Assembly (NCBI GenBank): GCA_030835125.1
Contig: JAUQWM010000020.1
Location: 31,021-95,020 of the forward strand
Direction: 5' to 3'
Source of the DNA: Gemmatimonadaceae bacterium
GTDB lineage: Bacteria; Gemmatimonadota; Gemmatimonadetes; Gemmatimonadales; Gemmatimonadaceae
DNA length: 64,000 nt
In this document: positions 1 through 64,000 of the stretch, piece by piece
Layout: the number at the start of each line of letters is the position of its first letter
How positions within the stretch are numbered: the stretch's first letter is position 1
Notes under the pieces: generated by a model
The model's input: the letters and a program-made list of their open reading frames with translations, nothing else
Told to the model about the DNA's origin: nothing
Databases searched by the model: none
Program-made: the position numbers and the translations under genes

Positions 1-110
1 AGCAGCTCGCGATTCGCGGGACGCCCACGTTCTACGTGAACGGGCGGGTGATCCCCGGCGCGATCCCCTGGGAGCTGTTCGCCCAGGTGATCGACGACGC
101 GTCGAAGTAA
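1..110 (+). CDS. C-terminal fragment of DsbA/thioredoxin-fold protein (5' end outside window)
   Basis: Frame ends QLAIRGTPTFYVNGRVIPGAIPWELFAQVIDDASK*; GTPTFYVNG is typical of DsbA-like thioredoxin folds. Confidence 0.7.
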   Translation, partial: QLAIRGTPTFYVNGRVIPGAIPWELFAQVIDDASK

Positions 111-119
111 CGGCTCGCG

Positions 120-950
120 TCAGCCGCGCTCCATGCGGAGCGCCTTCTGCAACGCCTCCCAGCGCGCCCGGGCCACGCGCAGCCTCACGCCCGTGGTGAG
201 GACGACCGTGCCGGCGCCATCGGCGTCGCGGTGCAGTTCGCGGATCCGTGCCAGGTTCACGATCAGCGACCGGTGGATGCGGACGAAGTCGCCGCGACGC
301 AGCAGCCGCTCGAGCACGTGCATGCGCTGGGTGATGACCCAGGCCCTGCCGTCGCAGTGGATGCGGGCGTGGTCTCCCGAGGCCTCGACCCAGTCGATCG
401 ACCCCACGTCCACCACGATCACCTTGCCGCCGGCGCGCACGCCGATGCGGGTCGGGAAGCTCTCGCTCTCGCCGTCCCCGGCGCCCGTCAGCTCCACGGT
501 GGACTCCGGCGCGCCCCGACGATCGTCGGCCATGCTCTCCAGCGTCCGGCGCAGCGTGAGCGCATCGAGGGCACGCAGCCGGTCGAGCGCGCGATCGACC
601 GCGGCGGCGAAGCGCGGACGGCCGAACGGCTTCAGCAGGTAGTCGAGGGCGTGCACCTCGAACGCGCGGATCGCGTGCCGGTCGTGCGCCGTGACGAAGA
701 CGATGCCCGGCGGCACGTCGGGGCCCAGCCGCTCCAGCACGGTGAACCCATCCTCGTCAGGCATCTCGATGTCGAGGAAGACGAGGTCGGGCTTCAGCCG
801 CCGGATCTCCTCCACCGCCTGACGGCCATTCGCCGCCTCGCCAACCAGCCGCACCGACGCGTGCTCGGCCAGCAGCGCCCGAACCGCGTCCCGCGCCACG
901 GGTTCATCGTCCACGATCACCGCGCGCACGGAACCCGCCTCGCTCGTCAT
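120..950 (-). CDS. LytTR-family response regulator
   Basis: N-terminal receiver (VRAVIVDDEPVARDAVRALL, DLVFLDIEMPDEDGF, LKPF) plus C-terminal LytTR (WVEASGDHARIHCDGRAWVI, FVRIHRSLIVNL). Confidence 0.92.
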   Translation of the reverse strand: MTSEAGSVRAVIVDDEPVARDAVRALLAEHASVRLVGEAANGRQAVEEIRRLKPDLVFLDIEMPDEDGFTVLERLGPDVPPGIVFVTAHDRHAIRAFEVHALDYLLKPFGRPRFAAAVDRALDRLRALDALTLRRTLESMADDRRGAPESTVELTGAGDGESESFPTRIGVRAGGKVIVVDVGSIDWVEASGDHARIHCDGRAWVITQRMHVLERLLRRGDFVRIHRSLIVNLARIRELHRDADGAGTVVLTTGVRLRVARARWEALQKALRMERG

Positions 951-2068
951 GTTCCACTCCGCCGCGGGACGAGGACGGTCACCACGGTTCCTCCCGCCGG
1001 GTCACGCCGGACATCGAGGCGGCCCGCGTCCCCGTACAGTTCCGCCAGCCGCTCGCGCGTGTTCCGCAGTCCCGTGCCCTTCCCGTTCATGGTGGCGGCA
1101 TCGAAACCCGAACCGTCGTCGCGCACGACAAGCGAAAGCGTTCCGCTGTCCACCACGGCCCGCACGTCGATGCGACCCGCCGTGGAGGCGCGCGACACCC
1201 CGTGGCGCACCGCGTTCTCGACCAGCGGCTGGAGGATGAGTGGCGGGACCAGCGTCTCGAGCGCCTCGTCCGAGGCGTCGATCGAGCAGCGCAGGCGATC
1301 CGGGAAACGCGCCGCCTCGATGGCGAGGTACTCGCGCACCATGTCGAGTTCATCGGCCAGGGGAATCTCGGCCTCGCTGGTCGAGTCCTGCACCCGGTGG
1401 AACAGGCTGCCGAGCCGGTCGAGCATCTCATCGGCGCTGTCGGCGCGACCCGATCGCCAGAGCTGCCCGATGGTGTGCATGGTGTTGAACAGGAAGTGCG
1501 GCCGGATCTGCGCGTTGAGCGCCTGCAGCCGCGCGCGCGTGACCTGTCCCTCCAGGCGCGCCAGGTGCAGTTCGCGCGCACGGGCGCGCCGGTAGAACAT
1601 CAACCCCTGGGTCACCGCGAGGATGGCCGCATAGATGAGCAGCGCGATGTGCAACCGCAGGGTCATCCACAGCGCCCCCTGCCGCACCAGCACGCCCACC
1701 CCGAGGAACTGGCCACTACTGGCCCAGTAGCCAAGCACGACCAGCGCATTGCTGACGAAGGCGAGGGCGACGGCGGCGACGAGGTGTACCGGCACGTGCC
1801 GCCGCCACGCCCCACCGATGAGCGGGAACCGCGCGGCCAGTACGATCGCCGCCAGGGTCGCCGGGATCCACGCCAGGGTCTGCGTGAACGCGCCCCGAAG
1901 CGCCGCGCCTAACGCAACCGGGTCGCCCCCCCGCAGCGTCGCGTCGAGCGACGCCTGCCCGGCCAGGACGAGCCCCGCCGCGACCCAGATCGCGCACACG
2001 ACGAGGACGACCCGCCCGGTGAGGGGAGGCCGATCCACTGCCACCTCGCCCGTCGGCTGCGCCATCAA
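947..2068 (-). CDS. LytS-type sensor histidine kinase
   Basis: TM N-terminus, LNAQIRPHFLFNTMHTIG phosphoacceptor motif, GxGLRNTRERL ATPase; 4-bp overlap with the downstream LytTR regulator. Confidence 0.92.
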   Translation of the reverse strand: MMAQPTGEVAVDRPPLTGRVVLVVCAIWVAAGLVLAGQASLDATLRGGDPVALGAALRGAFTQTLAWIPATLAAIVLAARFPLIGGAWRRHVPVHLVAAVALAFVSNALVVLGYWASSGQFLGVGVLVRQGALWMTLRLHIALLIYAAILAVTQGLMFYRRARARELHLARLEGQVTRARLQALNAQIRPHFLFNTMHTIGQLWRSGRADSADEMLDRLGSLFHRVQDSTSEAEIPLADELDMVREYLAIEAARFPDRLRCSIDASDEALETLVPPLILQPLVENAVRHGVSRASTAGRIDVRAVVDSGTLSLVVRDDGSGFDAATMNGKGTGLRNTRERLAELYGDAGRLDVRRDPAGGTVVTVLVPRRSGT

Positions 2069-2099
2069 TCAGTCCTGTGGCCCCTGGCCTGTACCGTGT

Positions 2100-2120
2100 G
2101 ACCTCCGACCTCCGACCTCG
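2100..2120. repeat. Short 7-bp tandem repeat (GACCTCC x2 + GACCTCG)
   Basis: gacctcc gacctcc gacctcg read directly; intergenic, just before the stop of the next gene. Confidence 0.6.
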
Positions 2121-2127
2121 GAGCCTC

Positions 2128-4326
2128 CTATAGCCCGATCGTCCTCGAGAACTTGAGGATGAACGCCCTGGAAAGCGACAACGGCATGGGAGCCATCGCC
2201 GGATCCTGCGTCCGGTCCGCATCGAGGCCTTCATTATATACCAGCCACAGGTCGGTGCCCTCGGAGAATGCGTACCGCAGCCGCACGTTGAGGTCGAGGC
2301 GCTCCGTCGTGGAGTTGTACTGCACGAAAGCGCTGGCGGAGGCGCTGGCGTCCTTCGCTGCACGCACCCGCAGCCGGCCCACCTGGACGGTCGCCGCCTG
2401 GTCGCGCGACGCGAAGCGCAGGCGGCTCAGTTGGTATTCGCCGCCCAGCTCGAGGTACGGCGACACGTTCCAGGTTGGGCTGGCGATCACCTGCATCCGG
2501 GTGCCGTCGAAGTAGCTGCCGGCCCGCATGTCCACATCCGTGCGCAGCTTCGAGCCCGACGGCATGCTGAAGACCACCTGGAGGTCGGCGAAGTCGTAGG
2601 CCCCGACGGGAACGTCGATCACCCCGGCGATCCTGAAGGCTTCGGCGACATTCTCGTGGAACCATTTCGGCTCCACCCAGCCACCACCACCAGCCTTGGT
2701 GTCCCATTGCACCCAGGCCGCGTACTGTCCGGACTCGAGCGCGCCGTCGCTGTTCCGGAACGTGGAGAAGGCGAGCGCGCCCGGGTAGACGCGACGCAAG
2801 ACCGGGTGCGCATCGGTGAAGATGAAGTAGTTGCCGACGATGTTCGCCGAGGTGAAGTCGCGCCGGGGGAGAAAGCCGAGCGCGGGCTGGAAGTCGGCGC
2901 CGGAGCGGGTCGCATTCAACTGGTACTGGAGTCCGCGGCCCGTGCGCCGCTCCCAGCGCACGAAGTACTGGCTCCGGTCCACGATGCCGAGCGTGTCGGT
3001 GTCGTCAAAGGACGACATCCACTTGAGGGTGAGGTAGTCGTCACCGCGCACCCGGAACGATCCGTCAGCCCCGACGCCGACGTTCTGCGAGCCCGCCCCG
3101 GCGAGCGACGTGAGCATGAAGCCGGCGGTGGAGTGGCGGTTGAAGACCGGCCGCCGGAGGCGGAGTACCCCGAAGTTCTCGCTCGGGGAAACGCCCTGGT
3201 CGTCGGTCTGCATCTCGAGGAGGCCAACGTCCCAGGCGCCGGCGCGCCCGACCAGCCGGGCGCCGGCCAGTATTGGCACGGGCGTGAAGTCGGAGGCCAG
3301 CCCGATGCGCCGGGAGTGGAACAGCCGCGTGCCCCCGCCGCCGACGAAATCGAACAGGCCGCTGTTCTCCTGGAAGAAACGGCGGCGCTCGGGATAGAAG
3401 AGCGGGAATCGATCGAGGTTTACCTGCTGGTCGTCGGCCTCGACCTGCGCGAAGTCGGTGTTGACGGTGAGGTCGAGCGTCATCCGGCTCGAGAGCGGGT
3501 AGCGCACGTCGAGCCCCACCTCGTTCTCGCTGCCGCGGTCGGTGCTGAACCCCGGCGGCGTGGGGCGCACGACCTGGTTCCTCGACGTCAGGACGTACGG
3601 AGTGATGTACAACGGCCTCCGGGTCTGGACGTCGCGCAGTTCGACGTCGCGCGCCACCGACGGGCGCCGGAACTCGAACCTGGGATCGATCTCCGGAAAG
3701 GTGACGCGCTCACCGGTTCGCGAGACGAGGCGGGTGACGGTGAGCCCCATCGTCGCCCGGCCATCGTCGCCGACCCGGAATCCGAGGCTCGAGAAAGGGA
3801 TCCGCACCTCGGTGAACCACCCGGTAGCCGTCACGGTGGAACGCGCGGTCCAGAACGTGTCCCAGCTGTCGTTCAGCGTCGCGCCGTCGTCGGACACCAG
3901 CACGTCAAACCGGATCCCGCCCGGCGTGGTGCCGAACCACTTCGCGTTCTGGTTGTCATTGAACGCATCGATGTAGATCGCGAACGCATCGTCCCCGTTC
4001 CAGCGATCGCGATACAGCGAGTTGATGCGGATGCCGGACGGGGTCTCGTCGTAGAACCAGCCGGCGGCATAGAAGTGCTCGTTGTCATAGGCCACCTTGA
4101 TGACACTGCGCTGGGACGCCGAGCCACGGAACACCGGCGCGTACATGGTGAGCGGCAACGGCTCGACGCCTTCCCAGGCAACCTCGTTCGGGTTGCCGTC
4201 GAGTACGATCGGCGCGGTCAGGCGGGGCAACTCGAATCGCGCCGCGTCCTGTCCCTGCGCAGCGGCGCTCGCCACGCCGAGCGTCACCACGGCCGTCATC
4301 CATTGCATGTGCGTCCAGCCCAGCAT
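2128..4326 (-). CDS. DUF5916 / carbohydrate-binding family 9-like outer-membrane protein
   Basis: IVLDGNPNEVAWEG...VKVAYDNEHFYAAGWFYDE...DDAFAIYIDAFNDNQNAKWFGTTPGG...NTDFAQVEADDQQVNLDRFPLFYPERRRFFQENSGLF; start placed at MLGWTHMQWM. Confidence 0.88.
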   Translation of the reverse strand: MLGWTHMQWMTAVVTLGVASAAAQGQDAARFELPRLTAPIVLDGNPNEVAWEGVEPLPLTMYAPVFRGSASQRSVIKVAYDNEHFYAAGWFYDETPSGIRINSLYRDRWNGDDAFAIYIDAFNDNQNAKWFGTTPGGIRFDVLVSDDGATLNDSWDTFWTARSTVTATGWFTEVRIPFSSLGFRVGDDGRATMGLTVTRLVSRTGERVTFPEIDPRFEFRRPSVARDVELRDVQTRRPLYITPYVLTSRNQVVRPTPPGFSTDRGSENEVGLDVRYPLSSRMTLDLTVNTDFAQVEADDQQVNLDRFPLFYPERRRFFQENSGLFDFVGGGGTRLFHSRRIGLASDFTPVPILAGARLVGRAGAWDVGLLEMQTDDQGVSPSENFGVLRLRRPVFNRHSTAGFMLTSLAGAGSQNVGVGADGSFRVRGDDYLTLKWMSSFDDTDTLGIVDRSQYFVRWERRTGRGLQYQLNATRSGADFQPALGFLPRRDFTSANIVGNYFIFTDAHPVLRRVYPGALAFSTFRNSDGALESGQYAAWVQWDTKAGGGGWVEPKWFHENVAEAFRIAGVIDVPVGAYDFADLQVVFSMPSGSKLRTDVDMRAGSYFDGTRMQVIASPTWNVSPYLELGGEYQLSRLRFASRDQAATVQVGRLRVRAAKDASASASAFVQYNSTTERLDLNVRLRYAFSEGTDLWLVYNEGLDADRTQDPAMAPMPLSLSRAFILKFSRTIGL

Positions 4327-4618
4327 CTCCACTCCGGGTTCGGGATGCTGGAATGAACCGGCGGTGGCGGGCGATCGCGCCGGCTTGACGATGAACGGAC
4401 GATCCGGCCCGACGAATGACAGTGGGTCAGGGGCAAGCCGGAAACCACGCGGACATCCCGACGACAGCGGATCCGGGCGGACCGCCACAGGTCTACCGGG
4501 TGTTGGTCGGCTGGCGTGTCTGGATGCTGGAGGGACAGCGAGTGCGTCCGGTGGTCACACACCGCGTGGACGGCACTCGGCTCGCTATCTTGAGAAGGCA
4601 ACACCGTTGAGGACTGCA

Positions 4619-5131
4619 ATGGACAGGAAACCCGGTAGCGTGAAGACGGGCTGGCAGCGCACCGTGTGCCTCGCGCTGGTCGCGACCATGTCGTCACTCG
4701 TGACGGTCGCCTGTCGCGACTCCACGAAGGCGCTCGAGCCGCTCGGCAGCTGGTCCGCAGCGGGCAGCTGGGAAGGCCGCGTTGTCATCACCGATGACCA
4801 GTCTCGCTACCCGGCCGATGCCGTCACGATCGTGTCCGCCACGATCGACGGTGACACGCTCAACCTGACGGTGTCCTACGGCGGCGGGTGCAGCGACCAC
4901 GCCTTCGGCATGCTGGCCGGCACGGCGTGGATGGAATCGTATCCGGTGCAGATCGGGATGCGGCTCGCGCACGATGCGCACGGGGACGCGTGCGACGCGC
5001 TGCTGACCCGAACCCTCCGCTTCGACCTCACGCCACTGAAGACCGCTTACGCGGCGTCGTACCACTCGGCGACTGGCATCATGACGCTGCGCATCACAGG
5101 CTCGTCCCTGTCGCCCACCTATTCATTCTGA
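4619..5131 (+). CDS. Putative lipoprotein, hypothetical
   Basis: Signal peptide with lipobox-like SLVTVAC; in-frame ATG at 4619. Confidence 0.65.
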   Translation: MDRKPGSVKTGWQRTVCLALVATMSSLVTVACRDSTKALEPLGSWSAAGSWEGRVVITDDQSRYPADAVTIVSATIDGDTLNLTVSYGGGCSDHAFGMLAGTAWMESYPVQIGMRLAHDAHGDACDALLTRTLRFDLTPLKTAYAASYHSATGIMTLRITGSSLSPTYSF

Positions 5132-5133
5132 GG

Positions 5134-5511
5134 ATGACGCGCCGTCTCTTCTGCCTGGCCGCGTTGGTCGCCGGGCTGGCCTGCTCCGAGTCGCTGGGCC
5201 CGGAGGACTTCTATGGCGTATGGGGGGGCACGGGGGTGCGCCTCACGCTCTCCAATACGCAGGCCACTTTCGAATCGTCGTGCTGGGGAGGCGAGATCGC
5301 GATTCCGATCCAGGTCGACGGCGACGACTTCGAGGCGGTCGGCACCCTCAACTCGCAAGGCGGTGCCGGAATGAGCGAGAGTCGCGCCGCGACATTCTCC
5401 GGCCACCTGAGCGGGGATCGCCTCACCCTCGTCGTGGGTCCGACGATCCTCGGCCTCGGCCCGTACTCGCTGCACCGCAACGAACAGGTCCAGATCCCAG
5501 GCTGCCCATGA
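5134..5511 (+). CDS. Putative lipoprotein, hypothetical
   Basis: MTRRLFCLAALVAGLACSES lipobox; starts 2 nt after the preceding lipoprotein. Confidence 0.65.
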   Translation: MTRRLFCLAALVAGLACSESLGPEDFYGVWGGTGVRLTLSNTQATFESSCWGGEIAIPIQVDGDDFEAVGTLNSQGGAGMSESRAATFSGHLSGDRLTLVVGPTILGLGPYSLHRNEQVQIPGCP

Positions 5512-5526
5512 GCAGTGATCCCCGAT

Positions 5527-5582
5527 GCCCGACGCCCGACGCCCGATGCCCGATGCCTGATGCCTGATGCCCGATGCCTGAT
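5527..5582. repeat. 7-bp tandem repeat array, (GCCYGAY)x8
   Basis: gcccgac gcccgac gcccgat gcccgat gcctgat gcctgat gcccgat gcctgat between convergent gene ends. Confidence 0.9.
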
Positions 5583-5584
5583 GC

Positions 5585-8500
5585 CTATCTATAGCGTACC
5601 CCCAGCCCCTCCCGCCTGAACCCGGCGTCCCGCAGCAATTCCGCATACGCTGACGCGCCCGCGGGCTCACGATTGATGGTCTCGACCATGATGTCGGGGG
5701 CGCGGCCGACTCCGCTCCCTGCCGTCAGGTGCACCACCAGTGCCCCGACGGCCGCCGACACCAGCGCCGGTTCCTCGCCAGGGCGGATCGCGATCCGGCG
5801 ACCGCGTCCCTCGACCGAGAGGACGACGCGGCCACCGGCGCAGACCAGCAGCGCCCCGCTCCCGCGCGGGCGCGTGAACGGATCCACGTCCACCCCGGTG
5901 AGCGGCAACGCATACACGTTGGCCGGGTCAGACGCCGCCATCACCACCACCGCGTCAGGCGCGGCGTCCGGCGATGCCTTCGCACGCAGCATCTCCACCG
6001 CGGCCGGCAGGGCGAACTGCGCCCCCGCCAGGCCGGCGACGAAGTAGCCTCGCTGCACCTCACCCCGGAACTCGAGCCGCTTGAGTTCGAGGTAGATCTC
6101 CCGCCACGACACCGCCGGTCGTTCCCGGCGCCACCAGTCCCGCGACACCACGCCGTAGCGCGCCAGCCATTGCCGCGCCACCGCTTCCGCCAGCTCCCCT
6201 TCCTCGCCCGGCTCGGCGCCTAACGTCCCCGGGGCGTGGACCAGCGACCAGCGGCCGCCCCAGGTGGCCGCACCGGGACGGTCTGGTCGCTTCCATCGCG
6301 CCAGGCGGCGCATGCCGGCGCGGCGCTGCACCACCGGACGCGAGGTCGAGGGCGTGAACCCCTCGGGCAGCCAGCGCGTGGGGTCGACCTCGGTCGGGCG
6401 CCTGGCGGGAAGGACGGGACGGTGACGGATCACGTCGCGAAGGGCTTCGACCGTGTCGTTGGTGACCAGGCCGGCGGCAACCAGCTCGCGCAACGCATCG
6501 TGCAGTCGCTGGGAGCCGGTCGACGTCGCGGCCGCGAGGTCGGCGACGAACGATGCGCCCTGGGCGCGCAGCACCGCGAGCACGGCGCGCGCTGGTGCGC
6601 CAAGCGTCGCCTCGGAGGGTTGGCCCAGCCAGAGACGCCCGGTTCCCCGCTCGAAGAACCGGACCCGGCCCACGCCCGCCGCCGGTGCGCCGACGACGGC
6701 AGGGCCGCCCTCGTCAGGCCGCGGCGGTGGCGGCTCGGCGGCCCAGACGAGGCGCCCACTGGCGGCAAGGGCATCGAGCGCGCCGCGGTCGTAGGGCGAG
6801 AGCCGCGCCGGCAGGTAATCACGTTCCCATGACGCCGCCGGGCGTGACAGCCCGTAGAGCTGCGACAGCACGGTCGCCGTCCCGTCAGGCCCCGCCAGTC
6901 GCGTGTCGGGCGTCAGGTGCTGCCAGCGCTGCATGAACCGCGCAAACGCCTCGATCGATACCGCCTCGATCTGCTTCCGCGCGCGCGCCAGCTCCAGACG
7001 CCGGGCGCGTTCCAGCGGCCGGCGGGCAGTCCACCGGACGACCTCGCGGCCCGGCCCGAACGATCCCCGCACCACCACCCGTGCCGCCAGCCAGTCGTCC
7101 ATGCGGCGCGCGACCCATCGGGCATCGAACGCATAACGAGTGACGATGTCGTCCACGGACACCGGACCGGCCAGGACGATCCACCGCGCGAGGACATCCC
7201 GCCGCGCCGCGGGTCCGGTGAGCGCCACCTGCCGCACGGCCTCCGGGATGGCCTGGCTGGCCGGCGTCTCGACCCCCCGCGCCGGATCGCCATCCCGGTG
7301 CGTGCAGACGGTGTGCACCGCGTCGCCAAAGGCCGCCGCATAACGAGACCAGGCATCCACCAGCAGGAACCGGCGCGCCCCGGGGAACAGCGCGACCGAG
7401 ACCAGGCGCCCGCTCGCCAGGAGCGCCGCCAGCGGATCGCCCCGCAGCCACTCGCCCGCCGGCGCCACGCGGGCCCGGAGTTCGCCCTCCGTCACGTCGC
7501 CGGCCCGGTCGACGAGCACGGCCAGTTCGTCGGCGTCCCGCGCCTGCCACCCCGTCGCCGTTCCGCGGCGTCGCGCCAGCACCTCCTCCAGCACGGCGAG
7601 GGTGGCTTCGTCGGCACCCTGCCCGCCCAGCAGTTCGTCCAGCAGCGCCTGGTCGAGCGACAGCAGCGCCGCGCGGGACTCGGCGCGGGGCGTGTCGTCG
7701 CCGTACATCCAGTCCATCACGAAGCCGAACTGCAGCGAGAGCGCGAAGGGCGAGGGCATCTCCGTCGCCACCGGGCGGATGCCTAACGCGCCGGAGGCGA
7801 CGCGGCCCAGCACATCGCGCAGCCCGTCGAGGTCGAAGGCGTCCTGCAGGACGTCGCGGTAGGTCTCCACCACGATCGGGAACGACGGGAAGTCGCGGAC
7901 CGCCTGCAGCAGGTCCGCCGCCTTGATCCGCTGCAGCCAGAGGGGCATGCGCCGCCTCGGACTGCCGCGCGGCAGGAGCAGGGCGCGGGCCGCGTTCATC
8001 CGGAAGCGCGCCCCGAACAGCGACGACGCGCCGACCTCCTCGAGCAGGAGCTGCTCGGCCTCGGCGGCGGTGAGGGTCCGGATCACGTCGACCGGGACGG
8101 TCACCGCGCCGAGATCGGGGAGCCTGAGCATCAGGCCGTCGTCGGTGGTCTGCACCTGGACGTCGACGCCCAGGTGTTCCTGGAGGCGGCGGCCGAGCGC
8201 CATGCCCCACGGCGCATTTACCCGTCCGCCGAAAGGCGCGTGGAGGACCATGCGCACACCGCCCACCTCGTCCCGGAAGTGCTCGAGGACGAGTGCTCGC
8301 TCGTCAGGCACGGTGCCGGTGATCGCCCGCTGCGTGTGGACATACTCCACCAGCGACCGGACTGTGGGGGGGTCGGCATGATAGTCCTGCCCGATCGCGA
8401 CCACGGCGTCCGGGCCTTCCGCCATGTCGAGGCGGCGGCGGAGGGCGCCGACCCGGCCGCTGAGGTGGTGTGATCGCGCCATGAACTCGCCGTGCCAGAA

Positions 8501-10228
8501 GGGCATCCGCGCCGGCGCGCCGGGTGCGGGGATCACCACGACGCGATCGTGCTCGATCGAGCGGATGCGCCACGTCGACGAACCGAGCTGGAACGCGTCG
8601 CCCACCCGCGACTCGTGCACGAACTCCTCATCCAGTTCGCCGAGCCGCGTCCGGTCGGGCAGGTTGACCGTGTACAGGCCACGATCGGGAATCGTGCCTC
8701 CTGAGATCGTGGCCAGGAGGCGGGCGCCGCGCGCCGGGGTGAGCGCGTCGGTCATCCGGTCCCAGTGGATTCGCGGCTCCAGCTCCGAGGCCACGGCGGC
8801 GGGATACTTCCCCGACAGCATCGCCACCGTCTCGTCGAACGCCGAGCGGGCGAGCGCATGCCAGGGATAGGCGCACCGCACGAAGTCATAGAGGGCATCG
8901 GCCGTCCATCCATCGGTGTCGGAGGCGACCATGGCCACGATGAGCTGCGCCAGCACGTCGAGCGGGTTCTGGACGACCCGCGTCGGCTCCACGTCGCCGG
9001 CCAGCATGGCTTCGACGATGGCGAGCTGCTCGAGGGCGTCGTCCCGGAACGTCGGGATGAACAGCCCGCGGCTCACGGCGTCGAGCGAATGCCCGGCGCG
9101 CCCGACGCGTTGCAGGGCCGACGACACGCGCTTGGGACTCTGGAGCTGGATCACCAGGTCCACCGAGCCTACGTCGATGCCGAGTTCGAGAGAACTCGTC
9201 GTCACCAGCGCCTTCAGGTCGCCGGCCTTGAGCTGCCCCTCGAGCAGGTGGCGGCGTTCCCGCGAGAGCGATCCGTGATACGGCAGCGCGACCTCGGCGC
9301 CGGCGAGGGTGTTGATGCGGGCGGCCATACGCTCCGCCTGTCCACGGTTGTTCACGAAGACGAGCGTGGTCCGCGCATCGCGCATGCGCTCGAGCACGAG
9401 GGGCACCACCGACGTCCAGATCGTGCCGTCGACGTGGTTCAGGTCCTCCACGGGCGAGACGGTCGACACGTCCATCGTCTTCACCAGGCCGCAGTCCACG
9501 ATCGTGACTGGCCGGAACCGTGGCGACTCGCCGGGCACGGACGGCGCGCAACCGCCCAGGAATCGGGCGATCTCGTCGAGCGGTCGCTGGGTCGCCGACA
9601 GGCCGATGCGCTGTGGCGGCGCCGGGGCGACCTGGCTCAGCCGCTCGAGCGTGAGCGCGAGGTGCGCGCCGCGCTTGGTGCCGGCGATCGCGTGGATCTC
9701 GTCGACGATCACCGCGCGCAGGCTGCTGAACATCGAGCGCCCGCGGATGTTCGTGAGGAGGATGTGCAGCGATTCCGGTGTCGTGATGAGGATGTGCGGT
9801 GTCCGCCGCACCATGCGGGCGCGCGCCGCCTGGCTCGTGTCTCCCGTCCGGACCGCAACCCGGATCTCCGGGAACACCTCCCCCGCGGCCGTGAACCGCG
9901 CCCTGAGCTCGGCCAGCGGGAGCTCGAGGTTCCGCTGGATGTCGTTGCTGAGCGCCTTGAGCGGCGAGACGTAGAGCAGGTGGATCGCGTTGGCGAGCGG
10001 CCCCGACTGCCCTTCGGTGATCAGCGCATCGAGTTCCCAGAGGAACGCGGAGAGCGTCTTTCCCGTGCCCGTCGGCGCGAGGATGAGCGTGTCGTCCCCG
10101 CTGGCGATCGCGGGCCAGCCCGCGCGCTGTGGCGCCGAGGGCTCACCAAGCGTCTCGGCGAACCAGGCGCGAACGAGCGGATGGAACGACGCGAGTGGGT
10201 GCGCCGGGTCGGCCGCTCCTTCAGGCAC
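5585..10228 (-). CDS. lhr: Large Lhr-type DEAD/DEAH ATP-dependent helicase
   Basis: 1547 aa; ILAPTGTGKTLSAFLWELDAL, VDEIHAIAGTKRGAHLALTLERL, SATQRPLDEIARFLGG, LELGIDVGSVDLVIQLQSPKRVSSALQRVGRAGH, long C-terminal region. Confidence 0.93.
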   Translation of the reverse strand: MPEGAADPAHPLASFHPLVRAWFAETLGEPSAPQRAGWPAIASGDDTLILAPTGTGKTLSAFLWELDALITEGQSGPLANAIHLLYVSPLKALSNDIQRNLELPLAELRARFTAAGEVFPEIRVAVRTGDTSQAARARMVRRTPHILITTPESLHILLTNIRGRSMFSSLRAVIVDEIHAIAGTKRGAHLALTLERLSQVAPAPPQRIGLSATQRPLDEIARFLGGCAPSVPGESPRFRPVTIVDCGLVKTMDVSTVSPVEDLNHVDGTIWTSVVPLVLERMRDARTTLVFVNNRGQAERMAARINTLAGAEVALPYHGSLSRERRHLLEGQLKAGDLKALVTTSSLELGIDVGSVDLVIQLQSPKRVSSALQRVGRAGHSLDAVSRGLFIPTFRDDALEQLAIVEAMLAGDVEPTRVVQNPLDVLAQLIVAMVASDTDGWTADALYDFVRCAYPWHALARSAFDETVAMLSGKYPAAVASELEPRIHWDRMTDALTPARGARLLATISGGTIPDRGLYTVNLPDRTRLGELDEEFVHESRVGDAFQLGSSTWRIRSIEHDRVVVIPAPGAPARMPFWHGEFMARSHHLSGRVGALRRRLDMAEGPDAVVAIGQDYHADPPTVRSLVEYVHTQRAITGTVPDERALVLEHFRDEVGGVRMVLHAPFGGRVNAPWGMALGRRLQEHLGVDVQVQTTDDGLMLRLPDLGAVTVPVDVIRTLTAAEAEQLLLEEVGASSLFGARFRMNAARALLLPRGSPRRRMPLWLQRIKAADLLQAVRDFPSFPIVVETYRDVLQDAFDLDGLRDVLGRVASGALGIRPVATEMPSPFALSLQFGFVMDWMYGDDTPRAESRAALLSLDQALLDELLGGQGADEATLAVLEEVLARRRGTATGWQARDADELAVLVDRAGDVTEGELRARVAPAGEWLRGDPLAALLASGRLVSVALFPGARRFLLVDAWSRYAAAFGDAVHTVCTHRDGDPARGVETPASQAIPEAVRQVALTGPAARRDVLARWIVLAGPVSVDDIVTRYAFDARWVARRMDDWLAARVVVRGSFGPGREVVRWTARRPLERARRLELARARKQIEAVSIEAFARFMQRWQHLTPDTRLAGPDGTATVLSQLYGLSRPAASWERDYLPARLSPYDRGALDALAASGRLVWAAEPPPPRPDEGGPAVVGAPAAGVGRVRFFERGTGRLWLGQPSEATLGAPARAVLAVLRAQGASFVADLAAATSTGSQRLHDALRELVAAGLVTNDTVEALRDVIRHRPVLPARRPTEVDPTRWLPEGFTPSTSRPVVQRRAGMRRLARWKRPDRPGAATWGGRWSLVHAPGTLGAEPGEEGELAEAVARQWLARYGVVSRDWWRRERPAVSWREIYLELKRLEFRGEVQRGYFVAGLAGAQFALPAAVEMLRAKASPDAAPDAVVVMAASDPANVYALPLTGVDVDPFTRPRGSGALLVCAGGRVVLSVEGRGRRIAIRPGEEPALVSAAVGALVVHLTAGSGVGRAPDIMVETINREPAGASAYAELLRDAGFRREGLGVRYR

Positions 10229-10243
10229 CGTGGCACGCCATGG

Positions 10244-10780
10244 TCAGCCCTTCTTCGACGCAAGCCGCTTCCGGAACTTCGCCAGCTTGGGCGAGATCAC
10301 GAACGAGCAGTACGGCTGGTCGGTGTGCCGGCGATAGTAGTCCTGGTGATACGACTCGGCGGGCCAGAAGCGGTCGAGTCTCGTCACCTCGGTGACGATG
10401 GGTTCATCGAAGGCGTTGTTCGACGCCAGGTCGGCGATGACCAACTGCGCGGTGTCGCGCTGCGCCTCGTCGTGCCAGAAGATCGCCGAGCGGTACTGCG
10501 TGCCATGGTCGTTCCCCTGCCGGTTGAGCGTCGTGGGATCGTGGATGGCGAAGAAGGTCTCGAGCATGTCCCGGTAGCTGACCTTCGCCGGATCGTACTC
10601 GAGCTGCACGACCTCGGCATGCCCGGTCGCGCCGGTACATACCGCTTCGTAGGAAGGGTTGGGCACATGCCCTCCGGCGTACCCGGACGTGATCGACTTC
10701 ACGCCGTCGACTTCCTGGTAGACGGCCTCGAGGCACCAGAAGCACCCCCCACCCAGTGTTGCCTTCTCGAGTTGGTTCAT
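10244..10780 (-). CDS. msrA: Peptide-methionine (S)-S-oxide reductase
   Basis: ATLGGGCFWCLEAVYQEVDGVKSITSGYAGG..YEAVCTGATGHAEVVQLEYDP; start at MNQLEKA. Confidence 0.95.
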   Translation of the reverse strand: MNQLEKATLGGGCFWCLEAVYQEVDGVKSITSGYAGGHVPNPSYEAVCTGATGHAEVVQLEYDPAKVSYRDMLETFFAIHDPTTLNRQGNDHGTQYRSAIFWHDEAQRDTAQLVIADLASNNAFDEPIVTEVTRLDRFWPAESYHQDYYRRHTDQPYCSFVISPKLAKFRKRLASKKG

Positions 10781-10784
10781 TGTC

Positions 10785-10843
10785 GGGAATCGGGACTCGG
10801 AGTTCTTCGCACTCTGCACTCAGCAATCTGCACTCTGCACTCT
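10785..10843. repeat. 7-bp tandem repeat array (GGGAATC/GGGACTC then GCACTCT-type units)
   Basis: gggaatc gggactc ... gcactct gcactca gcaatct gcactct gcactct between divergent msrA and DUF885 genes. Confidence 0.85.
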
Positions 10844-10915
10844 GCCCCCTCTGGCACAGCCCGTTACGAAAGACCAGAATTGAAGCTTCGGTTCCCAACC
10901 CAAACGATCCCACCG

Positions 10916-12763
10916 ATGTCCAGCTTGCGACTCGCTGCCTCGCTCCTCGTCCTCGCTGCCCCGCTCTACGCCCAGAACGCGACCCTGCAAACGGGCGTCG
11001 ACGGGGCGCAGTACGTGCCGGCCCTGACCCCGCTCCTGGCCGCGCGCGGGACCGAGAGCGAGTTGCGCGACATCGTGACCCGGTTCAAGGCCGACGAAAG
11101 TGCGCTCAATCGCCGGTGGACGGTCGACTATGCGCCAGGTCGGCGCGATCGCTTCCGTGAATACTATCGCGGCTGGCAATCCCGCCTGAAGGAACTCGAT
11201 TTCGACAAGCTCAGCCAGCAGGGACGGATCGACTACGTCCTGATGAATCATACGCTGCGGCACTCGCTGGGCCTGCTCGATCGCGAAGAGAAGATGTGGG
11301 TGGAATCCGCTCCGGTGCTTCCCTTCGGCAGCGACATCTTCGCGCTGGTGGACGCCCGCCGGCGCATGGAGAAGATCGACCCCCAGAAAACCGCCCTCAC
11401 GCTCGTCGGACTGTCGAAGAAGCTCGAGGATGTCTCCAAGGCAGTCGTCGCCGGCCTCCAGACCGACTCCGGCCGTGCCGGTGCGCAGCGGCCCCAGCCG
11501 AACGGCGAGATCGCACCGCTCAAGGTGAACAAGGTCGTCGCCCATCGGTCGGCCGAGATCCTGAACCAGCTCAAGGGCGACCTGAAGAGCTGGTACGACT
11601 TCTACTCGGGCTACGACCCCCTCTTCACCTGGTGGGCGCGCGATCCGTACCGCCGCGCCGACTCGCTGATGACCGCCTACCACCGCACGCTGCGCGAACG
11701 CATCGTCGGGTTCCGGACAGGCCAGCCCGAGCCGATCATCGGGGACCCGATCGGTCGCGACGCGATCATCGCCGACCTCCGCGATGAGATGATCGCCTAC
11801 GATCCCGAGGACCTGGTCAGGATCGCCGAGATCGAGTTCGCGTGGAGCGAAGCCGAGATGAAGAAGGCCGCGAAGGAGCTTGGATTCGGCGATAACTGGA
11901 AGGCGGCGCTCGACAAGGTGAAGGAACTCTACGTCCCGCCCGGTGAGCAGCCGGAGCTGATCCGGCGGCTGGCGTTCGAGGCCATCGACTTCATCGAGAA
12001 GAAGGACCTCGTGACGGTGCCGCCGCTCGCCCGCGACATCTGGCGCATCGAGATGATGTCACCGGAGCGCCAGCGCGTGAGCCCGTTCTTCCTCGGCGGC
12101 GAGGTCATCCAGGTCTCGTACCCGACCGACGGGATGACCCACGAGGAGAAGCTGATGAGCATGCGGGGGAACAGCCCGTACCTCTCGCACGCCACGGTGC
12201 ACCACGAGTTGATCCCGGGCCACCACCTCCAGGGCTTCATGAACTCGCGCTACCAGGCGCACCGGCGCGGCGCGTTCGGGACGCCGTTCTGGACCGAGGG
12301 CTGGGCGCTCTACTGGGAGATGCTGCTGTGGGACCAGGGATTCAACGCCACGCCGGAAGACCGGATCGGCGCGCTCTTCTGGCGCATGCACCGCAGCGCC
12401 CGGATCATCTTCTCGTTAGGGTTCCACCTCGGCACCATGACGCCGCAGCAGGCCATCGACTACCTGGTGGACCGGGTCGGCCACGAGCGCGCCAACGCCG
12501 AAGCCGAGGTCCGGCGGAGCTTCCTGGGGACGTACCCGCCGCTCTATCAACTGGCTTACATGATGGGCGGACTCCAGTTCCGGTCATTGCAGCAGGAGCT
12601 GGTCGGCTCCGGGCGGATGACGAACAAGGCGTTCCACGACGCCGTGCTCCGCGGTGGCGCGATGCCGGTGGAGATGGTCCGCGCGATGCTCACCAATGCC
12701 CCGCTGACGAGAGAGTACCAGACGCAGTGGCTGTATCGCGGACCGAAGGGGGCCGTGCGCTGA
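10916..12763 (+). CDS. DUF885 family protein (putative secreted metallopeptidase)
   Basis: Signal peptide MSSLRLAASLLVLAAPLYAQ; HHELIPGHHLQGFMNSRYQ, FWTEGWALYWEML. Confidence 0.9.
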   Translation: MSSLRLAASLLVLAAPLYAQNATLQTGVDGAQYVPALTPLLAARGTESELRDIVTRFKADESALNRRWTVDYAPGRRDRFREYYRGWQSRLKELDFDKLSQQGRIDYVLMNHTLRHSLGLLDREEKMWVESAPVLPFGSDIFALVDARRRMEKIDPQKTALTLVGLSKKLEDVSKAVVAGLQTDSGRAGAQRPQPNGEIAPLKVNKVVAHRSAEILNQLKGDLKSWYDFYSGYDPLFTWWARDPYRRADSLMTAYHRTLRERIVGFRTGQPEPIIGDPIGRDAIIADLRDEMIAYDPEDLVRIAEIEFAWSEAEMKKAAKELGFGDNWKAALDKVKELYVPPGEQPELIRRLAFEAIDFIEKKDLVTVPPLARDIWRIEMMSPERQRVSPFFLGGEVIQVSYPTDGMTHEEKLMSMRGNSPYLSHATVHHELIPGHHLQGFMNSRYQAHRRGAFGTPFWTEGWALYWEMLLWDQGFNATPEDRIGALFWRMHRSARIIFSLGFHLGTMTPQQAIDYLVDRVGHERANAEAEVRRSFLGTYPPLYQLAYMMGGLQFRSLQQELVGSGRMTNKAFHDAVLRGGAMPVEMVRAMLTNAPLTREYQTQWLYRGPKGAVR

Positions 12764-12945
12764 GGGAAGAAAGGGGCCTTCAAGCCCACACGCCCGGCCA
12801 GATCCGGGTGTGACGCCCGACCCCGGCTGCGTTCGGTGACCGCTTTCGTCCACAGTCTCGGCCACAAGGTCGGACCGTAGCGCCCGCCCGTCCGCACTCG
12901 CCTGGGGGAATCGGCGGTCGCCGTGCGGGCAGTACCACCGAAGGA

Positions 12946-13722
12946 TCAATGCGGGTGCGCCTGTCCAATCATCCAGATCGTCCCGACACCGACGCCGATC
13001 AGCGCCAGCTGGATGGCGCCAACCCATGCGCCTCGGCGATGGTGCAGCGCCGGAACGAGGTTGGCGAGCGCGATGTAGACGAAACCGCCCGCGGCGACCG
13101 GCAGGAGCCAGGGAATCACACCGGCTGAAGTCGAGGCCCAGTGATAGGCAATCAGGGCGCCGGGGATGACGGTCAGGGCGGCGAGGTAGTTCAGGACGAT
13201 TGCCTTTCGCTTCGGCATGCCCGCGCCGATCAGGATGGCGAAGTCGCCGATCTCCTGCGGCACTTCGTGGGCAAAGATCGCGATGGCGGCCGCCAGGCCG
13301 GCTTCCGGGCTCACCCCGAACGAGACGCCGAGCACGAAGCCATCGATGAGGTTGTGCAGGGCGTCGCCCCAGAGGATCATGAGCGCCGTTGCCGGCTCCA
13401 TCTCGGGGTGGTGGGCTCGGTCCGCGTGTGGCTCATGCGGGTGACGCCACCGGAGCGCTCGCTCGACCGCCACGAAGCCGAGCATGCCACCCAGGAAGAG
13501 CCACATCGTTCGGTCGACGGGCGCTATCTCGAGTGCCTCGGGAATCATCCCCAGCGTGGCGGCGCCCAGGAGCGTCCCGATGGCATAGGCCAGCAGCCAG
13601 GTCGCCGCACGCTGTGCCCGTTCACCGAGCAGGAGGATCAGCCCACTGCCGATCAGCGCGGCGCTGCTCGCGGCGATCCCGGCGAGGACGGGCCAGGTCC
13701 AGGTCACCGCGGATTCCACCAT
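12946..13722 (-). CDS. ZIP-family metal transporter
   Basis: Multi-TM; ILWGDALHNLIDGFVLGVSF, IFAHEVPQEIGDFAILIGAGM. Confidence 0.9.
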   Translation of the reverse strand: MVESAVTWTWPVLAGIAASSAALIGSGLILLLGERAQRAATWLLAYAIGTLLGAATLGMIPEALEIAPVDRTMWLFLGGMLGFVAVERALRWRHPHEPHADRAHHPEMEPATALMILWGDALHNLIDGFVLGVSFGVSPEAGLAAAIAIFAHEVPQEIGDFAILIGAGMPKRKAIVLNYLAALTVIPGALIAYHWASTSAGVIPWLLPVAAGGFVYIALANLVPALHHRRGAWVGAIQLALIGVGVGTIWMIGQAHPH

Positions 13723-13765
13723 CGCGTGGTTCGGGAGAACGAAGGCCGTCGTGGTTACATCGGAA

Positions 13766-14203
13766 TCAGCGCGTGGCGGCCGGACGGCGCCGCCGGACCT
13801 TCCGCCGCCTTTCCTGCAGGTGATTCACCCAACGCGAGCTGGCGTTGAGCGCGTCGCCGAATGCCAGCTCCACCGTGCGTGCCGTTGCCTCGACGAGAAC
13901 GCTCTGGAGGCGCGACACGACCACCTTGATCCGGCATCGGATGGACGGCGCCGACGTGCCGATGCTCCGCACCCGGTCGAAGCGTACCGAGACGCGCTCG
14001 ATGGGACGCGCGAAGCGACTCAGCCGGAATCCAGCCCGCGACTGAACGTAGTCGCGAGCGGCATCGGAGAGCTCCACGTTGCGCGCCCTGACAGTGAGCG
14101 GCGTCTCCGTGGCATCGGTCCGTCCGCGAGCGGCGCGAGGGCGAGTTGCGGCATTGGCGCCCAGGGGCGCGCGCCGGTCTGAGCTACTCCGCGGTTGGCG
14201 CAT
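13766..14203 (-). CDS. HPF/RaiA-like ribosome-associated protein
   Basis: LTVRARNVELSDAARDYVQSRAGFRLSRFARPIERVSVRFDRV resembles the HPF/RaiA N-terminal fold; basic C-terminus. Confidence 0.6.
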   Translation of the reverse strand: MRQPRSSSDRRAPLGANAATRPRAARGRTDATETPLTVRARNVELSDAARDYVQSRAGFRLSRFARPIERVSVRFDRVRSIGTSAPSIRCRIKVVVSRLQSVLVEATARTVELAFGDALNASSRWVNHLQERRRKVRRRRPAATR

Positions 14204-14387
14204 CGAACCTGACCTCCTCGTCAGTGTGCAGGATGTGAACTCGGCAAGACTACACCACGCTTCAGGAGATGGCGCCGCGGCGACTCATATCCAATGGGAT
14301 ACCGGCCGCGAAATCGTGAGGGTATCCCTCACGCACTGGCGTGTTCTCCCGGCTGAAGGGCGCAGGGTTCCGGCAACACATTCGGCC

Positions 14388-16145
14388 ATGCCCGGGAATC
14401 GCCACCCCCGCCGAGGAACCCGCCACATCGAGAATGCCGAGGTGGCCCGGATCCTGCGCGAGGTCGGTGACCTGCTGGAACTGGGGAAGGCGAACGTCTT
14501 TCGGGTTCGCGCATACCGGAATGCCGCGCGAACGGTCGAGGAGCTGCCGGCGGCGGTCGAGTCATACTTCGACGGCGAGAAGTCGCTGACCGACGTCCCG
14601 GGGATCGGAACCGATCTCGCCGGCAAGATCGACGAGATCGCCAGGACGGGAACGCTTCGACTCATCCGTGACCTGCGACGCCGGACGCCAAAGGGCGCCG
14701 TCGACCTCATGCACGTCCGAGGTATCGGTCCACGCCGGGCGCGGTTGCTGAGCACCAGGCTTGGCGTGCGCTCCGTGAAGGGGCTCGCCAGGGCGGCCAG
14801 ACAGCAGCGCATCAGGCAGCTGCGGGGCTTCGGACGGAAGACGGAGGAGTCGATCCTGCGTGAGGTCGCGGCACAGGCGTCGGAAGAACAACGCATGTCG
14901 CGGGCGGAGGCGGCGCAGTATGGCGAGGCGCTGCTGGCATACATGCGAGAGGCGCCCGCCGTGAATCGCGCCGAACTGGCCGGGAGCTTCCGTCGATGCC
15001 GCGAAACGGTTGGCGATCTCGACGTGCTGGTGACGACTTCCGATGCCCCCGCGACGATTGCCCACTTCGCGGCCTGCCCGGACGCCTCGGCCGTGCTCCA
15101 GCGCGGGCGGACGCGTGCGACAATCCGGCTTCATTCCGGACTCCGCGTGGACCTGCGCGTCATCCCGGACCGGTCGTTCGGCGCCGCACTGCACTACTTC
15201 ACGGGATCCAAGGCACACAACATCGCCATCCGGCGGATGGGCCGCGACCGGGGACTCAAGCTGAATGAGTACGGCGTTTTCCGCGGAGCCCAATGGATTT
15301 CGGGTCGCGACGAGCGCGACATGTTCAAGGCAGTCGGGCTTCCGTGGATACCGCCGGAACTGCGCGAGAACGGCGGCGAGATCGAGGCGGCGGCAGCCGG
15401 AGTGCTCCCGCGCCTGATCACGCTCGAGGCGATTCGCGGAGACCTGCAATGCCACACGGTCGACAGTGACGGTCGGGACACCCTGGCGGACATGGCCGAG
15501 GCGGCGGAAGCCGCGGGCTACGAGTACCTCGCGATCACGGACCACTCCCCGGCGGTGCGGGTGACGCGCGGTCTCGACGCCGCCGGCTTCCGGAAGCAGT
15601 GGCGGCGCATCGATGCGCTGAACGCCCGTCTCAGGCGACTGCACGTCCTGCGGGGGGTCGAAGTCGACATTCACGCCGACGGGTCGCTCGACCTCAATGA
15701 CAGCATCCTGTCCGGCTTCGACCTGGTCCTGGCTTCGGTGCACAGCGCCTTCTCGTTGAGCCGGGCGGCACAGACGCAGCGCATCCTTCGCGCCATCGCG
15801 CATCGGAGCGTGGATATCCTGGCGCATCCCACCGCCCGGCAGATCGGCCGCCGCGCGCCAATCGACCTCGACCTCGACGTGGTGCTGCGTGAAGCCGTCC
15901 AGGCGGGGGTCTGGCTCGAGGTCAACGGGCAGCCTGAACGGCTGGACCTCGACGACGCGGCCTGTCGCCTCGCGGGTTCGTTAGGTGCCGTGTTCGTCGT
16001 GGGGAGCGACGCCCATTCGACCGCGGAACTCCGATTCATGCGCTGGGGAGTCGACCAGGCACGGCGGGGATGGGTTGATACCGCGCGCGTCGCCAATGCC
16101 TGGCCCCTGGCCAGGCTGTTGCGATCACGGCGCCGGGCCCGGTGA
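14388..16145 (+). CDS. polX: DNA polymerase X family protein with PHP domain
   Basis: HhH (NVFRVRAYRNAARTVEEL, LTDVPGIGTDLAGKI), polX palm (ELAGSFRRCRETVGDLDVLV), PHP (LQCHTVDSDGRDTLADMAEAAEAAGYEYLAITDHS). Confidence 0.93.
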   Translation: MPGNRHPRRGTRHIENAEVARILREVGDLLELGKANVFRVRAYRNAARTVEELPAAVESYFDGEKSLTDVPGIGTDLAGKIDEIARTGTLRLIRDLRRRTPKGAVDLMHVRGIGPRRARLLSTRLGVRSVKGLARAARQQRIRQLRGFGRKTEESILREVAAQASEEQRMSRAEAAQYGEALLAYMREAPAVNRAELAGSFRRCRETVGDLDVLVTTSDAPATIAHFAACPDASAVLQRGRTRATIRLHSGLRVDLRVIPDRSFGAALHYFTGSKAHNIAIRRMGRDRGLKLNEYGVFRGAQWISGRDERDMFKAVGLPWIPPELRENGGEIEAAAAGVLPRLITLEAIRGDLQCHTVDSDGRDTLADMAEAAEAAGYEYLAITDHSPAVRVTRGLDAAGFRKQWRRIDALNARLRRLHVLRGVEVDIHADGSLDLNDSILSGFDLVLASVHSAFSLSRAAQTQRILRAIAHRSVDILAHPTARQIGRRAPIDLDLDVVLREAVQAGVWLEVNGQPERLDLDDAACRLAGSLGAVFVVGSDAHSTAELRFMRWGVDQARRGWVDTARVANAWPLARLLRSRRRAR

Positions 16146-16180
16146 GAGACCCGGTCCACGAATTCCAGGCGGAGGGTGAC

Positions 16181-16660
16181 ATGCGATTCGCGAAGAGGCT
16201 CGAAGCGCCCCGGCCATGGGCAGGGGTGGTGCTCCTGTTGCTGACAGCCGGCCTGGCATGCGATCGCACCAGGCCGGCCATGGACGAAACGCGGCCGGAG
16301 GTCATGCTGGATGTGCGCAATCACTCGGCGTTTGAGGTCAATGTCTTCGCGTTGCCCTCTCCGGCGAGCCCGACGCGCGTTCGCCTCGGCAGTGTGTTCG
16401 CCTTCACCACCACGGAACTTCGCGTCCCGCCGGCGGCACTCCGGCAGGGACTTTCGCTCGTCCTGTACCTGCATGCGATCGGATCCAGCAGCTCATGGAT
16501 ATCCCCGGAAGTGTCGGTCACCGGCGTGCGACCATGCCTTGACATCCATGCGGACATGAGTGGCGACCTCCGCATGAGCGTGCTCTACTCCAGGATCGCC
16601 GCCGATACCGGAAGCGAGCACTGCCGGGCGGCATCGAGCGGGAAGCCTTCGCGCCGATAG
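16181..16660 (+). CDS. Putative lipoprotein, hypothetical
   Basis: Signal peptide VVLLLLTAGLAC; in-frame ATG at 16181. Confidence 0.6.
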   Translation: MRFAKRLEAPRPWAGVVLLLLTAGLACDRTRPAMDETRPEVMLDVRNHSAFEVNVFALPSPASPTRVRLGSVFAFTTTELRVPPAALRQGLSLVLYLHAIGSSSSWISPEVSVTGVRPCLDIHADMSGDLRMSVLYSRIAADTGSEHCRAASSGKPSRR

Positions 16661-16823
16661 CCGGCTGGACCTGTCGCCGACTCGGTTGGTGCGTTGCGGT
16701 GGTACCGCTCACAGCGGTTGGGGAAGATCCACGACTGCGGACCGCTCCGCCGGAACCCATACCTGAGTGGTGATGCTGTCCAGGTTCCCTCGTGCCCTGC
16801 GGGCCGTCTCCCGGGAGGACTTC

Positions 16824-17129
16824 ATGCTGTTCAACCTCACCATGTTCCCGGTCGGCGCCGGCGACGCGATCGCCGGGCCGGTTGCGGACGTCATCGACGA
16901 GATCGGCGCGGCCGGACTCCCCTATGTCGTGAATGGCGCGGCCACCGTCATCGAAGGCGACTGGGATCGCGTCATGCCCGTCATTCACCGGGCGCTGTCA
17001 CGCCTTCGCCGGTCGTACGACCGCGTGTACATGGTGCTCACGGTCGACGATCATGCGGGCACCAGTGACCGGATTCACGAAGCGGTGGACGACATCGAGC
17101 GCGAGCTCGGCCATGCGGTGCCTCATTGA
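16824..17129 (+). CDS. Thiamine-binding / MTH1187-like (DUF77) small protein
   Basis: MLFNLTMFPVGAGDAIAGPVADVIDEIGAAGLPYVVNGAATVIEGDWDRVMPVI. Confidence 0.7.
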   Translation: MLFNLTMFPVGAGDAIAGPVADVIDEIGAAGLPYVVNGAATVIEGDWDRVMPVIHRALSRLRRSYDRVYMVLTVDDHAGTSDRIHEAVDDIERELGHAVPH

Positions 17130-17166
17130 GCCTGATGACACAACCTGTTCACGCGGAGGGATTCCG

Positions 17167-17625
17167 ATGAAGGCGCGAGACATCATGACACCGAGGCCGT
17201 TCGTCGTTACGCCGGCCGACCCCGTGAGCCGTGCCGCGGAAATCATGCGCTACCAGGATGTCGGGGGAGTTCCCGTCGTGAAGGATCCCGCGACGCCGCG
17301 ACTCGCCGGCCTGATCACTGACCGGGACATCGTGATTCGCTGCGTCGCCCGCGGTCAACCCGCATCCAGCCTGGTCTCGGACGTCATGACACCGCTGCCG
17401 ATCCAGACCGTCCTTGCCGACGCGGACATCACTGAGGTCGTCCGCAAGATGGAGTCTGCCGAGGTGCGGCGCATTCCGGTCGTGAGCGATGACGGCATCC
17501 TGATTGGTATTGTGGCCGAGGCCGACATCGCCACGAAGATGTCGCCAGACGCGGCGCTCCCGCTCCGGAAGCGCCTTCAGCAGTATTCCGCCGAGCCACG
17601 TCTCGGGGCCAATAGCGGTCGATGA
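17167..17625 (+). CDS. CBS-domain pair protein
   Basis: MKARDIMTPRPFVVTPADPVSRAAEIMRYQDVGGVPVVKD...VSDVMTPLPIQTV...EVRRIPVVSDDGILIGIVAEADIA. Confidence 0.93.
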   Translation: MKARDIMTPRPFVVTPADPVSRAAEIMRYQDVGGVPVVKDPATPRLAGLITDRDIVIRCVARGQPASSLVSDVMTPLPIQTVLADADITEVVRKMESAEVRRIPVVSDDGILIGIVAEADIATKMSPDAALPLRKRLQQYSAEPRLGANSGR

Positions 17626-17680
17626 TCGCCGGTGCAGCGTGCCGGCCCGGCGTTACCTCACGAAGTTGCGGGACGTCGCG

Positions 17681-18400
17681 TCAGCTGTCGTGCGCTGCAT
17701 GCACGGCGATCGCGCCGCTGCCGCCCGGGACGGGATGCGCACGCAGGATCCGGTCAACGTCTTCGTCTTCGGTCTGCGAGAAGTCCCCGTAGTGAAGGCC
17801 GACCGCCATGAAGTTCGCCGGCATCTCCAGGCACACAACCTCGTCCGACTCGGCGCGCATTGTGTCGCACGTGTCCCGCGGACCGACCGGCACCGCGATC
17901 ACCAACCGCGCCGGGTGGCGCGCGCGAATGGACCGGGCCGCCGCAATCATGGTGGAACCGGTGGCGAGTCCGTCGTCGACCAGGATCACGGTGCGCCCTT
18001 CCACCGCCAGCGGCGGCCTCCCTGAGCGGAATCGCCGCTCCCGTGCGAGCGCCTCGGCGCTCTTCTCCCGTGCGACGTCCTCCAGGTACTCGGCGGGGAC
18101 TGCGAGATCGCGAATGGTCTCCTGGTTGAGGTAGCGGACGCCATCGGCGGTGACCGCGCCCATCGCGAGTTCCGGAGAGACGGGTGAGCCCATCTTCCTG
18201 GCGACAATGACATCGAGATCGCCGTCCAGCGCCCGAGCCACTTCTGCCGCCACCGGGACGCCTCCTCGAGGAATGCCCAGAACGAGCGGCCGCTGACCTC
18301 GATACTGCAACAGTGCCTTGCCGAGCCTGATCCCCGCGTCCGCCCGATCGGCGAAGAATGCCTGGCTGGCGCCAAGCCCCAGCATGAAATCGTTGTTCAT
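17681..18400 (-). CDS. Phosphoribosyltransferase-domain protein
   Basis: PRGGVPVAAEVARALDGDLDVIVARKMGSP...GRTVILVDDGLATGSTMIAAARSI (PRPP-binding motif). Confidence 0.92.
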   Translation of the reverse strand: MNNDFMLGLGASQAFFADRADAGIRLGKALLQYRGQRPLVLGIPRGGVPVAAEVARALDGDLDVIVARKMGSPVSPELAMGAVTADGVRYLNQETIRDLAVPAEYLEDVAREKSAEALARERRFRSGRPPLAVEGRTVILVDDGLATGSTMIAAARSIRARHPARLVIAVPVGPRDTCDTMRAESDEVVCLEMPANFMAVGLHYGDFSQTEDEDVDRILRAHPVPGGSGAIAVHAAHDS

Positions 18401-18697
18401 GACTGCCTCGTCCCTGATGGTCGAATCGCGCCGGGACCAAGCGGCGTCCCGGCTGGACGTTCACCTCACGGGCGGGCGTTGTCTGTCAGGCCGCGGCCCC
18501 TCCGGAGTCCGGAAGCCTCCTACGGTTGGTGTGCCAACTGGGGCATCCGCACATGGTGACTTGCCCCACGCTCCCGCAGGAGTTTGCCGACTGTAAGCCA
18601 GGGACCTGCGTAGCACCGTTGGATGGTGCCTGGTGCGCTCGCCAGGCGACACGGGCGTGCATCGCCTTGATTCACGGACTGTGATCCCGGCAACGAA

Positions 18698-19645
18698 ATG
18701 CCACGCACGGAATACCTGCTGATAGCCGGCACCGCGAGCGCAGCGCTCGCGCCACTGGTGGCGCGCGAACTCGGGATCGCGCTGACGCCGTGCCGCATCG
18801 AGCGCTTCCCCGATGGCGAGATCTCGCTCGAGATCAGCGATAACGTGCGCCGTCGCGAGGTCGTGATCATCCAGGCCACCTCGCCGCCGGTCAACGACCA
18901 CCTCGTCGAGCTCATCCTGCTTGCCGACGCCTGCCGCCGGGCAGCCGCCTCGCACATCACCGCGGTCGTGCCGTATTTCGGGTACGCCCGCTCCGATCGA
19001 CGGCGCGGGCTTCGCGCCCCGGTCAGCGCACGCGCCGCGGCCACCGCCCTGGAGTCATCGGGCATCGGACACGTGGTGACGCTGGACGTTCACGCGCCGC
19101 AGATCGAGGGGTTCTTCTCGATCCCCACCGACGACGTGGAGGCGATGCCGTCGCTGGACGCGGCCATCGGTCCCTTGCTCGACGAGCAGACGGTGATCGT
19201 CGCACCCGACCTCGGTGCGGTGCGTCGCGCGCGCGACGCGAGCCGTCGCCTGCGACGCCCGATGGCCCTCTGCCTCAAACAGCGCAGCTCGGGCACGCAG
19301 GTCGAGGTCACGGGCGTGGTGGGCAACGTGGACGGCCGCAGCTGCATCATCGTCGACGACATGATCTCGACTGGCGCCACGGTCGCCGAGAGCGCGCGGG
19401 CGCTGCTCGCGGCGGGTGCCCGTGAAGTGCGCGCCGTCGTGGCGACGCATGCGGTCTTCGCCCCCGGAGCGGCTGAGCGGCTCGCCGGGTCGGGTATCCG
19501 GGACGTTTTCGTGACCGATACGGTCGCTGCCGCAGCGGTTGGGTGGCCCGCCACTCCCCTCCTGCACGTGACCTCGGTGGCTTCGCTTCTTGCGCGCGTC
19601 ATCCGCCGCCTCGAGGCTGGCGAGTCCTTGCGGGCACCGGGCTGA
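18698..19645 (+). CDS. prs: Ribose-phosphate pyrophosphokinase (PRPP synthetase) family
   Basis: IERFPDGEISLEISDNVRRREVVIIQATSPPVNDHLVELILLADACRRAAASHITAVVPYFGYARSDRR; CIIVDDMISTGATV. Confidence 0.88.
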   Translation: MPRTEYLLIAGTASAALAPLVARELGIALTPCRIERFPDGEISLEISDNVRRREVVIIQATSPPVNDHLVELILLADACRRAAASHITAVVPYFGYARSDRRRGLRAPVSARAAATALESSGIGHVVTLDVHAPQIEGFFSIPTDDVEAMPSLDAAIGPLLDEQTVIVAPDLGAVRRARDASRRLRRPMALCLKQRSSGTQVEVTGVVGNVDGRSCIIVDDMISTGATVAESARALLAAGAREVRAVVATHAVFAPGAAERLAGSGIRDVFVTDTVAAAAVGWPATPLLHVTSVASLLARVIRRLEAGESLRAPG

Positions 19646-19824
19646 CCTGGGGAAGATCGCGGTCCAGCTCCCCGTTCCTTCCCGGAACCGCGCCGCGCCC
19701 GCAACGCATCACTGCTCATTCCCGGACGAGGGCGGTCCGGATCCCCGACAGACCGCCGGGCGGACGGGACGCACGTTGTGAGGCATCACGTGAGCGTTGC
19801 ACTCGCGCCCTGAGGACACCGTCC

Positions 19825-20514
19825 ATGGCCGGCCCGATTCTCGAACACCAATCGACCACCAGCGTCCGCATCGACGTCGGTAATGGCGGTATCGTCGGCG
19901 ATCTCATGATTCCGGCCAATGCGGGGGGGATCGTCATCTTCGCGCACGGAAGTGGCAGCGGTCGATTCAGCACTCGCAACCGCTTCGTGGCGCGATCGCT
20001 CAATGCCGGCGGGTTCGCCACGCTCCTCCTCGACCTGCTCACGGAGGAGGAGGATCGTCTCGACCAGGAGACGGGACAGATTCGATTCGACATTCCGCTT
20101 CTCGCGCGACGCGTCGTGACCGCCATCGATTGGGCTCGCGCCGACGCGCGTACGAGGGACCTTCCGATCGGGTTGTTCGGTGCCAGCACCGGCGCCGCCG
20201 CCGCGCTGGTTGCCGCGGCGGCGCGACAAGGCGAGGTCGCCGCCGTCGTCTCGCGTGGCGGTCGCCCGGACCTTGCGGGCCCGATGCTCGATAGTGTGCA
20301 GGCGCCGACGCTTCTCATCGTCGGGGGGGCCGACCCGGTCGTCATCGGACTGAATCGACAGGCCCAGGAGCACCTGGACTGCACGGCGAGGCTCGAGATC
20401 GTTCCGGGAGCGACCCACCTGTTCGAGGAGGCCGGGACGCTGGAACGGGTCTGTCAGCTCGCGTCGGCCTGGTTCGAAGAGCACCTGCATCGCGCCGCGC
20501 TGGCGACGCCGTGA
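19825..20514 (+). CDS. Alpha/beta hydrolase (dienelactone hydrolase-like)
   Basis: IVIFAHGSGSGRFSTRNRFVARSLN, LPIGLFGASTGAAAALVAAA, PTLLIVGGADPVV. Confidence 0.85.
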   Translation: MAGPILEHQSTTSVRIDVGNGGIVGDLMIPANAGGIVIFAHGSGSGRFSTRNRFVARSLNAGGFATLLLDLLTEEEDRLDQETGQIRFDIPLLARRVVTAIDWARADARTRDLPIGLFGASTGAAAALVAAAARQGEVAAVVSRGGRPDLAGPMLDSVQAPTLLIVGGADPVVIGLNRQAQEHLDCTARLEIVPGATHLFEEAGTLERVCQLASAWFEEHLHRAALATP

Positions 20515-20556
20515 CTCGCCCCGTCGACCCGAAGCGGTGGCGAGGCCGACGCCCGA

Positions 20557-22044
20557 TCAGCCCTTGACCACACCGATGGGCTCGAGGCGCGCGACCCGCC
20601 GCGCCAGGCCCGCCTTCTCGACGACCAGGGCGACGCGATCGACGTCCTTGTAGGCGATCGGGGCCTCCTCGGCGAGCCCACTGCTCGTGGGACAACGCAC
20701 CGCGATTCCGCGGGACTCCAGTGCGGCGCGCACCTCAGCACCCGTCACCGCCCGCTTCGCGGCGCCGCGGCTGAGCGCGCGGCCCGCCCCATGGCACGCG
20801 CTCGCGAACGAGCGTGACGCCGACTCCCGCGTCCCCACCATGACCCAGGTCGCCGTCCCCATGCTTCCCGGGATGAACACCGGTTGCCCCACGTCCCGGT
20901 ACTCGTCAGGCAGCTCCGGTTCGCCGGGGCCGAAGGAACGCGTCGCCCCCTTCCGGTGGACGCACAGGGCGCGACCCTGATGGGTCTCGCGCTTCGCGAT
21001 ATTGTGGGCCACGTCGTATACGACGCGCACCGGGCGCGGCGCGGTGTCCGGGAACATCCGGCGCACGACCTCACGCACATGGAAGGTGATCAACTGGCGG
21101 TTCGCCCAGGCGTAGTTCGCCGCAGCCGACATCGCCCGCAGGTACGCCGTCCCCTCGGCGGAAGAAGCAGGCGCGCACGAGAGCTGTCGGTCTGGCAGCG
21201 TGATCCCGAAGTGCGCCAGTTTCGCGTCGAAGAGGCGTACATGATCGGTGCACACCTGATGACCCAGGCCTCGCGAACCGGTGTGAATCAGCACGGTGAC
21301 CTGGCCAGGCGTGAGACCGAACGCGGCGGCCACCAGCGGATCCAGCACCTCGGTCACCTGCTGGATCTCCACGAAGTGATTGCCGCTCCCGATGGTCCCG
21401 AGCTGCCCCGCTCCGCGCTCCTGCGCGCGCCGCGACACCGCCGCGGGATCCGCTTCGGGGAGGCGACCGTGCGACTCGGTGTGCGCGAGATCCTCTTCGA
21501 GGCCGAACCCGCGATCCCTGACGAGGTACTCGGCGCCTTCCGTCAGCACTCGATGCAGCTCGGTGTCGGACATGACCCAGCGGCCGCCGCGACCGGTGCC
21601 CGCGGGGATGCTCCGTGAAATCTCGTGCGTCAGATCGACGTGGCGATCACCCAGCTGTTGCCGCGTGAGTGGCGTAGCCAGAAGCCGCACGCCGCAGTTG
21701 ATGTCGAATCCCACGCCACCCGGAGACACGACACCATCGGGCAGCAGCGTGGCCGCCACACCGCCCACCGGAAAGCCGTAGCCTTCGTGCATGTCCGGCA
21801 TGCCGTACGCGAAGTCCACGATGCCGGGAAGCGTCGTCACGTTCACCAGCTGGGCCAGGGCATCGCCCTGGAGGATCCCGCGAAGCAGCTCGTCGTCCGC
21901 GTAGATACGCACCGGGACGCGCATGTCCTCCCTCGCGCTGACGGGAACGTCGACGGTGTACGGCCCGGACCTGACGACCTGCTCCGCCAGTCCGGGCGCT
22001 GCTGTTGCCGCAGTGGTCGAAGCCGCTGCGCCCGGCTCAGACAT
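20557..22044 (-). CDS. rtcB: RtcB family RNA ligase
   Basis: MPDMHEGYGFPVGGVAA, DGVVSPGGVGFDINCGVRLL, LGTIGSGNHFVEIQ, HTGSRGLGHQVC, SRGAAKR. Confidence 0.95.
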   Translation of the reverse strand: MSEPGAAASTTAATAAPGLAEQVVRSGPYTVDVPVSAREDMRVPVRIYADDELLRGILQGDALAQLVNVTTLPGIVDFAYGMPDMHEGYGFPVGGVAATLLPDGVVSPGGVGFDINCGVRLLATPLTRQQLGDRHVDLTHEISRSIPAGTGRGGRWVMSDTELHRVLTEGAEYLVRDRGFGLEEDLAHTESHGRLPEADPAAVSRRAQERGAGQLGTIGSGNHFVEIQQVTEVLDPLVAAAFGLTPGQVTVLIHTGSRGLGHQVCTDHVRLFDAKLAHFGITLPDRQLSCAPASSAEGTAYLRAMSAAANYAWANRQLITFHVREVVRRMFPDTAPRPVRVVYDVAHNIAKRETHQGRALCVHRKGATRSFGPGEPELPDEYRDVGQPVFIPGSMGTATWVMVGTRESASRSFASACHGAGRALSRGAAKRAVTGAEVRAALESRGIAVRCPTSSGLAEEAPIAYKDVDRVALVVEKAGLARRVARLEPIGVVKG

Positions 22045-22453
22045 CGAACAGCACCTCGGCGCGCCACTCACCTCCGACGTTCTCGAGGGACAACGCATGG
22101 TACGTCGCCGCCTTGAGCGGCGAGGTCCATTGCGAGACCCGCCTGCCACGAAGCTGTGCCGTCACTCGCGCCGAACCGTCCGCCGCGGGTCGTACCAATG
22201 CGCTCCGCAGTTCCGAGTACGCCAGGCCAGTCACCTCCGAGCGGCCCAGTAACTCGTTGGCCCAGTCGACCAGCAAGGTGGGAACGTCGCGCGCGGTCAC
22301 CTCGATCGACTCCCACGCCGATGGTTCCTCGTCGCCGATGCGCCCCGCTGCATTGGCGATGATCCGCGCCATCGCCACGAACACGTCCTCGAGCGTGTGA
22401 CCAGAGATGGTCACTTTCCACTCTCCCACGTGGTCGAGCGCGTTGACGGTCAC
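22037..22453 (-). CDS. Archease-like RtcB activator
   Basis: GTG start at 22453; SGHTLEDVFVAMARIIANAAGRI, LLVDWANELLGRSEVTGLAYSELR; overlaps rtcB start by 8 bp. Confidence 0.85.
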   Translation of the reverse strand: MTVNALDHVGEWKVTISGHTLEDVFVAMARIIANAAGRIGDEEPSAWESIEVTARDVPTLLVDWANELLGRSEVTGLAYSELRSALVRPAADGSARVTAQLRGRRVSQWTSPLKAATYHALSLENVGGEWRAEVLFDV

Positions 22454-22911
22454 GCGTGCACGATTGCTTCCGCAGGAACCGACGGCGCCGAGACGCGTTC
22501 CAGCAACTCCTCGACCTGGCGGGGCTGCGTCGGGCCGACCTTGGTGGCCAGGTCCGCCTGGGCGATGATACCGACCAGGACGCCGTCCGGCGTGATCACC
22601 GGAAGGCGGCGCACCTGTCCGCGCTCCATCTTCTCGATGACCCGCGTCACGTCGTCGTCCGGGTGGATCGTCTGCAGCGGCATCGCGGTCATGTGATCCT
22701 TGACCAGGCAAGTCGAGGCGTGTGCCTCGGCGGTGCAGCGGATCGTGATGTCGCGATCGGTGATGATCCCGCGCAGCATCCTGGTTACCCGGTCCTCCAC
22801 CACCGGCACGGCACCGACGTTCAGCTCCCGCATCACGTCTGCTGCACGTCGGACGGTGTCTCCGGGCGTCACGGTCATGGGCGCTCCGGTCATGATCTCT
22901 CGGGCTTTCAT
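22450..22911 (-). CDS. CBS-domain pair protein
   Basis: MKAREIMTGAPMTVTPGDTVRRAADVMRELNVGAVPVVED; GTGA overlap with archease. Confidence 0.92.
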   Translation of the reverse strand: MKAREIMTGAPMTVTPGDTVRRAADVMRELNVGAVPVVEDRVTRMLRGIITDRDITIRCTAEAHASTCLVKDHMTAMPLQTIHPDDDVTRVIEKMERGQVRRLPVITPDGVLVGIIAQADLATKVGPTQPRQVEELLERVSAPSVPAEAIVHA

Positions 22912-23065
22912 GGGGACACTCCTTCTGTGTGCCCCCAATCTGGCTTGCGGTGCCGTCGCATGAGATAGGGAGAGCGGGAAGATTGCGTCGGGAACGACCC
23001 GATCCATGGAACCGGACTTCGCGGGGTTCCCACGAGGCTATGCCGCGCGCCCGTACCGCGCTGAG

Positions 23066-23578
23066 CTATGGTCGCGCATTGAAAGCCTTCGCATCATTCA
23101 CGCCGGAGACAATCGACCAGCCCCAGTTCACGAGCCAGGCAACCGCCGCGACGTTCAGCAGATTGTCATCCGGGCATTCGGTCTCACCGCCCCAGGACAT
23201 CATGCAGGATGCGGAACCGGCCAGCACGTACGTCCCCGCGACGACGTGGATCACCAGGTGGGTGACTCCATGCCGGGGATTCGCGGCATAGAACGATCCA
23301 ACGCCCGGGATGAATGCGCTTGCCACACCGGCGATGATCGGCGATCGCCCGGATCCCCGCCCCACGGAGTCCCCGCCAATGAGGTAGGAGCGCGCATCCC
23401 CACGACCGGAACCGAAGGGTGCGTCATCATGGAGAACACGCGACTGGATCCCCACACGCGTCAGGGAGATCGATGGCACCGCTCGATACTCCCCGGCGGC
23501 ACCACGCTGTGCCGCGGCAGGGACCGCTCCTGCGACGATGCCCACGACCACGAGACCGACTGCTGTGGAGAGTCTCAT
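23066..23578 (-). CDS. Hypothetical secreted/membrane protein
   Basis: Signal peptide plus two hydrophobic segments (VASAFIPGVGSFYAANPRHGVTHLVIHVVAGTYVLAG). Confidence 0.65.
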   Translation of the reverse strand: MRLSTAVGLVVVGIVAGAVPAAAQRGAAGEYRAVPSISLTRVGIQSRVLHDDAPFGSGRGDARSYLIGGDSVGRGSGRSPIIAGVASAFIPGVGSFYAANPRHGVTHLVIHVVAGTYVLAGSASCMMSWGGETECPDDNLLNVAAVAWLVNWGWSIVSGVNDAKAFNARP

Positions 23579-23811
23579 CTACGTCTCCGATCGCCCGTTG
23601 GCCAGCCCACCTGCGTCACCCGGAAAGAATCGTGACGAACGTTGCCGTCCAACATCGGGGAATCCACGCGTCGCCGTCGGTCGCATTCGGGGACCGAAGT
23701 TGTCGCCCCTCCGAGTCAGCGGACTCGTCGCCTGAGCGGGCGAAGAAGCCCTACCGGATATCAGGGAAACCACTGAGGCGCGCAATGTCGGTGCATTGCA
23801 TATATCACTCG

Positions 23812-23850
23812 CGTTCGCGGACGGGCTATCCACCGCGAACGGAGCTTTTT
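23812..23850 (+). terminator. Rho-independent terminator-like hairpin
   Basis: CGTTCGCGG-12 nt-CCGCGAACG followed by gagcTTTTT. Confidence 0.6.
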
Positions 23851-23876
23851 CCCGGGATACCGGCGAAAGGCAGCTC

Positions 23877-24100
23877 GTCAGGCGTTCAACCCTGACTGGC
23901 AGGTTGTGAGGTCGCTGGCCATGACCGACGCTCCGTGATCATGGAGCACCTGAGTCGGACCCGTCCGACAAGGGAGAAGACTGACGGCTCGTCTTCACCT
24001 CGTGACATCAGAATCACGAGATGCGGAGTTGAACCGTGAAGGCCGAAAGTCACCAGCGGATCGGGACCCCTGAAGAAGCGCAAGCTTCCTCAGGGGTTTC
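23877..24100 (+). ncRNA. Candidate structured non-coding RNA (unknown family)
   Basis: Series of consecutive perfect or near-perfect hairpins in a region without a convincing CDS, ending in a terminator-like stem; see finding. Confidence 0.4.
24067..24100 (+). terminator. Terminator-like hairpin CCCCTGAAGAAGC-GCAA-GCTTCCTCAGGGG-TTT
   Basis: 13-bp stem with one mismatch, GCAA tetraloop, short T tract. Confidence 0.6.
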
Positions 24101-24145
24101 GACTATCTGCTTGAACACGCTCAGCCGCCCGGAACGCGGCCCCGG

Positions 24146-25261
24146 CTACTCCAGCGGGACAGACGGAATGACGTGGTGAGCGCGCTCGATCCTGATCGAC
24201 CCATCGGGATCCTGCACGACAAGGCTCCGGTAGTCGGCGCAGAGAGCCTCCATCCGACGCATCACCCAGGCATGATCCGCGCCGTGCGCTTCATTCACCT
24301 GCATGTGATCGATGCGGACCGGCCGGATCGACACTGACCGGACCTGGTGCGGGAGCGCCTCAATGATGAACAGGGCACCCAGGTCGTTGCGCAGGTCCTG
24401 ATCCACGGCGTAGTCATCGATGAAGTCGCCGGCGTCGTAGAGGATCACCCCGTTACCCCGGTACTCGACACCCTGCAGGATGTGGGCGCTGTGTCCCCAG
24501 AGCACGGTGGCGCCCGAGTCGATCACGCGATGCGCGAAGTGACGGAACGCGTCCAAGGGACGCTCGCGCATGTTCGGACCCCAGTGAATCGAGACGATCA
24601 CGAGATCGGCCCGGCTGCGTGCCACCGCAATGGCTTCCGCGACGGGCGCGAAGTCCTCGTCGGTCGCGGAAACGGTCGTGAAGTTCAATCCAGGCAGCGA
24701 GTCGGTTGCGGCCCATGTGTCCGGGTAGTCCGCGAACGACACCACTGCTATCCGAAGGCCACCGACGTTCAGCAACGCCGGCGCCCCCGCCGCGTGCAGG
24801 TCGCGGCCGGCTCCGGCGTGCGCGATGCCGCCGCGATCGAGCGCCTCCACGGTATCCAGGAGACCCCCGGGGCCGAAGTCTCCAATATGGTTGTTGGCAA
24901 TGGAGGCGAAATCCACGCGCCCACTGCGAAGCGTCTCGATTGCCAGCGGATCGGCACGGAAATGGAAAGGCCGGGAGTATCCGTTCCGCCACCGCTCGAC
25001 GCGACGGGTAACGGCGCATTCGAGGTTGACCAGAAACGCATCCAGCGTCGACAGCGTCGCCGGCAGGTCGCCCCACGGATAGACGGCCCCCCGCTCGCGA
25101 ATGGCATCGTTGACCAGGCGGCCAAGCATTACGTCGCCGGTAATGCCAATGCGGATCGGGCGAGGCTCGACGAGTTCATCAACCCCCGTAACCACACCTT
25201 CCTCCTCAGTGAGTCGTGCCGCTCGGCGCAGAAACGCCAAGGCCGCCTTCGACTGCGCCAC
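24146..25261 (-). CDS. CapA-family protein (PGA synthesis-type metallophosphatase fold)
   Basis: IGITGDVMLGRLVNDAIRERGAVYPWGDLPATLSTLDAFLVNLECAVT, ASIANNHIGDFG, VSIHWGPNM, WGHSAHILQGVEYRGNGVILYDAGDFIDDY. Confidence 0.9.
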   Translation of the reverse strand: MAQSKAALAFLRRAARLTEEEGVVTGVDELVEPRPIRIGITGDVMLGRLVNDAIRERGAVYPWGDLPATLSTLDAFLVNLECAVTRRVERWRNGYSRPFHFRADPLAIETLRSGRVDFASIANNHIGDFGPGGLLDTVEALDRGGIAHAGAGRDLHAAGAPALLNVGGLRIAVVSFADYPDTWAATDSLPGLNFTTVSATDEDFAPVAEAIAVARSRADLVIVSIHWGPNMRERPLDAFRHFAHRVIDSGATVLWGHSAHILQGVEYRGNGVILYDAGDFIDDYAVDQDLRNDLGALFIIEALPHQVRSVSIRPVRIDHMQVNEAHGADHAWVMRRMEALCADYRSLVVQDPDGSIRIERAHHVIPSVPLE

Positions 25262-25315
25262 CCGGAGTGACGGCGGCCGGACGTGACGACGCCGGCTCGC
25301 CGCCTCCTGTCAACC

Positions 25316-25969
25316 TCAGACTCCGATCGAGATGCGATCCACCACGTCCCTCACGCCGGCGGCGGACCACGCGGCCCGCTCTGCCTCCTCACGCTCGGCC
25401 CAGGAGCGGACCTTTCCCCGAAGCGTGACCCGTCCGTCGGTGGTCTCGACGGCGATACGATCGGCTTCCTGCTCGGCCGTGCGGCGCAGCGCGGCCCGGA
25501 TCTTCGCCGTGACCTCGAGCTCCGACACCCTTGGCTGCCTGAGCGAGAGGAGGTTCGTGACGCCCCGGACTCCGTTCAGGTTGCGAATCGCCCGTTCGGC
25601 GGCTCCCTTCTGGAATTGCCACTGCACTTCGCCATCGAGGAAGATCCATCCCTTCTCCACCCGTACCTTCACCGCCTCCGGAACTTCGACGTCCCATTCC
25701 AGCGCCGACGCGGCCGCGGCCGCAATATCCGTGTCCGTGCGCGCGAGTGATCGCGGGAGCTTCACTTCGAGGTCGTCGGCCAGCGCGCGCACCCCACTGA
25801 CGCGCTCGGCAGAGAATTCCGCCGTGCGCTTCTGGGCGAATGTGTCGACCGTGCCCGATAGTTCCACGACACCGTCCTTCACCGCCACGCCGATGGCTGC
25901 CGCGTTGATACCTGGCTCGAACGCGAGCCCTTCCATCACATCCTCACGGAGCTGCAGGTCGGTCTTCAT
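25316..25969 (-). CDS. BON-domain protein (three BON repeats)
   Basis: Repeats: [66 protein letters not shown]. Confidence 0.9.
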
Positions 25970-26201
25970 CGCTCACTCCCCCGGGTTCGTACGAACCCTT
26001 GTCTGGATCGGGCTCTGTCGGGAGCATGAGTTGCACCCGGCCGTCGGCGCTTCCAGCGGGCAACCGGCATCCCTGAGAGTGCTGACCAGCGGTGGCCAAT
26101 GCAGTAGGGAAGTCGCCGCAACCGCGTCGGGACACGACTGATGCGTTGCCCCGCGTCCCCCTATCTCGGCACGCGGTGCAACTCGATGCGCCTCCCGCGA
26201 C

Positions 26202-26465
26202 CTACCGGGACCTTGGTGTCGCGGCAGTCCGCGCTTCGAGGTAGCTGACAATCTCATCGATCGTCGTCAGCCGTCCGTAATCGGCCTCCGGAATATCGAC
26301 CTGCAACTTCTCGTGCAAGTCGATGACGATGCTCAGGAAGTCCATCGAATCGATGTCGACCTGTGCGCGGAGCCGCTCGGCGGGGCGGATCGATGACGGA
26401 TCGATCTCCGGCGCGACCCGGTGGATCGCGTCGAGCACGATGCGCCGCACATCCTGGCCCGTCAC
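26202..26465 (-). CDS. Acyl carrier protein-like
   Basis: 87 aa with VDIDSMDFLSIVIDLHEKLQVDIPE (4'-phosphopantetheine DSMD site). Confidence 0.88.
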   Translation of the reverse strand: MTGQDVRRIVLDAIHRVAPEIDPSSIRPAERLRAQVDIDSMDFLSIVIDLHEKLQVDIPEADYGRLTTIDEIVSYLEARTAATPRSR

Positions 26466-27667
26466 AGTGCCTCCGGCGTCGCCAGGAGCCGCGCCAGCTC
26501 GGCGAGGAACTGCGAGCCGACGCGGCCATCGCTGACGCGATGGTCGGCCGCGAGTGACGCCGTGACCACCGGGCGCACACCGATCAGCCCGTGTTCTGCC
26601 CAGGGCCGTTCATGGATCGCCCCGAACCCGACGACGGCGACCTGCGGCGGTGTGATGACGGCCAGCACGGCTTGCACACCGTCATCGCCGAGATTGGTGA
26701 CGGTCACCGTCGGATCCGTTATCTCCGATGCTCTCAGTCCTCCGCCCCGCGCCCGTCGAACGAGGTCGGTGAGCGAGCGCATGAGGTCACCGAGCGACAG
26801 GCGGTCCGCATCGTGGATGGCAGGCGCGACAAGCCCACCGTCGCGCAGCGCAATCGCCACGCCGAGATGCACCGCGCCACCAGGCTGGAATTCGCCCGCG
26901 AGATGGAATCCGTTGAGCGACGGGAACTTCGTCAGGGCGACGGCGACACCCTTGAGGAGCAGCGCCGCCGGCAGTATCCGGTCGGTCACCGGGCGCGACT
27001 CGTTCGCGGCGTGCAACCACGCCATCGCCGCCCCCAGCTCGATGTCCTGCGTGAGGTAGTAATGAGGGATCTCCCGCTTGGAGCGAGTCACAGCGGCCGC
27101 AATCGCCAGCCGCATGGCGTTCGCACGAGCCGCCGGTTCTGCTGGCGAGGCCGGCGCAACCTCCGGACCTCCCGCCACGGGCAGCACCGCGACACCCTGG
27201 GCAGCCGCTCGCTCCACGTCGCCCCTGGTGATGACCCCAGCCTCTCCCGTGCCGGCGACGGTGGTGAGATCCACGCCAAGATCGGCCGCCACTCTTCGTG
27301 CCAGGGGTGAGGCTCGCAGGCGCCCGGCGGCTGGCTCAATGTCGTGCACCCCCTTCGCCACCGTCGTGACCGCCGGCGGTGCGACGGACGGCGGGGGAGT
27401 GGGTGCAGGCGTTGGCGGCGGTGCGACTTCCGTGGTCGGCGTCAGGGTCGCCAACGGGGCGCCGACCTTCACCCGCGCCCCCACTTCCGCCGTGAGTTCC
27501 CCGATCACGGCATCCTGACGGACGTCGATGTCGAAGACCCCTTTCTGCGTTTCGACCTCGGCGACCACGTCACCACGGCGCACATGGTCGCCCGGCTTCA
27601 CATGCCAGGCGACCAGCGTGCCGAATGCCATGTCCGCGCCCAGCGAGGGCATCTTCAGTTCAGCCAC
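26462..27667 (-). CDS. 2-oxo acid dehydrogenase E2 (dihydrolipoamide acyltransferase)
   Basis: Lipoyl domain VVAEVETQKGVFDIDV, E3-binding ASPLARRVAADLGVDLTTVAGTGEAGVITRGDVE, catalytic DHRVSDG; GTG start inferred; 4-bp overlap with ACP. Confidence 0.9.
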   Translation of the reverse strand: MAELKMPSLGADMAFGTLVAWHVKPGDHVRRGDVVAEVETQKGVFDIDVRQDAVIGELTAEVGARVKVGAPLATLTPTTEVAPPPTPAPTPPPSVAPPAVTTVAKGVHDIEPAAGRLRASPLARRVAADLGVDLTTVAGTGEAGVITRGDVERAAAQGVAVLPVAGGPEVAPASPAEPAARANAMRLAIAAAVTRSKREIPHYYLTQDIELGAAMAWLHAANESRPVTDRILPAALLLKGVAVALTKFPSLNGFHLAGEFQPGGAVHLGVAIALRDGGLVAPAIHDADRLSLGDLMRSLTDLVRRARGGGLRASEITDPTVTVTNLGDDGVQAVLAVITPPQVAVVGFGAIHERPWAEHGLIGVRPVVTASLAADHRVSDGRVGSQFLAELARLLATPEAL

Positions 27668-27701
27668 GATCTCCCCGACTGCCTGACGAGTAACACCTGC
27701 C

Positions 27702-29324
27702 TCACGCCTCCAACTCCGCCGGGACCTGTCGCTCTTCCTTCGGCTCCGGCACGTCCGTAATCGTCGCTTCCGACCGCAACAGCGTACCGGCAATCGATAC
27801 CGCGTTCTCGAGTGCCACGCGCACGACCTTCGTCGGGTCGATGATCCCCGCCGCGATCATGTCGACATACTGGCCGGTCGCCGCGTCGAAACCCATGTGC
27901 CCGGCTGCGTTCCGGACGCGGTCCACCACGACTCCCGGGTCCACGCCGGCGTTTTCCGCGATCTGGCGCATCGGTGTCTCGAGCGCGCGGCGCAGGATCA
28001 GGATTCCTGACTTCTCGTCGCCCTGCGCCGTCGCCGCGGCAGCGTCCACGGCCGCCACGGCACGCAACAGCGCCACACCGCCGCCCGGCACGATTCCCTC
28101 CGCGACCGCGGCTTTCGTCGAGCTGATGGCGTCCTCGAAGGCCTCCCGCCGGTTCTTCATCTCCGTCTCGGACGCGGCCCCGACATGAATGACCGCGACG
28201 CCGCCCGAGAGCTTGGCCAGCCGCTCCTTCAGCTTGTCGCGATCGTAGTCCGAGGTGGCCTTGTCGATTTCGTGGCGCAACTCCGTACGTCGCCCTTCGA
28301 TGCGCGCCTTGTCGCCACGGCCGCCGATGATCGTGGTCGTATCTCGATCGACCACCACGCGCTGTGCCTGCCCCAGGTCGCTCACGGTGAGCGTCTCGAG
28401 CTTCAGGCCCAGTTCTTCCGTCACGGCCCGGCCGCCGGTCAGGGTGGCGATGTCCTCCAGCATGGCCTTGCGACGATCGCCGAACGCCGGCGCCTTCACG
28501 GCGACGCAGGACAGGATCCCCCGGATCCGATTCACCACCAGCGTGGCCAGGGCCTCGCCCTCGACGTCCTCCGCCACCACCAGCAGTGACTGGCCGGCCT
28601 TGGCCACCTGCTCCAGGAGGGGAAGGAGATCCTTCATCGACGTGATCCGCTTCTCGTGGAGCAGGATCAGCGCGTCGGTGAGGACTGCTTCCATCTTCTC
28701 GGCATCGGTCACGAAATACGGCGACAGGAAGCCGCGATCGAACTGCATCCCCTCGACGACCTCCAGTGAGGTCTCGGTGCCCTTGGCCTCCTCGACGGAC
28801 ACGACGCCTTCGCTCCCGACGCGATCCATCGCGTCGGCCACCAGCTCGCCGATCTGGGCGTCACCGTGCGCCGAGATCGTCGCCACCTGCGCCTGCTCCT
28901 TGCGGCCGGTCACGGGGCGGGACATTCCACGAATCGCCTCGACCGCAGCGCCGAGCCCGCGCTCCAGTCCGCGCCGCAGCTCGATGGCCGCGGCGCCCGC
29001 CGCCACGTTGCGAACGCCCTCGGCGAAGATCGTGTGCGCCAGGAGCGTTGCCGTGGTCGTGCCGTCACCCACATCATCGCCGGTCCGTTCCGCCGCCTCG
29101 CGGAGGACTTGTGCGCCGAGGTTCTCTTCGGCGTCTTCGAGATCGACCTCCTTGGCGATCGTGACGCCGTCGTCCGAGATGAGGGGTCGGCCCCACTTGC
29201 GTTCGATGATCACGCACTGCGCCCGCGGTCCGAGCGTGCCGCGCACGGAATCGGCCAGGGCGGTGGCGCCGCGCAGCACTTTCTCGCGCGCGGCGGACTT
29301 GAACAGGAGGCGTTTATGCGGCAT
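27702..29324 (-). CDS. groEL: GroEL/Hsp60 paralogue
   Basis: [70 protein letters not shown]-terminus lacks GGM repeats. Confidence 0.95.
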
Positions 29325-30351
29325 GAGGATTCACCATGCGTTGAACGGTTTCGACAATGACCTCGGCGCGCGGAAGGGCGTACTGTTCGAGATGTCTCGG
29401 GTACGGCATCGGCACCTCGGCGCTGCACACCCGTGCCACCGGGGCGTCGAGGTCGTAGAACGCGCCCTCCATGATGCGCGCGCTCACTTCGGCCGAGAGG
29501 CTGCCCGAACGCCACCCCTCGTCGATCACCACGGCGCGGTGCGTTTTCCTCACCGAGTCCAGGATCGCACCGGTGTCGAGCGGCCGGAGGACGCGGAGGT
29601 CGATCACCTCGGCGCTCACCCCAGCCTCCGCCAGCTGGCCGGCGGCGGTCATCGTGATGCCTAACGTGCCACCGTACGTGACCAGCGTGACATCATGCCC
29701 CTCGCGCCGGATGGCGGCGCGGTCGATCGGCACCGCCCCGGCCCCGGCGTCCAGTTCCCCCTCCAGGTTGTACAGGAGGGCGTGCTCGAAGATGAGCACG
29801 GGGTCCGGGTCGGCGAGCGCCGAGGGCAGCATGCCGCGCGCGTCCTCGAGCGTTGCCGGGGCCAGGATCCGGATGCCCGGGATGTGCGCGTACCATCCCT
29901 CGAGGCTGTGCGAGTGTTGCGCGGCAAGCTGGCGACCCGCCCCCGTCGCCATCCGGATCACCAGCGGGACATTGAACTGTCCGCCCGACATGTGCAGCAG
30001 CGTCGCGGCCGTGTTCATGATCTGGTCGAGCGCGAGCAGGCTGAAGTTCACCGTCATGATCTCGACGATGGGGCGCAGGCCACCCAGGGCGGCGCCGATG
30101 CCGAGTCCCACGAAGGCGGACTCGGACAGGGGCGTGTCGCGGATCCGCTCCGGCCCGAATTCCTCCAGCAGCCCGCGGCTCACCGCATACGTCCCACCGT
30201 ATTTGCCGACGTCCTCTCCCATCAGGAACACGCGCGGATCGGAGCGCATCGCGGAACGCACGGCCTCACGCACGGCATCGCGATAGGTCGTGCGTATCCC
30301 CTGCGGCGCGGCGGCCGCGGCCCGTGGTTCCGCAAGTGTCACGATGCTCAC
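29314..30351 (-). CDS. 2-oxo acid (pyruvate-type) dehydrogenase E1 beta
   Basis: [63 protein letters not shown] overlap with E1 alpha. Confidence 0.93.
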
Positions 30352-31316
30352 GACGGCGCCTCGCTCGTGACGTGCCGTGCCAGCGTTTCCACTGGCTCCC
30401 ACTCACTCGACTCGGCGAACGCCGCGGCCGCGTCGATCTCGGCCGCCACCTCACGTTCGATGCCCTCGAGCGCGGCGTCGTCCACCGCACCCTCACCCCG
30501 CAACCGGTCGGTCAGCAGCGTGATCGGGTCGCGGCGGCGCCATGTCTCGACTTCACCCTTCGACCGGTACAGGTCGGGATCGAACATCGAGTGCGCGCGG
30601 AACCGGTACGTCCGGAACTCGATGAAGTGTGGCCCTTCGCCGGCGCGGATGGCGCCGGTCGCCCGTCGCGCCGCTCCTTCCACCGCGACGACATCCATGC
30701 CATCGACGGGCCAGGCCGGGATCCGGTAGCTCGCGGCCTTGAGCGCCAGCTCCGTCTCGGACTGCGCGCGCTCCAGCGCCGTCCCCATCGCATAGCGATT
30801 GTTCTCGCAGCAGAAGAGGACGGGCAGTTGCCACAGCGCGGCGAGGTTCAGCGTTTCGTGGAACTCGCCCTCGGCCACCGCGCCGTCACCGAAGAAACAG
30901 GCGGTCACCACGCCCCGCCCCTGCATCCGGTCGGCCAGCGCCAGGCCGGCGGCCAGCGGGAGGTGGCCGCCGACGATCGCATTTCCACCGAAGAACCGGG
31001 TCTTCGCGTCGAAGAGGTGCATCGAGCCCCCGCGCCCGCCGCTCGTCCCGGTCGCCTTACCGTACATCTCCGCCATTACCCGGTTCATGTCGATGCCGCG
31101 CGCGAGGGCATGTCCGTGCTCGCGATAGGTGGCGACGATCGCATCCTCTGGGGTCAGTGATTGCATGACACCGACCGCTATCGCTTCCTCGCCGATGTAC
31201 AGGTGCAGGAAGCCGCGGATCTTCTCCTCCTGGTAAAGCTCCGCGCACCGTTCCTCGAAGCGGCGGATGCGGATCATCGCCCTCAGGAGCGCCACGCCGT
31301 TCGCGGTCGGACTCAT
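30348..31316 (-). CDS. 2-oxo acid (pyruvate-type) dehydrogenase E1 alpha
   Basis: [69 protein letters not shown] (ThDP motif); 4-bp overlap with the ligase gene. Confidence 0.93.
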
Positions 31317-33094
31317 GGCGTGTCCCGCTCGAGGGTGGACAGGTCCCCCTCCGGCAGGCCAAGTTCGCGCGCCTTGAGGACGCGGCGCATGAGCTTGCCG
31401 CTCTTCGTCCGGGGAATGCCGGGCAGGAACGCGATCTCCTTCGGCGCCACGGCGGCGCCCAGTCGCGTTCGCGCGAATCCGCGCAGGTCCTGCATGAGCG
31501 CGGCATCGCCGGTGAACCCGGCCTTGAGCGCCACGAAGGCCTTCACAATCTCGCCGGCGATGGGGTCGGGCTTGCCGATGACGGCCGCCTCCGCCACCGC
31601 CGGGTGTTCCAGCAGGACGCTCTCGACTTCGAAGGGGCCGATGAGGTGCCCCGACGTCTTGATGACGTCGTCGCCGCGACCGACGAACCAGTAGTATCCG
31701 TCCGGATCGCAACGGGCGAGGTCACCGCTGAGGTACCAGCCCCCGACGAAGCACTTCGCGTACCGTGCCGGGTCGTTCAGGTAGCCGGTGAACATGGACG
31801 GCCACCCCGGCCTGAGCGCCAGCTCGCCGGTCTCGTCAGGCGGCGCCACCTCGATGCGATCATCCGTGCGATGCACGATGGCGGCCGTGATCCCGGGCAG
31901 CGGTCGCCCCATGGACCCCGGCCGGATGTCCATCGAGGGGTAGTTGGCGATCATGATGCCGCCCGTCTCGGTCTGCCACCAGTTATCGTGGATCGGCCGG
32001 CCAAGCACGGCCTCGCCCCACCGGACCGCGTCCGGATTCAGGGCCTCGCCGACACTGGCCACCAGGCGCAGGCGCGACAGGTCGAAGGACCGGGCCAGCT
32101 CCGGGCCGGCCTTCATCAGCATCCGGATGGCCGTGGGGGCCGTGTACCAGACGGACACCCCTTCCGCCTCGAGGATCCGGTACCACCGCTCGGCGTCGAA
32201 GTCGGCTTCGTCGATGACCCGCGTGATGCCATTCGAGAGGGGGGCGATGACGCCATACGACATCCCCGTCACCCAACCCGGATCCGCGGTGCACCAGAAG
32301 ACATCGTCGTCATGGAAGTCGAGGGCCAGCTGTCCGGTGACGTGATGTGCCAGCACCGCGCCATGCACATGGATCGCTCCCTTCGGCTTGCCGGTGGTGC
32401 CGCTGGTGAAGTGGAGGAGGGCTGGGTCATCCGCCGACGTTGGGGGAATGGTCCAGGTATCCGGCGCCGCCCGCATCAGTGCGACCAGGTCCAGCGCTCC
32501 CGGGATCGCCGCGATCTCCCCGGCGTCACCAACCAGCAACACGTGCCGCAGCGATCGCACGTCGGCCAGGGCCGGCGCGACCTTCTGCCTGAAGTAGGCC
32601 GGCGTGGTGACGATCGCCGTCGCCTCCCCGATCGACAGCCGCGCGCGGACCGGATCGGGACCGAACGCGGAGAAGAGTGGGGAGAAGACCGCGCGGGCCT
32701 TGAGGGCGCCTAACGCCGTTACATCCAGCTCCGGCACGCGGTCGAGCAAGGAGAACACCCTCGCCCCGGCGGGTACGCCAAGCCGGGCCAGCACGTTGGC
32801 GAACCGGCTGGATTCCCGCGCCAGCTCGGCAAAGGTGATGTCGCGGCGCTCACCGCGCCGGCCCCGCCAGCGCGCCGCCACCCGGCCGCCCCGGCCGCCA
32901 GCGACGTGCCGGTCCACGGCCTCGAAGGCCATGTTGATGCCGCCTCCCGGCAGGCCGGTGAGCTCCCGGCGGCGCGCTTCCTCCCAGGAGAAGTCACGAC
33001 ACGCCAGCTCGTAGTCCGCGAGGTTGGGCTGGACACCCCGGAACACCCGCTTCGTGATCACCTGCGCCGCCAGGGCGCCTGCCGGGATGGTCAT
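31313..33094 (-). CDS. Acetate-CoA ligase-like AMP-forming enzyme
   Basis: [66 protein letters not shown]. Confidence 0.93.
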
Positions 33095-33118
33095 GGTCCG
33101 CCTGTCGCCAGATCCGGG

Positions 33119-35473
33119 TCAATGCGGCGCTCGTGCCTGTTCCAGCAGGAGCCCCTGCTCCGCTGCCGCGATATTCCGCCTCGTGCGCTCGAGCACGTCC
33201 GGATTCACCGAGATGGAGGTGATTCCCCAGCGTACCAGGTGCTCCACGTACCCGGGGTACACCGATGGCGCCTGCCCGCAGATGGAACAGCTGATGCCCA
33301 GCCGGCGACTCGCCTCGATGAGGATCCTGATCGCGTCGAGTACAGCGCCATCGCGCTCGTCGAACAACGGCGCGACCGCCTGGCTGTCGCGGTCCACCCC
33401 CAGCACGAGTTGCGTGAGGTCGTTGGAGCCGATGGAAATGCCGGTCACGCCCATCTTCACGTACTCCGGCAGCCAGTACGCCGCCGACGGCACCTCGGCC
33501 ATCACCCACAGCTCCAGGCCACGGTCGGCGCCTAACGGGCTCCGGTCGATGAGTTGCCGGCAGGCGCGCATCTCCCATGCCGTCCGCACGAACGGGATCA
33601 TCAGGTGCAGGTTGGCGCACTCCCGGCGCGCCTCGGCCAGCGCGCGCAGCTCGAGGGCGAAGAGATCCGGCTCCCGGACGTACCGGAAGCAGCCGCGGTA
33701 CCCGATCATCGGGTTTTCCTCGACGGGCTCGAACGCGTCGCCCCCGTCCAGCCCGCGGAACTCGTTGGAGCGGAAATCCATGGCCCGGTAGATCACCGGA
33801 CGGGGGGCGAACGCGCGGCCGAACTCCTTCAGGGGCTCGACCATGCGCGCGACCAGTTCGTCGGCGCGCCCGTCGGCCAACAGCTTGCGCGGATGCACCC
33901 TCCCGAACGCCGAGAGCCACATGAACTCCGCGCGAAGCAACCCGACGCCATCCACATCCCGGGTCGCCACCTCACGCGCTCGCTCCGGCTCGCCCAGGTT
34001 CACGTAGAGCCGGGTGGCGGTCACGATGGCCGGTCCCGGCGTCGACGGTGCCGCGGACGCGGGACCTTCCACCCGCGACCTGGCCGGAGCGCGGCGACCA
34101 GCCGTGACCGTCCCGCGAGCGCCGTCAACGGTCACCTCGATCCCGGTCGTGAGCCTCGCCGTCGCGTCCTTCGCGCCGACGATGCAGGGGATCCCCAGTT
34201 CGCGGGACACGATCGCGGCGTGCGACGTCATGCCGCCCGCGTCGGTCACCACCGCCGAGGCGCGCCGCATCAGCGGCACCCAGTCCGGGGACGTCATGCG
34301 CGTCACCAGGACTTCGCCCGGATCCAGCGTTCCCGCCTCGGACGGTGATACCAGCGCACGCACCCGGCCGCTCGCGATGCCCGGGCTGGCGCCCAGGCCC
34401 TGCACCAGCACTTCCGCCTGTCCGATGGACTCGTCAGGCAGCGCCGCGGATGCCAGCATCAGTGTGGTCACCGGCCGCGACTGCGTCAGGTACACGCGCC
34501 CTGCCTCGATGGCAAACTCGACGTCCTGCGGGGACTGGTAGTGCGCCTCCACCTTGCAGGCGAGCGCCGACAACGCCTCGAGCTCGGTCCGGTCGAGCAC
34601 GCGCGCCGCCGCCCGGGGATCCCCGGACAGGTCGACTCGCTGGTTCGCGCCCGTCTCCGCATGGCGCACCAGCATGAAGTCCTTGATCCCCACCGACTCC
34701 TCCACGACGGTCCCGGTGGACTTCGAGATGACGTATCGGTCGGGGGTCACCTGCCCAAGCACCACGACCTCACCGAGTCCCCAGGCGGCCTCGATCACGA
34801 CGCGATCGGCATCCTTCGTGGTGGGGTCGACGGTGAACATCACGCCGGCCTTGTCGGCATTCACCATGCCCTGGACGACGACGCCAACGGGCATCTCCGC
34901 CGGCATACCCTGCTTGAGGCGGTAGAACAGCACGCGCGCATGAAACGTCGACGCCCAGCACGACTTGACGCGCCGCAGCAGGTCCTCGCGTCCGTGCACG
35001 TTGAGGAAGCTCTCGAACATGCCGGCAAACGAGAACTGGACCGTGTCTTCCGCGGTCGCCGAGGAGCGAACCGCCACCGGGATCTCGGCGTGCCCAGCCT
35101 CCCGCGACAGCGCGGCGTACGCCGCGGAAATCGCGTCGGCAATCTCGCGGGGGAGGGGCTCATCCTCCACCAGGCGGCGCAGCGTCCCCGACAGCCGTTG
35201 CAGCCCGTCGGTGTCGTCAACGTCGACCTGCGCCAGGTGGCGGTCGAGTTCCGCGCCAAGCCCGGAGCCGTCCCGGAAGTGGGCCCAGGCATCGATGTCG
35301 ATGACGAAGCCGGGAGGCACCGGTAGTCCCGCCTTCGCCATTTCGCCGAGGTTGGCACCCTTCCCGCCCACCCGTGGAGTGTCGGCGCGGGAGAGGTCGC
35401 GCAGGGCGTGGATGAAGCGCGCTCCGGCACCCGGACGCGGGTCGCGGACGAGGACATCGACTGCTGAGGTCAT
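33119..35473 (-). CDS. ppsA: Phosphoenolpyruvate synthase (pyruvate, water dikinase)
   Basis: VGGKGANLGEMAKAGLPVPPGFVI, VAVRSSATAEDT, TDAGGMTSHAAIVSRELGIPCIVG, ISIGSNDLTQLVLGVDRDS. Confidence 0.95.
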   Translation of the reverse strand: MTSAVDVLVRDPRPGAGARFIHALRDLSRADTPRVGGKGANLGEMAKAGLPVPPGFVIDIDAWAHFRDGSGLGAELDRHLAQVDVDDTDGLQRLSGTLRRLVEDEPLPREIADAISAAYAALSREAGHAEIPVAVRSSATAEDTVQFSFAGMFESFLNVHGREDLLRRVKSCWASTFHARVLFYRLKQGMPAEMPVGVVVQGMVNADKAGVMFTVDPTTKDADRVVIEAAWGLGEVVVLGQVTPDRYVISKSTGTVVEESVGIKDFMLVRHAETGANQRVDLSGDPRAAARVLDRTELEALSALACKVEAHYQSPQDVEFAIEAGRVYLTQSRPVTTLMLASAALPDESIGQAEVLVQGLGASPGIASGRVRALVSPSEAGTLDPGEVLVTRMTSPDWVPLMRRASAVVTDAGGMTSHAAIVSRELGIPCIVGAKDATARLTTGIEVTVDGARGTVTAGRRAPARSRVEGPASAAPSTPGPAIVTATRLYVNLGEPERAREVATRDVDGVGLLRAEFMWLSAFGRVHPRKLLADGRADELVARMVEPLKEFGRAFAPRPVIYRAMDFRSNEFRGLDGGDAFEPVEENPMIGYRGCFRYVREPDLFALELRALAEARRECANLHLMIPFVRTAWEMRACRQLIDRSPLGADRGLELWVMAEVPSAAYWLPEYVKMGVTGISIGSNDLTQLVLGVDRDSQAVAPLFDERDGAVLDAIRILIEASRRLGISCSICGQAPSVYPGYVEHLVRWGITSISVNPDVLERTRRNIAAAEQGLLLEQARAPH

Positions 35474-35642
35474 CATTCCTCCCATGGCGCGCCGGCAAGC
35501 GGGACGATGCCGCGGTAACGCCGCCCGCGTTCGTGTCGGCTACGCGTGAACGGTGCCTCCCGTCACCGCGGGGTTCTGTCGGGGACGGGTCCCTGCGGGG
35601 TAGGGTCATTGCGGATGGCGAGAAGGGGGTGAACCCCGCAGA

Positions 35643-36467
35643 GTGAGGGTACCCTCCAGTCGGTGGACTCCGGTGCGCCTCCATGCCGTTCTCCTGGCGC
35701 TCCTGCCAGTTGTCCCGATGCAGGTCGCACCGGACTCCGGGTGCGGCACATCGCAGCCGGTCGCGCTGCGACTCGACCTGAACGTCCCGTCCTTCCAGCT
35801 CGACGCCTACGAGGACGGCGTCCGGATCCGCCGGTACCGGGTGGCGGTCGGGATGCGTGGCTATCGGACCCCGCGCGACACGTTCGCGATCACGTCGATC
35901 GAGTGGAATCCGTGGTGGATCCCGCCAGCCAGCGAGTGGGCGCGCGACGAGAAGGTGACGCCGCCCGGGCCCATGAATCCGATGGGCCGCGTGAAGCTCT
36001 ACTTCCTGCCGCTGTACTTCCTTCACGGCACGCCGCATGAGTCGTCGCTGGGCAAGGCTGCCTCGCATGGCTGTGTTCGCATGGCGAACGCCGATGCGAT
36101 GGCGCTCGCCCGGCTCGTGCATGCCGCCGGCACACCCGGCGTCGACTCTGTGGTCCTTGATTCGCTGGTTGCGGACACCACGCTCACGCGACTGATCCAG
36201 CTCGATGTCCCTGTCCCACTCGTGGTCCGGTACGAGGTCGCCGAGGTCGACAGCGACTCACTCGTCCTCCATCGTGACGTCTACGGCCTCGAGCGACGCA
36301 GCGAGCGGGAGCGCGCGATCGATGCCCTGGTCCGGCATGGAATCGCGAGGGACGCCCTGGACGTGGAGCGACTCGTCGGCAGGCTGCGCGCCACATCGCG
36401 GCGCCCGCTGAGGATTGCCGTCAGCGAGCTGCTGCTCACGCTCCCGCCTCGGCCTCCGGACCCCTGA
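35643..36467 (+). CDS. L,D-transpeptidase (YkuD) family protein
   Basis: LFLHGTP-type YFLHGTPHESSLGKAASHGCVRMANADAMALA (catalytic HGCVRM). Confidence 0.92.
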   Translation: MRVPSSRWTPVRLHAVLLALLPVVPMQVAPDSGCGTSQPVALRLDLNVPSFQLDAYEDGVRIRRYRVAVGMRGYRTPRDTFAITSIEWNPWWIPPASEWARDEKVTPPGPMNPMGRVKLYFLPLYFLHGTPHESSLGKAASHGCVRMANADAMALARLVHAAGTPGVDSVVLDSLVADTTLTRLIQLDVPVPLVVRYEVAEVDSDSLVLHRDVYGLERRSERERAIDALVRHGIARDALDVERLVGRLRATSRRPLRIAVSELLLTLPPRPPDP

Positions 36468-36469
36468 CC

Positions 36470-37459
36470 CTACCGCATCCCGCGCGTCAGTCGCTCATAC
36501 TCGTCAGGCGGCGGGGGCGGCGAGACGAGGACGGGACACGGAGCGCTGTGCAGTAAGCCCGCCGCCACACTGCCGACGAAGAACCGCTCCACCGGACCGT
36601 GGCCATGGGTGCCGACGGCGATGAGGTCGGCCTTCATGGCCTCCGCGATCGACAGGACCCCACTCACCGGACCACCCTCGATCGTCCTGGTGTCGATGGT
36701 AACGCCCGCTGGCGCGTGGGGCGCAAGCTGCGCCACTACCCGGGTGAAGAACTGCGCGACGTCTCCACTGACCAGCGCGCCCGATGGATCGAGCGCGGTG
36801 TGACTGTAGTACAGCGGCATCGGGCAATGCACCAGGAGCAGGCGCGCACCATCCGCCGCGAGTAGCAGGGCGGCCTGCGCCGCGCGAATACTCGCCGGAC
36901 TGAAATCGATTGGCGCCAGGATCGCCGCTGGCAGCGCCGGGAAGGACGGTGCGACCGAAAGCACCGGGCAGCCCGACTGCGCCACGACCTGCAGGGCGCG
37001 AACCCCCGTCACCACGTGGCGCAGTCCACGCCGCGGCGCGGCATCGACGACGACGACCGTGGCGTTGGCGTCCCGCGCGGCGCGTGGAATCTCACGTCCC
37101 GGCGAACCGATGCGGATGTCCAGCGTCCATTTGGCATCCACGCCGAGGGCATCACGCAGGCGTTGGGTTACCATTGTCGATGCCTTCTCCAGGACGCCGG
37201 TTGGCGCGGACGTCGGGAGCGCGGGGAGGACGTCGGGTGGAGTGCCGGTCGCCGGCACCGCTTCGACGACCGTCACGACACGCAGGTCGCGTCCCAGGTG
37301 CGCCGCCAGCAACTGCGCCGCGCCGATGGCCGCGGACGTCGCTTCCCCGCCGTGGATCGCGAGCAGGACCGGACCCCGCAGGACCGGGTTGGCGGTCGGC
37401 CCTGGCGGCGGGGCCGCACGACCTTCGGGACTCGTGTCCATTCGCGTGTCGGTCATCAT
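36470..37459 (-). CDS. Universal stress protein, two UspA domains
   Basis: VLLAIHGGEATSAAIGAAQLL... and ILAPIDFSPASIRAAQAALLLA...LIAVGTHGHGPVERFFVGSVAAGLLHSAPCPVLV. Confidence 0.92.
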   Translation of the reverse strand: MMTDTRMDTSPEGRAAPPPGPTANPVLRGPVLLAIHGGEATSAAIGAAQLLAAHLGRDLRVVTVVEAVPATGTPPDVLPALPTSAPTGVLEKASTMVTQRLRDALGVDAKWTLDIRIGSPGREIPRAARDANATVVVVDAAPRRGLRHVVTGVRALQVVAQSGCPVLSVAPSFPALPAAILAPIDFSPASIRAAQAALLLAADGARLLLVHCPMPLYYSHTALDPSGALVSGDVAQFFTRVVAQLAPHAPAGVTIDTRTIEGGPVSGVLSIAEAMKADLIAVGTHGHGPVERFFVGSVAAGLLHSAPCPVLVSPPPPPDEYERLTRGMR

Positions 37460-38337
37460 GCGCTCCTCCGTCGGTGAACCCCATACCACGACTCACACTC
37501 CAGTTCACGGCCCTTTACGATCCGCTTTCCCTCGAGCGGGCCGCTGGTCGCCGTGACCACCGTGTGCTGGCGCTCGCCATGCTTCCCGTTGAAGTACAGC
37601 ACCACCCAGTCACGCGTCCGGCCAAGCTCGTGCGCACGCGCCGTATTGGAAAAGAGCACGGTGTAATGGCGCGGACCACGCCATGCGTGCATCACCGGAA
37701 GCCACGCCTTGCGTCCCGGGTTGAAGCGGCGCGGCGCGATCATCGGGAGCCTCCCGGCCGCGCACGCCTCGCGATACTCGCGATCGACGTCCAGCACCTC
37801 ACCGACCATCGGCAGGGCATCATCATCCAGGGCAGGACGCGCCCGGCGTCGCCCGAGGCGTGCCGCGAGCGCATCCCGCACGCCAGCGAGCCGCTTCTCG
37901 CCGAACCCCGGTATGCGCGCCAACCTTCCGTCATGGGCAGCCGCCTCGAGCTCCTCGAGTGTGCCGATGTCAAGCGCCTCGTGGACCCGTTCGGCAAGCC
38001 GGCGCCCGATCCCCGGCACCGACGAGAGCACCACGATGGGATCGCTCTCGCCACGAAGCCGATCGACCATGGGCAGTCGGCCCGTGGTGACGATGAGGCT
38101 GATCGCCCGCGCGAGCGCCGAGCCAATACCAGGCAGTCGGTCGAGTCCGTCGAGTCCCTCCTCGTGGAGAAGCTCGAGCACGTTCCTCGGCAACTGGCGG
38201 ATCGTCGTGGCGGCATTCCGGTATGACTGGACGCGGAACGGATTTGCCTCCTGTGACTCCAGCAGCTGCGCCGCCTCCTCCAGGCGGTCGGCGACCTGCC
38301 TGTTCATGGGCGGAGTGGCAATCGGGGAGACTGGCAT
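37456..38337 (-). CDS. Helix-hairpin-helix protein related to the PolX N-terminal region, with an extra C-terminal domain
   Basis: NPFRVQSYRNAATTIRQLPRNVLEL, LDRLPGIGSALARAI, LSSVPGIGRRLAERV, RIPGFGEKRLAGV; no polymerase palm or PHP residues seen. Confidence 0.8.
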   Translation of the reverse strand: MPVSPIATPPMNRQVADRLEEAAQLLESQEANPFRVQSYRNAATTIRQLPRNVLELLHEEGLDGLDRLPGIGSALARAISLIVTTGRLPMVDRLRGESDPIVVLSSVPGIGRRLAERVHEALDIGTLEELEAAAHDGRLARIPGFGEKRLAGVRDALAARLGRRRARPALDDDALPMVGEVLDVDREYREACAAGRLPMIAPRRFNPGRKAWLPVMHAWRGPRHYTVLFSNTARAHELGRTRDWVVLYFNGKHGERQHTVVTATSGPLEGKRIVKGRELECESWYGVHRRRSA

Positions 38338-38509
38338 CCTGCGTCAACGATACGTGAAAGCCGGACCGGGTCAGTCGGCAAGTACCCCTCCTGCATGTGG
38401 GTTATCCCGTAGTGGCGAAGTCCCCTACACAGGATCGGGAACTGCCCTGCTGACTTGCCCGGCCGACTGTCGCGATGTTTTCCAATCGTACCTCCAGCCT
38501 GGGGGCCAC

Positions 38510-38812
38510 ATGCACGTCGCCGGCACCGCTGAACGGGCCCGCGCGCTCGCCGATGTGAAGGCCGGTGAGCGAGTCGAGGTCGTTGACATCGTGTTCGAGA
38601 CGATCCGCGAACTCTGTCCCACGCTCGGCATCCACCTCGGCGACGTCCTTCACTGCCAGCGACGCACGGCGCGCGACATGCTGCTGCTGCGTGGCGACGG
38701 CGGCCAGGTGACGGTGGACCGTTTCTACGCCTCGTTCGTGGAAATCAGGACGGTGGATCAGTCGAGGCTGGCACCCCTGTCGGGCCGCGCCAGGCCTGTC
38801 GTTCCCTCCTGA
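38510..38812 (+). CDS. Small FeoA-like/SH3-barrel protein
   Basis: VKAGERVEVVDIVFETIRELCPTLGIHLGDVLHCQRRTARDMLLLRGDGGQVTVDRFYASFVEI; weak FeoA resemblance. Confidence 0.5.
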   Translation: MHVAGTAERARALADVKAGERVEVVDIVFETIRELCPTLGIHLGDVLHCQRRTARDMLLLRGDGGQVTVDRFYASFVEIRTVDQSRLAPLSGRARPVVPS

Positions 38813-38975
38813 CGTTTTCGCAACTCCACACGCTGCCGGGCGCGAGTTCAGGACGTGCCGCCACGGAGGCGCGTGTTTGCGGGCTTTCCCCGACAATCAG
38901 GGTGAGGAGGGCCGACTCACCGGTTGAGCGGTATCACCGAGTGTCCATGCAGGAACACACGGGAGGATCGCCGAA

Positions 38976-40091
38976 ATGCTGAACCACACGGAACTCGTGA
39001 CCCTGGAGCAATCACTCCGGGACGTGACCGTCCTTAGCGTCTACGTGAATGGTGAGATCGCCGATGTCGCCGCCCGCGGAAAGTGGCGAACGGAATTGCG
39101 GAATGCGCTCGACGCAATCGAGACCTCGCTCGCCGGGGCGTCGCATTCCGAACGGGAGTCGTTCGCGGCGACGCGCCGCCGGGTCCTGGAGGCCGTGGAC
39201 AGTTATGCGCCCGGCCAGGACGCCCCGGGATGGATGGGGTTCTTCACCGCCGACGCGGTGCACCACGCGGGCGTCGTGCCGGTGGCGGTGCCGACCATGG
39301 CGGCATGGGCGATCGGCGCGAACGTCGCGCCATGCCTGCGGGTGCTCAAGGAATCGCGCCCGGTGCTGGTGGTCGTGGCCGACAGCAGCGTCGTGCGCAT
39401 GTATCGTTATGCAGATCGCTCCATCGCCCTTGTCGACACGCTGGAACGCGAGGCACACGTGGATACGCCGTACCACATGGGGCGTCCCTCCCCCCAGGGC
39501 TTCAGCACCGGCACGCGCGGCCGTACGGGCGCGGACGCCGCACAGCGGGAGCTGCGGAAGGCGACCGATTCACTTCTTGCCGAGGCCGGGAGTCACGTCG
39601 AGAAGCTCGCGAGCGACGAAGCCTGGGTGGTGGTCGGGGGGATTGACGTCGTGGCGACCGCGCTGCGCGGGCGGTTGTCGCCACCGGTGGCGGCCCGGTC
39701 GATACTCTCGCCGCTGGACGTCCACGCGACGGAGCCGCAGCTCGCCGAGGCGGCGAGGGACGCGGCGTCCCGGCTTCGGGCGCAGCAGGACCTGGACCGC
39801 GTCGAGCAGGTGATCGCGGCCACGGCCCAGCGCGGTCCGGGCGCCGTCGGACTCGAGGATACCGGGCGTGCATTGCTGAACAGCCAGGTGCGCGACCTGT
39901 ACGTGACGTCAGCGTTCCTCCGGGATCATTCGCCGGAGGCAGAGTCGACGATCCGGCGGGCGTTCGACGAAGGGGCGCTCGTTGAGCATGTCTCCGGCGA
40001 CGCCGCGCAGAAGCTCGACACGGTCGGCGGGATCAGTGCCCGCCTTCGCTTCGTGCTTTCGGACGCCAGCGCAGTTTCCGGTACCGTGTAG
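38976..40091 (+). CDS. Bacterial eRF1-like (baeRF family) protein
   Basis: N-term LSVYVNGEIADVAARGKWRTELRNAL; VLVVVADSSVVRMYRY; WVVVGGIDVVATALRGRL; LLNSQVRDLYVTSAFL domain order. Confidence 0.7.
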   Translation: MLNHTELVTLEQSLRDVTVLSVYVNGEIADVAARGKWRTELRNALDAIETSLAGASHSERESFAATRRRVLEAVDSYAPGQDAPGWMGFFTADAVHHAGVVPVAVPTMAAWAIGANVAPCLRVLKESRPVLVVVADSSVVRMYRYADRSIALVDTLEREAHVDTPYHMGRPSPQGFSTGTRGRTGADAAQRELRKATDSLLAEAGSHVEKLASDEAWVVVGGIDVVATALRGRLSPPVAARSILSPLDVHATEPQLAEAARDAASRLRAQQDLDRVEQVIAATAQRGPGAVGLEDTGRALLNSQVRDLYVTSAFLRDHSPEAESTIRRAFDEGALVEHVSGDAAQKLDTVGGISARLRFVLSDASAVSGTV

Positions 40092-40171
40092 GGGACCGCC
40101 TCGCCCCGCGGGCCGGATCTGCTGACTACGGCGATCCGTCCCGGTGGCGAGGATGCAGGTACGCCGCCTCG

Positions 40172-40804
40172 ATGTCCGAGGCGGCAGCCATGGAGGCCAC
40201 GATGCTACGCCTTGCGGACATCATGTCGACGGAAGTGGTGACGGTGTCCCCCGACCTTGGGCTGCGCGATGCGATGGACCTGTTCGTCGCGGAACACATT
40301 TCCGGCGCGCCGGTGGTTTCCGGGCACCAGGTCCTCGGCGTCGTCTCGACCACCGACCTTCTTGCCTTTGCCGCCGGCTTGCCGGAGGCTCCGCCGTTGC
40401 GCGAGCCGCCATCCGACATGGGTGAACGGGAAACCGATGGCGAGGACGACTTCAACGAGGCCCAGGCCGCGTTCTTCACCGAGATGTGGGAGGACGCCGG
40501 CGCCGATGTCGTCGAGCGGGCCGCCAGCCCGGGATCCCCCGAGTGGAACGTGCTCGCGGAGCATACCGTGAGTGAGGCCATGACCTCGTCACTCTGCAGC
40601 CTGCCGCCGGAAACGGCGGTGCCCATGGCGGCGGAGTACATGAAGGAACGGGGAGTGCACCGCGTGCTGGTGATGGACAAGGAGCGACTGTTAGGCATCG
40701 TCACCACCTCGGACATCTCCGGGGCCGTGGCCGAGCACAAGCTCACGGAGCGGCGGTTCGTCTTCGGGAAGCCGCAGGTCCGGGCAGACGGTTCGCACTG
40801 GTAG
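40172..40804 (+). CDS. CBS-domain pair protein
   Basis: LADIMSTEVVTVSPDLGLRDAMDLFVAEHISGAPVVSGHQVLGVVSTTDLL ... ERGVHRVLVMDKERLLGIVTTSDI. Confidence 0.93.
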   Translation: MSEAAAMEATMLRLADIMSTEVVTVSPDLGLRDAMDLFVAEHISGAPVVSGHQVLGVVSTTDLLAFAAGLPEAPPLREPPSDMGERETDGEDDFNEAQAAFFTEMWEDAGADVVERAASPGSPEWNVLAEHTVSEAMTSSLCSLPPETAVPMAAEYMKERGVHRVLVMDKERLLGIVTTSDISGAVAEHKLTERRFVFGKPQVRADGSHW

Positions 40805-40875
40805 TGCCCGGGCGACGGACGTGACCGGGGGGAGAGGGCGGGCCTGCCCCTCTCCCCCCGGCGTTTCACGACCCG

Positions 40876-41439
40876 TTACTGCTTGACGACCTCCGTCTCG
40901 ATCGTGATGCGGACGTCGTCGCCGACGAGCACCCCGCCGGTCTCGAGCGCCACGTTCCACTCCAGCCCGAAGTCCTTCCGGCTGATCTTCGTGGTGGCCG
41001 TGAACCCGATGCGCTGGTTGCCCCAGGGATCGGTGGCCTGGCCCTCGGTCGTGACATCGAGCGTCACCGGCCGCGTCGTGCCGCGGATCGTCAGCTCGCC
41101 GTGCAGCTTGAATCGGGTGTCGATGTTTCCGTCGATTCGCGTTCCGCGGAATTCCATCACCGGGTGCTGCTCGGCCATGAAGAAGTCGGCGGAACGGAGA
41201 TGGTCATCGCGCTTCTCGTCCCCGGTGGTGATGCTCGCGACCTGAATCGTCGCGCTGATGTCGGGGGTCGCGCTGGCCGGATCGAGACGCACGGTGGCGG
41301 CGACATCGCGGAACCGGCCCTTCACCGTCGAGATCATGAGGTGCTTCACGGCGAAGCCGACCTGGGTGTGGGACTGGTCGAGGCTCCACGTTCCGGTAGT
41401 CGGGATGGCGGTTTCTGTGGTAGTGGATGTGGCGGTCAT
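40876..41439 (-). CDS. YceI family protein
   Basis: GTWSLDQSHTQVGFAVKHLMISTVKGRFRDVAATV, GELTIRGTTRPVTLDV, ISRKDFGLEWN. Confidence 0.95.
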   Translation of the reverse strand: MTATSTTTETAIPTTGTWSLDQSHTQVGFAVKHLMISTVKGRFRDVAATVRLDPASATPDISATIQVASITTGDEKRDDHLRSADFFMAEQHPVMEFRGTRIDGNIDTRFKLHGELTIRGTTRPVTLDVTTEGQATDPWGNQRIGFTATTKISRKDFGLEWNVALETGGVLVGDDVRITIETEVVKQ

Positions 41440-41495
41440 GTTCCTTCTCCATTGAGTGAAAACCTGTGGTGCAGTCACAGATTTTATAGAACTGC

Positions 41496-41517
41496 ATACT
41501 ACATAGCTGTAGTGTAT
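41496..41517. promoter_or_regulatory. Candidate MarR operator upstream of yceI-like gene
   Basis: Inverted repeat ATACTACA-TAGC-TGTAGTGTAT in an AT-rich stretch; TATAAAAT-like box downstream on the minus strand. Confidence 0.5.
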
Positions 41518-41537
41518 GCCCAAAAAAACACCGCTGC

Positions 41538-41966
41538 CTACCGAAGCGCCGTCAGGGCTTGCTCGATATGAGCGGCGTCAAAGCCTGACAGGACATTAGT
41601 TACGTCCTCCTGGACCTTCGACAGTGCCGCCGCCCCGGAGAGCTGACGCTCCCTTCCTGCGTCGGTGATGAGGGCACGAATGCTCCGCCTGTCGGCGGGA
41701 TCCGGCTCCCGTCGGACCAGACCATCCGACTCGAGTCGGTCGACGAGCTGTGTGATGTTCGATCGAACGCAAGCCAGCCGCTGTGCCAGTTCTCCCAGGG
41801 TCAATGCGGCCGGCGCCTCCACCAGCGTGTTCAGGACGTTGAGCTTCGCCAGCGACAACCCCAGTGGCTCAAGCGATCCCTCGATCCGGTCTTCAATGGC
41901 GTGCGCCGCACCGAGAAGGCTGAAGGTGAGATCCGAGGTGAGCCCCGCTCCGTCCGATTGATTCAT
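41538..41966 (-). CDS. MarR-family transcriptional regulator
   Basis: LSLAKLNVLNTLVEAPAALTLGELAQRLACVRSNITQLVDRLESDGLVRREPDPADRRS. Confidence 0.93.
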   Translation of the reverse strand: MNQSDGAGLTSDLTFSLLGAAHAIEDRIEGSLEPLGLSLAKLNVLNTLVEAPAALTLGELAQRLACVRSNITQLVDRLESDGLVRREPDPADRRSIRALITDAGRERQLSGAAALSKVQEDVTNVLSGFDAAHIEQALTALR

Positions 41967-41969
41967 GCC

Positions 41970-41980
41970 TGTATAATACA
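41970..41980. promoter_or_regulatory. Candidate MarR autoregulatory site TGTATAATACA
   Basis: 11-bp palindrome immediately upstream of the marR-like start codon. Confidence 0.4.
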
Positions 41981-42087
41981 TGCCGACCGGCAAATGTCAA
42001 GACGGGCTCAACTAGTAGGCCTCAGCTGCTTGTGTTGATTCGGTTTGGGCTGCAACCTCACCGGCTTCAACCACCCCTGATCCATCC

Positions 42088-44148
42088 ATGCCTCACGCGC
42101 GCTTCATCATCTGGGCGGCCCTCACCACCACTTCAGTCGGCAACGCCCAATCAATGGGGTCTGACCCCATTGCCGCCGCGGTTGCGGCCTGGACGCCGGT
42201 GCTTGCGCCACCGGGTTCCGAGCCGGAGGCGTATCCGGTGCTGGCGCGGGCGTTGGGCACGGGTTGGAGCGTCGACCGCTTCGGGAACATGGTCAAGCGC
42301 GTCGGCAGCGGGTCGCCCCGTCGCGTGGTCGCCTGCGGCCTCGACTTCCCGTCGTACGTCGTCAGCCAGGTCACCGACGATGGCTACCTGCGGGTGAGAA
42401 GGACGGGAGGACCGTCGCATCCACTGTGGGACCAGTTCCACGAGGCGCAGCGAATCGCCGTGATGACGCGAACCGGGCGGGTGCCGGGCGTAGTCGCCGT
42501 CGCCAACGGACACTTCGCGCAACAACACCGCGCCGACACCGTGGCGATGACGATGGACGACCTCTGGATCGACATCGGCGCGTCGTCCGCGGCCGAAGTC
42601 TCGCGCGCCGGCGTATCGCTGCTCGATCCGCTCTCGATCGATCGACCGGCATGGAGTTACGGCGGATATGCCTCGGGACCCGCTATGGGCGCCCGCGCCG
42701 GGTGCGCAGCGGTCGCCACGGCAGCCACCGGCCGGGTGGGAGCCGGCGAGACGATCTTCGTCATCTCCGCGCAGCGCAGCTACAGTTGGCTCGGCCTGTC
42801 CCAGATGCTCGCCCAGCTGGGGCGTGTGCGCACGGTCGCGATGGTCGTTGATGGAACCGACGGAGCATCTCCCGGGCGCGGGGGGCGTGGTGGTGGACGC
42901 GGCGCCGCCATCCCGCGCGGCGCGAGCACCGACTCGATCCGCATCATCACGCCGCGCGTCCGTCACGCGCGCAGCCTGGTCGAGACGATTCATGCGAACG
43001 ACGCGAAGGCCCTGCTGGCGCAGGTCGCCGAGGCGGGTGCCGTCACGCTGGCGCCGGACGCTGCCTGGGTCACCCCTGGCGTGGACACCGCGCGCACGCT
43101 GAGCCGGCGCGGCGGCCTCACCGGCGAGATCGAGCGCCAATGGATGGAGCTCACCGACCTGCCGGGCGTCGCCGGACACGAGGGACCGGTTCGTGAGGCC
43201 GTCCTGGCGGCGCTGCCGGCGTGGGCGCGCTCGCGTGCCGTCGTCGACTCGATAGGCAACATCGTCGTCGCCATGGGGCCCGATCGCGACTCGGTCGCGT
43301 TCGTCGCCCACACCGACGAAGTGGGGTTCGAGGTCGCATCCGTCCTGCCCGACGGACGGGTGACGCTGCGGAGCCGTGGCGGCGTGGTGCTCCCGTCCTG
43401 GGAGGGCACGCCGGCGTACCTGCACTTCGATGCAACGAGCAGTTCCCGGGCACGGGCGCCGCTCCGCGGCATCTTCGTGCCTCGTGACTCGGGCCGCACG
43501 CGATCGCCGGGGACACTCACGGCCTGGTTCGGCATGGATTCGACCCAACTGCTGGCGAGCGGCGCCTGGATCGGGGCGAGCCTGACGTCCTACAAGCGCG
43601 CCGACCGCCTGGTGGGCACGCGTCTCACCGGCCGTGGCAGCGACGATCGCACCGGCACCACCGCGCTGCTGTTCGCCCTGCGACGCCTCAACCCGGACTC
43701 GCTGACCCACAAGGTCATCTTCGTGTGGACGGTGCAGGAGGAGGGCGGCCTGAATGGCGCGCGCTACTTCGGCGACCGGCACGGACGCAACCTCCGCCGC
43801 GTCTACAGCGTGGACACGTTCGTCTCGAGCGACACGCCGCTGGAGTCGCCCCACTTCGCGTTCCTGCCGTTAGGCATGGGCGCCGTGCTGCGGGGACTCG
43901 ACAACGGCAGCCTGGTGCCGCGCGCCGAGCGCGATCGCATCGTCTCGCTCGCCCGGGCCCGCGGCATCCCGCTCCAGGTGGGCACGACCTTCGGCAGCAC
44001 GGACGGCTCGGCGATCCAGCCGTGGGGACCGGTCAACATCGGCCTCTCCTGGCCGGGACGCTATTCCCACGGGCCGGCCGAGGTGCTGGACCTGCGGGAC
44101 GTGGAGGCACTCGTCCGGCTGGTGGTGGAACTCTCCAAGGCGCCCTGA
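42088..44148 (+). CDS. M42/M20-like zinc aminopeptidase, secreted
   Basis: Signal peptide; LTDLPGVAGHEGPVREAVLAAL, VAFVAHTDEVGFEV, GRGSDDRTGTTALLFAL, VWTVQEEGGLNGARYF. Confidence 0.85.
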   Translation: MPHARFIIWAALTTTSVGNAQSMGSDPIAAAVAAWTPVLAPPGSEPEAYPVLARALGTGWSVDRFGNMVKRVGSGSPRRVVACGLDFPSYVVSQVTDDGYLRVRRTGGPSHPLWDQFHEAQRIAVMTRTGRVPGVVAVANGHFAQQHRADTVAMTMDDLWIDIGASSAAEVSRAGVSLLDPLSIDRPAWSYGGYASGPAMGARAGCAAVATAATGRVGAGETIFVISAQRSYSWLGLSQMLAQLGRVRTVAMVVDGTDGASPGRGGRGGGRGAAIPRGASTDSIRIITPRVRHARSLVETIHANDAKALLAQVAEAGAVTLAPDAAWVTPGVDTARTLSRRGGLTGEIERQWMELTDLPGVAGHEGPVREAVLAALPAWARSRAVVDSIGNIVVAMGPDRDSVAFVAHTDEVGFEVASVLPDGRVTLRSRGGVVLPSWEGTPAYLHFDATSSSRARAPLRGIFVPRDSGRTRSPGTLTAWFGMDSTQLLASGAWIGASLTSYKRADRLVGTRLTGRGSDDRTGTTALLFALRRLNPDSLTHKVIFVWTVQEEGGLNGARYFGDRHGRNLRRVYSVDTFVSSDTPLESPHFAFLPLGMGAVLRGLDNGSLVPRAERDRIVSLARARGIPLQVGTTFGSTDGSAIQPWGPVNIGLSWPGRYSHGPAEVLDLRDVEALVRLVVELSKAP
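42152..42172. repeat. REP-like perfect palindrome CAATGGGGTC-T-GACCCCATTG
   Basis: 10-bp perfect arms with 1-nt centre, inside the peptidase CDS. Confidence 0.75.
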
Positions 44149-44164
44149 CACAATCGAACACGCA

Positions 44165-46456
44165 ATGACCTCACGTACGAGACGGGCGACGGCCTGCCGG
44201 AAGGTGGCCGTCTTTCTGGTTGCGTCCCTGATGGCCGGCCGCGCCGGCGCGCAGGTGATGGCGAACACCGGGGCCTCCGGACCCCGGACCGGCAGCGCCG
44301 CGGTGGTGACCGCGGCACCCGTCATCGACGGCCGGCTCGATGACGCCGCCTGGAAGTCGGGCCAGCCCTATGGCGACTTCATCCAGCGTGAGTTACGCGA
44401 GGGCGAGCCGGCGACCGAGCGCACCGAGGTCCGCGTCCTGACCGACGGCGAGGCGCTGTATGTCGGCGCGTGGCTGTTCGACCGGACCCCCTCGGCCATC
44501 GTCGCCGGCGAGAAGCTCCGCGACGTCACGCTGACCAACAGCGACTACTTCGCGTTCATCCTCGACACGTACCTCGACCGTCAGAACGGATTCGTCTTCG
44601 CCACCACGCCCGCTGGCGTCGAGTACGACGGCCAGGTGGTGAAGGAGGGCGAGGGCGGCGGCGTGTTCCAGGCTGGGCAGTCGCGGGCGCAAGCCGGTTC
44701 GATGGGCGGCTTCAACCTCAACTGGGATGCCACCTGGCAGGTGGCCACGTCGATCGACTCCGCCGGCTGGTACGCCGAGTTCCGGATCCCGTTCTCGACG
44801 CTGCGCTACGGCGCGGGCACCATGCAGGACTGGGGCCTCAATTTCGCGCGGAGCATCCGCCGGCATAACGAGGAAGCATTCTGGTCGTTCATCCCGCGCC
44901 AGTTCAACCTGTACCGCCTGTCCCGGGCAGGGACGCTGCAGGGCCTCGCCGTGCCCAGCCGCCGGATTGCGACGGTGACGCCGTACGTCCTCGGCCAGTC
45001 AGCGCGGAACTTCAACGTCGATTCCCGGATGAAGAGCACCGGCGAATTCGGCGCTGACCTGAAGGTCGGGGTGACCCCGAGCCTGACGCTGGACCTCACG
45101 GTCAACACGGACTTCGCGCAGGTCGAGGTGGACGAGCAGCGCACCAACCTGACCCGGTTTCCGCTGTTCTTTCCCGAGAAGCGTCCGTTCTTCCTGGAGA
45201 ATGCCGGCGTGTTCTCGGCGGGCACGCCGCAGGCCGTCGACCTGTTCTTCACGCGGCGTATCGGCATCGACACGCTGGGCAACCCGGTACCGATCATCGG
45301 CGGCGGTCGACTGAGCGGGCGGGTGGGCGCCGCGACGGTGGGTGTGCTGCAGATCTTCACCGACGAAACCGCCGGAGCCGAAGCCCAGGCGTTCTCGGTG
45401 GGGCGCATCAGCCGGGAGCTGGGCGGGCGCTCGCGTGTCGGGGCGATTGCCGTGCAGCGTGTGGCGACCGACGATGGCTCCGACTGGAACCGGACCTACG
45501 GAATAGACGGTCGACTGGGTATGGGCGAGGCTTGGACCGTGGACTGGTGGGCGGCGAAAACCGAGACGTCACCCATGACGGAGGACGTGGACGAGAGCAT
45601 CCTGCGGCCGAGCAGGTCGCGCGAGATCGGGTACAGCGTGCGGGCCGGGTACCAGACGTCGGCGTGGAACAACGCCCTGCGCTACGTGGAGGTCGGCGAG
45701 GACTTCAACCCGCAGGTCGGGTTCCTCAACCGGGCGGGCGGGTACCGGTTCTATGACATCTCGTTCATGCGCACCGTGCGCAGGCGCGAGTGGCCGTGGC
45801 TCAAGCAATGGAACCCGCATGCGAGCTATCGCGGCTACTACAGCCATGACGGGTACTGGCAGAGCGGCCAGGTGCACGTGGACATGACCGAGGCCGAGTT
45901 CGCGCGGGGGGGACGCTTCGGGCCGGAGTACAACTTCTACCACGAGGGCCTGCGGCAGCCGTTCGCCATCGCCAGCGGCGTCACGCTCCCCGCCGGCGAC
46001 TACAACTGGGGCTCGTTAGGACTGGACTGGGACACGGATCCCAGCGCCAGGCTGTCGCTGGTTTCCCGCAGCGAGATCGGGCCGTTCTACAACGGCAGCC
46101 GCATCGGCGAGACGGTGACCCTGACGTACCGGCGCGGCGCCTCGCTGACGACGTCGCTGCTGGTGGACTACCAGGACGTGACCCTCGACCAGGGCGACTT
46201 CATCCGGAAGCTCGTCGGTGTGAAGGTCGGGTACTTCTTCACGCCGAAGGTCTTCCTGCAGTCGCTGGTGCAGTACAACAACCAGGCGAGGGTCTGGACG
46301 GCGAATGCGCGATTCGGGTGGCTGAGCACCGCGGGGACCGGGCTGTTCGTGGTCTACAACGAGGGACAGCAGGCCGGCGGGTTCTTCGACTGGGTGCAGC
46401 CGCAGTCCCGGAGCCTGGTGGTGAAGTACACGCGGCAGCTCGGGACTGGAGGGTAG
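44165..46456 (+). CDS. DUF5916 / carbohydrate-binding family 9-like outer-membrane protein
   Basis: VIDGRLDDAAWKSG, DYFAFILDTYLDRQNGFVFATTPAG, NTDFAQVEVDEQRTNLTRFPLFFPEKRPFFLENAGVF; parallels the protein at 2128-4326. Confidence 0.9.
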   Translation: MTSRTRRATACRKVAVFLVASLMAGRAGAQVMANTGASGPRTGSAAVVTAAPVIDGRLDDAAWKSGQPYGDFIQRELREGEPATERTEVRVLTDGEALYVGAWLFDRTPSAIVAGEKLRDVTLTNSDYFAFILDTYLDRQNGFVFATTPAGVEYDGQVVKEGEGGGVFQAGQSRAQAGSMGGFNLNWDATWQVATSIDSAGWYAEFRIPFSTLRYGAGTMQDWGLNFARSIRRHNEEAFWSFIPRQFNLYRLSRAGTLQGLAVPSRRIATVTPYVLGQSARNFNVDSRMKSTGEFGADLKVGVTPSLTLDLTVNTDFAQVEVDEQRTNLTRFPLFFPEKRPFFLENAGVFSAGTPQAVDLFFTRRIGIDTLGNPVPIIGGGRLSGRVGAATVGVLQIFTDETAGAEAQAFSVGRISRELGGRSRVGAIAVQRVATDDGSDWNRTYGIDGRLGMGEAWTVDWWAAKTETSPMTEDVDESILRPSRSREIGYSVRAGYQTSAWNNALRYVEVGEDFNPQVGFLNRAGGYRFYDISFMRTVRRREWPWLKQWNPHASYRGYYSHDGYWQSGQVHVDMTEAEFARGGRFGPEYNFYHEGLRQPFAIASGVTLPAGDYNWGSLGLDWDTDPSARLSLVSRSEIGPFYNGSRIGETVTLTYRRGASLTTSLLVDYQDVTLDQGDFIRKLVGVKVGYFFTPKVFLQSLVQYNNQARVWTANARFGWLSTAGTGLFVVYNEGQQAGGFFDWVQPQSRSLVVKYTRQLGTGG

Positions 46457-46551
46457 GCGGCACGCACTGCGGGATGCGTGACGTGCGGGCGCGGTCGAGC
46501 GCATCCAGCGTCGGCGCGGGTGAGCGTCGAACGCCGGCGGCTCCGGCGAGA

Positions 46552-47928
46552 CTACGGGCGCGACAGCAGGTTGCGGCCTTCCGCGGCCGGGAGTTGCAGG
46601 CCCAGCACAGCCGCCACCGTCGGAGCGATGTCCCGCATGTCCACCATGCCTAACGTCTTCCCCGCCGGGATTCCGGGCCCGGCGATGAAGAACGAGGCAT
46701 GGAGTTCGCGGCGCGCATTCAGGTGGCCGTGCATGCCGCGCACCGTGGATGGCGTGACCAACGGCCCCTGCAACGCTGCCCCGATGGTGTAGCCGGGCCT
46801 CATCGTGACGTGAAAGGCAGCGGTCGGGAAGCCACCCGCCGCCCGAAGCGCCGACGCATCGAGTACCGTATCGATGCCATTCGCCGAATCGGCGGCGACG
46901 CGGCTCAGGAGTTCCCGTACCGCCTCGCGGGTGGTCCGGGGAGCATCGTCCGCGATCATGATTGCCGCTGATGCCCCGGCACCCCACGGCATCGCCTGCC
47001 ACTTCGCCGGCTTCCCGTCCGCGCCAGCCGTGATCAGCCCTGCGTTCACGAACGCCGCGCCGAGGTTGAGTGCTTTTCCGGTCTGCAGGAATCCATGGTC
47101 CGACACGACCGCCACCACCGCCCGGTTGCCGGACGCTTCGGCTGACGCGCTCCAGACGTCGCCCACGATCCGGTCGATGCGCTCCAGGATCGCCTTCGCC
47201 TCCGGCGTCCACGGCCCTCTTTCGTGCTGCTCGTGGTCGAGGGCCGTGAAATACGCCAGCATCAGCGCGGGACGCCGCGTCTTGAGGAGCTGCACGACGA
47301 ACTTCGCGCGACGTTCGTCGCCCTCGATCGATTCATCGATTCCGTCGGCATAGGGACCCAGTGCGTCCTCCAGGGAATCGACCAGCCCGGGGCTCGAGAG
47401 CGCCTTGACGAGCTTGCGGTCATCGGGCGTGCCCGTGCGCCAGTATTGCGGAATGTTCCAGTCAATCCGTGCGCCGACGGTGACGGGCCAGTGCACCCCC
47501 GCGGTCCTGACGCCCTTCGTGGCGGCCGCGTCCCAGATGGCCTGGCTTGTCAGATCCGATGCGTACCAGTACCACCCGCCCTGGTTCTTCGCGAGGGGAT
47601 CGAACGTCGTGTTCGAGTGGATGCCATGTCTCGCCGGCGAGACACCCGTGACCAGCGTCGCGTGGCTCGGATACGTCACGGTGGGGATCACGCCGCGCAC
47701 GCCGGTCGCATGGGCTCCCTCACGCAGTAGCCGGCGCAGGTTGGGAATCGCCAGGCCGTGGCGGTCCGCCTCCGTCACATACGCTGGATGAAGCCCGTCG
47801 ATCGAGATCAGGACGACGGGCCGACCGGCATCCTGGGCCGACAGCGTAAACGAGGTCACGAGGACCCCGACCGTGGCCCGTACCGCCGCGCGGGCGATAT
47901 GGGTCACGGTGGTCGTCAGGGTTGTCAT
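46552..47928 (-). CDS. Alkaline phosphatase-family / type I phosphodiesterase (ENPP-like)
   Basis: PVVLISIDGLHPAYV, GVIPTVTYPSHATLVTGVSPARHGIHSNTTFDP, VVAVVSDHGF. Confidence 0.92.
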   Translation of the reverse strand: MTTLTTTVTHIARAAVRATVGVLVTSFTLSAQDAGRPVVLISIDGLHPAYVTEADRHGLAIPNLRRLLREGAHATGVRGVIPTVTYPSHATLVTGVSPARHGIHSNTTFDPLAKNQGGWYWYASDLTSQAIWDAAATKGVRTAGVHWPVTVGARIDWNIPQYWRTGTPDDRKLVKALSSPGLVDSLEDALGPYADGIDESIEGDERRAKFVVQLLKTRRPALMLAYFTALDHEQHERGPWTPEAKAILERIDRIVGDVWSASAEASGNRAVVAVVSDHGFLQTGKALNLGAAFVNAGLITAGADGKPAKWQAMPWGAGASAAIMIADDAPRTTREAVRELLSRVAADSANGIDTVLDASALRAAGGFPTAAFHVTMRPGYTIGAALQGPLVTPSTVRGMHGHLNARRELHASFFIAGPGIPAGKTLGMVDMRDIAPTVAAVLGLQLPAAEGRNLLSRP

Positions 47929-47931
47929 CGA

Positions 47932-50262
47932 CTAGAACCGCGTGCCAATCGTCAGGAAGAACAACCGCTTCGCTCCGGCCTGCAGCGTCTCCTGGTCGGC
48001 GGTCAGCGAGAACCCGTTCGTGCCCATCGTTGAGATGTACGACTCGTCGGTGAGGTTGGCGGCGTTGACCCGGATCGTGAACTCGTTGAACGCGCCGACT
48101 CTACCGAAGCTGAAGCCGAGGGAAGCGTCCATGGTGGTGTACGCGGGCACGGACTCGGTATTCAGGATGGTGAAGTACCGCCTGGCCACGTGGCGGGCCG
48201 TGAACGACGCCGAGAGCGGTCCGCGATTGAACTGGAGCGTCGTGTTCCCGAGGAACCGCGGCGCGTCGACGATATCCTTCCCGGCCGACTCGATCGTGTT
48301 CGTGCCGTCCTGGTAGTCATCGTCGATGGTCGAACGGTTCATGGCGGCACTGGACTGCCAGGTCAGCCCGTCGGCGAGCCGGATCGCCACCAGGGCTTCG
48401 ACGCCCTTTGACGTCACGTTGCCCACGTTGGCGAACGAGCTCACGCACGTCGCCGTCAGGGGGCACACGGCAACGCCGATCAGGCGGTTGCGATAGTCGA
48501 TGAAGTAGCCGGCCAGAGATGCCTCAAACCCGTCACGGCGCGTGCGGATGCCGGCCTCGTAGGTGCGGGCCCTTTCGGGATCGGTGTTGTTCTTCAGGTT
48601 GTCGAAGCCGGCAGGGTTGGTGTTGTAGACCCCGGTCTGCGGTGAGTACGGATACGCGTTCACGTTCTCTGAGTAGTTCGCGAAGACCTGATCGGTCGTC
48701 GACGTCGCGAAGACCACGCCGAGCTGGGGCAGGAGCCCGCCATCGGTCGGGAGCGAGAGGGTGGGCCGGTTCACGTCAGGCGCCGACGCGGCGTCGGGAA
48801 TCGTCAGGCCGTTGCTCCGGAAGTCGGCGCCGATGTGCAGGTACTTGGCGCCATACGTGAGCTTCAGCCGGTCGTCGACCAGGCTGGTGGTGTTCTGCAC
48901 GTAGGCGGAGGTCGTTTTCAGGTCGCCGGTCCGGTCGAAGAACAGGCGAAGTACGTTGGCGAAGTCCACTTCGGGGCTGGTGGCGTAGTCCTTCAGGCGC
49001 CAGGCGACGCGACGGATGTGCGTCTCGTTGCTCTCGTACCAGGCGCCCGCCTCGATGCGATTGGCGCCGAGGTCGAGCGAGAACCTGCCGTTCACGCCGG
49101 AACGCCGGTTGTCGTACTGCGTCTGGCGGAAGTAGATCGGGTCCGGGCTGAACGCGGTCGAACCGTAGTTGGGCGCGTGCCAGTCGCCGTCGCCGCGGTT
49201 GGTGTGGAAGTAGGGCGTGATCACGAGCCTGGCCCGGTCGCTCACCGCGAAGTCGCCCGCGAAATACGCGAGGTTGTCGCGCCGTGCCCCGTGTGCCGAA
49301 TGGAAGTATGCCTGGTCGGGTGAGGCGCTGATGGCCGCGGCCTTGGCGGCTTCCCAGCTGGAGAACTGGTCCCAGTCGCGGCTGCTCTGCCGGAAGCGGG
49401 CGAGCGAGAGGTCGGTGTAGTCCCCTTCGGTGCGATCCGAGAAGTCGTAGAACAGGGTGAAGCGATTGGCGCCGACGAACGCCAGCAGCTTGGCATTGAT
49501 CTGGTCCTGCCACTGTTCGCCGCCGCCGATGATGCCGTCGGCGCCGAACAGGCTCCGCGCCTCGGGGGAGAAGCGCTCGTACGAGCCCTTCCACTTGTCG
49601 GTATCCAGCCGGGAGTAGCTGAGGAACGCCTTCATGGCCCGGCCGGCGGCGAGGTCACCCTTCAACCCGGTGTCCCACCGGCCGAAGGTGCGACGGGCGT
49701 TGGCCGCCCCGAGCATCTGCCGCAGGCTGAACCCGCCGTCGTTGACCGGGTCGGACGAGCTATACTGCACGACGCCACCCAGGCTGTTGCTCGAGGCGGT
49801 GCCTAACGCGCCAGACCCCTGCGTGACCGTGGCATCGTCGAGGTTCTCGGCGTCGACGGCGCGGCCGACCCCGAGTCCGTTGAAGTTGCCGTACTGCATG
49901 TTGCCCAGCGTGATGCCATCGAAGGTCTGGCCGATCTGGCCGGCCTGGAACCCGCGAATGGTGAGCGTGGTGGACCACTCGTAGGAACCGAACGGATCCG
50001 AGGAGTTGAAGTTCACTCCCGGGAGGCGCTCGGCGGCCTTCAGGGGCGTCGTCCCCGGCGAGCGCAGCTGCAGGTCGGCACGCGTCAGCGCGTTGGCCGC
50101 GAGGACTCTTCCCATCCCGGTGGCCGAGCCTTTTACCTCCACGGTTCGCAGGGTGACTGCGCCCGTGTCGCGCGGTGGAGTCACTCCCTGGGCGAAGGCG
50201 GACGCCGCGATGCCGAGGAGCGGCGCGGCCAGGAGCGCGGACAGACGAAGGACACGTGGCAT
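47932..50262 (-). CDS. TonB-dependent receptor
   Basis: Plug (LKAAERLPGVNFNSSDPFGSYEWSTTLTIRGFQAGQIGQTFDGI), C-terminal barrel ending FFLTIGTRF. Confidence 0.93.
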   Translation of the reverse strand: MPRVLRLSALLAAPLLGIAASAFAQGVTPPRDTGAVTLRTVEVKGSATGMGRVLAANALTRADLQLRSPGTTPLKAAERLPGVNFNSSDPFGSYEWSTTLTIRGFQAGQIGQTFDGITLGNMQYGNFNGLGVGRAVDAENLDDATVTQGSGALGTASSNSLGGVVQYSSSDPVNDGGFSLRQMLGAANARRTFGRWDTGLKGDLAAGRAMKAFLSYSRLDTDKWKGSYERFSPEARSLFGADGIIGGGEQWQDQINAKLLAFVGANRFTLFYDFSDRTEGDYTDLSLARFRQSSRDWDQFSSWEAAKAAAISASPDQAYFHSAHGARRDNLAYFAGDFAVSDRARLVITPYFHTNRGDGDWHAPNYGSTAFSPDPIYFRQTQYDNRRSGVNGRFSLDLGANRIEAGAWYESNETHIRRVAWRLKDYATSPEVDFANVLRLFFDRTGDLKTTSAYVQNTTSLVDDRLKLTYGAKYLHIGADFRSNGLTIPDAASAPDVNRPTLSLPTDGGLLPQLGVVFATSTTDQVFANYSENVNAYPYSPQTGVYNTNPAGFDNLKNNTDPERARTYEAGIRTRRDGFEASLAGYFIDYRNRLIGVAVCPLTATCVSSFANVGNVTSKGVEALVAIRLADGLTWQSSAAMNRSTIDDDYQDGTNTIESAGKDIVDAPRFLGNTTLQFNRGPLSASFTARHVARRYFTILNTESVPAYTTMDASLGFSFGRVGAFNEFTIRVNAANLTDESYISTMGTNGFSLTADQETLQAGAKRLFFLTIGTRF

Positions 50263-50544
50263 GGATCGGAGGGCGAAGAGTGAGCGTCACGGACCCGCCT
50301 GCATGGATGCGCATGCCATCGCGGGTCCCGTTGGCCGTCCAGTATCGCGGCTCCGGGTAACGCTCCGAACGATGATCCCGCCGGTTTCGGTAACGGCTGT
50401 GACTCAGGCCCGTCAGGTCACCGGACGGTCACGAACACGCTTCGCCGGCGCGCACCACCGTTCGACGGCTGGCCACCGCAGCGGCCACTTCGCGTCTTCC
50501 GCGGCTGGAGCCGCAGCCTCTGCGCCCAGCGCCCCGGCTCCCGC

Positions 50545-51720
50545 TCACACCAGCGACAGGATGATCTCGAACAGGATCAGGACCACGATCGCGATCTCCA
50601 GCGTTTCCGCCCGCCGTGCCTGGACCTCACCGTTCAGCATCGCGTACGTCTCCCGGATGATCGTGAGCTTCCGGTCAATCCCGGCTCGCCAGACACGCCC
50701 GCGATACAGTTCGAGCGCAGTCGAGTACACGCGTGCGAGATACACGTCGTCCGTCACCTTCAGCGCGTTCTCCGCCCTCTCGACGAGCTCGGTGATCTCC
50801 GCGACGAGCGTCTGCATCGAGGTGAGGAGGTGCGCGTACCCCGGCCGGAACAGGCGCCGGGCGCGAAATCGGGCGCGCGCAATCCGGTCGTACAGCTTCG
50901 GCAACTCCGCGTCCAGCATCGCGTCGTAATACCGCAACTCGAGGAGTTGCGCGTTCGCGAACTCGAGGATGTACTCCACGTCGGACGCTGCGCTGGACCG
51001 CTCGACGATGAGCGCGTTGTCCCAGCTCAGGATCGCCAGGTCATCGGCATAGTACGAGAAACGGTGCGGCAGGAGTTCGCGTCGCGCGTCGGCAGACAAC
51101 GGGCGCGTTTCGCCCAGGAGAAGCGGGACCAGGTCGAGCTGCTGGACGACGGTCGCCGGCAACTCGGCCCCGCGGGCGTCCTTCGCGTACGTGACATGGT
51201 AGACGACGTAGTCCTCACGCACACCGGCAAGTCCGGGTTGCTCGATGCAGGAGGCGATGCGATCAGTGAGTCGCCGGGCGTGCTGCTCGAGCAACTCCGG
51301 GATCTCCGGTGCCGAATCCACCGCGCGACCGAACGCAGTGAAGTCCGGCCACGACAGCTCCCCGGCTTCCACGCGTCCCCGCATCGAAAGGACCCCGAAG
51401 TCGAAGATCCGGACCGAGACGTCAAGGATCACCTTGCGCCCTTCAAGCATCACCGGTTCGCTGCCGAGGCCCACCGTGATCGGCAGGTTCACGATCTGCA
51501 GCGCCTGCGCCTCTCCGCGAGAGGGACGTTCCCGGGCGGGCGAGCTCGTCGCGAGCCGTTCCAGCACCTGATTGAGGTGAATCTCGCCACCGACATCGAA
51601 CATGCGGTACACGACGGCCCGGCCGCTGACCACGATCGTTTCGGGGGCCAACGATCGGTCGGTCAGGGATGTGAGGTCCATTTCCGGAATCTGCGACGCG
51701 GCGCCGGGAAGGTCCATCAC
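50545..51720 (-). CDS. RMD1/YagE (DUF155)-like protein with C-terminal TM
   Basis: YYADDLAILSWDNALIVE, VEYILEFANAQLLELRYYDAMLD, C-terminal IAIVVLILFEIILSLV. Confidence 0.55.
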   Translation of the reverse strand: MMDLPGAASQIPEMDLTSLTDRSLAPETIVVSGRAVVYRMFDVGGEIHLNQVLERLATSSPARERPSRGEAQALQIVNLPITVGLGSEPVMLEGRKVILDVSVRIFDFGVLSMRGRVEAGELSWPDFTAFGRAVDSAPEIPELLEQHARRLTDRIASCIEQPGLAGVREDYVVYHVTYAKDARGAELPATVVQQLDLVPLLLGETRPLSADARRELLPHRFSYYADDLAILSWDNALIVERSSAASDVEYILEFANAQLLELRYYDAMLDAELPKLYDRIARARFRARRLFRPGYAHLLTSMQTLVAEITELVERAENALKVTDDVYLARVYSTALELYRGRVWRAGIDRKLTIIRETYAMLNGEVQARRAETLEIAIVVLILFEIILSLV

Positions 51721-51757
51721 GTCACCTCTCCAGTCAGCCGCTCCGCGTCAAGTTGCA

Positions 51758-54700
51758 CTACATGGAAACCGGCCTTTTCGGCGGCGCCACGAGTGGCGGC
51801 AGGCCGAGCGCCTGCAGCAGCGGGTTGATCCTGGCTGAGGTCGCATCGATCTGCCGCTCCACCATGTCGATCACGGTCTGGGCGTCTCGGCGCACGTCCC
51901 CCATGTACTCGCGCTGCGCCTCGATGATCGGCGTCAGGCCGGCGTCGATCGCGCCCATGAGGTTCAGCGCGCGCTCCACGGGGCGCGGTCCCTCGGAGTA
52001 GTACGGCACCTTGTCCGACCTGGGACGAGTGAGCTGAAGCCGCACGCTGTCGAGCCTCACCAGCTCCTCGATGGACGCCCTGGCCAGGTCGCGCGCCGCA
52101 TCGCCACGAAGCTCCTGCGCGGTCGACGATCGCTCGTCGACCTGGTTCTTGAACGCGCCGAGGTTGCGTTCGACCTCGATCATGGTGGTGATGACGTTGA
52201 AGAGGCGCGTCGCCTGGTCGAATTGCGACTGCAGCTCCGCCACGGTGACCTGCGCTGAGGGATCGATGCGCACCGCCAGCGGCTGTTCCTGCGACTGGCC
52301 ATTCACCGTCAGGCGCACCGCGTAGGTGCCGGGCAGCACCTGCGGGCCGACCGGGCGTGCGCGCCAATCGCCAGCCTCGGCGGAATCCGGGTTCATGTCA
52401 GTGAGGAACTTCGGCGGGTCCATGCGCAGGTCCCACGCCACGCGGTTGAATCCCGGCGACGCCGACGGACGCTTGAGCGTGCGAATGACGGATCCGTCCT
52501 TCAGGATCTCCACCTTCACGAGGGAGTCGGCCGCGGGTTTCGTGCCTAACCAGTAGGTGATGAGCGCGCCGTAGGGCGTGTTGGCGCCACGGAACTGCTT
52601 GTGGCCCCAGTCCCAGGACTGGTCGCCGGTGTTGAAGCGGGTGGCAACCCGCATCGGGAAGAGGTGCGCGGGCTTCGCGGCGATGGCCGTCGTCATCTGC
52701 TGGATGGGCGCGGCGTCGTCGAGAATCCAGAGGGCGCGTCCGTGCGTGGCGAGGATGAGGTCGTTCTCGCGCGGATGCACGAGCACTTCGTGCACCGCGA
52801 CCGACGGGAGGTTCTTCAGGTGGAGCCGGGTCCACTGCGTCCCGCCCGTCCAGGTCACGTACAGGCCGAGTTCGGTCCCCACGTAGAGGACGTTCGGGTT
52901 CTTCGGGTCCTCGCGCACGACCTGGGCCCAGCCCTGCACGGGCAGGTTGCCGGTGATGTTCGTCCAGGTGCGACCGAAGTCGGTCGTCCGGTAGACGTAC
53001 GGCTTGAAGTCGTCCGACATCCGGCGCTCGAATGCCGCGTAGGCCGTCCCGGCGGCGTTGCGGGAGGGCTCGACGCCGGCGACGACCGCATCCGGCCCGA
53101 CCCCGGGCACGTTAGGCGCCACGTTGGTCCAGGTGCGGCCGGCGTCCCGCGACACCTGGAGGTTGCCGTCGTCGGTGCCGGCCCACAGCACCCCCGCCTG
53201 CGCGGGCGACTCGGCAAACGAGAAGATCGTGCCATAGTACTCGGCGACGGTGTTTTCCTTGAGGATCGGGCCGCCGGCATCGCCTTGCCGCGACTTGTCG
53301 TTCTTCGAGAGATCACCCGAGATCGCCGTCCAGGTCTTCCCCCAGTCGGACGAGCGATAGACGAGGTTGCCGGCGAAGTAGACGACCTTCCGGTCATGCG
53401 GCGACTGGACGATGGGCGCGTTCCAGTTGAAGCGCACCGTGTTGGAGTCGGCCGGGTAGCCGTCCATGCGCTTCACCTGCGGAGACGCCTCGCGCTGTTC
53501 GTACGTGCGCAGGTTCGTCGCCTGGATCCCGCCGGCCTGGTAGTCGCTGAGGAACAACTCGGGATCGTCGGGATGCGACACGGCGTAGTAGCCGTCGCCG
53601 TTCTGGATGAAGCGCCAGTCGCGGGAGAGGATGGCGCCGGCGCGAACGCGCGATGGCCCGGTCCACACGCCGTTGTCCTGGAGGCCCCCGGCCACATGGT
53701 AGAACGGTTCGCGCAGGTCGGCGCTGAGCTGGTAGAACTGGCCGACCGGGATGTTCTGGAACCACTCCCAGCCCTTCCCCTGGTCGTACGACACGTTGAG
53801 CCCGCCGTCATCGCCCATCAGCAGGCGCTTCGGGTTGGCCGGGTCGATCCACATCGTCTGGAAGTCGCCGTGGAAGTTCCCGGTCATCGCGTTGAACGTG
53901 AGCCCCCCGTCGATCGAGACCATGTAGGCCATGCCGAGGGTGTAGACGCGGTCCGGGTTCCGGGGATCGACGCGCAGGTCGGCGTAGTAGAACCCGCGGC
54001 CCAGCGTGTGGGCGTTGTCGCTGACCTTGCGCCAGGTCTCACCGTGGTCGTCGCTGCGAAAGACATACCCCTCGCGGGTCTCGGCGACCACGTACACGAC
54101 GTTAGGCGAGCTGGGGGCAACCTTGATCCCGAGCCGGCCCATGAGCGTCGGCAGGCCCTTCGTCATCCGGGACCAGGTGAGCCCGCCGTCCGTGGACCGG
54201 TACACGCCGCCCGCCTCATCGCCGGAGCGGAACGTCCACTGCTTGCGGTCGAAGTACCACATCCCGGCGTAGAGGATGTTCGGGTTCTGCGGGTCGATGT
54301 CGAGGTCCGCCGCGCCGTGCCGGTCGTCGGTGTACAGGACCTTCTTCCAGGTCTCGCCGCCGTCCGCGGACATGAAGACCCCGCGTTCCTCGTTCGGCCC
54401 GTAGGAATGGCCGATGGCGGCGACATAGACCTTCCGCGGGTCGCGCGGGTTGATGACGATGCGCGAGATGTGGCGGGTGTCGGAGAGGCCGAGGTGCTTC
54501 CAGGTGCGTCCGCCGTCGGTGGACTTGTAGACGCCGTTCCCGAACGAAACCGAGTTGCGGACGTTGGCCTCGCCCGAACCGACGTAGATCACGTCCGGAT
54601 TGCCGGGTTCGAGCGCCAGGTCACCGATCGACTGGACCGGCTGCTTGTCGAAGATCGGGGTCCAGGTGGTCCCCGCGTTGGTCGACTTCCAGACCCCACC

Positions 54701-54952
54701 CGAAGCGCTTCCGACGTAGAGGATGGACGGATCTCCCGGCACGCCCTCGACGTCCGCCATGCGGCCGGACATGTTCGCCGGGCCGATGTTGCGGTAGGCA
54801 AGGCCGGCGAACGTCGACTCGGCGAGGGCCGGCACCGGTGGCGCGGTGGGCCGTCCACCCTGCGCCGCCATCGCGGCCGGGACGAGCAGGACCGCGAGTG
54901 CGGCGTATACCCGTCGCCGGGGACGCATCCGGGATATCGATGTCGAACGCAT
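51758..54952 (-). CDS. Secreted BNR/VPS10-sortilin-like repeat protein (WD40/YVTN/BNR glycosyl hydrolase-type)
   Basis: Repeated GGVWKSTNAGTTWTPIFD, GVYKSTDGGRTWKHLGL, GVFMSADGGETWKKVLY; start at MRSTSISRM. Confidence 0.9.
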   Translation of the reverse strand: MRSTSISRMRPRRRVYAALAVLLVPAAMAAQGGRPTAPPVPALAESTFAGLAYRNIGPANMSGRMADVEGVPGDPSILYVGSASGGVWKSTNAGTTWTPIFDKQPVQSIGDLALEPGNPDVIYVGSGEANVRNSVSFGNGVYKSTDGGRTWKHLGLSDTRHISRIVINPRDPRKVYVAAIGHSYGPNEERGVFMSADGGETWKKVLYTDDRHGAADLDIDPQNPNILYAGMWYFDRKQWTFRSGDEAGGVYRSTDGGLTWSRMTKGLPTLMGRLGIKVAPSSPNVVYVVAETREGYVFRSDDHGETWRKVSDNAHTLGRGFYYADLRVDPRNPDRVYTLGMAYMVSIDGGLTFNAMTGNFHGDFQTMWIDPANPKRLLMGDDGGLNVSYDQGKGWEWFQNIPVGQFYQLSADLREPFYHVAGGLQDNGVWTGPSRVRAGAILSRDWRFIQNGDGYYAVSHPDDPELFLSDYQAGGIQATNLRTYEQREASPQVKRMDGYPADSNTVRFNWNAPIVQSPHDRKVVYFAGNLVYRSSDWGKTWTAISGDLSKNDKSRQGDAGGPILKENTVAEYYGTIFSFAESPAQAGVLWAGTDDGNLQVSRDAGRTWTNVAPNVPGVGPDAVVAGVEPSRNAAGTAYAAFERRMSDDFKPYVYRTTDFGRTWTNITGNLPVQGWAQVVREDPKNPNVLYVGTELGLYVTWTGGTQWTRLHLKNLPSVAVHEVLVHPRENDLILATHGRALWILDDAAPIQQMTTAIAAKPAHLFPMRVATRFNTGDQSWDWGHKQFRGANTPYGALITYWLGTKPAADSLVKVEILKDGSVIRTLKRPSASPGFNRVAWDLRMDPPKFLTDMNPDSAEAGDWRARPVGPQVLPGTYAVRLTVNGQSQEQPLAVRIDPSAQVTVAELQSQFDQATRLFNVITTMIEVERNLGAFKNQVDERSSTAQELRGDAARDLARASIEELVRLDSVRLQLTRPRSDKVPYYSEGPRPVERALNLMGAIDAGLTPIIEAQREYMGDVRRDAQTVIDMVERQIDATSARINPLLQALGLPPLVAPPKRPVSM

Positions 54953-55099
54953 GAGGGCTCCGTTGAGTGGTTCTCGGCGGCGGCAAGAGTAATGCGGCCC
55001 GGTATCCGGCGTAAGCGCCTCCCGGTCCGGCTCATTCGGGTCGACGGGGTGCAGCCGCGGGCGTAGATTCGTGGCTTCCCCGCCGGGAGCGGCCCAGCC

Positions 55100-58000
55100 T
55101 TGTCCGACGACATTCGCGAGCAGGTCCAATCGTCGCTCGGGAAGGCTTATTCCATCGAACGGGAGCTTGGTGGGGGGGGCATGTCCCGGACGTACGTCGC
55201 GATGGAAGAGGCGTTGTCGCGACGCGTGGTGGTGAAGGTGCTGTCCCCCGAACTCGCCGCCGGGGTCTCGATCGAGCGCTTCCGCCGCGAGATCATGCTC
55301 GCCGCCAAGCTGCAGCACCCGCATGTCGTCCCGGTGCTGTCCTCGGGGGACGCGAGCGGACTGCCGTGGTTCACGATGCCGTTCGTGGAAGGCGAATCGC
55401 TGCGCCACCGGCTCGCGCGCGGTCCCATGGGTATCTCCGAGATCACCGGGGTCCTCCGCGACGTCGCGCGGGCGCTGGAGTTTGCGCACGGCCACGGCGT
55501 CGTGCACCGCGACATCAAGCCGGACAACGTGCTGCTGGCGGGGAGCAGCGCCACCGTCACCGACTTCGGGATCGCGAAGGCCATATCGGCGGCCCGCACG
55601 GGGCAGGAAGGGGCGACGCTCACGATGGCGGGGACGTCCATCGGGTCGCCGGCCTACATGGCGCCCGAGCAGGCGGCCGGCGACCCCGACATCGACCATC
55701 GCTCCGACATCTACGCCTTCGGCTGCATGGCGTATGAACTGCTCGCGGGCCGGCCGCCGTTCCAGGCGTCCTCGCCGTCCCGACTGCTGGGCGCGCACCT
55801 GGGTGAGGTCCCGCGGGATATCCGCGACCTGCGCGCCGACACGCCCCCCGGGCTGGCGGACCTGGTCATGCAGTGCCTGGCAAAGGACCCGGCCGATCGA
55901 CCACAGGCCGCGGCGGACCTGGTCCGCGTCCTGGACTCGGTGACGTCGAGCGGGTCGTCCACCGCGGCGCCGGTGATCCTCGCGCCCAGGATCAGGACCG
56001 GTCGCGCGCTTGCCCTGTGGGCCGGCGCCACGGCGCTGGTGGGGCTGACGGCGTGGGCGGCGACCATCGTGATCGGACTGCCCGACTGGGCCCTGCCTGG
56101 TTCGTTAGGCGTCATGCTCGCCGGGCTGCCGGCCATCCTTTTCACCGCGTGGGTGCAACGCGCGTCGCAGCGCGCCTACACCGCGACACCCACGTTCACG
56201 CCGGGCGGGACGCCGACGGCGCAGGGCACGCTGATGACCCTGGCGATGAAGGCCAGCCCGCATGTGTCGTGGCAGCGCACCTGGCTGGGGGGCGCCGTGG
56301 CGGTCGGCCTGTTCGCCGTCCTCGTCATCGGGTTCATGGTGATGCGCGCGATGGGCATCGGGCCGGCCGGCTCGCTGATCGGCCGGGGCGCCTTCGGTGC
56401 CCGCGAGAAGCTGATCGTCGCCGACTTCCGCAGCCCGTCCAGCGACTCCACGCTTGGCGCGACGGTGGCCGAGGCGATCCGGACGGACCTCACGCAATCG
56501 GCGAGCCTGAGCGTCATGACGCGGGCCGCGGTGCGCGACGTGCTGCAGCTGATGCGAAAGGACCCGGGCACGTCGCTGCTGTACGAGACGGCCCGCGAGG
56601 TCGCGACGCGTGAGGGAGCGAAGGCGCTGCTCGACGGCGCCGTGGACCGCGTCGGCACCGGGTATGTCGTGTCGGCGCGGCTGGTCTCGGCGCTGGACGG
56701 CGGCGAGCTGGCGACGTTTCGCGCCACGGCCGCCAACGACGGCGAGCTGATCGCGTCGCTCGGGCAACTGGCGAAGGACGTCCGCGAGCGCGTCGGCGAG
56801 TCGCTGAAGAGCATCCGCGACACCAAGGCGCTCGAGCGGGTCACCACCGGCTCCCTCGCGGCGCTGAAGAAGTATGTCGAGGGGATGTCCGTGATCGAGG
56901 CGCTCGATGACCGCGTGCGCGGACGCGCCATGCTGTATGAAGCCGTGGCGCTGGATTCCACGTTCGCCATGGCGTGGCGGCGCATCGCGGCCTCCTACGC
57001 CGCCGAGGGCAGCGGCCGGGCCGCGCAGATGGCGGCGATCGAGAATGCGTACCGCTTCCGGGATCGACTCAGCGACAACGAGCGCCTGACGACGGAGGCG
57101 GGCTACCACAGCTACGGCCCGAACCCCGACATCGACCGGACGATCGCCGCGTATGAGGCACTCCTCGACCGCGATTCCACCAGCAGCCCGGCCCTGAACA
57201 ACGGCGCGCTCCGCTACATGACCAAGGGCGATTACGAGCGGGCGGAGGGGTTGCTGCGCCGTGCGGTCGCCCTTCCCGAGCCGTTCGGCGGGTCGTTCGG
57301 CAACCTGATCCAGGCCCAGGTGATGCTGGGGAAGTACGCCGCGGCGGAGTCGACCGCCGCGGCGTACCGCACCATCCTGCCATCCAGCGCCGGGCACTGG
57401 GTCAGCGATGCCTACATCGCCATCGCCCGTGGCGACCTGGATGCGCTGGAGGAGGTGAGCCGCGCCACGTACGCCGAGCCGCGCGCCGCTTCGCAGCGCG
57501 ATTTCTCGACGCTCCTGCTGGCGCAGGCCAGCAGCATCCGCGGAAAGATGCGCGAGAGCCTGCGCTGGATCGGCGAATCGGAAGCGATCCTGGGCGCGCA
57601 ATCCGACACGAAGATGCCCGTATTGCGCGCTTCGCTCGACTCGGCGTGGGTGCGGGCGTTCTACCTCGGGGATGCGGCGGGAGCCCGGGAACAGGTCCGG
57701 CGCGCGCTGGTGCAGGTGCCCATGGAATCCCTGCCGCCCTCGGAACGACTGTGGCAGTTCCTGCTGGGGATTGCCGACGCCAGCGGCGATGCAGCGGCCG
57801 CGCGCGGCGCGCTCCAGGCGCTCGAGCGCGACCTGCCGCAGATGGGCATTGGGCAGGCGAGCGGGGTGTTGTCGGAAGCGCGTGGGATCGCCGCCCTGGC
57901 GTCGGGGCGGCCCGCGGACGCGATCCCGTTGTTCCGGGAGGCGCGACGCACCTACGCGTCCTGCGAGCGTTGCGCGATGATCAACCTGGCCCGGGCATTC

Positions 58001-58276
58001 GACCTTTCGGGGCAGCGTGACTCCGCCATCGCGTACTTTCAGCGCTTCATCGACACGCCGCGCTCGTTGCTGTTCGAGGACCAGGACTGGCTGGCCGGTT
58101 CGCACAAGCGGCTCGGCGAGCTGTACGAGGCAGCCGGGGACCTGCCCAAGGCCGTCTCCAACCTGGAGAAGTTCGTCGAACTCTGGAAGGACGCGGATCC
58201 GGAGCTCCAGCCCAAGGTGCGCGATGCCCGTTTGCGCCTGGATCGACTTCGTGCCGAGCTGGCGCGGCGCGGGTGA
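55100..58276 (+). CDS. Serine/threonine protein kinase with TM and TPR-like sensor region
   Basis: TTG start; VVVKVLSPELAAG, HGVVHRDIKPDNVLLAG, VTDFGIAKAI, GSPAYMAPEQAAGD. Confidence 0.93.
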   Translation: MSDDIREQVQSSLGKAYSIERELGGGGMSRTYVAMEEALSRRVVVKVLSPELAAGVSIERFRREIMLAAKLQHPHVVPVLSSGDASGLPWFTMPFVEGESLRHRLARGPMGISEITGVLRDVARALEFAHGHGVVHRDIKPDNVLLAGSSATVTDFGIAKAISAARTGQEGATLTMAGTSIGSPAYMAPEQAAGDPDIDHRSDIYAFGCMAYELLAGRPPFQASSPSRLLGAHLGEVPRDIRDLRADTPPGLADLVMQCLAKDPADRPQAAADLVRVLDSVTSSGSSTAAPVILAPRIRTGRALALWAGATALVGLTAWAATIVIGLPDWALPGSLGVMLAGLPAILFTAWVQRASQRAYTATPTFTPGGTPTAQGTLMTLAMKASPHVSWQRTWLGGAVAVGLFAVLVIGFMVMRAMGIGPAGSLIGRGAFGAREKLIVADFRSPSSDSTLGATVAEAIRTDLTQSASLSVMTRAAVRDVLQLMRKDPGTSLLYETAREVATREGAKALLDGAVDRVGTGYVVSARLVSALDGGELATFRATAANDGELIASLGQLAKDVRERVGESLKSIRDTKALERVTTGSLAALKKYVEGMSVIEALDDRVRGRAMLYEAVALDSTFAMAWRRIAASYAAEGSGRAAQMAAIENAYRFRDRLSDNERLTTEAGYHSYGPNPDIDRTIAAYEALLDRDSTSSPALNNGALRYMTKGDYERAEGLLRRAVALPEPFGGSFGNLIQAQVMLGKYAAAESTAAAYRTILPSSAGHWVSDAYIAIARGDLDALEEVSRATYAEPRAASQRDFSTLLLAQASSIRGKMRESLRWIGESEAILGAQSDTKMPVLRASLDSAWVRAFYLGDAAGAREQVRRALVQVPMESLPPSERLWQFLLGIADASGDAAAARGALQALERDLPQMGIGQASGVLSEARGIAALASGRPADAIPLFREARRTYASCERCAMINLARAFDLSGQRDSAIAYFQRFIDTPRSLLFEDQDWLAGSHKRLGELYEAAGDLPKAVSNLEKFVELWKDADPELQPKVRDARLRLDRLRAELARRG

Positions 58277-58287
58277 TTGACGGACGG

Positions 58288-58322
58288 GCTTGAGGGTTGA
58301 GGCTTGAGGCTTCAGCTTCAGG
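58288..58322. repeat. Degenerate 7-bp tandem repeat array (GCTTGAG/GGTTGAG/GCTTCAG)
   Basis: gcttgag ggttgag gcttgag gcttcag cttcagg directly after the kinase stop. Confidence 0.75.
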
Positions 58323-58355
58323 CTTCCCACAACTGAACCCCAACCCCACCGCCCA

Positions 58356-58928
58356 ATGCAGAGATTCTCTCGACTCGGTATCGCCCTCATCGCCTTCGTT
58401 GCGGCCTGCAAGGCGCAGGAAGCTCCCCCGGCGGTGGACAGTGCATCGTCCAGCCCGTCCTCCGTGACGGCAGACCTGCTCACGGACCTGACCGGCGTCG
58501 AGAAGAAGTTGATCGACCTGGCCCAGGCAATCCCGGAGTCGAAATACGGCTGGCACCCGGACAGTGCGCGGTCGATCCGCGAAGTGCTGCTCCACCTTTC
58601 GTCGGACAACTACCTGTTGCCGGCGATGCTCGGTCACACGCCGGACCCGGCCACGGGCATCACGACCGACTACAACACCGCGGTCGCCTTCGAGAAGCGC
58701 GCCCTGGGCAAGGACAGCGTGATTGCCGAGATGCAGCGGTCATTCGCGTTCGTGAAGCAGGCCTTGCAGGGTACGGCGCCGTCGGCCCTGACCGGACCAG
58801 TGACCATGTTCGGGCAGCCGTTCACGGGACAGTCGGCGTGGATCCTGGCCGTGACGCACCTGCACGAGCACCTGGGGCAGATGATTGCGTATGCCCGGAC
58901 GAATGGAGTGAAGCCGCCCTGGAGCTGA
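58356..58928 (+). CDS. DinB-superfamily lipoprotein
   Basis: Lipobox FVAACKA; YGWHPDSARSIREVLLHLSSDNY, VTHLHEHLGQMIAYAR. Confidence 0.82.
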   Translation: MQRFSRLGIALIAFVAACKAQEAPPAVDSASSSPSSVTADLLTDLTGVEKKLIDLAQAIPESKYGWHPDSARSIREVLLHLSSDNYLLPAMLGHTPDPATGITTDYNTAVAFEKRALGKDSVIAEMQRSFAFVKQALQGTAPSALTGPVTMFGQPFTGQSAWILAVTHLHEHLGQMIAYARTNGVKPPWS

Positions 58929-58934
58929 AGAATT

Positions 58935-58976
58935 GCAGAGTGCAGAGTGCAGAGTGCAGAGTGCAGAGTGCATAAT
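58935..58976. repeat. 7-bp tandem repeat array, (GCAGAGT)x5 + GCATAAT
   Basis: Read directly; begins 7 nt after the DinB stop codon. Confidence 0.95.
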
Positions 58977-59069
58977 GCAGGTGCGTGATCTTGCTGGGGA
59001 GTGCAATACCATGGTTACGGAGTTGGGGTCGGATGGCGCGAGATTGGGCGCGTCTCCGACTCCTCTCTC

Positions 59070-59441
59070 ATGGCACCCAATTCATATCGTGAACTGATCG
59101 TCTGGAAGAAGTCACTGACGCTCGCCTGCGATGTCTACCGCCTCACGTCCACGTTCCCCGAGGCTGAACTGTCTGGCCTGACGTCACAACTGAGGCGCGC
59201 CGCCGTTTCCATTCCCAGCACCATCGCCAACGGACATGGGCGATCCACTCGCGGCGAGTTCCTCAAAGCGCTTTCAGTTGCGCGTGGGTCCGCCAGCGAG
59301 GTCGAGACATTGCTCCTCGTAAGCCAGCGACTCGAGTACGGCGACAAGGCCAGGAGCGACCAACTGCTCGCCGAGCTGGACCAGGTCCTGCGGATGCTCG
59401 CCCGCATGCGTTCCCGCCTGCGCGAGGGACACCACAAGTAA
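59070..59441 (+). CDS. Four helix bundle protein (TIGR02436 / S23-IVP-like)
   Basis: YRELIVWKKSLTLACDVYRLTSTFPEAELSGLTSQLRRAAVSIPSTIANGHGRSTRGEFLKALSVARGSASEVETLLLVSQRL. Confidence 0.9.
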   Translation: MAPNSYRELIVWKKSLTLACDVYRLTSTFPEAELSGLTSQLRRAAVSIPSTIANGHGRSTRGEFLKALSVARGSASEVETLLLVSQRLEYGDKARSDQLLAELDQVLRMLARMRSRLREGHHK

Positions 59442-59463
59442 TCCCGGCTTGTGAAGCCCCTTT

Positions 59464-59554
59464 GCGCTCTGCACTCCGCCCTCCGCCCTCCGCCCTCCGC
59501 AATCTTCACTCTGCACTCTGCACTCTGCACTCTGCACTCTGCACTCTGCACTCG
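59464..59554. repeat. 7-bp tandem repeat array, 13 units (GCACTCT/GCCCTCC/GCAATCT variants)
   Basis: gcgctct gcactcc (gccctcc)x3 gcaatct tcactct (gcactct)x5 gcactcg; abuts the stop codon of the HlyD gene. Confidence 0.95.
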
Positions 59555-59555
59555 C

Positions 59556-60725
59556 TTACCCCCTTACCCTCGTTCCATCCACCAGCCGCTCGTCCGGGTG
59601 CCGCACCACGCGATCACCGGGCTCGATCCCGCCCGTGACCTCGATCGCCGAGGCGCTGCGCTGACCGGTGCTGATCTTGCGCAGCCGGGCGCGACCGTCG
59701 GTCACTACAAACACGCCCCAGCCTCCATCCAGTGGCACCAGGCTGGTCGATGGGACGGCGAGGACCGAGTCGGCGCTCCAGACCTGGATCGACGCCGACA
59801 CCCGGAAGCGATCGCCAAGCCCCGTGACTGGGTCCCTGAACCGCGCGACCACGTTCACACGCTGCTCCTCGACGCCTAACGGCGAGAGCCTGGTGAACGC
59901 GGCCGGCTCCACCCGCTCCACGCGCGCGGCGAGCGGCGGTCCCTGCGCCACGCGAACGACGATCGCCGCCCCGGGGACAATCCGCGTGGCGTCCGCGGAC
60001 AGCACGTCGACGAGCACCTCGATGCGGGACGGATCGCCGACCTCGAGCAGCGGTGTGCCGGCCGGGATCACGCGCTCGTGCTCCTGCAGCATCCGGAGCA
60101 CGCGACCCGTCATCGGCGTGCGAATCTCGACCAATCCCCTCGCGTCCTGTTGCCCCGGGCCGGAGCCGAGGAGTGCCGTACGAGCGCGGCGTTCGTCCTG
60201 CGCCGCGGCTTCGGCGGACGAACGCGACACCTCCACATCCCGCTGCCGCATCTTCTCCGTGGCGATCGCTCCTTCCAGTTCGCGCTGGGCGATCGCGCCC
60301 GCCTCCGCGAGGCGTTCGGCGCGCGTCCGGTCATGGCGCGCCTCGTCCAGCGCGATCTCCGCCTGCTGCACGCGGGCCGTGCCTGCCTCCCGCAGGGCCC
60401 GGGCCCCGGCGAGCGCGGCTTCCGCCTCGCGCACGCCTCTCGCGTCGAGGGGCGCCGGTGCCAGGCGTGCAACGACCTGCCCGCGCGTCACGCTGTCGCC
60501 GGGTTGCAGGCTGCTCTCGAGCATCCGTCCACTCACGGGCGCCGCTATCTCCACGTGCTCCCGGAGGCGTGTGATGCCATCCTCGTCCACGGTGACGGTG
60601 AGCGGCCCGGGCATGACCTCGTGCAACTCGACCTCGATCACTTCCGGCCGCGTCATGAAGAACGCCGCGAGTGCCAGCGCGGCACCCGCTCCAAGCGTCC
60701 ATTTCCAGCGCGCAGGTACGGTCAT
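59556..60725 (-). CDS. HlyD/RND-type efflux periplasmic adaptor
   Basis: VEIAAPVSGRMLESSLQPGDSVTRGQVVARL, coiled-coil Ala/Arg/Glu-rich region, VEIRTPMTGRVLRMLQEHERVIPAGTPLLEVGD. Confidence 0.93.
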   Translation of the reverse strand: MTVPARWKWTLGAGAALALAAFFMTRPEVIEVELHEVMPGPLTVTVDEDGITRLREHVEIAAPVSGRMLESSLQPGDSVTRGQVVARLAPAPLDARGVREAEAALAGARALREAGTARVQQAEIALDEARHDRTRAERLAEAGAIAQRELEGAIATEKMRQRDVEVSRSSAEAAAQDERRARTALLGSGPGQQDARGLVEIRTPMTGRVLRMLQEHERVIPAGTPLLEVGDPSRIEVLVDVLSADATRIVPGAAIVVRVAQGPPLAARVERVEPAAFTRLSPLGVEEQRVNVVARFRDPVTGLGDRFRVSASIQVWSADSVLAVPSTSLVPLDGGWGVFVVTDGRARLRKISTGQRSASAIEVTGGIEPGDRVVRHPDERLVDGTRVRG

Positions 60726-60728
60726 CGT

Positions 60729-63092
60729 TTACTCCCTCGTCTTGAGCACGGCGACCAGGTCGAGGCGCGCGATCCTGCCGCGCACGGCCAGCGCCGAAAG
60801 CACTGCAGCAGCACCGACCGCGATCACCCCCAGCAGGAAGGAGCTGCCCTCGATCAGGATCGGGATCTGGAAGAGCGCGGAGGCAAAGCGCACCGCGATC
60901 AGCCAGCAGAGCACCCAGGCCAGGAGCCAGGCGATCGGTAGCGACATCACCGTCAGCACGGCCTGCTCCCCCAGCAGCATCGCCGACACCTCGCCGCGCG
61001 TGAAGCCAAGGACGCGCAGGCTGGCCAGCTCGCGTCCGCGTTCCGACAGCGCGACCCGCGCGCTGTTGTAGACGATCCCGAACGCGATGACCACGGCGAA
61101 CAGGAGCATGATCGCCAGGGAGATGTTGAAGCTCTCGGCAATGGTCTGCTCGAAACTGCGCAGTTGCACCTCACGCACCGACACGCTGCTGACTGCCGGC
61201 AGGCGCTTCAACTCGGCATACAGCGTGTCAGCGAGTCGCTGGTCGACCGCAAGGAATGCCCCCGATGCGGCGGCGCCACCGGCCGCGAGCCGGCTCAGCG
61301 CGACGATGTCCATGTAGGCCGCGGATCCGATGAGCTCATCGGTCACGCCGGCGATGAGCGCGTCCTGCGTCGGCCTGGTCCCCTCGAGGACTTCCAGCAG
61401 GACGTGATCGCCCCGGCGCACGTCGAGGACCCGCGCGAGGACCGCAGAGACCAGGAGTCCGTGCTCGGGCGGCGCAAACGTTCGACCACCGCTCCCGATG
61501 ATCCGGTGCAACCGACCGCCGCTTTCCAGGCCGAGCACGGCTGTCTGCCAGTCGCGCGTGCCGGCGCGAAGCCGGACCGGCACCGACCGGAAGGGCTCGA
61601 CCGCCAGGACGCCGGGAAGACGGGCCATCTCCGCCAGCGCGGACATCGGTCGTTGCGACTCGAACGTGACGGTGACGTCCTCCCGCATCACCTCATGGAA
61701 CTGCACCGTCTTCATGAAGTCGACGGCGTCGTACATCGCCAGCACGGTGACCACGAGTCCACCGGCGAGTGCCAGTCCTGTGATGGACAACAGGGCCTTC
61801 CCCGGACGGCGCTCCAGGTTGCGCGCGATGATATGGGCCGCGGGTCCCAACCGGCGAAACGGGCGAAGGCGCTCCAGCAGCCCCGTGCGAAATCGTGCCG
61901 GCGCCTCGGGCCGCATGGCCTCGGCCGGCGGCAGCGACGCACTGCGGATGACCGCGCTCAGCGTCCCGGCAAGCCCGGCAGCACAGCCGACGGCCACGGC
62001 CGCCACGACAATGCCCCAGTCGGCCCGGAAGGCGGCCGACGGAAACTGGAAGAACCGCGCGTACACGACGGCGAGTTGCGTAGCAAGCCACAGGCCGAGC
62101 GCCGCGCCCAGGAGCGACCCAAGCGCCATCGGGATGAACGCGAGGCCGAGGTAATGACCCGCGATCGTGACGTTCGAGTATCCGTACGCCTTGAGCGTTG
62201 CCAGTTGTTCACGTTGCGTACCGATCAGCCTCGAGAGGACGAGGTGAAGGAGAAACGCCGTGACACCGAGGAAGATCGCGGGCAGGAGGATGCTCGTCAC
62301 CTGTGTTTCGTCGATCTCCCCATCGAGGAAGACGTGCGAGTACTGCTCACCGCGTCCGTACGCGCCGAAGCTGCCATAAGGCTCGAGGAGATGGTCGAGC
62401 GCAGCGATCACCACGTCCTCGCGAGTGCCCGGTCGCGTCGTGACGCTGAGGTCATTGAAGGCCCCCGCCAGGTCGAAGGCGTTTGCCAGTCCGTCATGCG
62501 CCATCCACAGCACGCCGAAGCGGCGGTTGTCCGGGAAGATGCTGCCGCTTCCGGCCTCGTAGACGTACTCGGGTGACACCGCGGTCCCGGTGATCCGGAG
62601 CCACCGCCACCGGCCATGCAGCACCGCGCCGATCGAGTCGCCGGGCACAAGGCGATTGGCGTGCGCAAACGCGGCGCTCGCCAGGATCTCGTCAGGCTCG
62701 TCAGGCAGGGGCCACCGTCCGCGGACGACGTGGGGATCGTTCAGCGATGGATACGCGGGCACGGGGATCGAGACGAACCGGCCGACCGCCGGTTCGCCCA
62801 ACCCGGGGACGTCGATACTTGCCTCGGCGACAATGCGCGTCGCGACGGAGGCCACGCCGGGCAGGAGTTCCACCGCACGCGCGACCGAGGCAGGCGCGCG
62901 CTTGATCGGGACGAAGATGTCGGCGAAGCGATAGCGATCGTAGAACTGGTCGCGTGACGCGCGGAGGTGGCCGTTCATGCTGCGGAGCGACACGAACAGC
63001 GCGATGCCGCACGTCACCACCGCGACGATCGCGGCCAGCTGGCTGCGATAGTGCCAGGCATCACGGAACAGCTTGCGGTCGAGCGCGCGCAT
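60729..63092 (-). CDS. ABC transporter permease, FtsX/MacB-type
   Basis: Two FtsX-like blocks: TREQLATLKAYGYSNVTIAGHYL and SERGRELASLRVLGFTRGEVSAMLLGEQ. Confidence 0.92.
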   Translation of the reverse strand: MRALDRKLFRDAWHYRSQLAAIVAVVTCGIALFVSLRSMNGHLRASRDQFYDRYRFADIFVPIKRAPASVARAVELLPGVASVATRIVAEASIDVPGLGEPAVGRFVSIPVPAYPSLNDPHVVRGRWPLPDEPDEILASAAFAHANRLVPGDSIGAVLHGRWRWLRITGTAVSPEYVYEAGSGSIFPDNRRFGVLWMAHDGLANAFDLAGAFNDLSVTTRPGTREDVVIAALDHLLEPYGSFGAYGRGEQYSHVFLDGEIDETQVTSILLPAIFLGVTAFLLHLVLSRLIGTQREQLATLKAYGYSNVTIAGHYLGLAFIPMALGSLLGAALGLWLATQLAVVYARFFQFPSAAFRADWGIVVAAVAVGCAAGLAGTLSAVIRSASLPPAEAMRPEAPARFRTGLLERLRPFRRLGPAAHIIARNLERRPGKALLSITGLALAGGLVVTVLAMYDAVDFMKTVQFHEVMREDVTVTFESQRPMSALAEMARLPGVLAVEPFRSVPVRLRAGTRDWQTAVLGLESGGRLHRIIGSGGRTFAPPEHGLLVSAVLARVLDVRRGDHVLLEVLEGTRPTQDALIAGVTDELIGSAAYMDIVALSRLAAGGAAASGAFLAVDQRLADTLYAELKRLPAVSSVSVREVQLRSFEQTIAESFNISLAIMLLFAVVIAFGIVYNSARVALSERGRELASLRVLGFTRGEVSAMLLGEQAVLTVMSLPIAWLLAWVLCWLIAVRFASALFQIPILIEGSSFLLGVIAVGAAAVLSALAVRGRIARLDLVAVLKTRE

Positions 63093-63095
63093 GGC

Positions 63096-63854
63096 TCACC
63101 ACTCCAGCTCGTCGGGCCGGGCGCGCTCGGCATTCGCCGCTACCTCGACGATCCGCCCGCTGCGCATGCGCAGGACGCGGTTCGCCAGGCGTGCAATCGG
63201 GACGTTGTGCGTGATCACCACGGTGGTCGTCCCGAGGTCGGCATTCACCCGCGTCAGGGCCTCCAGCACGAGCTTGCCCGTTTCGGCATCGAGGGCGCCG
63301 GTGGGTTCGTCGCAGAGGAGGACGTCGGGCCGCTTGGCAATGGCGCGAGCGATGGCCACCCGCTGTTGCTCTCCCCCAGACATCTCGGCGGGGAAGTGAT
63401 CCGCGCGGTCAGCGAGTCCCACTCGCTCCAGTGCCTCGCGGGGATCGAGCGGATGCTCCGCAATGTCCGTGACCAGGGCGACGTTCTCGACGGCGGTGAG
63501 GCTCGGGATCAGGTTGTAGAACTGGAACACGAAACCCACGTGCTCTCGCCGGTAGCGCGTGAGGTCCCGTTCGCTTGCGGCGACCAGGTCATGGTCACGA
63601 AACGTCACCGCGCCGCCCGTGGGCGCGTCGAGCCCGCCGAGGATGTTGAGGAGCGTCGACTTCCCGCTGCCCGACGGGCCGAGGATGACGACGAACTCAC
63701 CCTCGAACAGGTCGAGATCCACGCCCTGCAGCGCGTGCACGTCGACCTCGCCCATGTGGTAGGTCTTGGTGAGGCCCCGAGCGTGGAAGAGCGCCTCCGG
63801 TTGCCGGACGGTGGGGGCTGCTGGCACGCCACGGACATCGGTAAGGGCAGGCAT
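63096..63854 (-). CDS. ABC transporter ATP-binding protein, LolD/MacB-type
   Basis: [55 protein letters not shown]. Confidence 0.96.
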
Positions 63855-63973
63855 CCGTTCCTCCCCGCAGGTTGCCTCGGGGACGCAATTCCTGAACGGA
63901 GCATCGCCGGATGACCGCCCGGGATCTGTCAGCCGGGGGCGGCGCGCGTGTCGGGGAACGCCTTATGGGACTA

Positions 63974-64000
63974 GTTGAGAGTTGAGAGTTGAGAGTTGAG
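63974..64000. repeat. 7-bp tandem repeat array, (GTTGAGA)x3.9, truncated by window end
   Basis: gttgaga gttgaga gttgaga gttgag at the window edge. Confidence 0.9.

Follow-up and report, generated by a model that had tools for sequence, protein, structure and literature searches.

The question raised by this locus is what kind of genetic unit is formed by a small four-helix-bundle (FHB) gene together with the two inverted arrays of tandem heptamers that enclose it. The locus lies in a 64,000-nucleotide stretch of DNA (hereafter the window) from G000, the 4.48 Mb draft genome of a Gemmatimonadaceae bacterium. To our knowledge, the widespread TIGR02436/S23 proteins are without an assigned role, and the 7-bp intergenic repeats that have repeatedly been described are without a known cause. 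The results presented here indicate that the FHB gene and the repeats are probably parts of one previously unrecognised, repeat-spreading genetic element.

Anatomy of the window unit

The left arm of the unit, an array of perfect (GCAGAGT)n heptamers, occupies positions 58934–58972 of the forward strand and continues in degenerate form as far as 58984. The right arm, a (CACTCTG)n array on the reverse strand at 59507–59553, is the reverse complement of the left arm over 59512–59550. The perfect heptamer inverted repeat of the original prediction was present, at a length of 39 bp (58934–58972 against 59512–59550) rather than the 38 bp given there. Between the arms are a leader delimited from sequence (58985–59069, forward strand), the FHB gene (59070–59441, forward strand; 123 aa plus stop), which is the single convincing gene in this interval, and an inner right array of (CTCCGCC)n on the reverse strand (59474–59500), for which a left partner is absent. 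The unit is flanked on the left by a gene for a DinB_2 superfamily protein (58356–58928, forward strand) and on the right by a convergent gene for a MacA/HlyD-like efflux adaptor (59556–60725, reverse strand). Since these coding sequences end at 58928 and 59556, intervals of 5 bp and 2 bp separate them from the arrays, in agreement with the earlier claim that the arrays nearly abut the neighbouring stop codons. The unit, in a neighbourhood of kinase, DinB, MacA/HlyD-like and permease genes, sits between DinB and the MacA/HlyD-like gene and not inside a 23S or 16S rRNA helix.

Matches of the predicted protein to TIGR02436 (E=5.7e-32, 110 bits against a cut-off of 24) and PF05635 (E=6.6e-34, 117 bits against a cut-off of 33.8) confirmed that the inverted repeat encloses one gene of the kind predicted. 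Pfam and NCBIfam searches returned S23 family matches only, with no catalytic domain and no transposase, including the HUH tyrosine type. The AlphaFold2 model was a confident four-helix bundle (pLDDT 94.6), and Foldseek comparisons gave TM scores of 0.85/0.90 against 2GSC (XCC0516), 0.80/0.87 against 2RLD and 0.74–0.88, at 8–9% identity, against Avd of a diversity-generating retroelement (4DWL, 8UB8). The window FHB protein is a member of the S23, or 23S rRNA-intervening-sequence, protein family and has the S23/Avd fold.

The ORF of the unit is bounded by complementary ends capable of forming a stem, and the predicted RNA fold of the unit was 6.6 sd more stable than those of shuffled sequences (n=20); an Rfam search with the unit gave no family match. 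From the predicted fold, an RNA-folding role for the unit is plausible.

Inverted arms of FHB genes in the phylum and in other bacteria

To score the arms of a locus, the 350 bp before the gene were aligned locally with the reverse-complemented 350 bp after it and the highest-scoring alignment was kept; scores of 17 or more were taken as significant. Such scores were obtained at 72 of 86 FHB loci of the phylum and at all six further loci of one genome (G016), i.e., at 78/92, as well as at 51 of a set of 74 FHB loci, nearly all of them from outside Gemmatimonadota (Acidobacteriota, Bacteroidota, Chloroflexota, Clostridia, Planctomycetota, Proteobacteria, Verrucomicrobiota, CPR and others). The corresponding frequencies among mismatched locus pairs were 1.8% for the phylum set and 0.9% for the 74-locus set, and only 5/233 small genes of G000 other than FHB genes had such arms (8/236 when the three FHB genes of the sample were included). 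Convergent-gene and chance origins of the arms were ruled out by the mismatched-locus and small-gene controls. In the host genome itself, intergenic inverted repeats that reached the same score were rare (only 30 in 860 kb), which, together with the small-gene result and the stability of the predicted RNA, argues that the window inverted repeat is not a product of chance.

Each of the eight FHB genes of G000 was within an inverted repeat. The arm words were AGAGTTG in L001, GCAGAGT in the window unit (L002), AGGCATC in L003, GGAGACG in L004 (an eroded pair that scored under the cut-off), ATCGTGA in L005, GAGGTCC in L006 and GCAGAGT with GCAGATT in L008; the arms of L007 comprised a 6-mer, GGGGCT, and a GCTGCGTGCTGATTGCTG block. 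Within-genome FHB paralogs, at 68–73% identity, occupied unrelated loci, which indicates that the number of FHB units has grown, but by events that are not recent. Four copies of a non-heptamer hairpin family (GCTGCGTGCTGATTGCTG... / GCTGCGTGCTGATTGCTGCCTGCTGCTGCT) were located in G000 at C22:73100, 78470, 154430 and 157676, all within 90 kb; three of them were empty and one enclosed an FHB gene (L007).

Such packaging of FHB genes was seen in roughly twenty phyla besides Gemmatimonadota. In an array-rich Pyrinomonadaceae genome, one of two FHB genes was without arms. The expectation that other TIGR02436 genes would be flanked by inverted arrays was thus upheld in G000, the phylum and elsewhere, and the proposal that arrays and gene form one unit is supported by the arms at all three levels. 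Among the 74 loci, the gene-strand unit of the upstream arm followed a common grammar, A-G-(T/G)-G-(G/A)-(T/C)-N, with an information content of 5.02 bits as opposed to 3.84 ± 0.10 when within-unit positions were permuted; this signal was much weaker in Gemmatimonadota (3.84 against 3.53 ± 0.12).

Dispersed arrays and their relation to FHB genes

Arrays and hairpins were surveyed in an 860 kb sample of G000. Period 7 accounted for 99 of the 111 intergenic tandem arrays with periods of 6–12, and 70% of intergenic arrays were within 15 bp of a gene edge, frequently between convergent genes. The purine-rich strand of the arrays was directed inward from the gene edge (odds ratio 13.7, p=1.7e-8), compared with only a slight purine bias at array-less edges, and this orientation held at gene starts too. 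The placement of arrays at gene edges and their frequency between convergent genes would be expected if no unit existed and the arrays were independent gene-end repeats, an inverted pair then being the default product of a convergent gene pair. That explanation is scarcely credible in view of the rarity of bracketed small genes other than FHB genes, the matching of arms within but not between loci and the extension of the orientation rule to gene starts, and it was rejected by the mismatched-locus controls.

The majority of intergenic inverted repeats in G000 were empty, with loops of 2–140 bp, and the three FHB genes of the sample were all in large-loop inverted repeats. One array pair surrounded another gene, phosphoesterase-like by reading of its translation. 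Within the window, dispersed arrays were noted at 63973–64000 (forward strand, (AGTTGAG)n, the arm word of L001), 5521–5586 (reverse strand, (GATGCCC/T)n, the word family of L003) and 2100–2119 (reverse strand, (GACCTCC)n, the word family of L006). Throughout G000, (GCAGAGT)3 gave 118 matches, overlapping ones counted, as opposed to none for the reversed control; the arrays are therefore not restricted to FHB genes. At one site (positions 1500–1643 of L012, on G000 C7), a (GCAGAGT)n array passed straight into a 96-bp (GTGCTG)n hexamer array.

The association of dispersed arrays with FHB units was evident from their words. Thus, 48 of 95 dispersed 7-mer arrays in G000 contained an exact arm word of an FHB unit from the same genome, whereas equal-sized sets of arm words taken from other genomes gave a mean of 0.4 exact matches and a maximum of 2 (500 draws), and letter-shuffled arm words reached 48 matches in none of 5000 draws. 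The contrast was smaller when one mismatch was allowed (75 matches against a decoy mean of 29.5 and maximum of 69). Similar relationships were noted in other genomes: in G006, each of the 13 7-mer arrays could be assigned, by reading, to the word family of L166 or to that of L039, both units of this genome; the GAGGGCAG and GCGTGGA arrays of G016 corresponded to the arms of L057 and of L256, a unit retrieved only after the arrays were known; and in G052, which has one FHB gene, the arm word was present in three of five sampled 7/8-mer arrays. In a Pyrinomonadaceae genome (G162) that contains an FHB unit with the word AGTGACG (L303), at least 270 matches to three copies of this word were found, against 2 for the reversed control, often as inward-facing array pairs 30–200 bp apart. 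The same search gave 28 and 10 matches in two other Acidobacteriota genomes that share this arm word and none in 18 of the 22 genomes for which the FHB unit that was retrieved bears another.

FHB-free genomes of the phylum (n=8) contained no intergenic 7-mer arrays in 530 kb, although one had two 8-mer arrays, and genomes with five or more FHB genes (n=7) contained 124 7/8-mer arrays in 1.26 Mb, 99 of them from G000. No dispersed heptamer arrays were found in the samples of three FHB-rich genomes (G019, G034 and G060), and the rank correlation between FHB number and array density over 26 genomes was weak (0.36, p=0.07). Since arrays were absent without FHB genes and also absent from three of seven FHB-rich genomes, FHB looks necessary but not sufficient for the presence of arrays, as judged from small samples. 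FHB genes may drive the arrays, with causation in the reverse direction, through settlement of FHB in hairpins, as the main alternative.

In Xanthomonas-type genomes, where the relative of XCC0516 was predicted to be flanked by GGGAATC arrays, FHB and GGGAATC arrays were both present, the arrays in abundance in the genome of the copy that was open to checking. No exact or degenerate 3-copy array was found within 7 kb of the FHB copy in G374, which has an in-frame stop; around the G341 copy, exact arrays were absent over 17 kb. The prediction was not borne out at the checkable copy (G374), a result that counts against the universality of the FHB-array link.

Orthologous units at fixed loci

In orthologous units, gene, orientation and place were kept while both arms changed. 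This was evident in the spacer before ychF, which was occupied by an FHB gene in ten of the family's genomes that were sampled (L004, L049, L052, L060, L065, L066, L155, L166, L174 and L186), with FHB identity of about 30–90%. The arms at this locus, complementary to each other in every case, ranged from GAGAAGAC and GTGAGTC arrays through GGCTATT arrays to long arms without tandem structure; two of the ten pairs (L004 and L065) scored under the cut-off. Other ychF spacers were plain, contained FHB fragments (G035, G028 and, by reading, G045) or contained an empty GGGAATC hairpin (G002). This spacer was used for comparison of empty sites in place of the DinB-HlyD locus because identity to the HlyD-like protein did not exceed 49% in any other genome. 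In a congeneric genome (G005), the orthologs of L003 and of the window unit had other arm words; that of the window unit had short, imperfect arms only and adjoined a kinase gene, DinB and HlyD being absent there. Arrays that change independently of the gene, which had been named as evidence against a single unit, do occur, but the arms change jointly and stay complementary, so the unit is not broken by such change.

Purifying selection acts on the FHB gene (dN/dS 0.05–0.18 where dS was measurable, with dS close to saturation), although in 15 of 18 ortholog pairs its conservation was lower than that of the neighbouring genes. The orthologous units were stationary across genera, which indicates that mobility is low at best. 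The suggestion that the unit is transposable gained no support from these comparisons: orthologs occupied the same locus across genera, no known catalytic domain was present and target duplications were not observed. Filled and empty spacers before ychF were too diverged for junctions to be defined. One observation favors the companion suggestion of a recombining unit, namely that L001 was inverted with respect to its neighbour (homogentisate-dioxygenase-like by reading) in the sister species G005, as expected if inverted arms recombine.

The main competing explanation of these findings is that FHB is a passenger. Heptamer hairpins would then arise by slippage and serve the host, at transcript ends or in mRNA stability, or serve nobody, with FHB genes settling in the loops and gaining local words. 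The emptiness of most G000 hairpins and of the GGGAATC hairpin in the ychF spacer of G002, where relatives hold FHB, are in keeping with such a history, as are the known occurrence of intervening sequence (IVS) elements in rRNA helix tips (PMC4990558) and the polymerase slippage proposed as the origin of heptamers (PMC4692102). We nevertheless consider it unlikely, because FHB-free genomes of the same family were without 7-mer arrays, the FHB units of G000 differ in word and most of their words are abundant in the genome, and arms still matched after complete sequence turnover at a fixed locus.

Several observations concern the leaders and other genes with similar surroundings. A Gibbs motif search on leaders recovered array and ychF coding sequence and no leader motif, and a scan with a hand-read motif gave few matches. 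A leader motif, roughly GGAATTGNTACCNCNTGCGTTGTNAGGGTGA, was noted before several FHB genes of the genus and before one GxxExxY and one Uma2-like gene (G000 C12:61810 and C22:54522; L001, L050, L201 and L202), and it is possible that it represents a shared promoter or RNA element. Inverted arms were present at 13 of 28 GxxExxY (TIGR04256) genes (L226–L255; L079 is G000 C22:3159–3751), with words of a different, more uniform family (CACGGAG / CGCCGAGGA, period 8–10), and a Uma2-like gene was within similar arms at G000 C22:33271–33714. In G037, many short N-terminal GxxExxY fragments (model positions 2–28 to 2–50) were spread over contigs and may represent a miniature element of GxxExxY origin.

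Discussion

Two known systems resemble the window unit, which is a member of neither, as it has no HUH transposase and is not in rRNA. In the RAYT/REPIN system, inverted repeats bracket a gene and cognate repeats are dispersed between genes, often as hairpin doublets; the presence of the RAYT gene is tied to the abundance of its repeat, and the gene itself moves little and evolves faster than its neighbours (PMC2817692, PMC3116915). Likewise, the FHB gene has on either side, in inverted orientation, copies of a repeat that is dispersed in the genome, outpaces its neighbours in evolution and moves little. The differences are that FHB is a four-helix bundle as opposed to an IS200/IS605-type tyrosine transposase and that the repeats are tandem 7-mer arrays as opposed to single palindromes with a GTAG-type head.

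In the second system, the rRNA IVS of Coxiella and others, terminal inverted repeats at least about 28 bp long form a stem whose loop contains the S23p ORF (PMC4990558). The FHB unit shares with it the protein family and the hairpin-bounded ORF, but is located in spacers between protein genes and has arms that are mostly tandem heptamers with cognate arrays dispersed in the genome. These likenesses, the strong stability of the predicted RNA stem and the arms of orthologs that change and yet remain complementary would also fit an IVS-like RNA element, in which selection on an RNA stem, cut by RNase III or bound by FHB, maintains complementarity, the DNA arrays are no more than products of slippage in the stem and the dispersed arrays are unrelated or decayed. 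An element of that kind is quite improbable, since it leaves unexplained both the sharing of words by dispersed arrays and their inward orientation at gene edges, and the arms of one locus contain mismatches.

Intergenic heptamers have been published as STRR of cyanobacteria, as TAACTGA of Beggiatoaceae (PMC4679880), which is the reverse complement of an AGTTATC-type unit, and as GGGAATC of Xanthomonas, with about 70 inward-facing inverted pairs per genome (PMC4692102). Like the G000 arrays, these are 7-bp tandem units in spacers by gene edges, but they were reported without a linked gene, whereas the G000 arrays are tied to FHB genes and arm words. In the open-access literature, no report was found that links S23/FHB genes to heptamer arrays, although an earlier report elsewhere is possible. 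The FHB protein also has the Avd fold; in contrast with Avd, no reverse transcriptase was found among the immediate neighbours of the window unit.

By analogy with these systems, the best reading of the window unit is an intergenic, array-armed relative of IVS that may work like REPIN-RAYT. It would be one of eight "master" copies of a hairpin-array element in G000, with the FHB gene in the loop of two inward-facing heptamer arrays that fill the spacer up to the neighbouring coding sequences. The FHB protein, if it binds nucleic acid as Avd suggests, may recognise the array of its own unit as hairpin RNA or single-stranded DNA and promote the copying of array hairpins into other spacers. Slippage would lengthen the arms, hairpin-templated repair or gene conversion would keep them identical, and the dispersed arrays would be non-autonomous and dependent on the FHB units, in the way that REPINs depend on RAYTs. 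Whether FHB masters and dependent heptamer hairpins form a REPIN-RAYT-like system built on an unrelated protein is, in our judgement, evenly balanced. The broader proposal, that S23 FHB genes across bacteria are dedicated drivers of heptamer repeats, each with recognition of its own word and hairpin spread without a transposase of its own, is a possibility to which we give somewhat less than an even chance.

The FHB-array link suggests a cause of the repeats that can be tested and provides the protein with a candidate substrate, and it is unusual for two DNA arms to turn over jointly while their locus stays fixed. The fold shared with Avd is a possible route to how such bundles handle nucleic-acid hairpins, and G162, with its inward-facing array pairs, is a rich system for experimental or strain-level study. 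Dedicated FHB drivers, if the proposal is true, would be a new class of repeat-protein system and would account for a large orphan protein family as well as for the unexplained bacterial excess of 7-bp tandem repeats.
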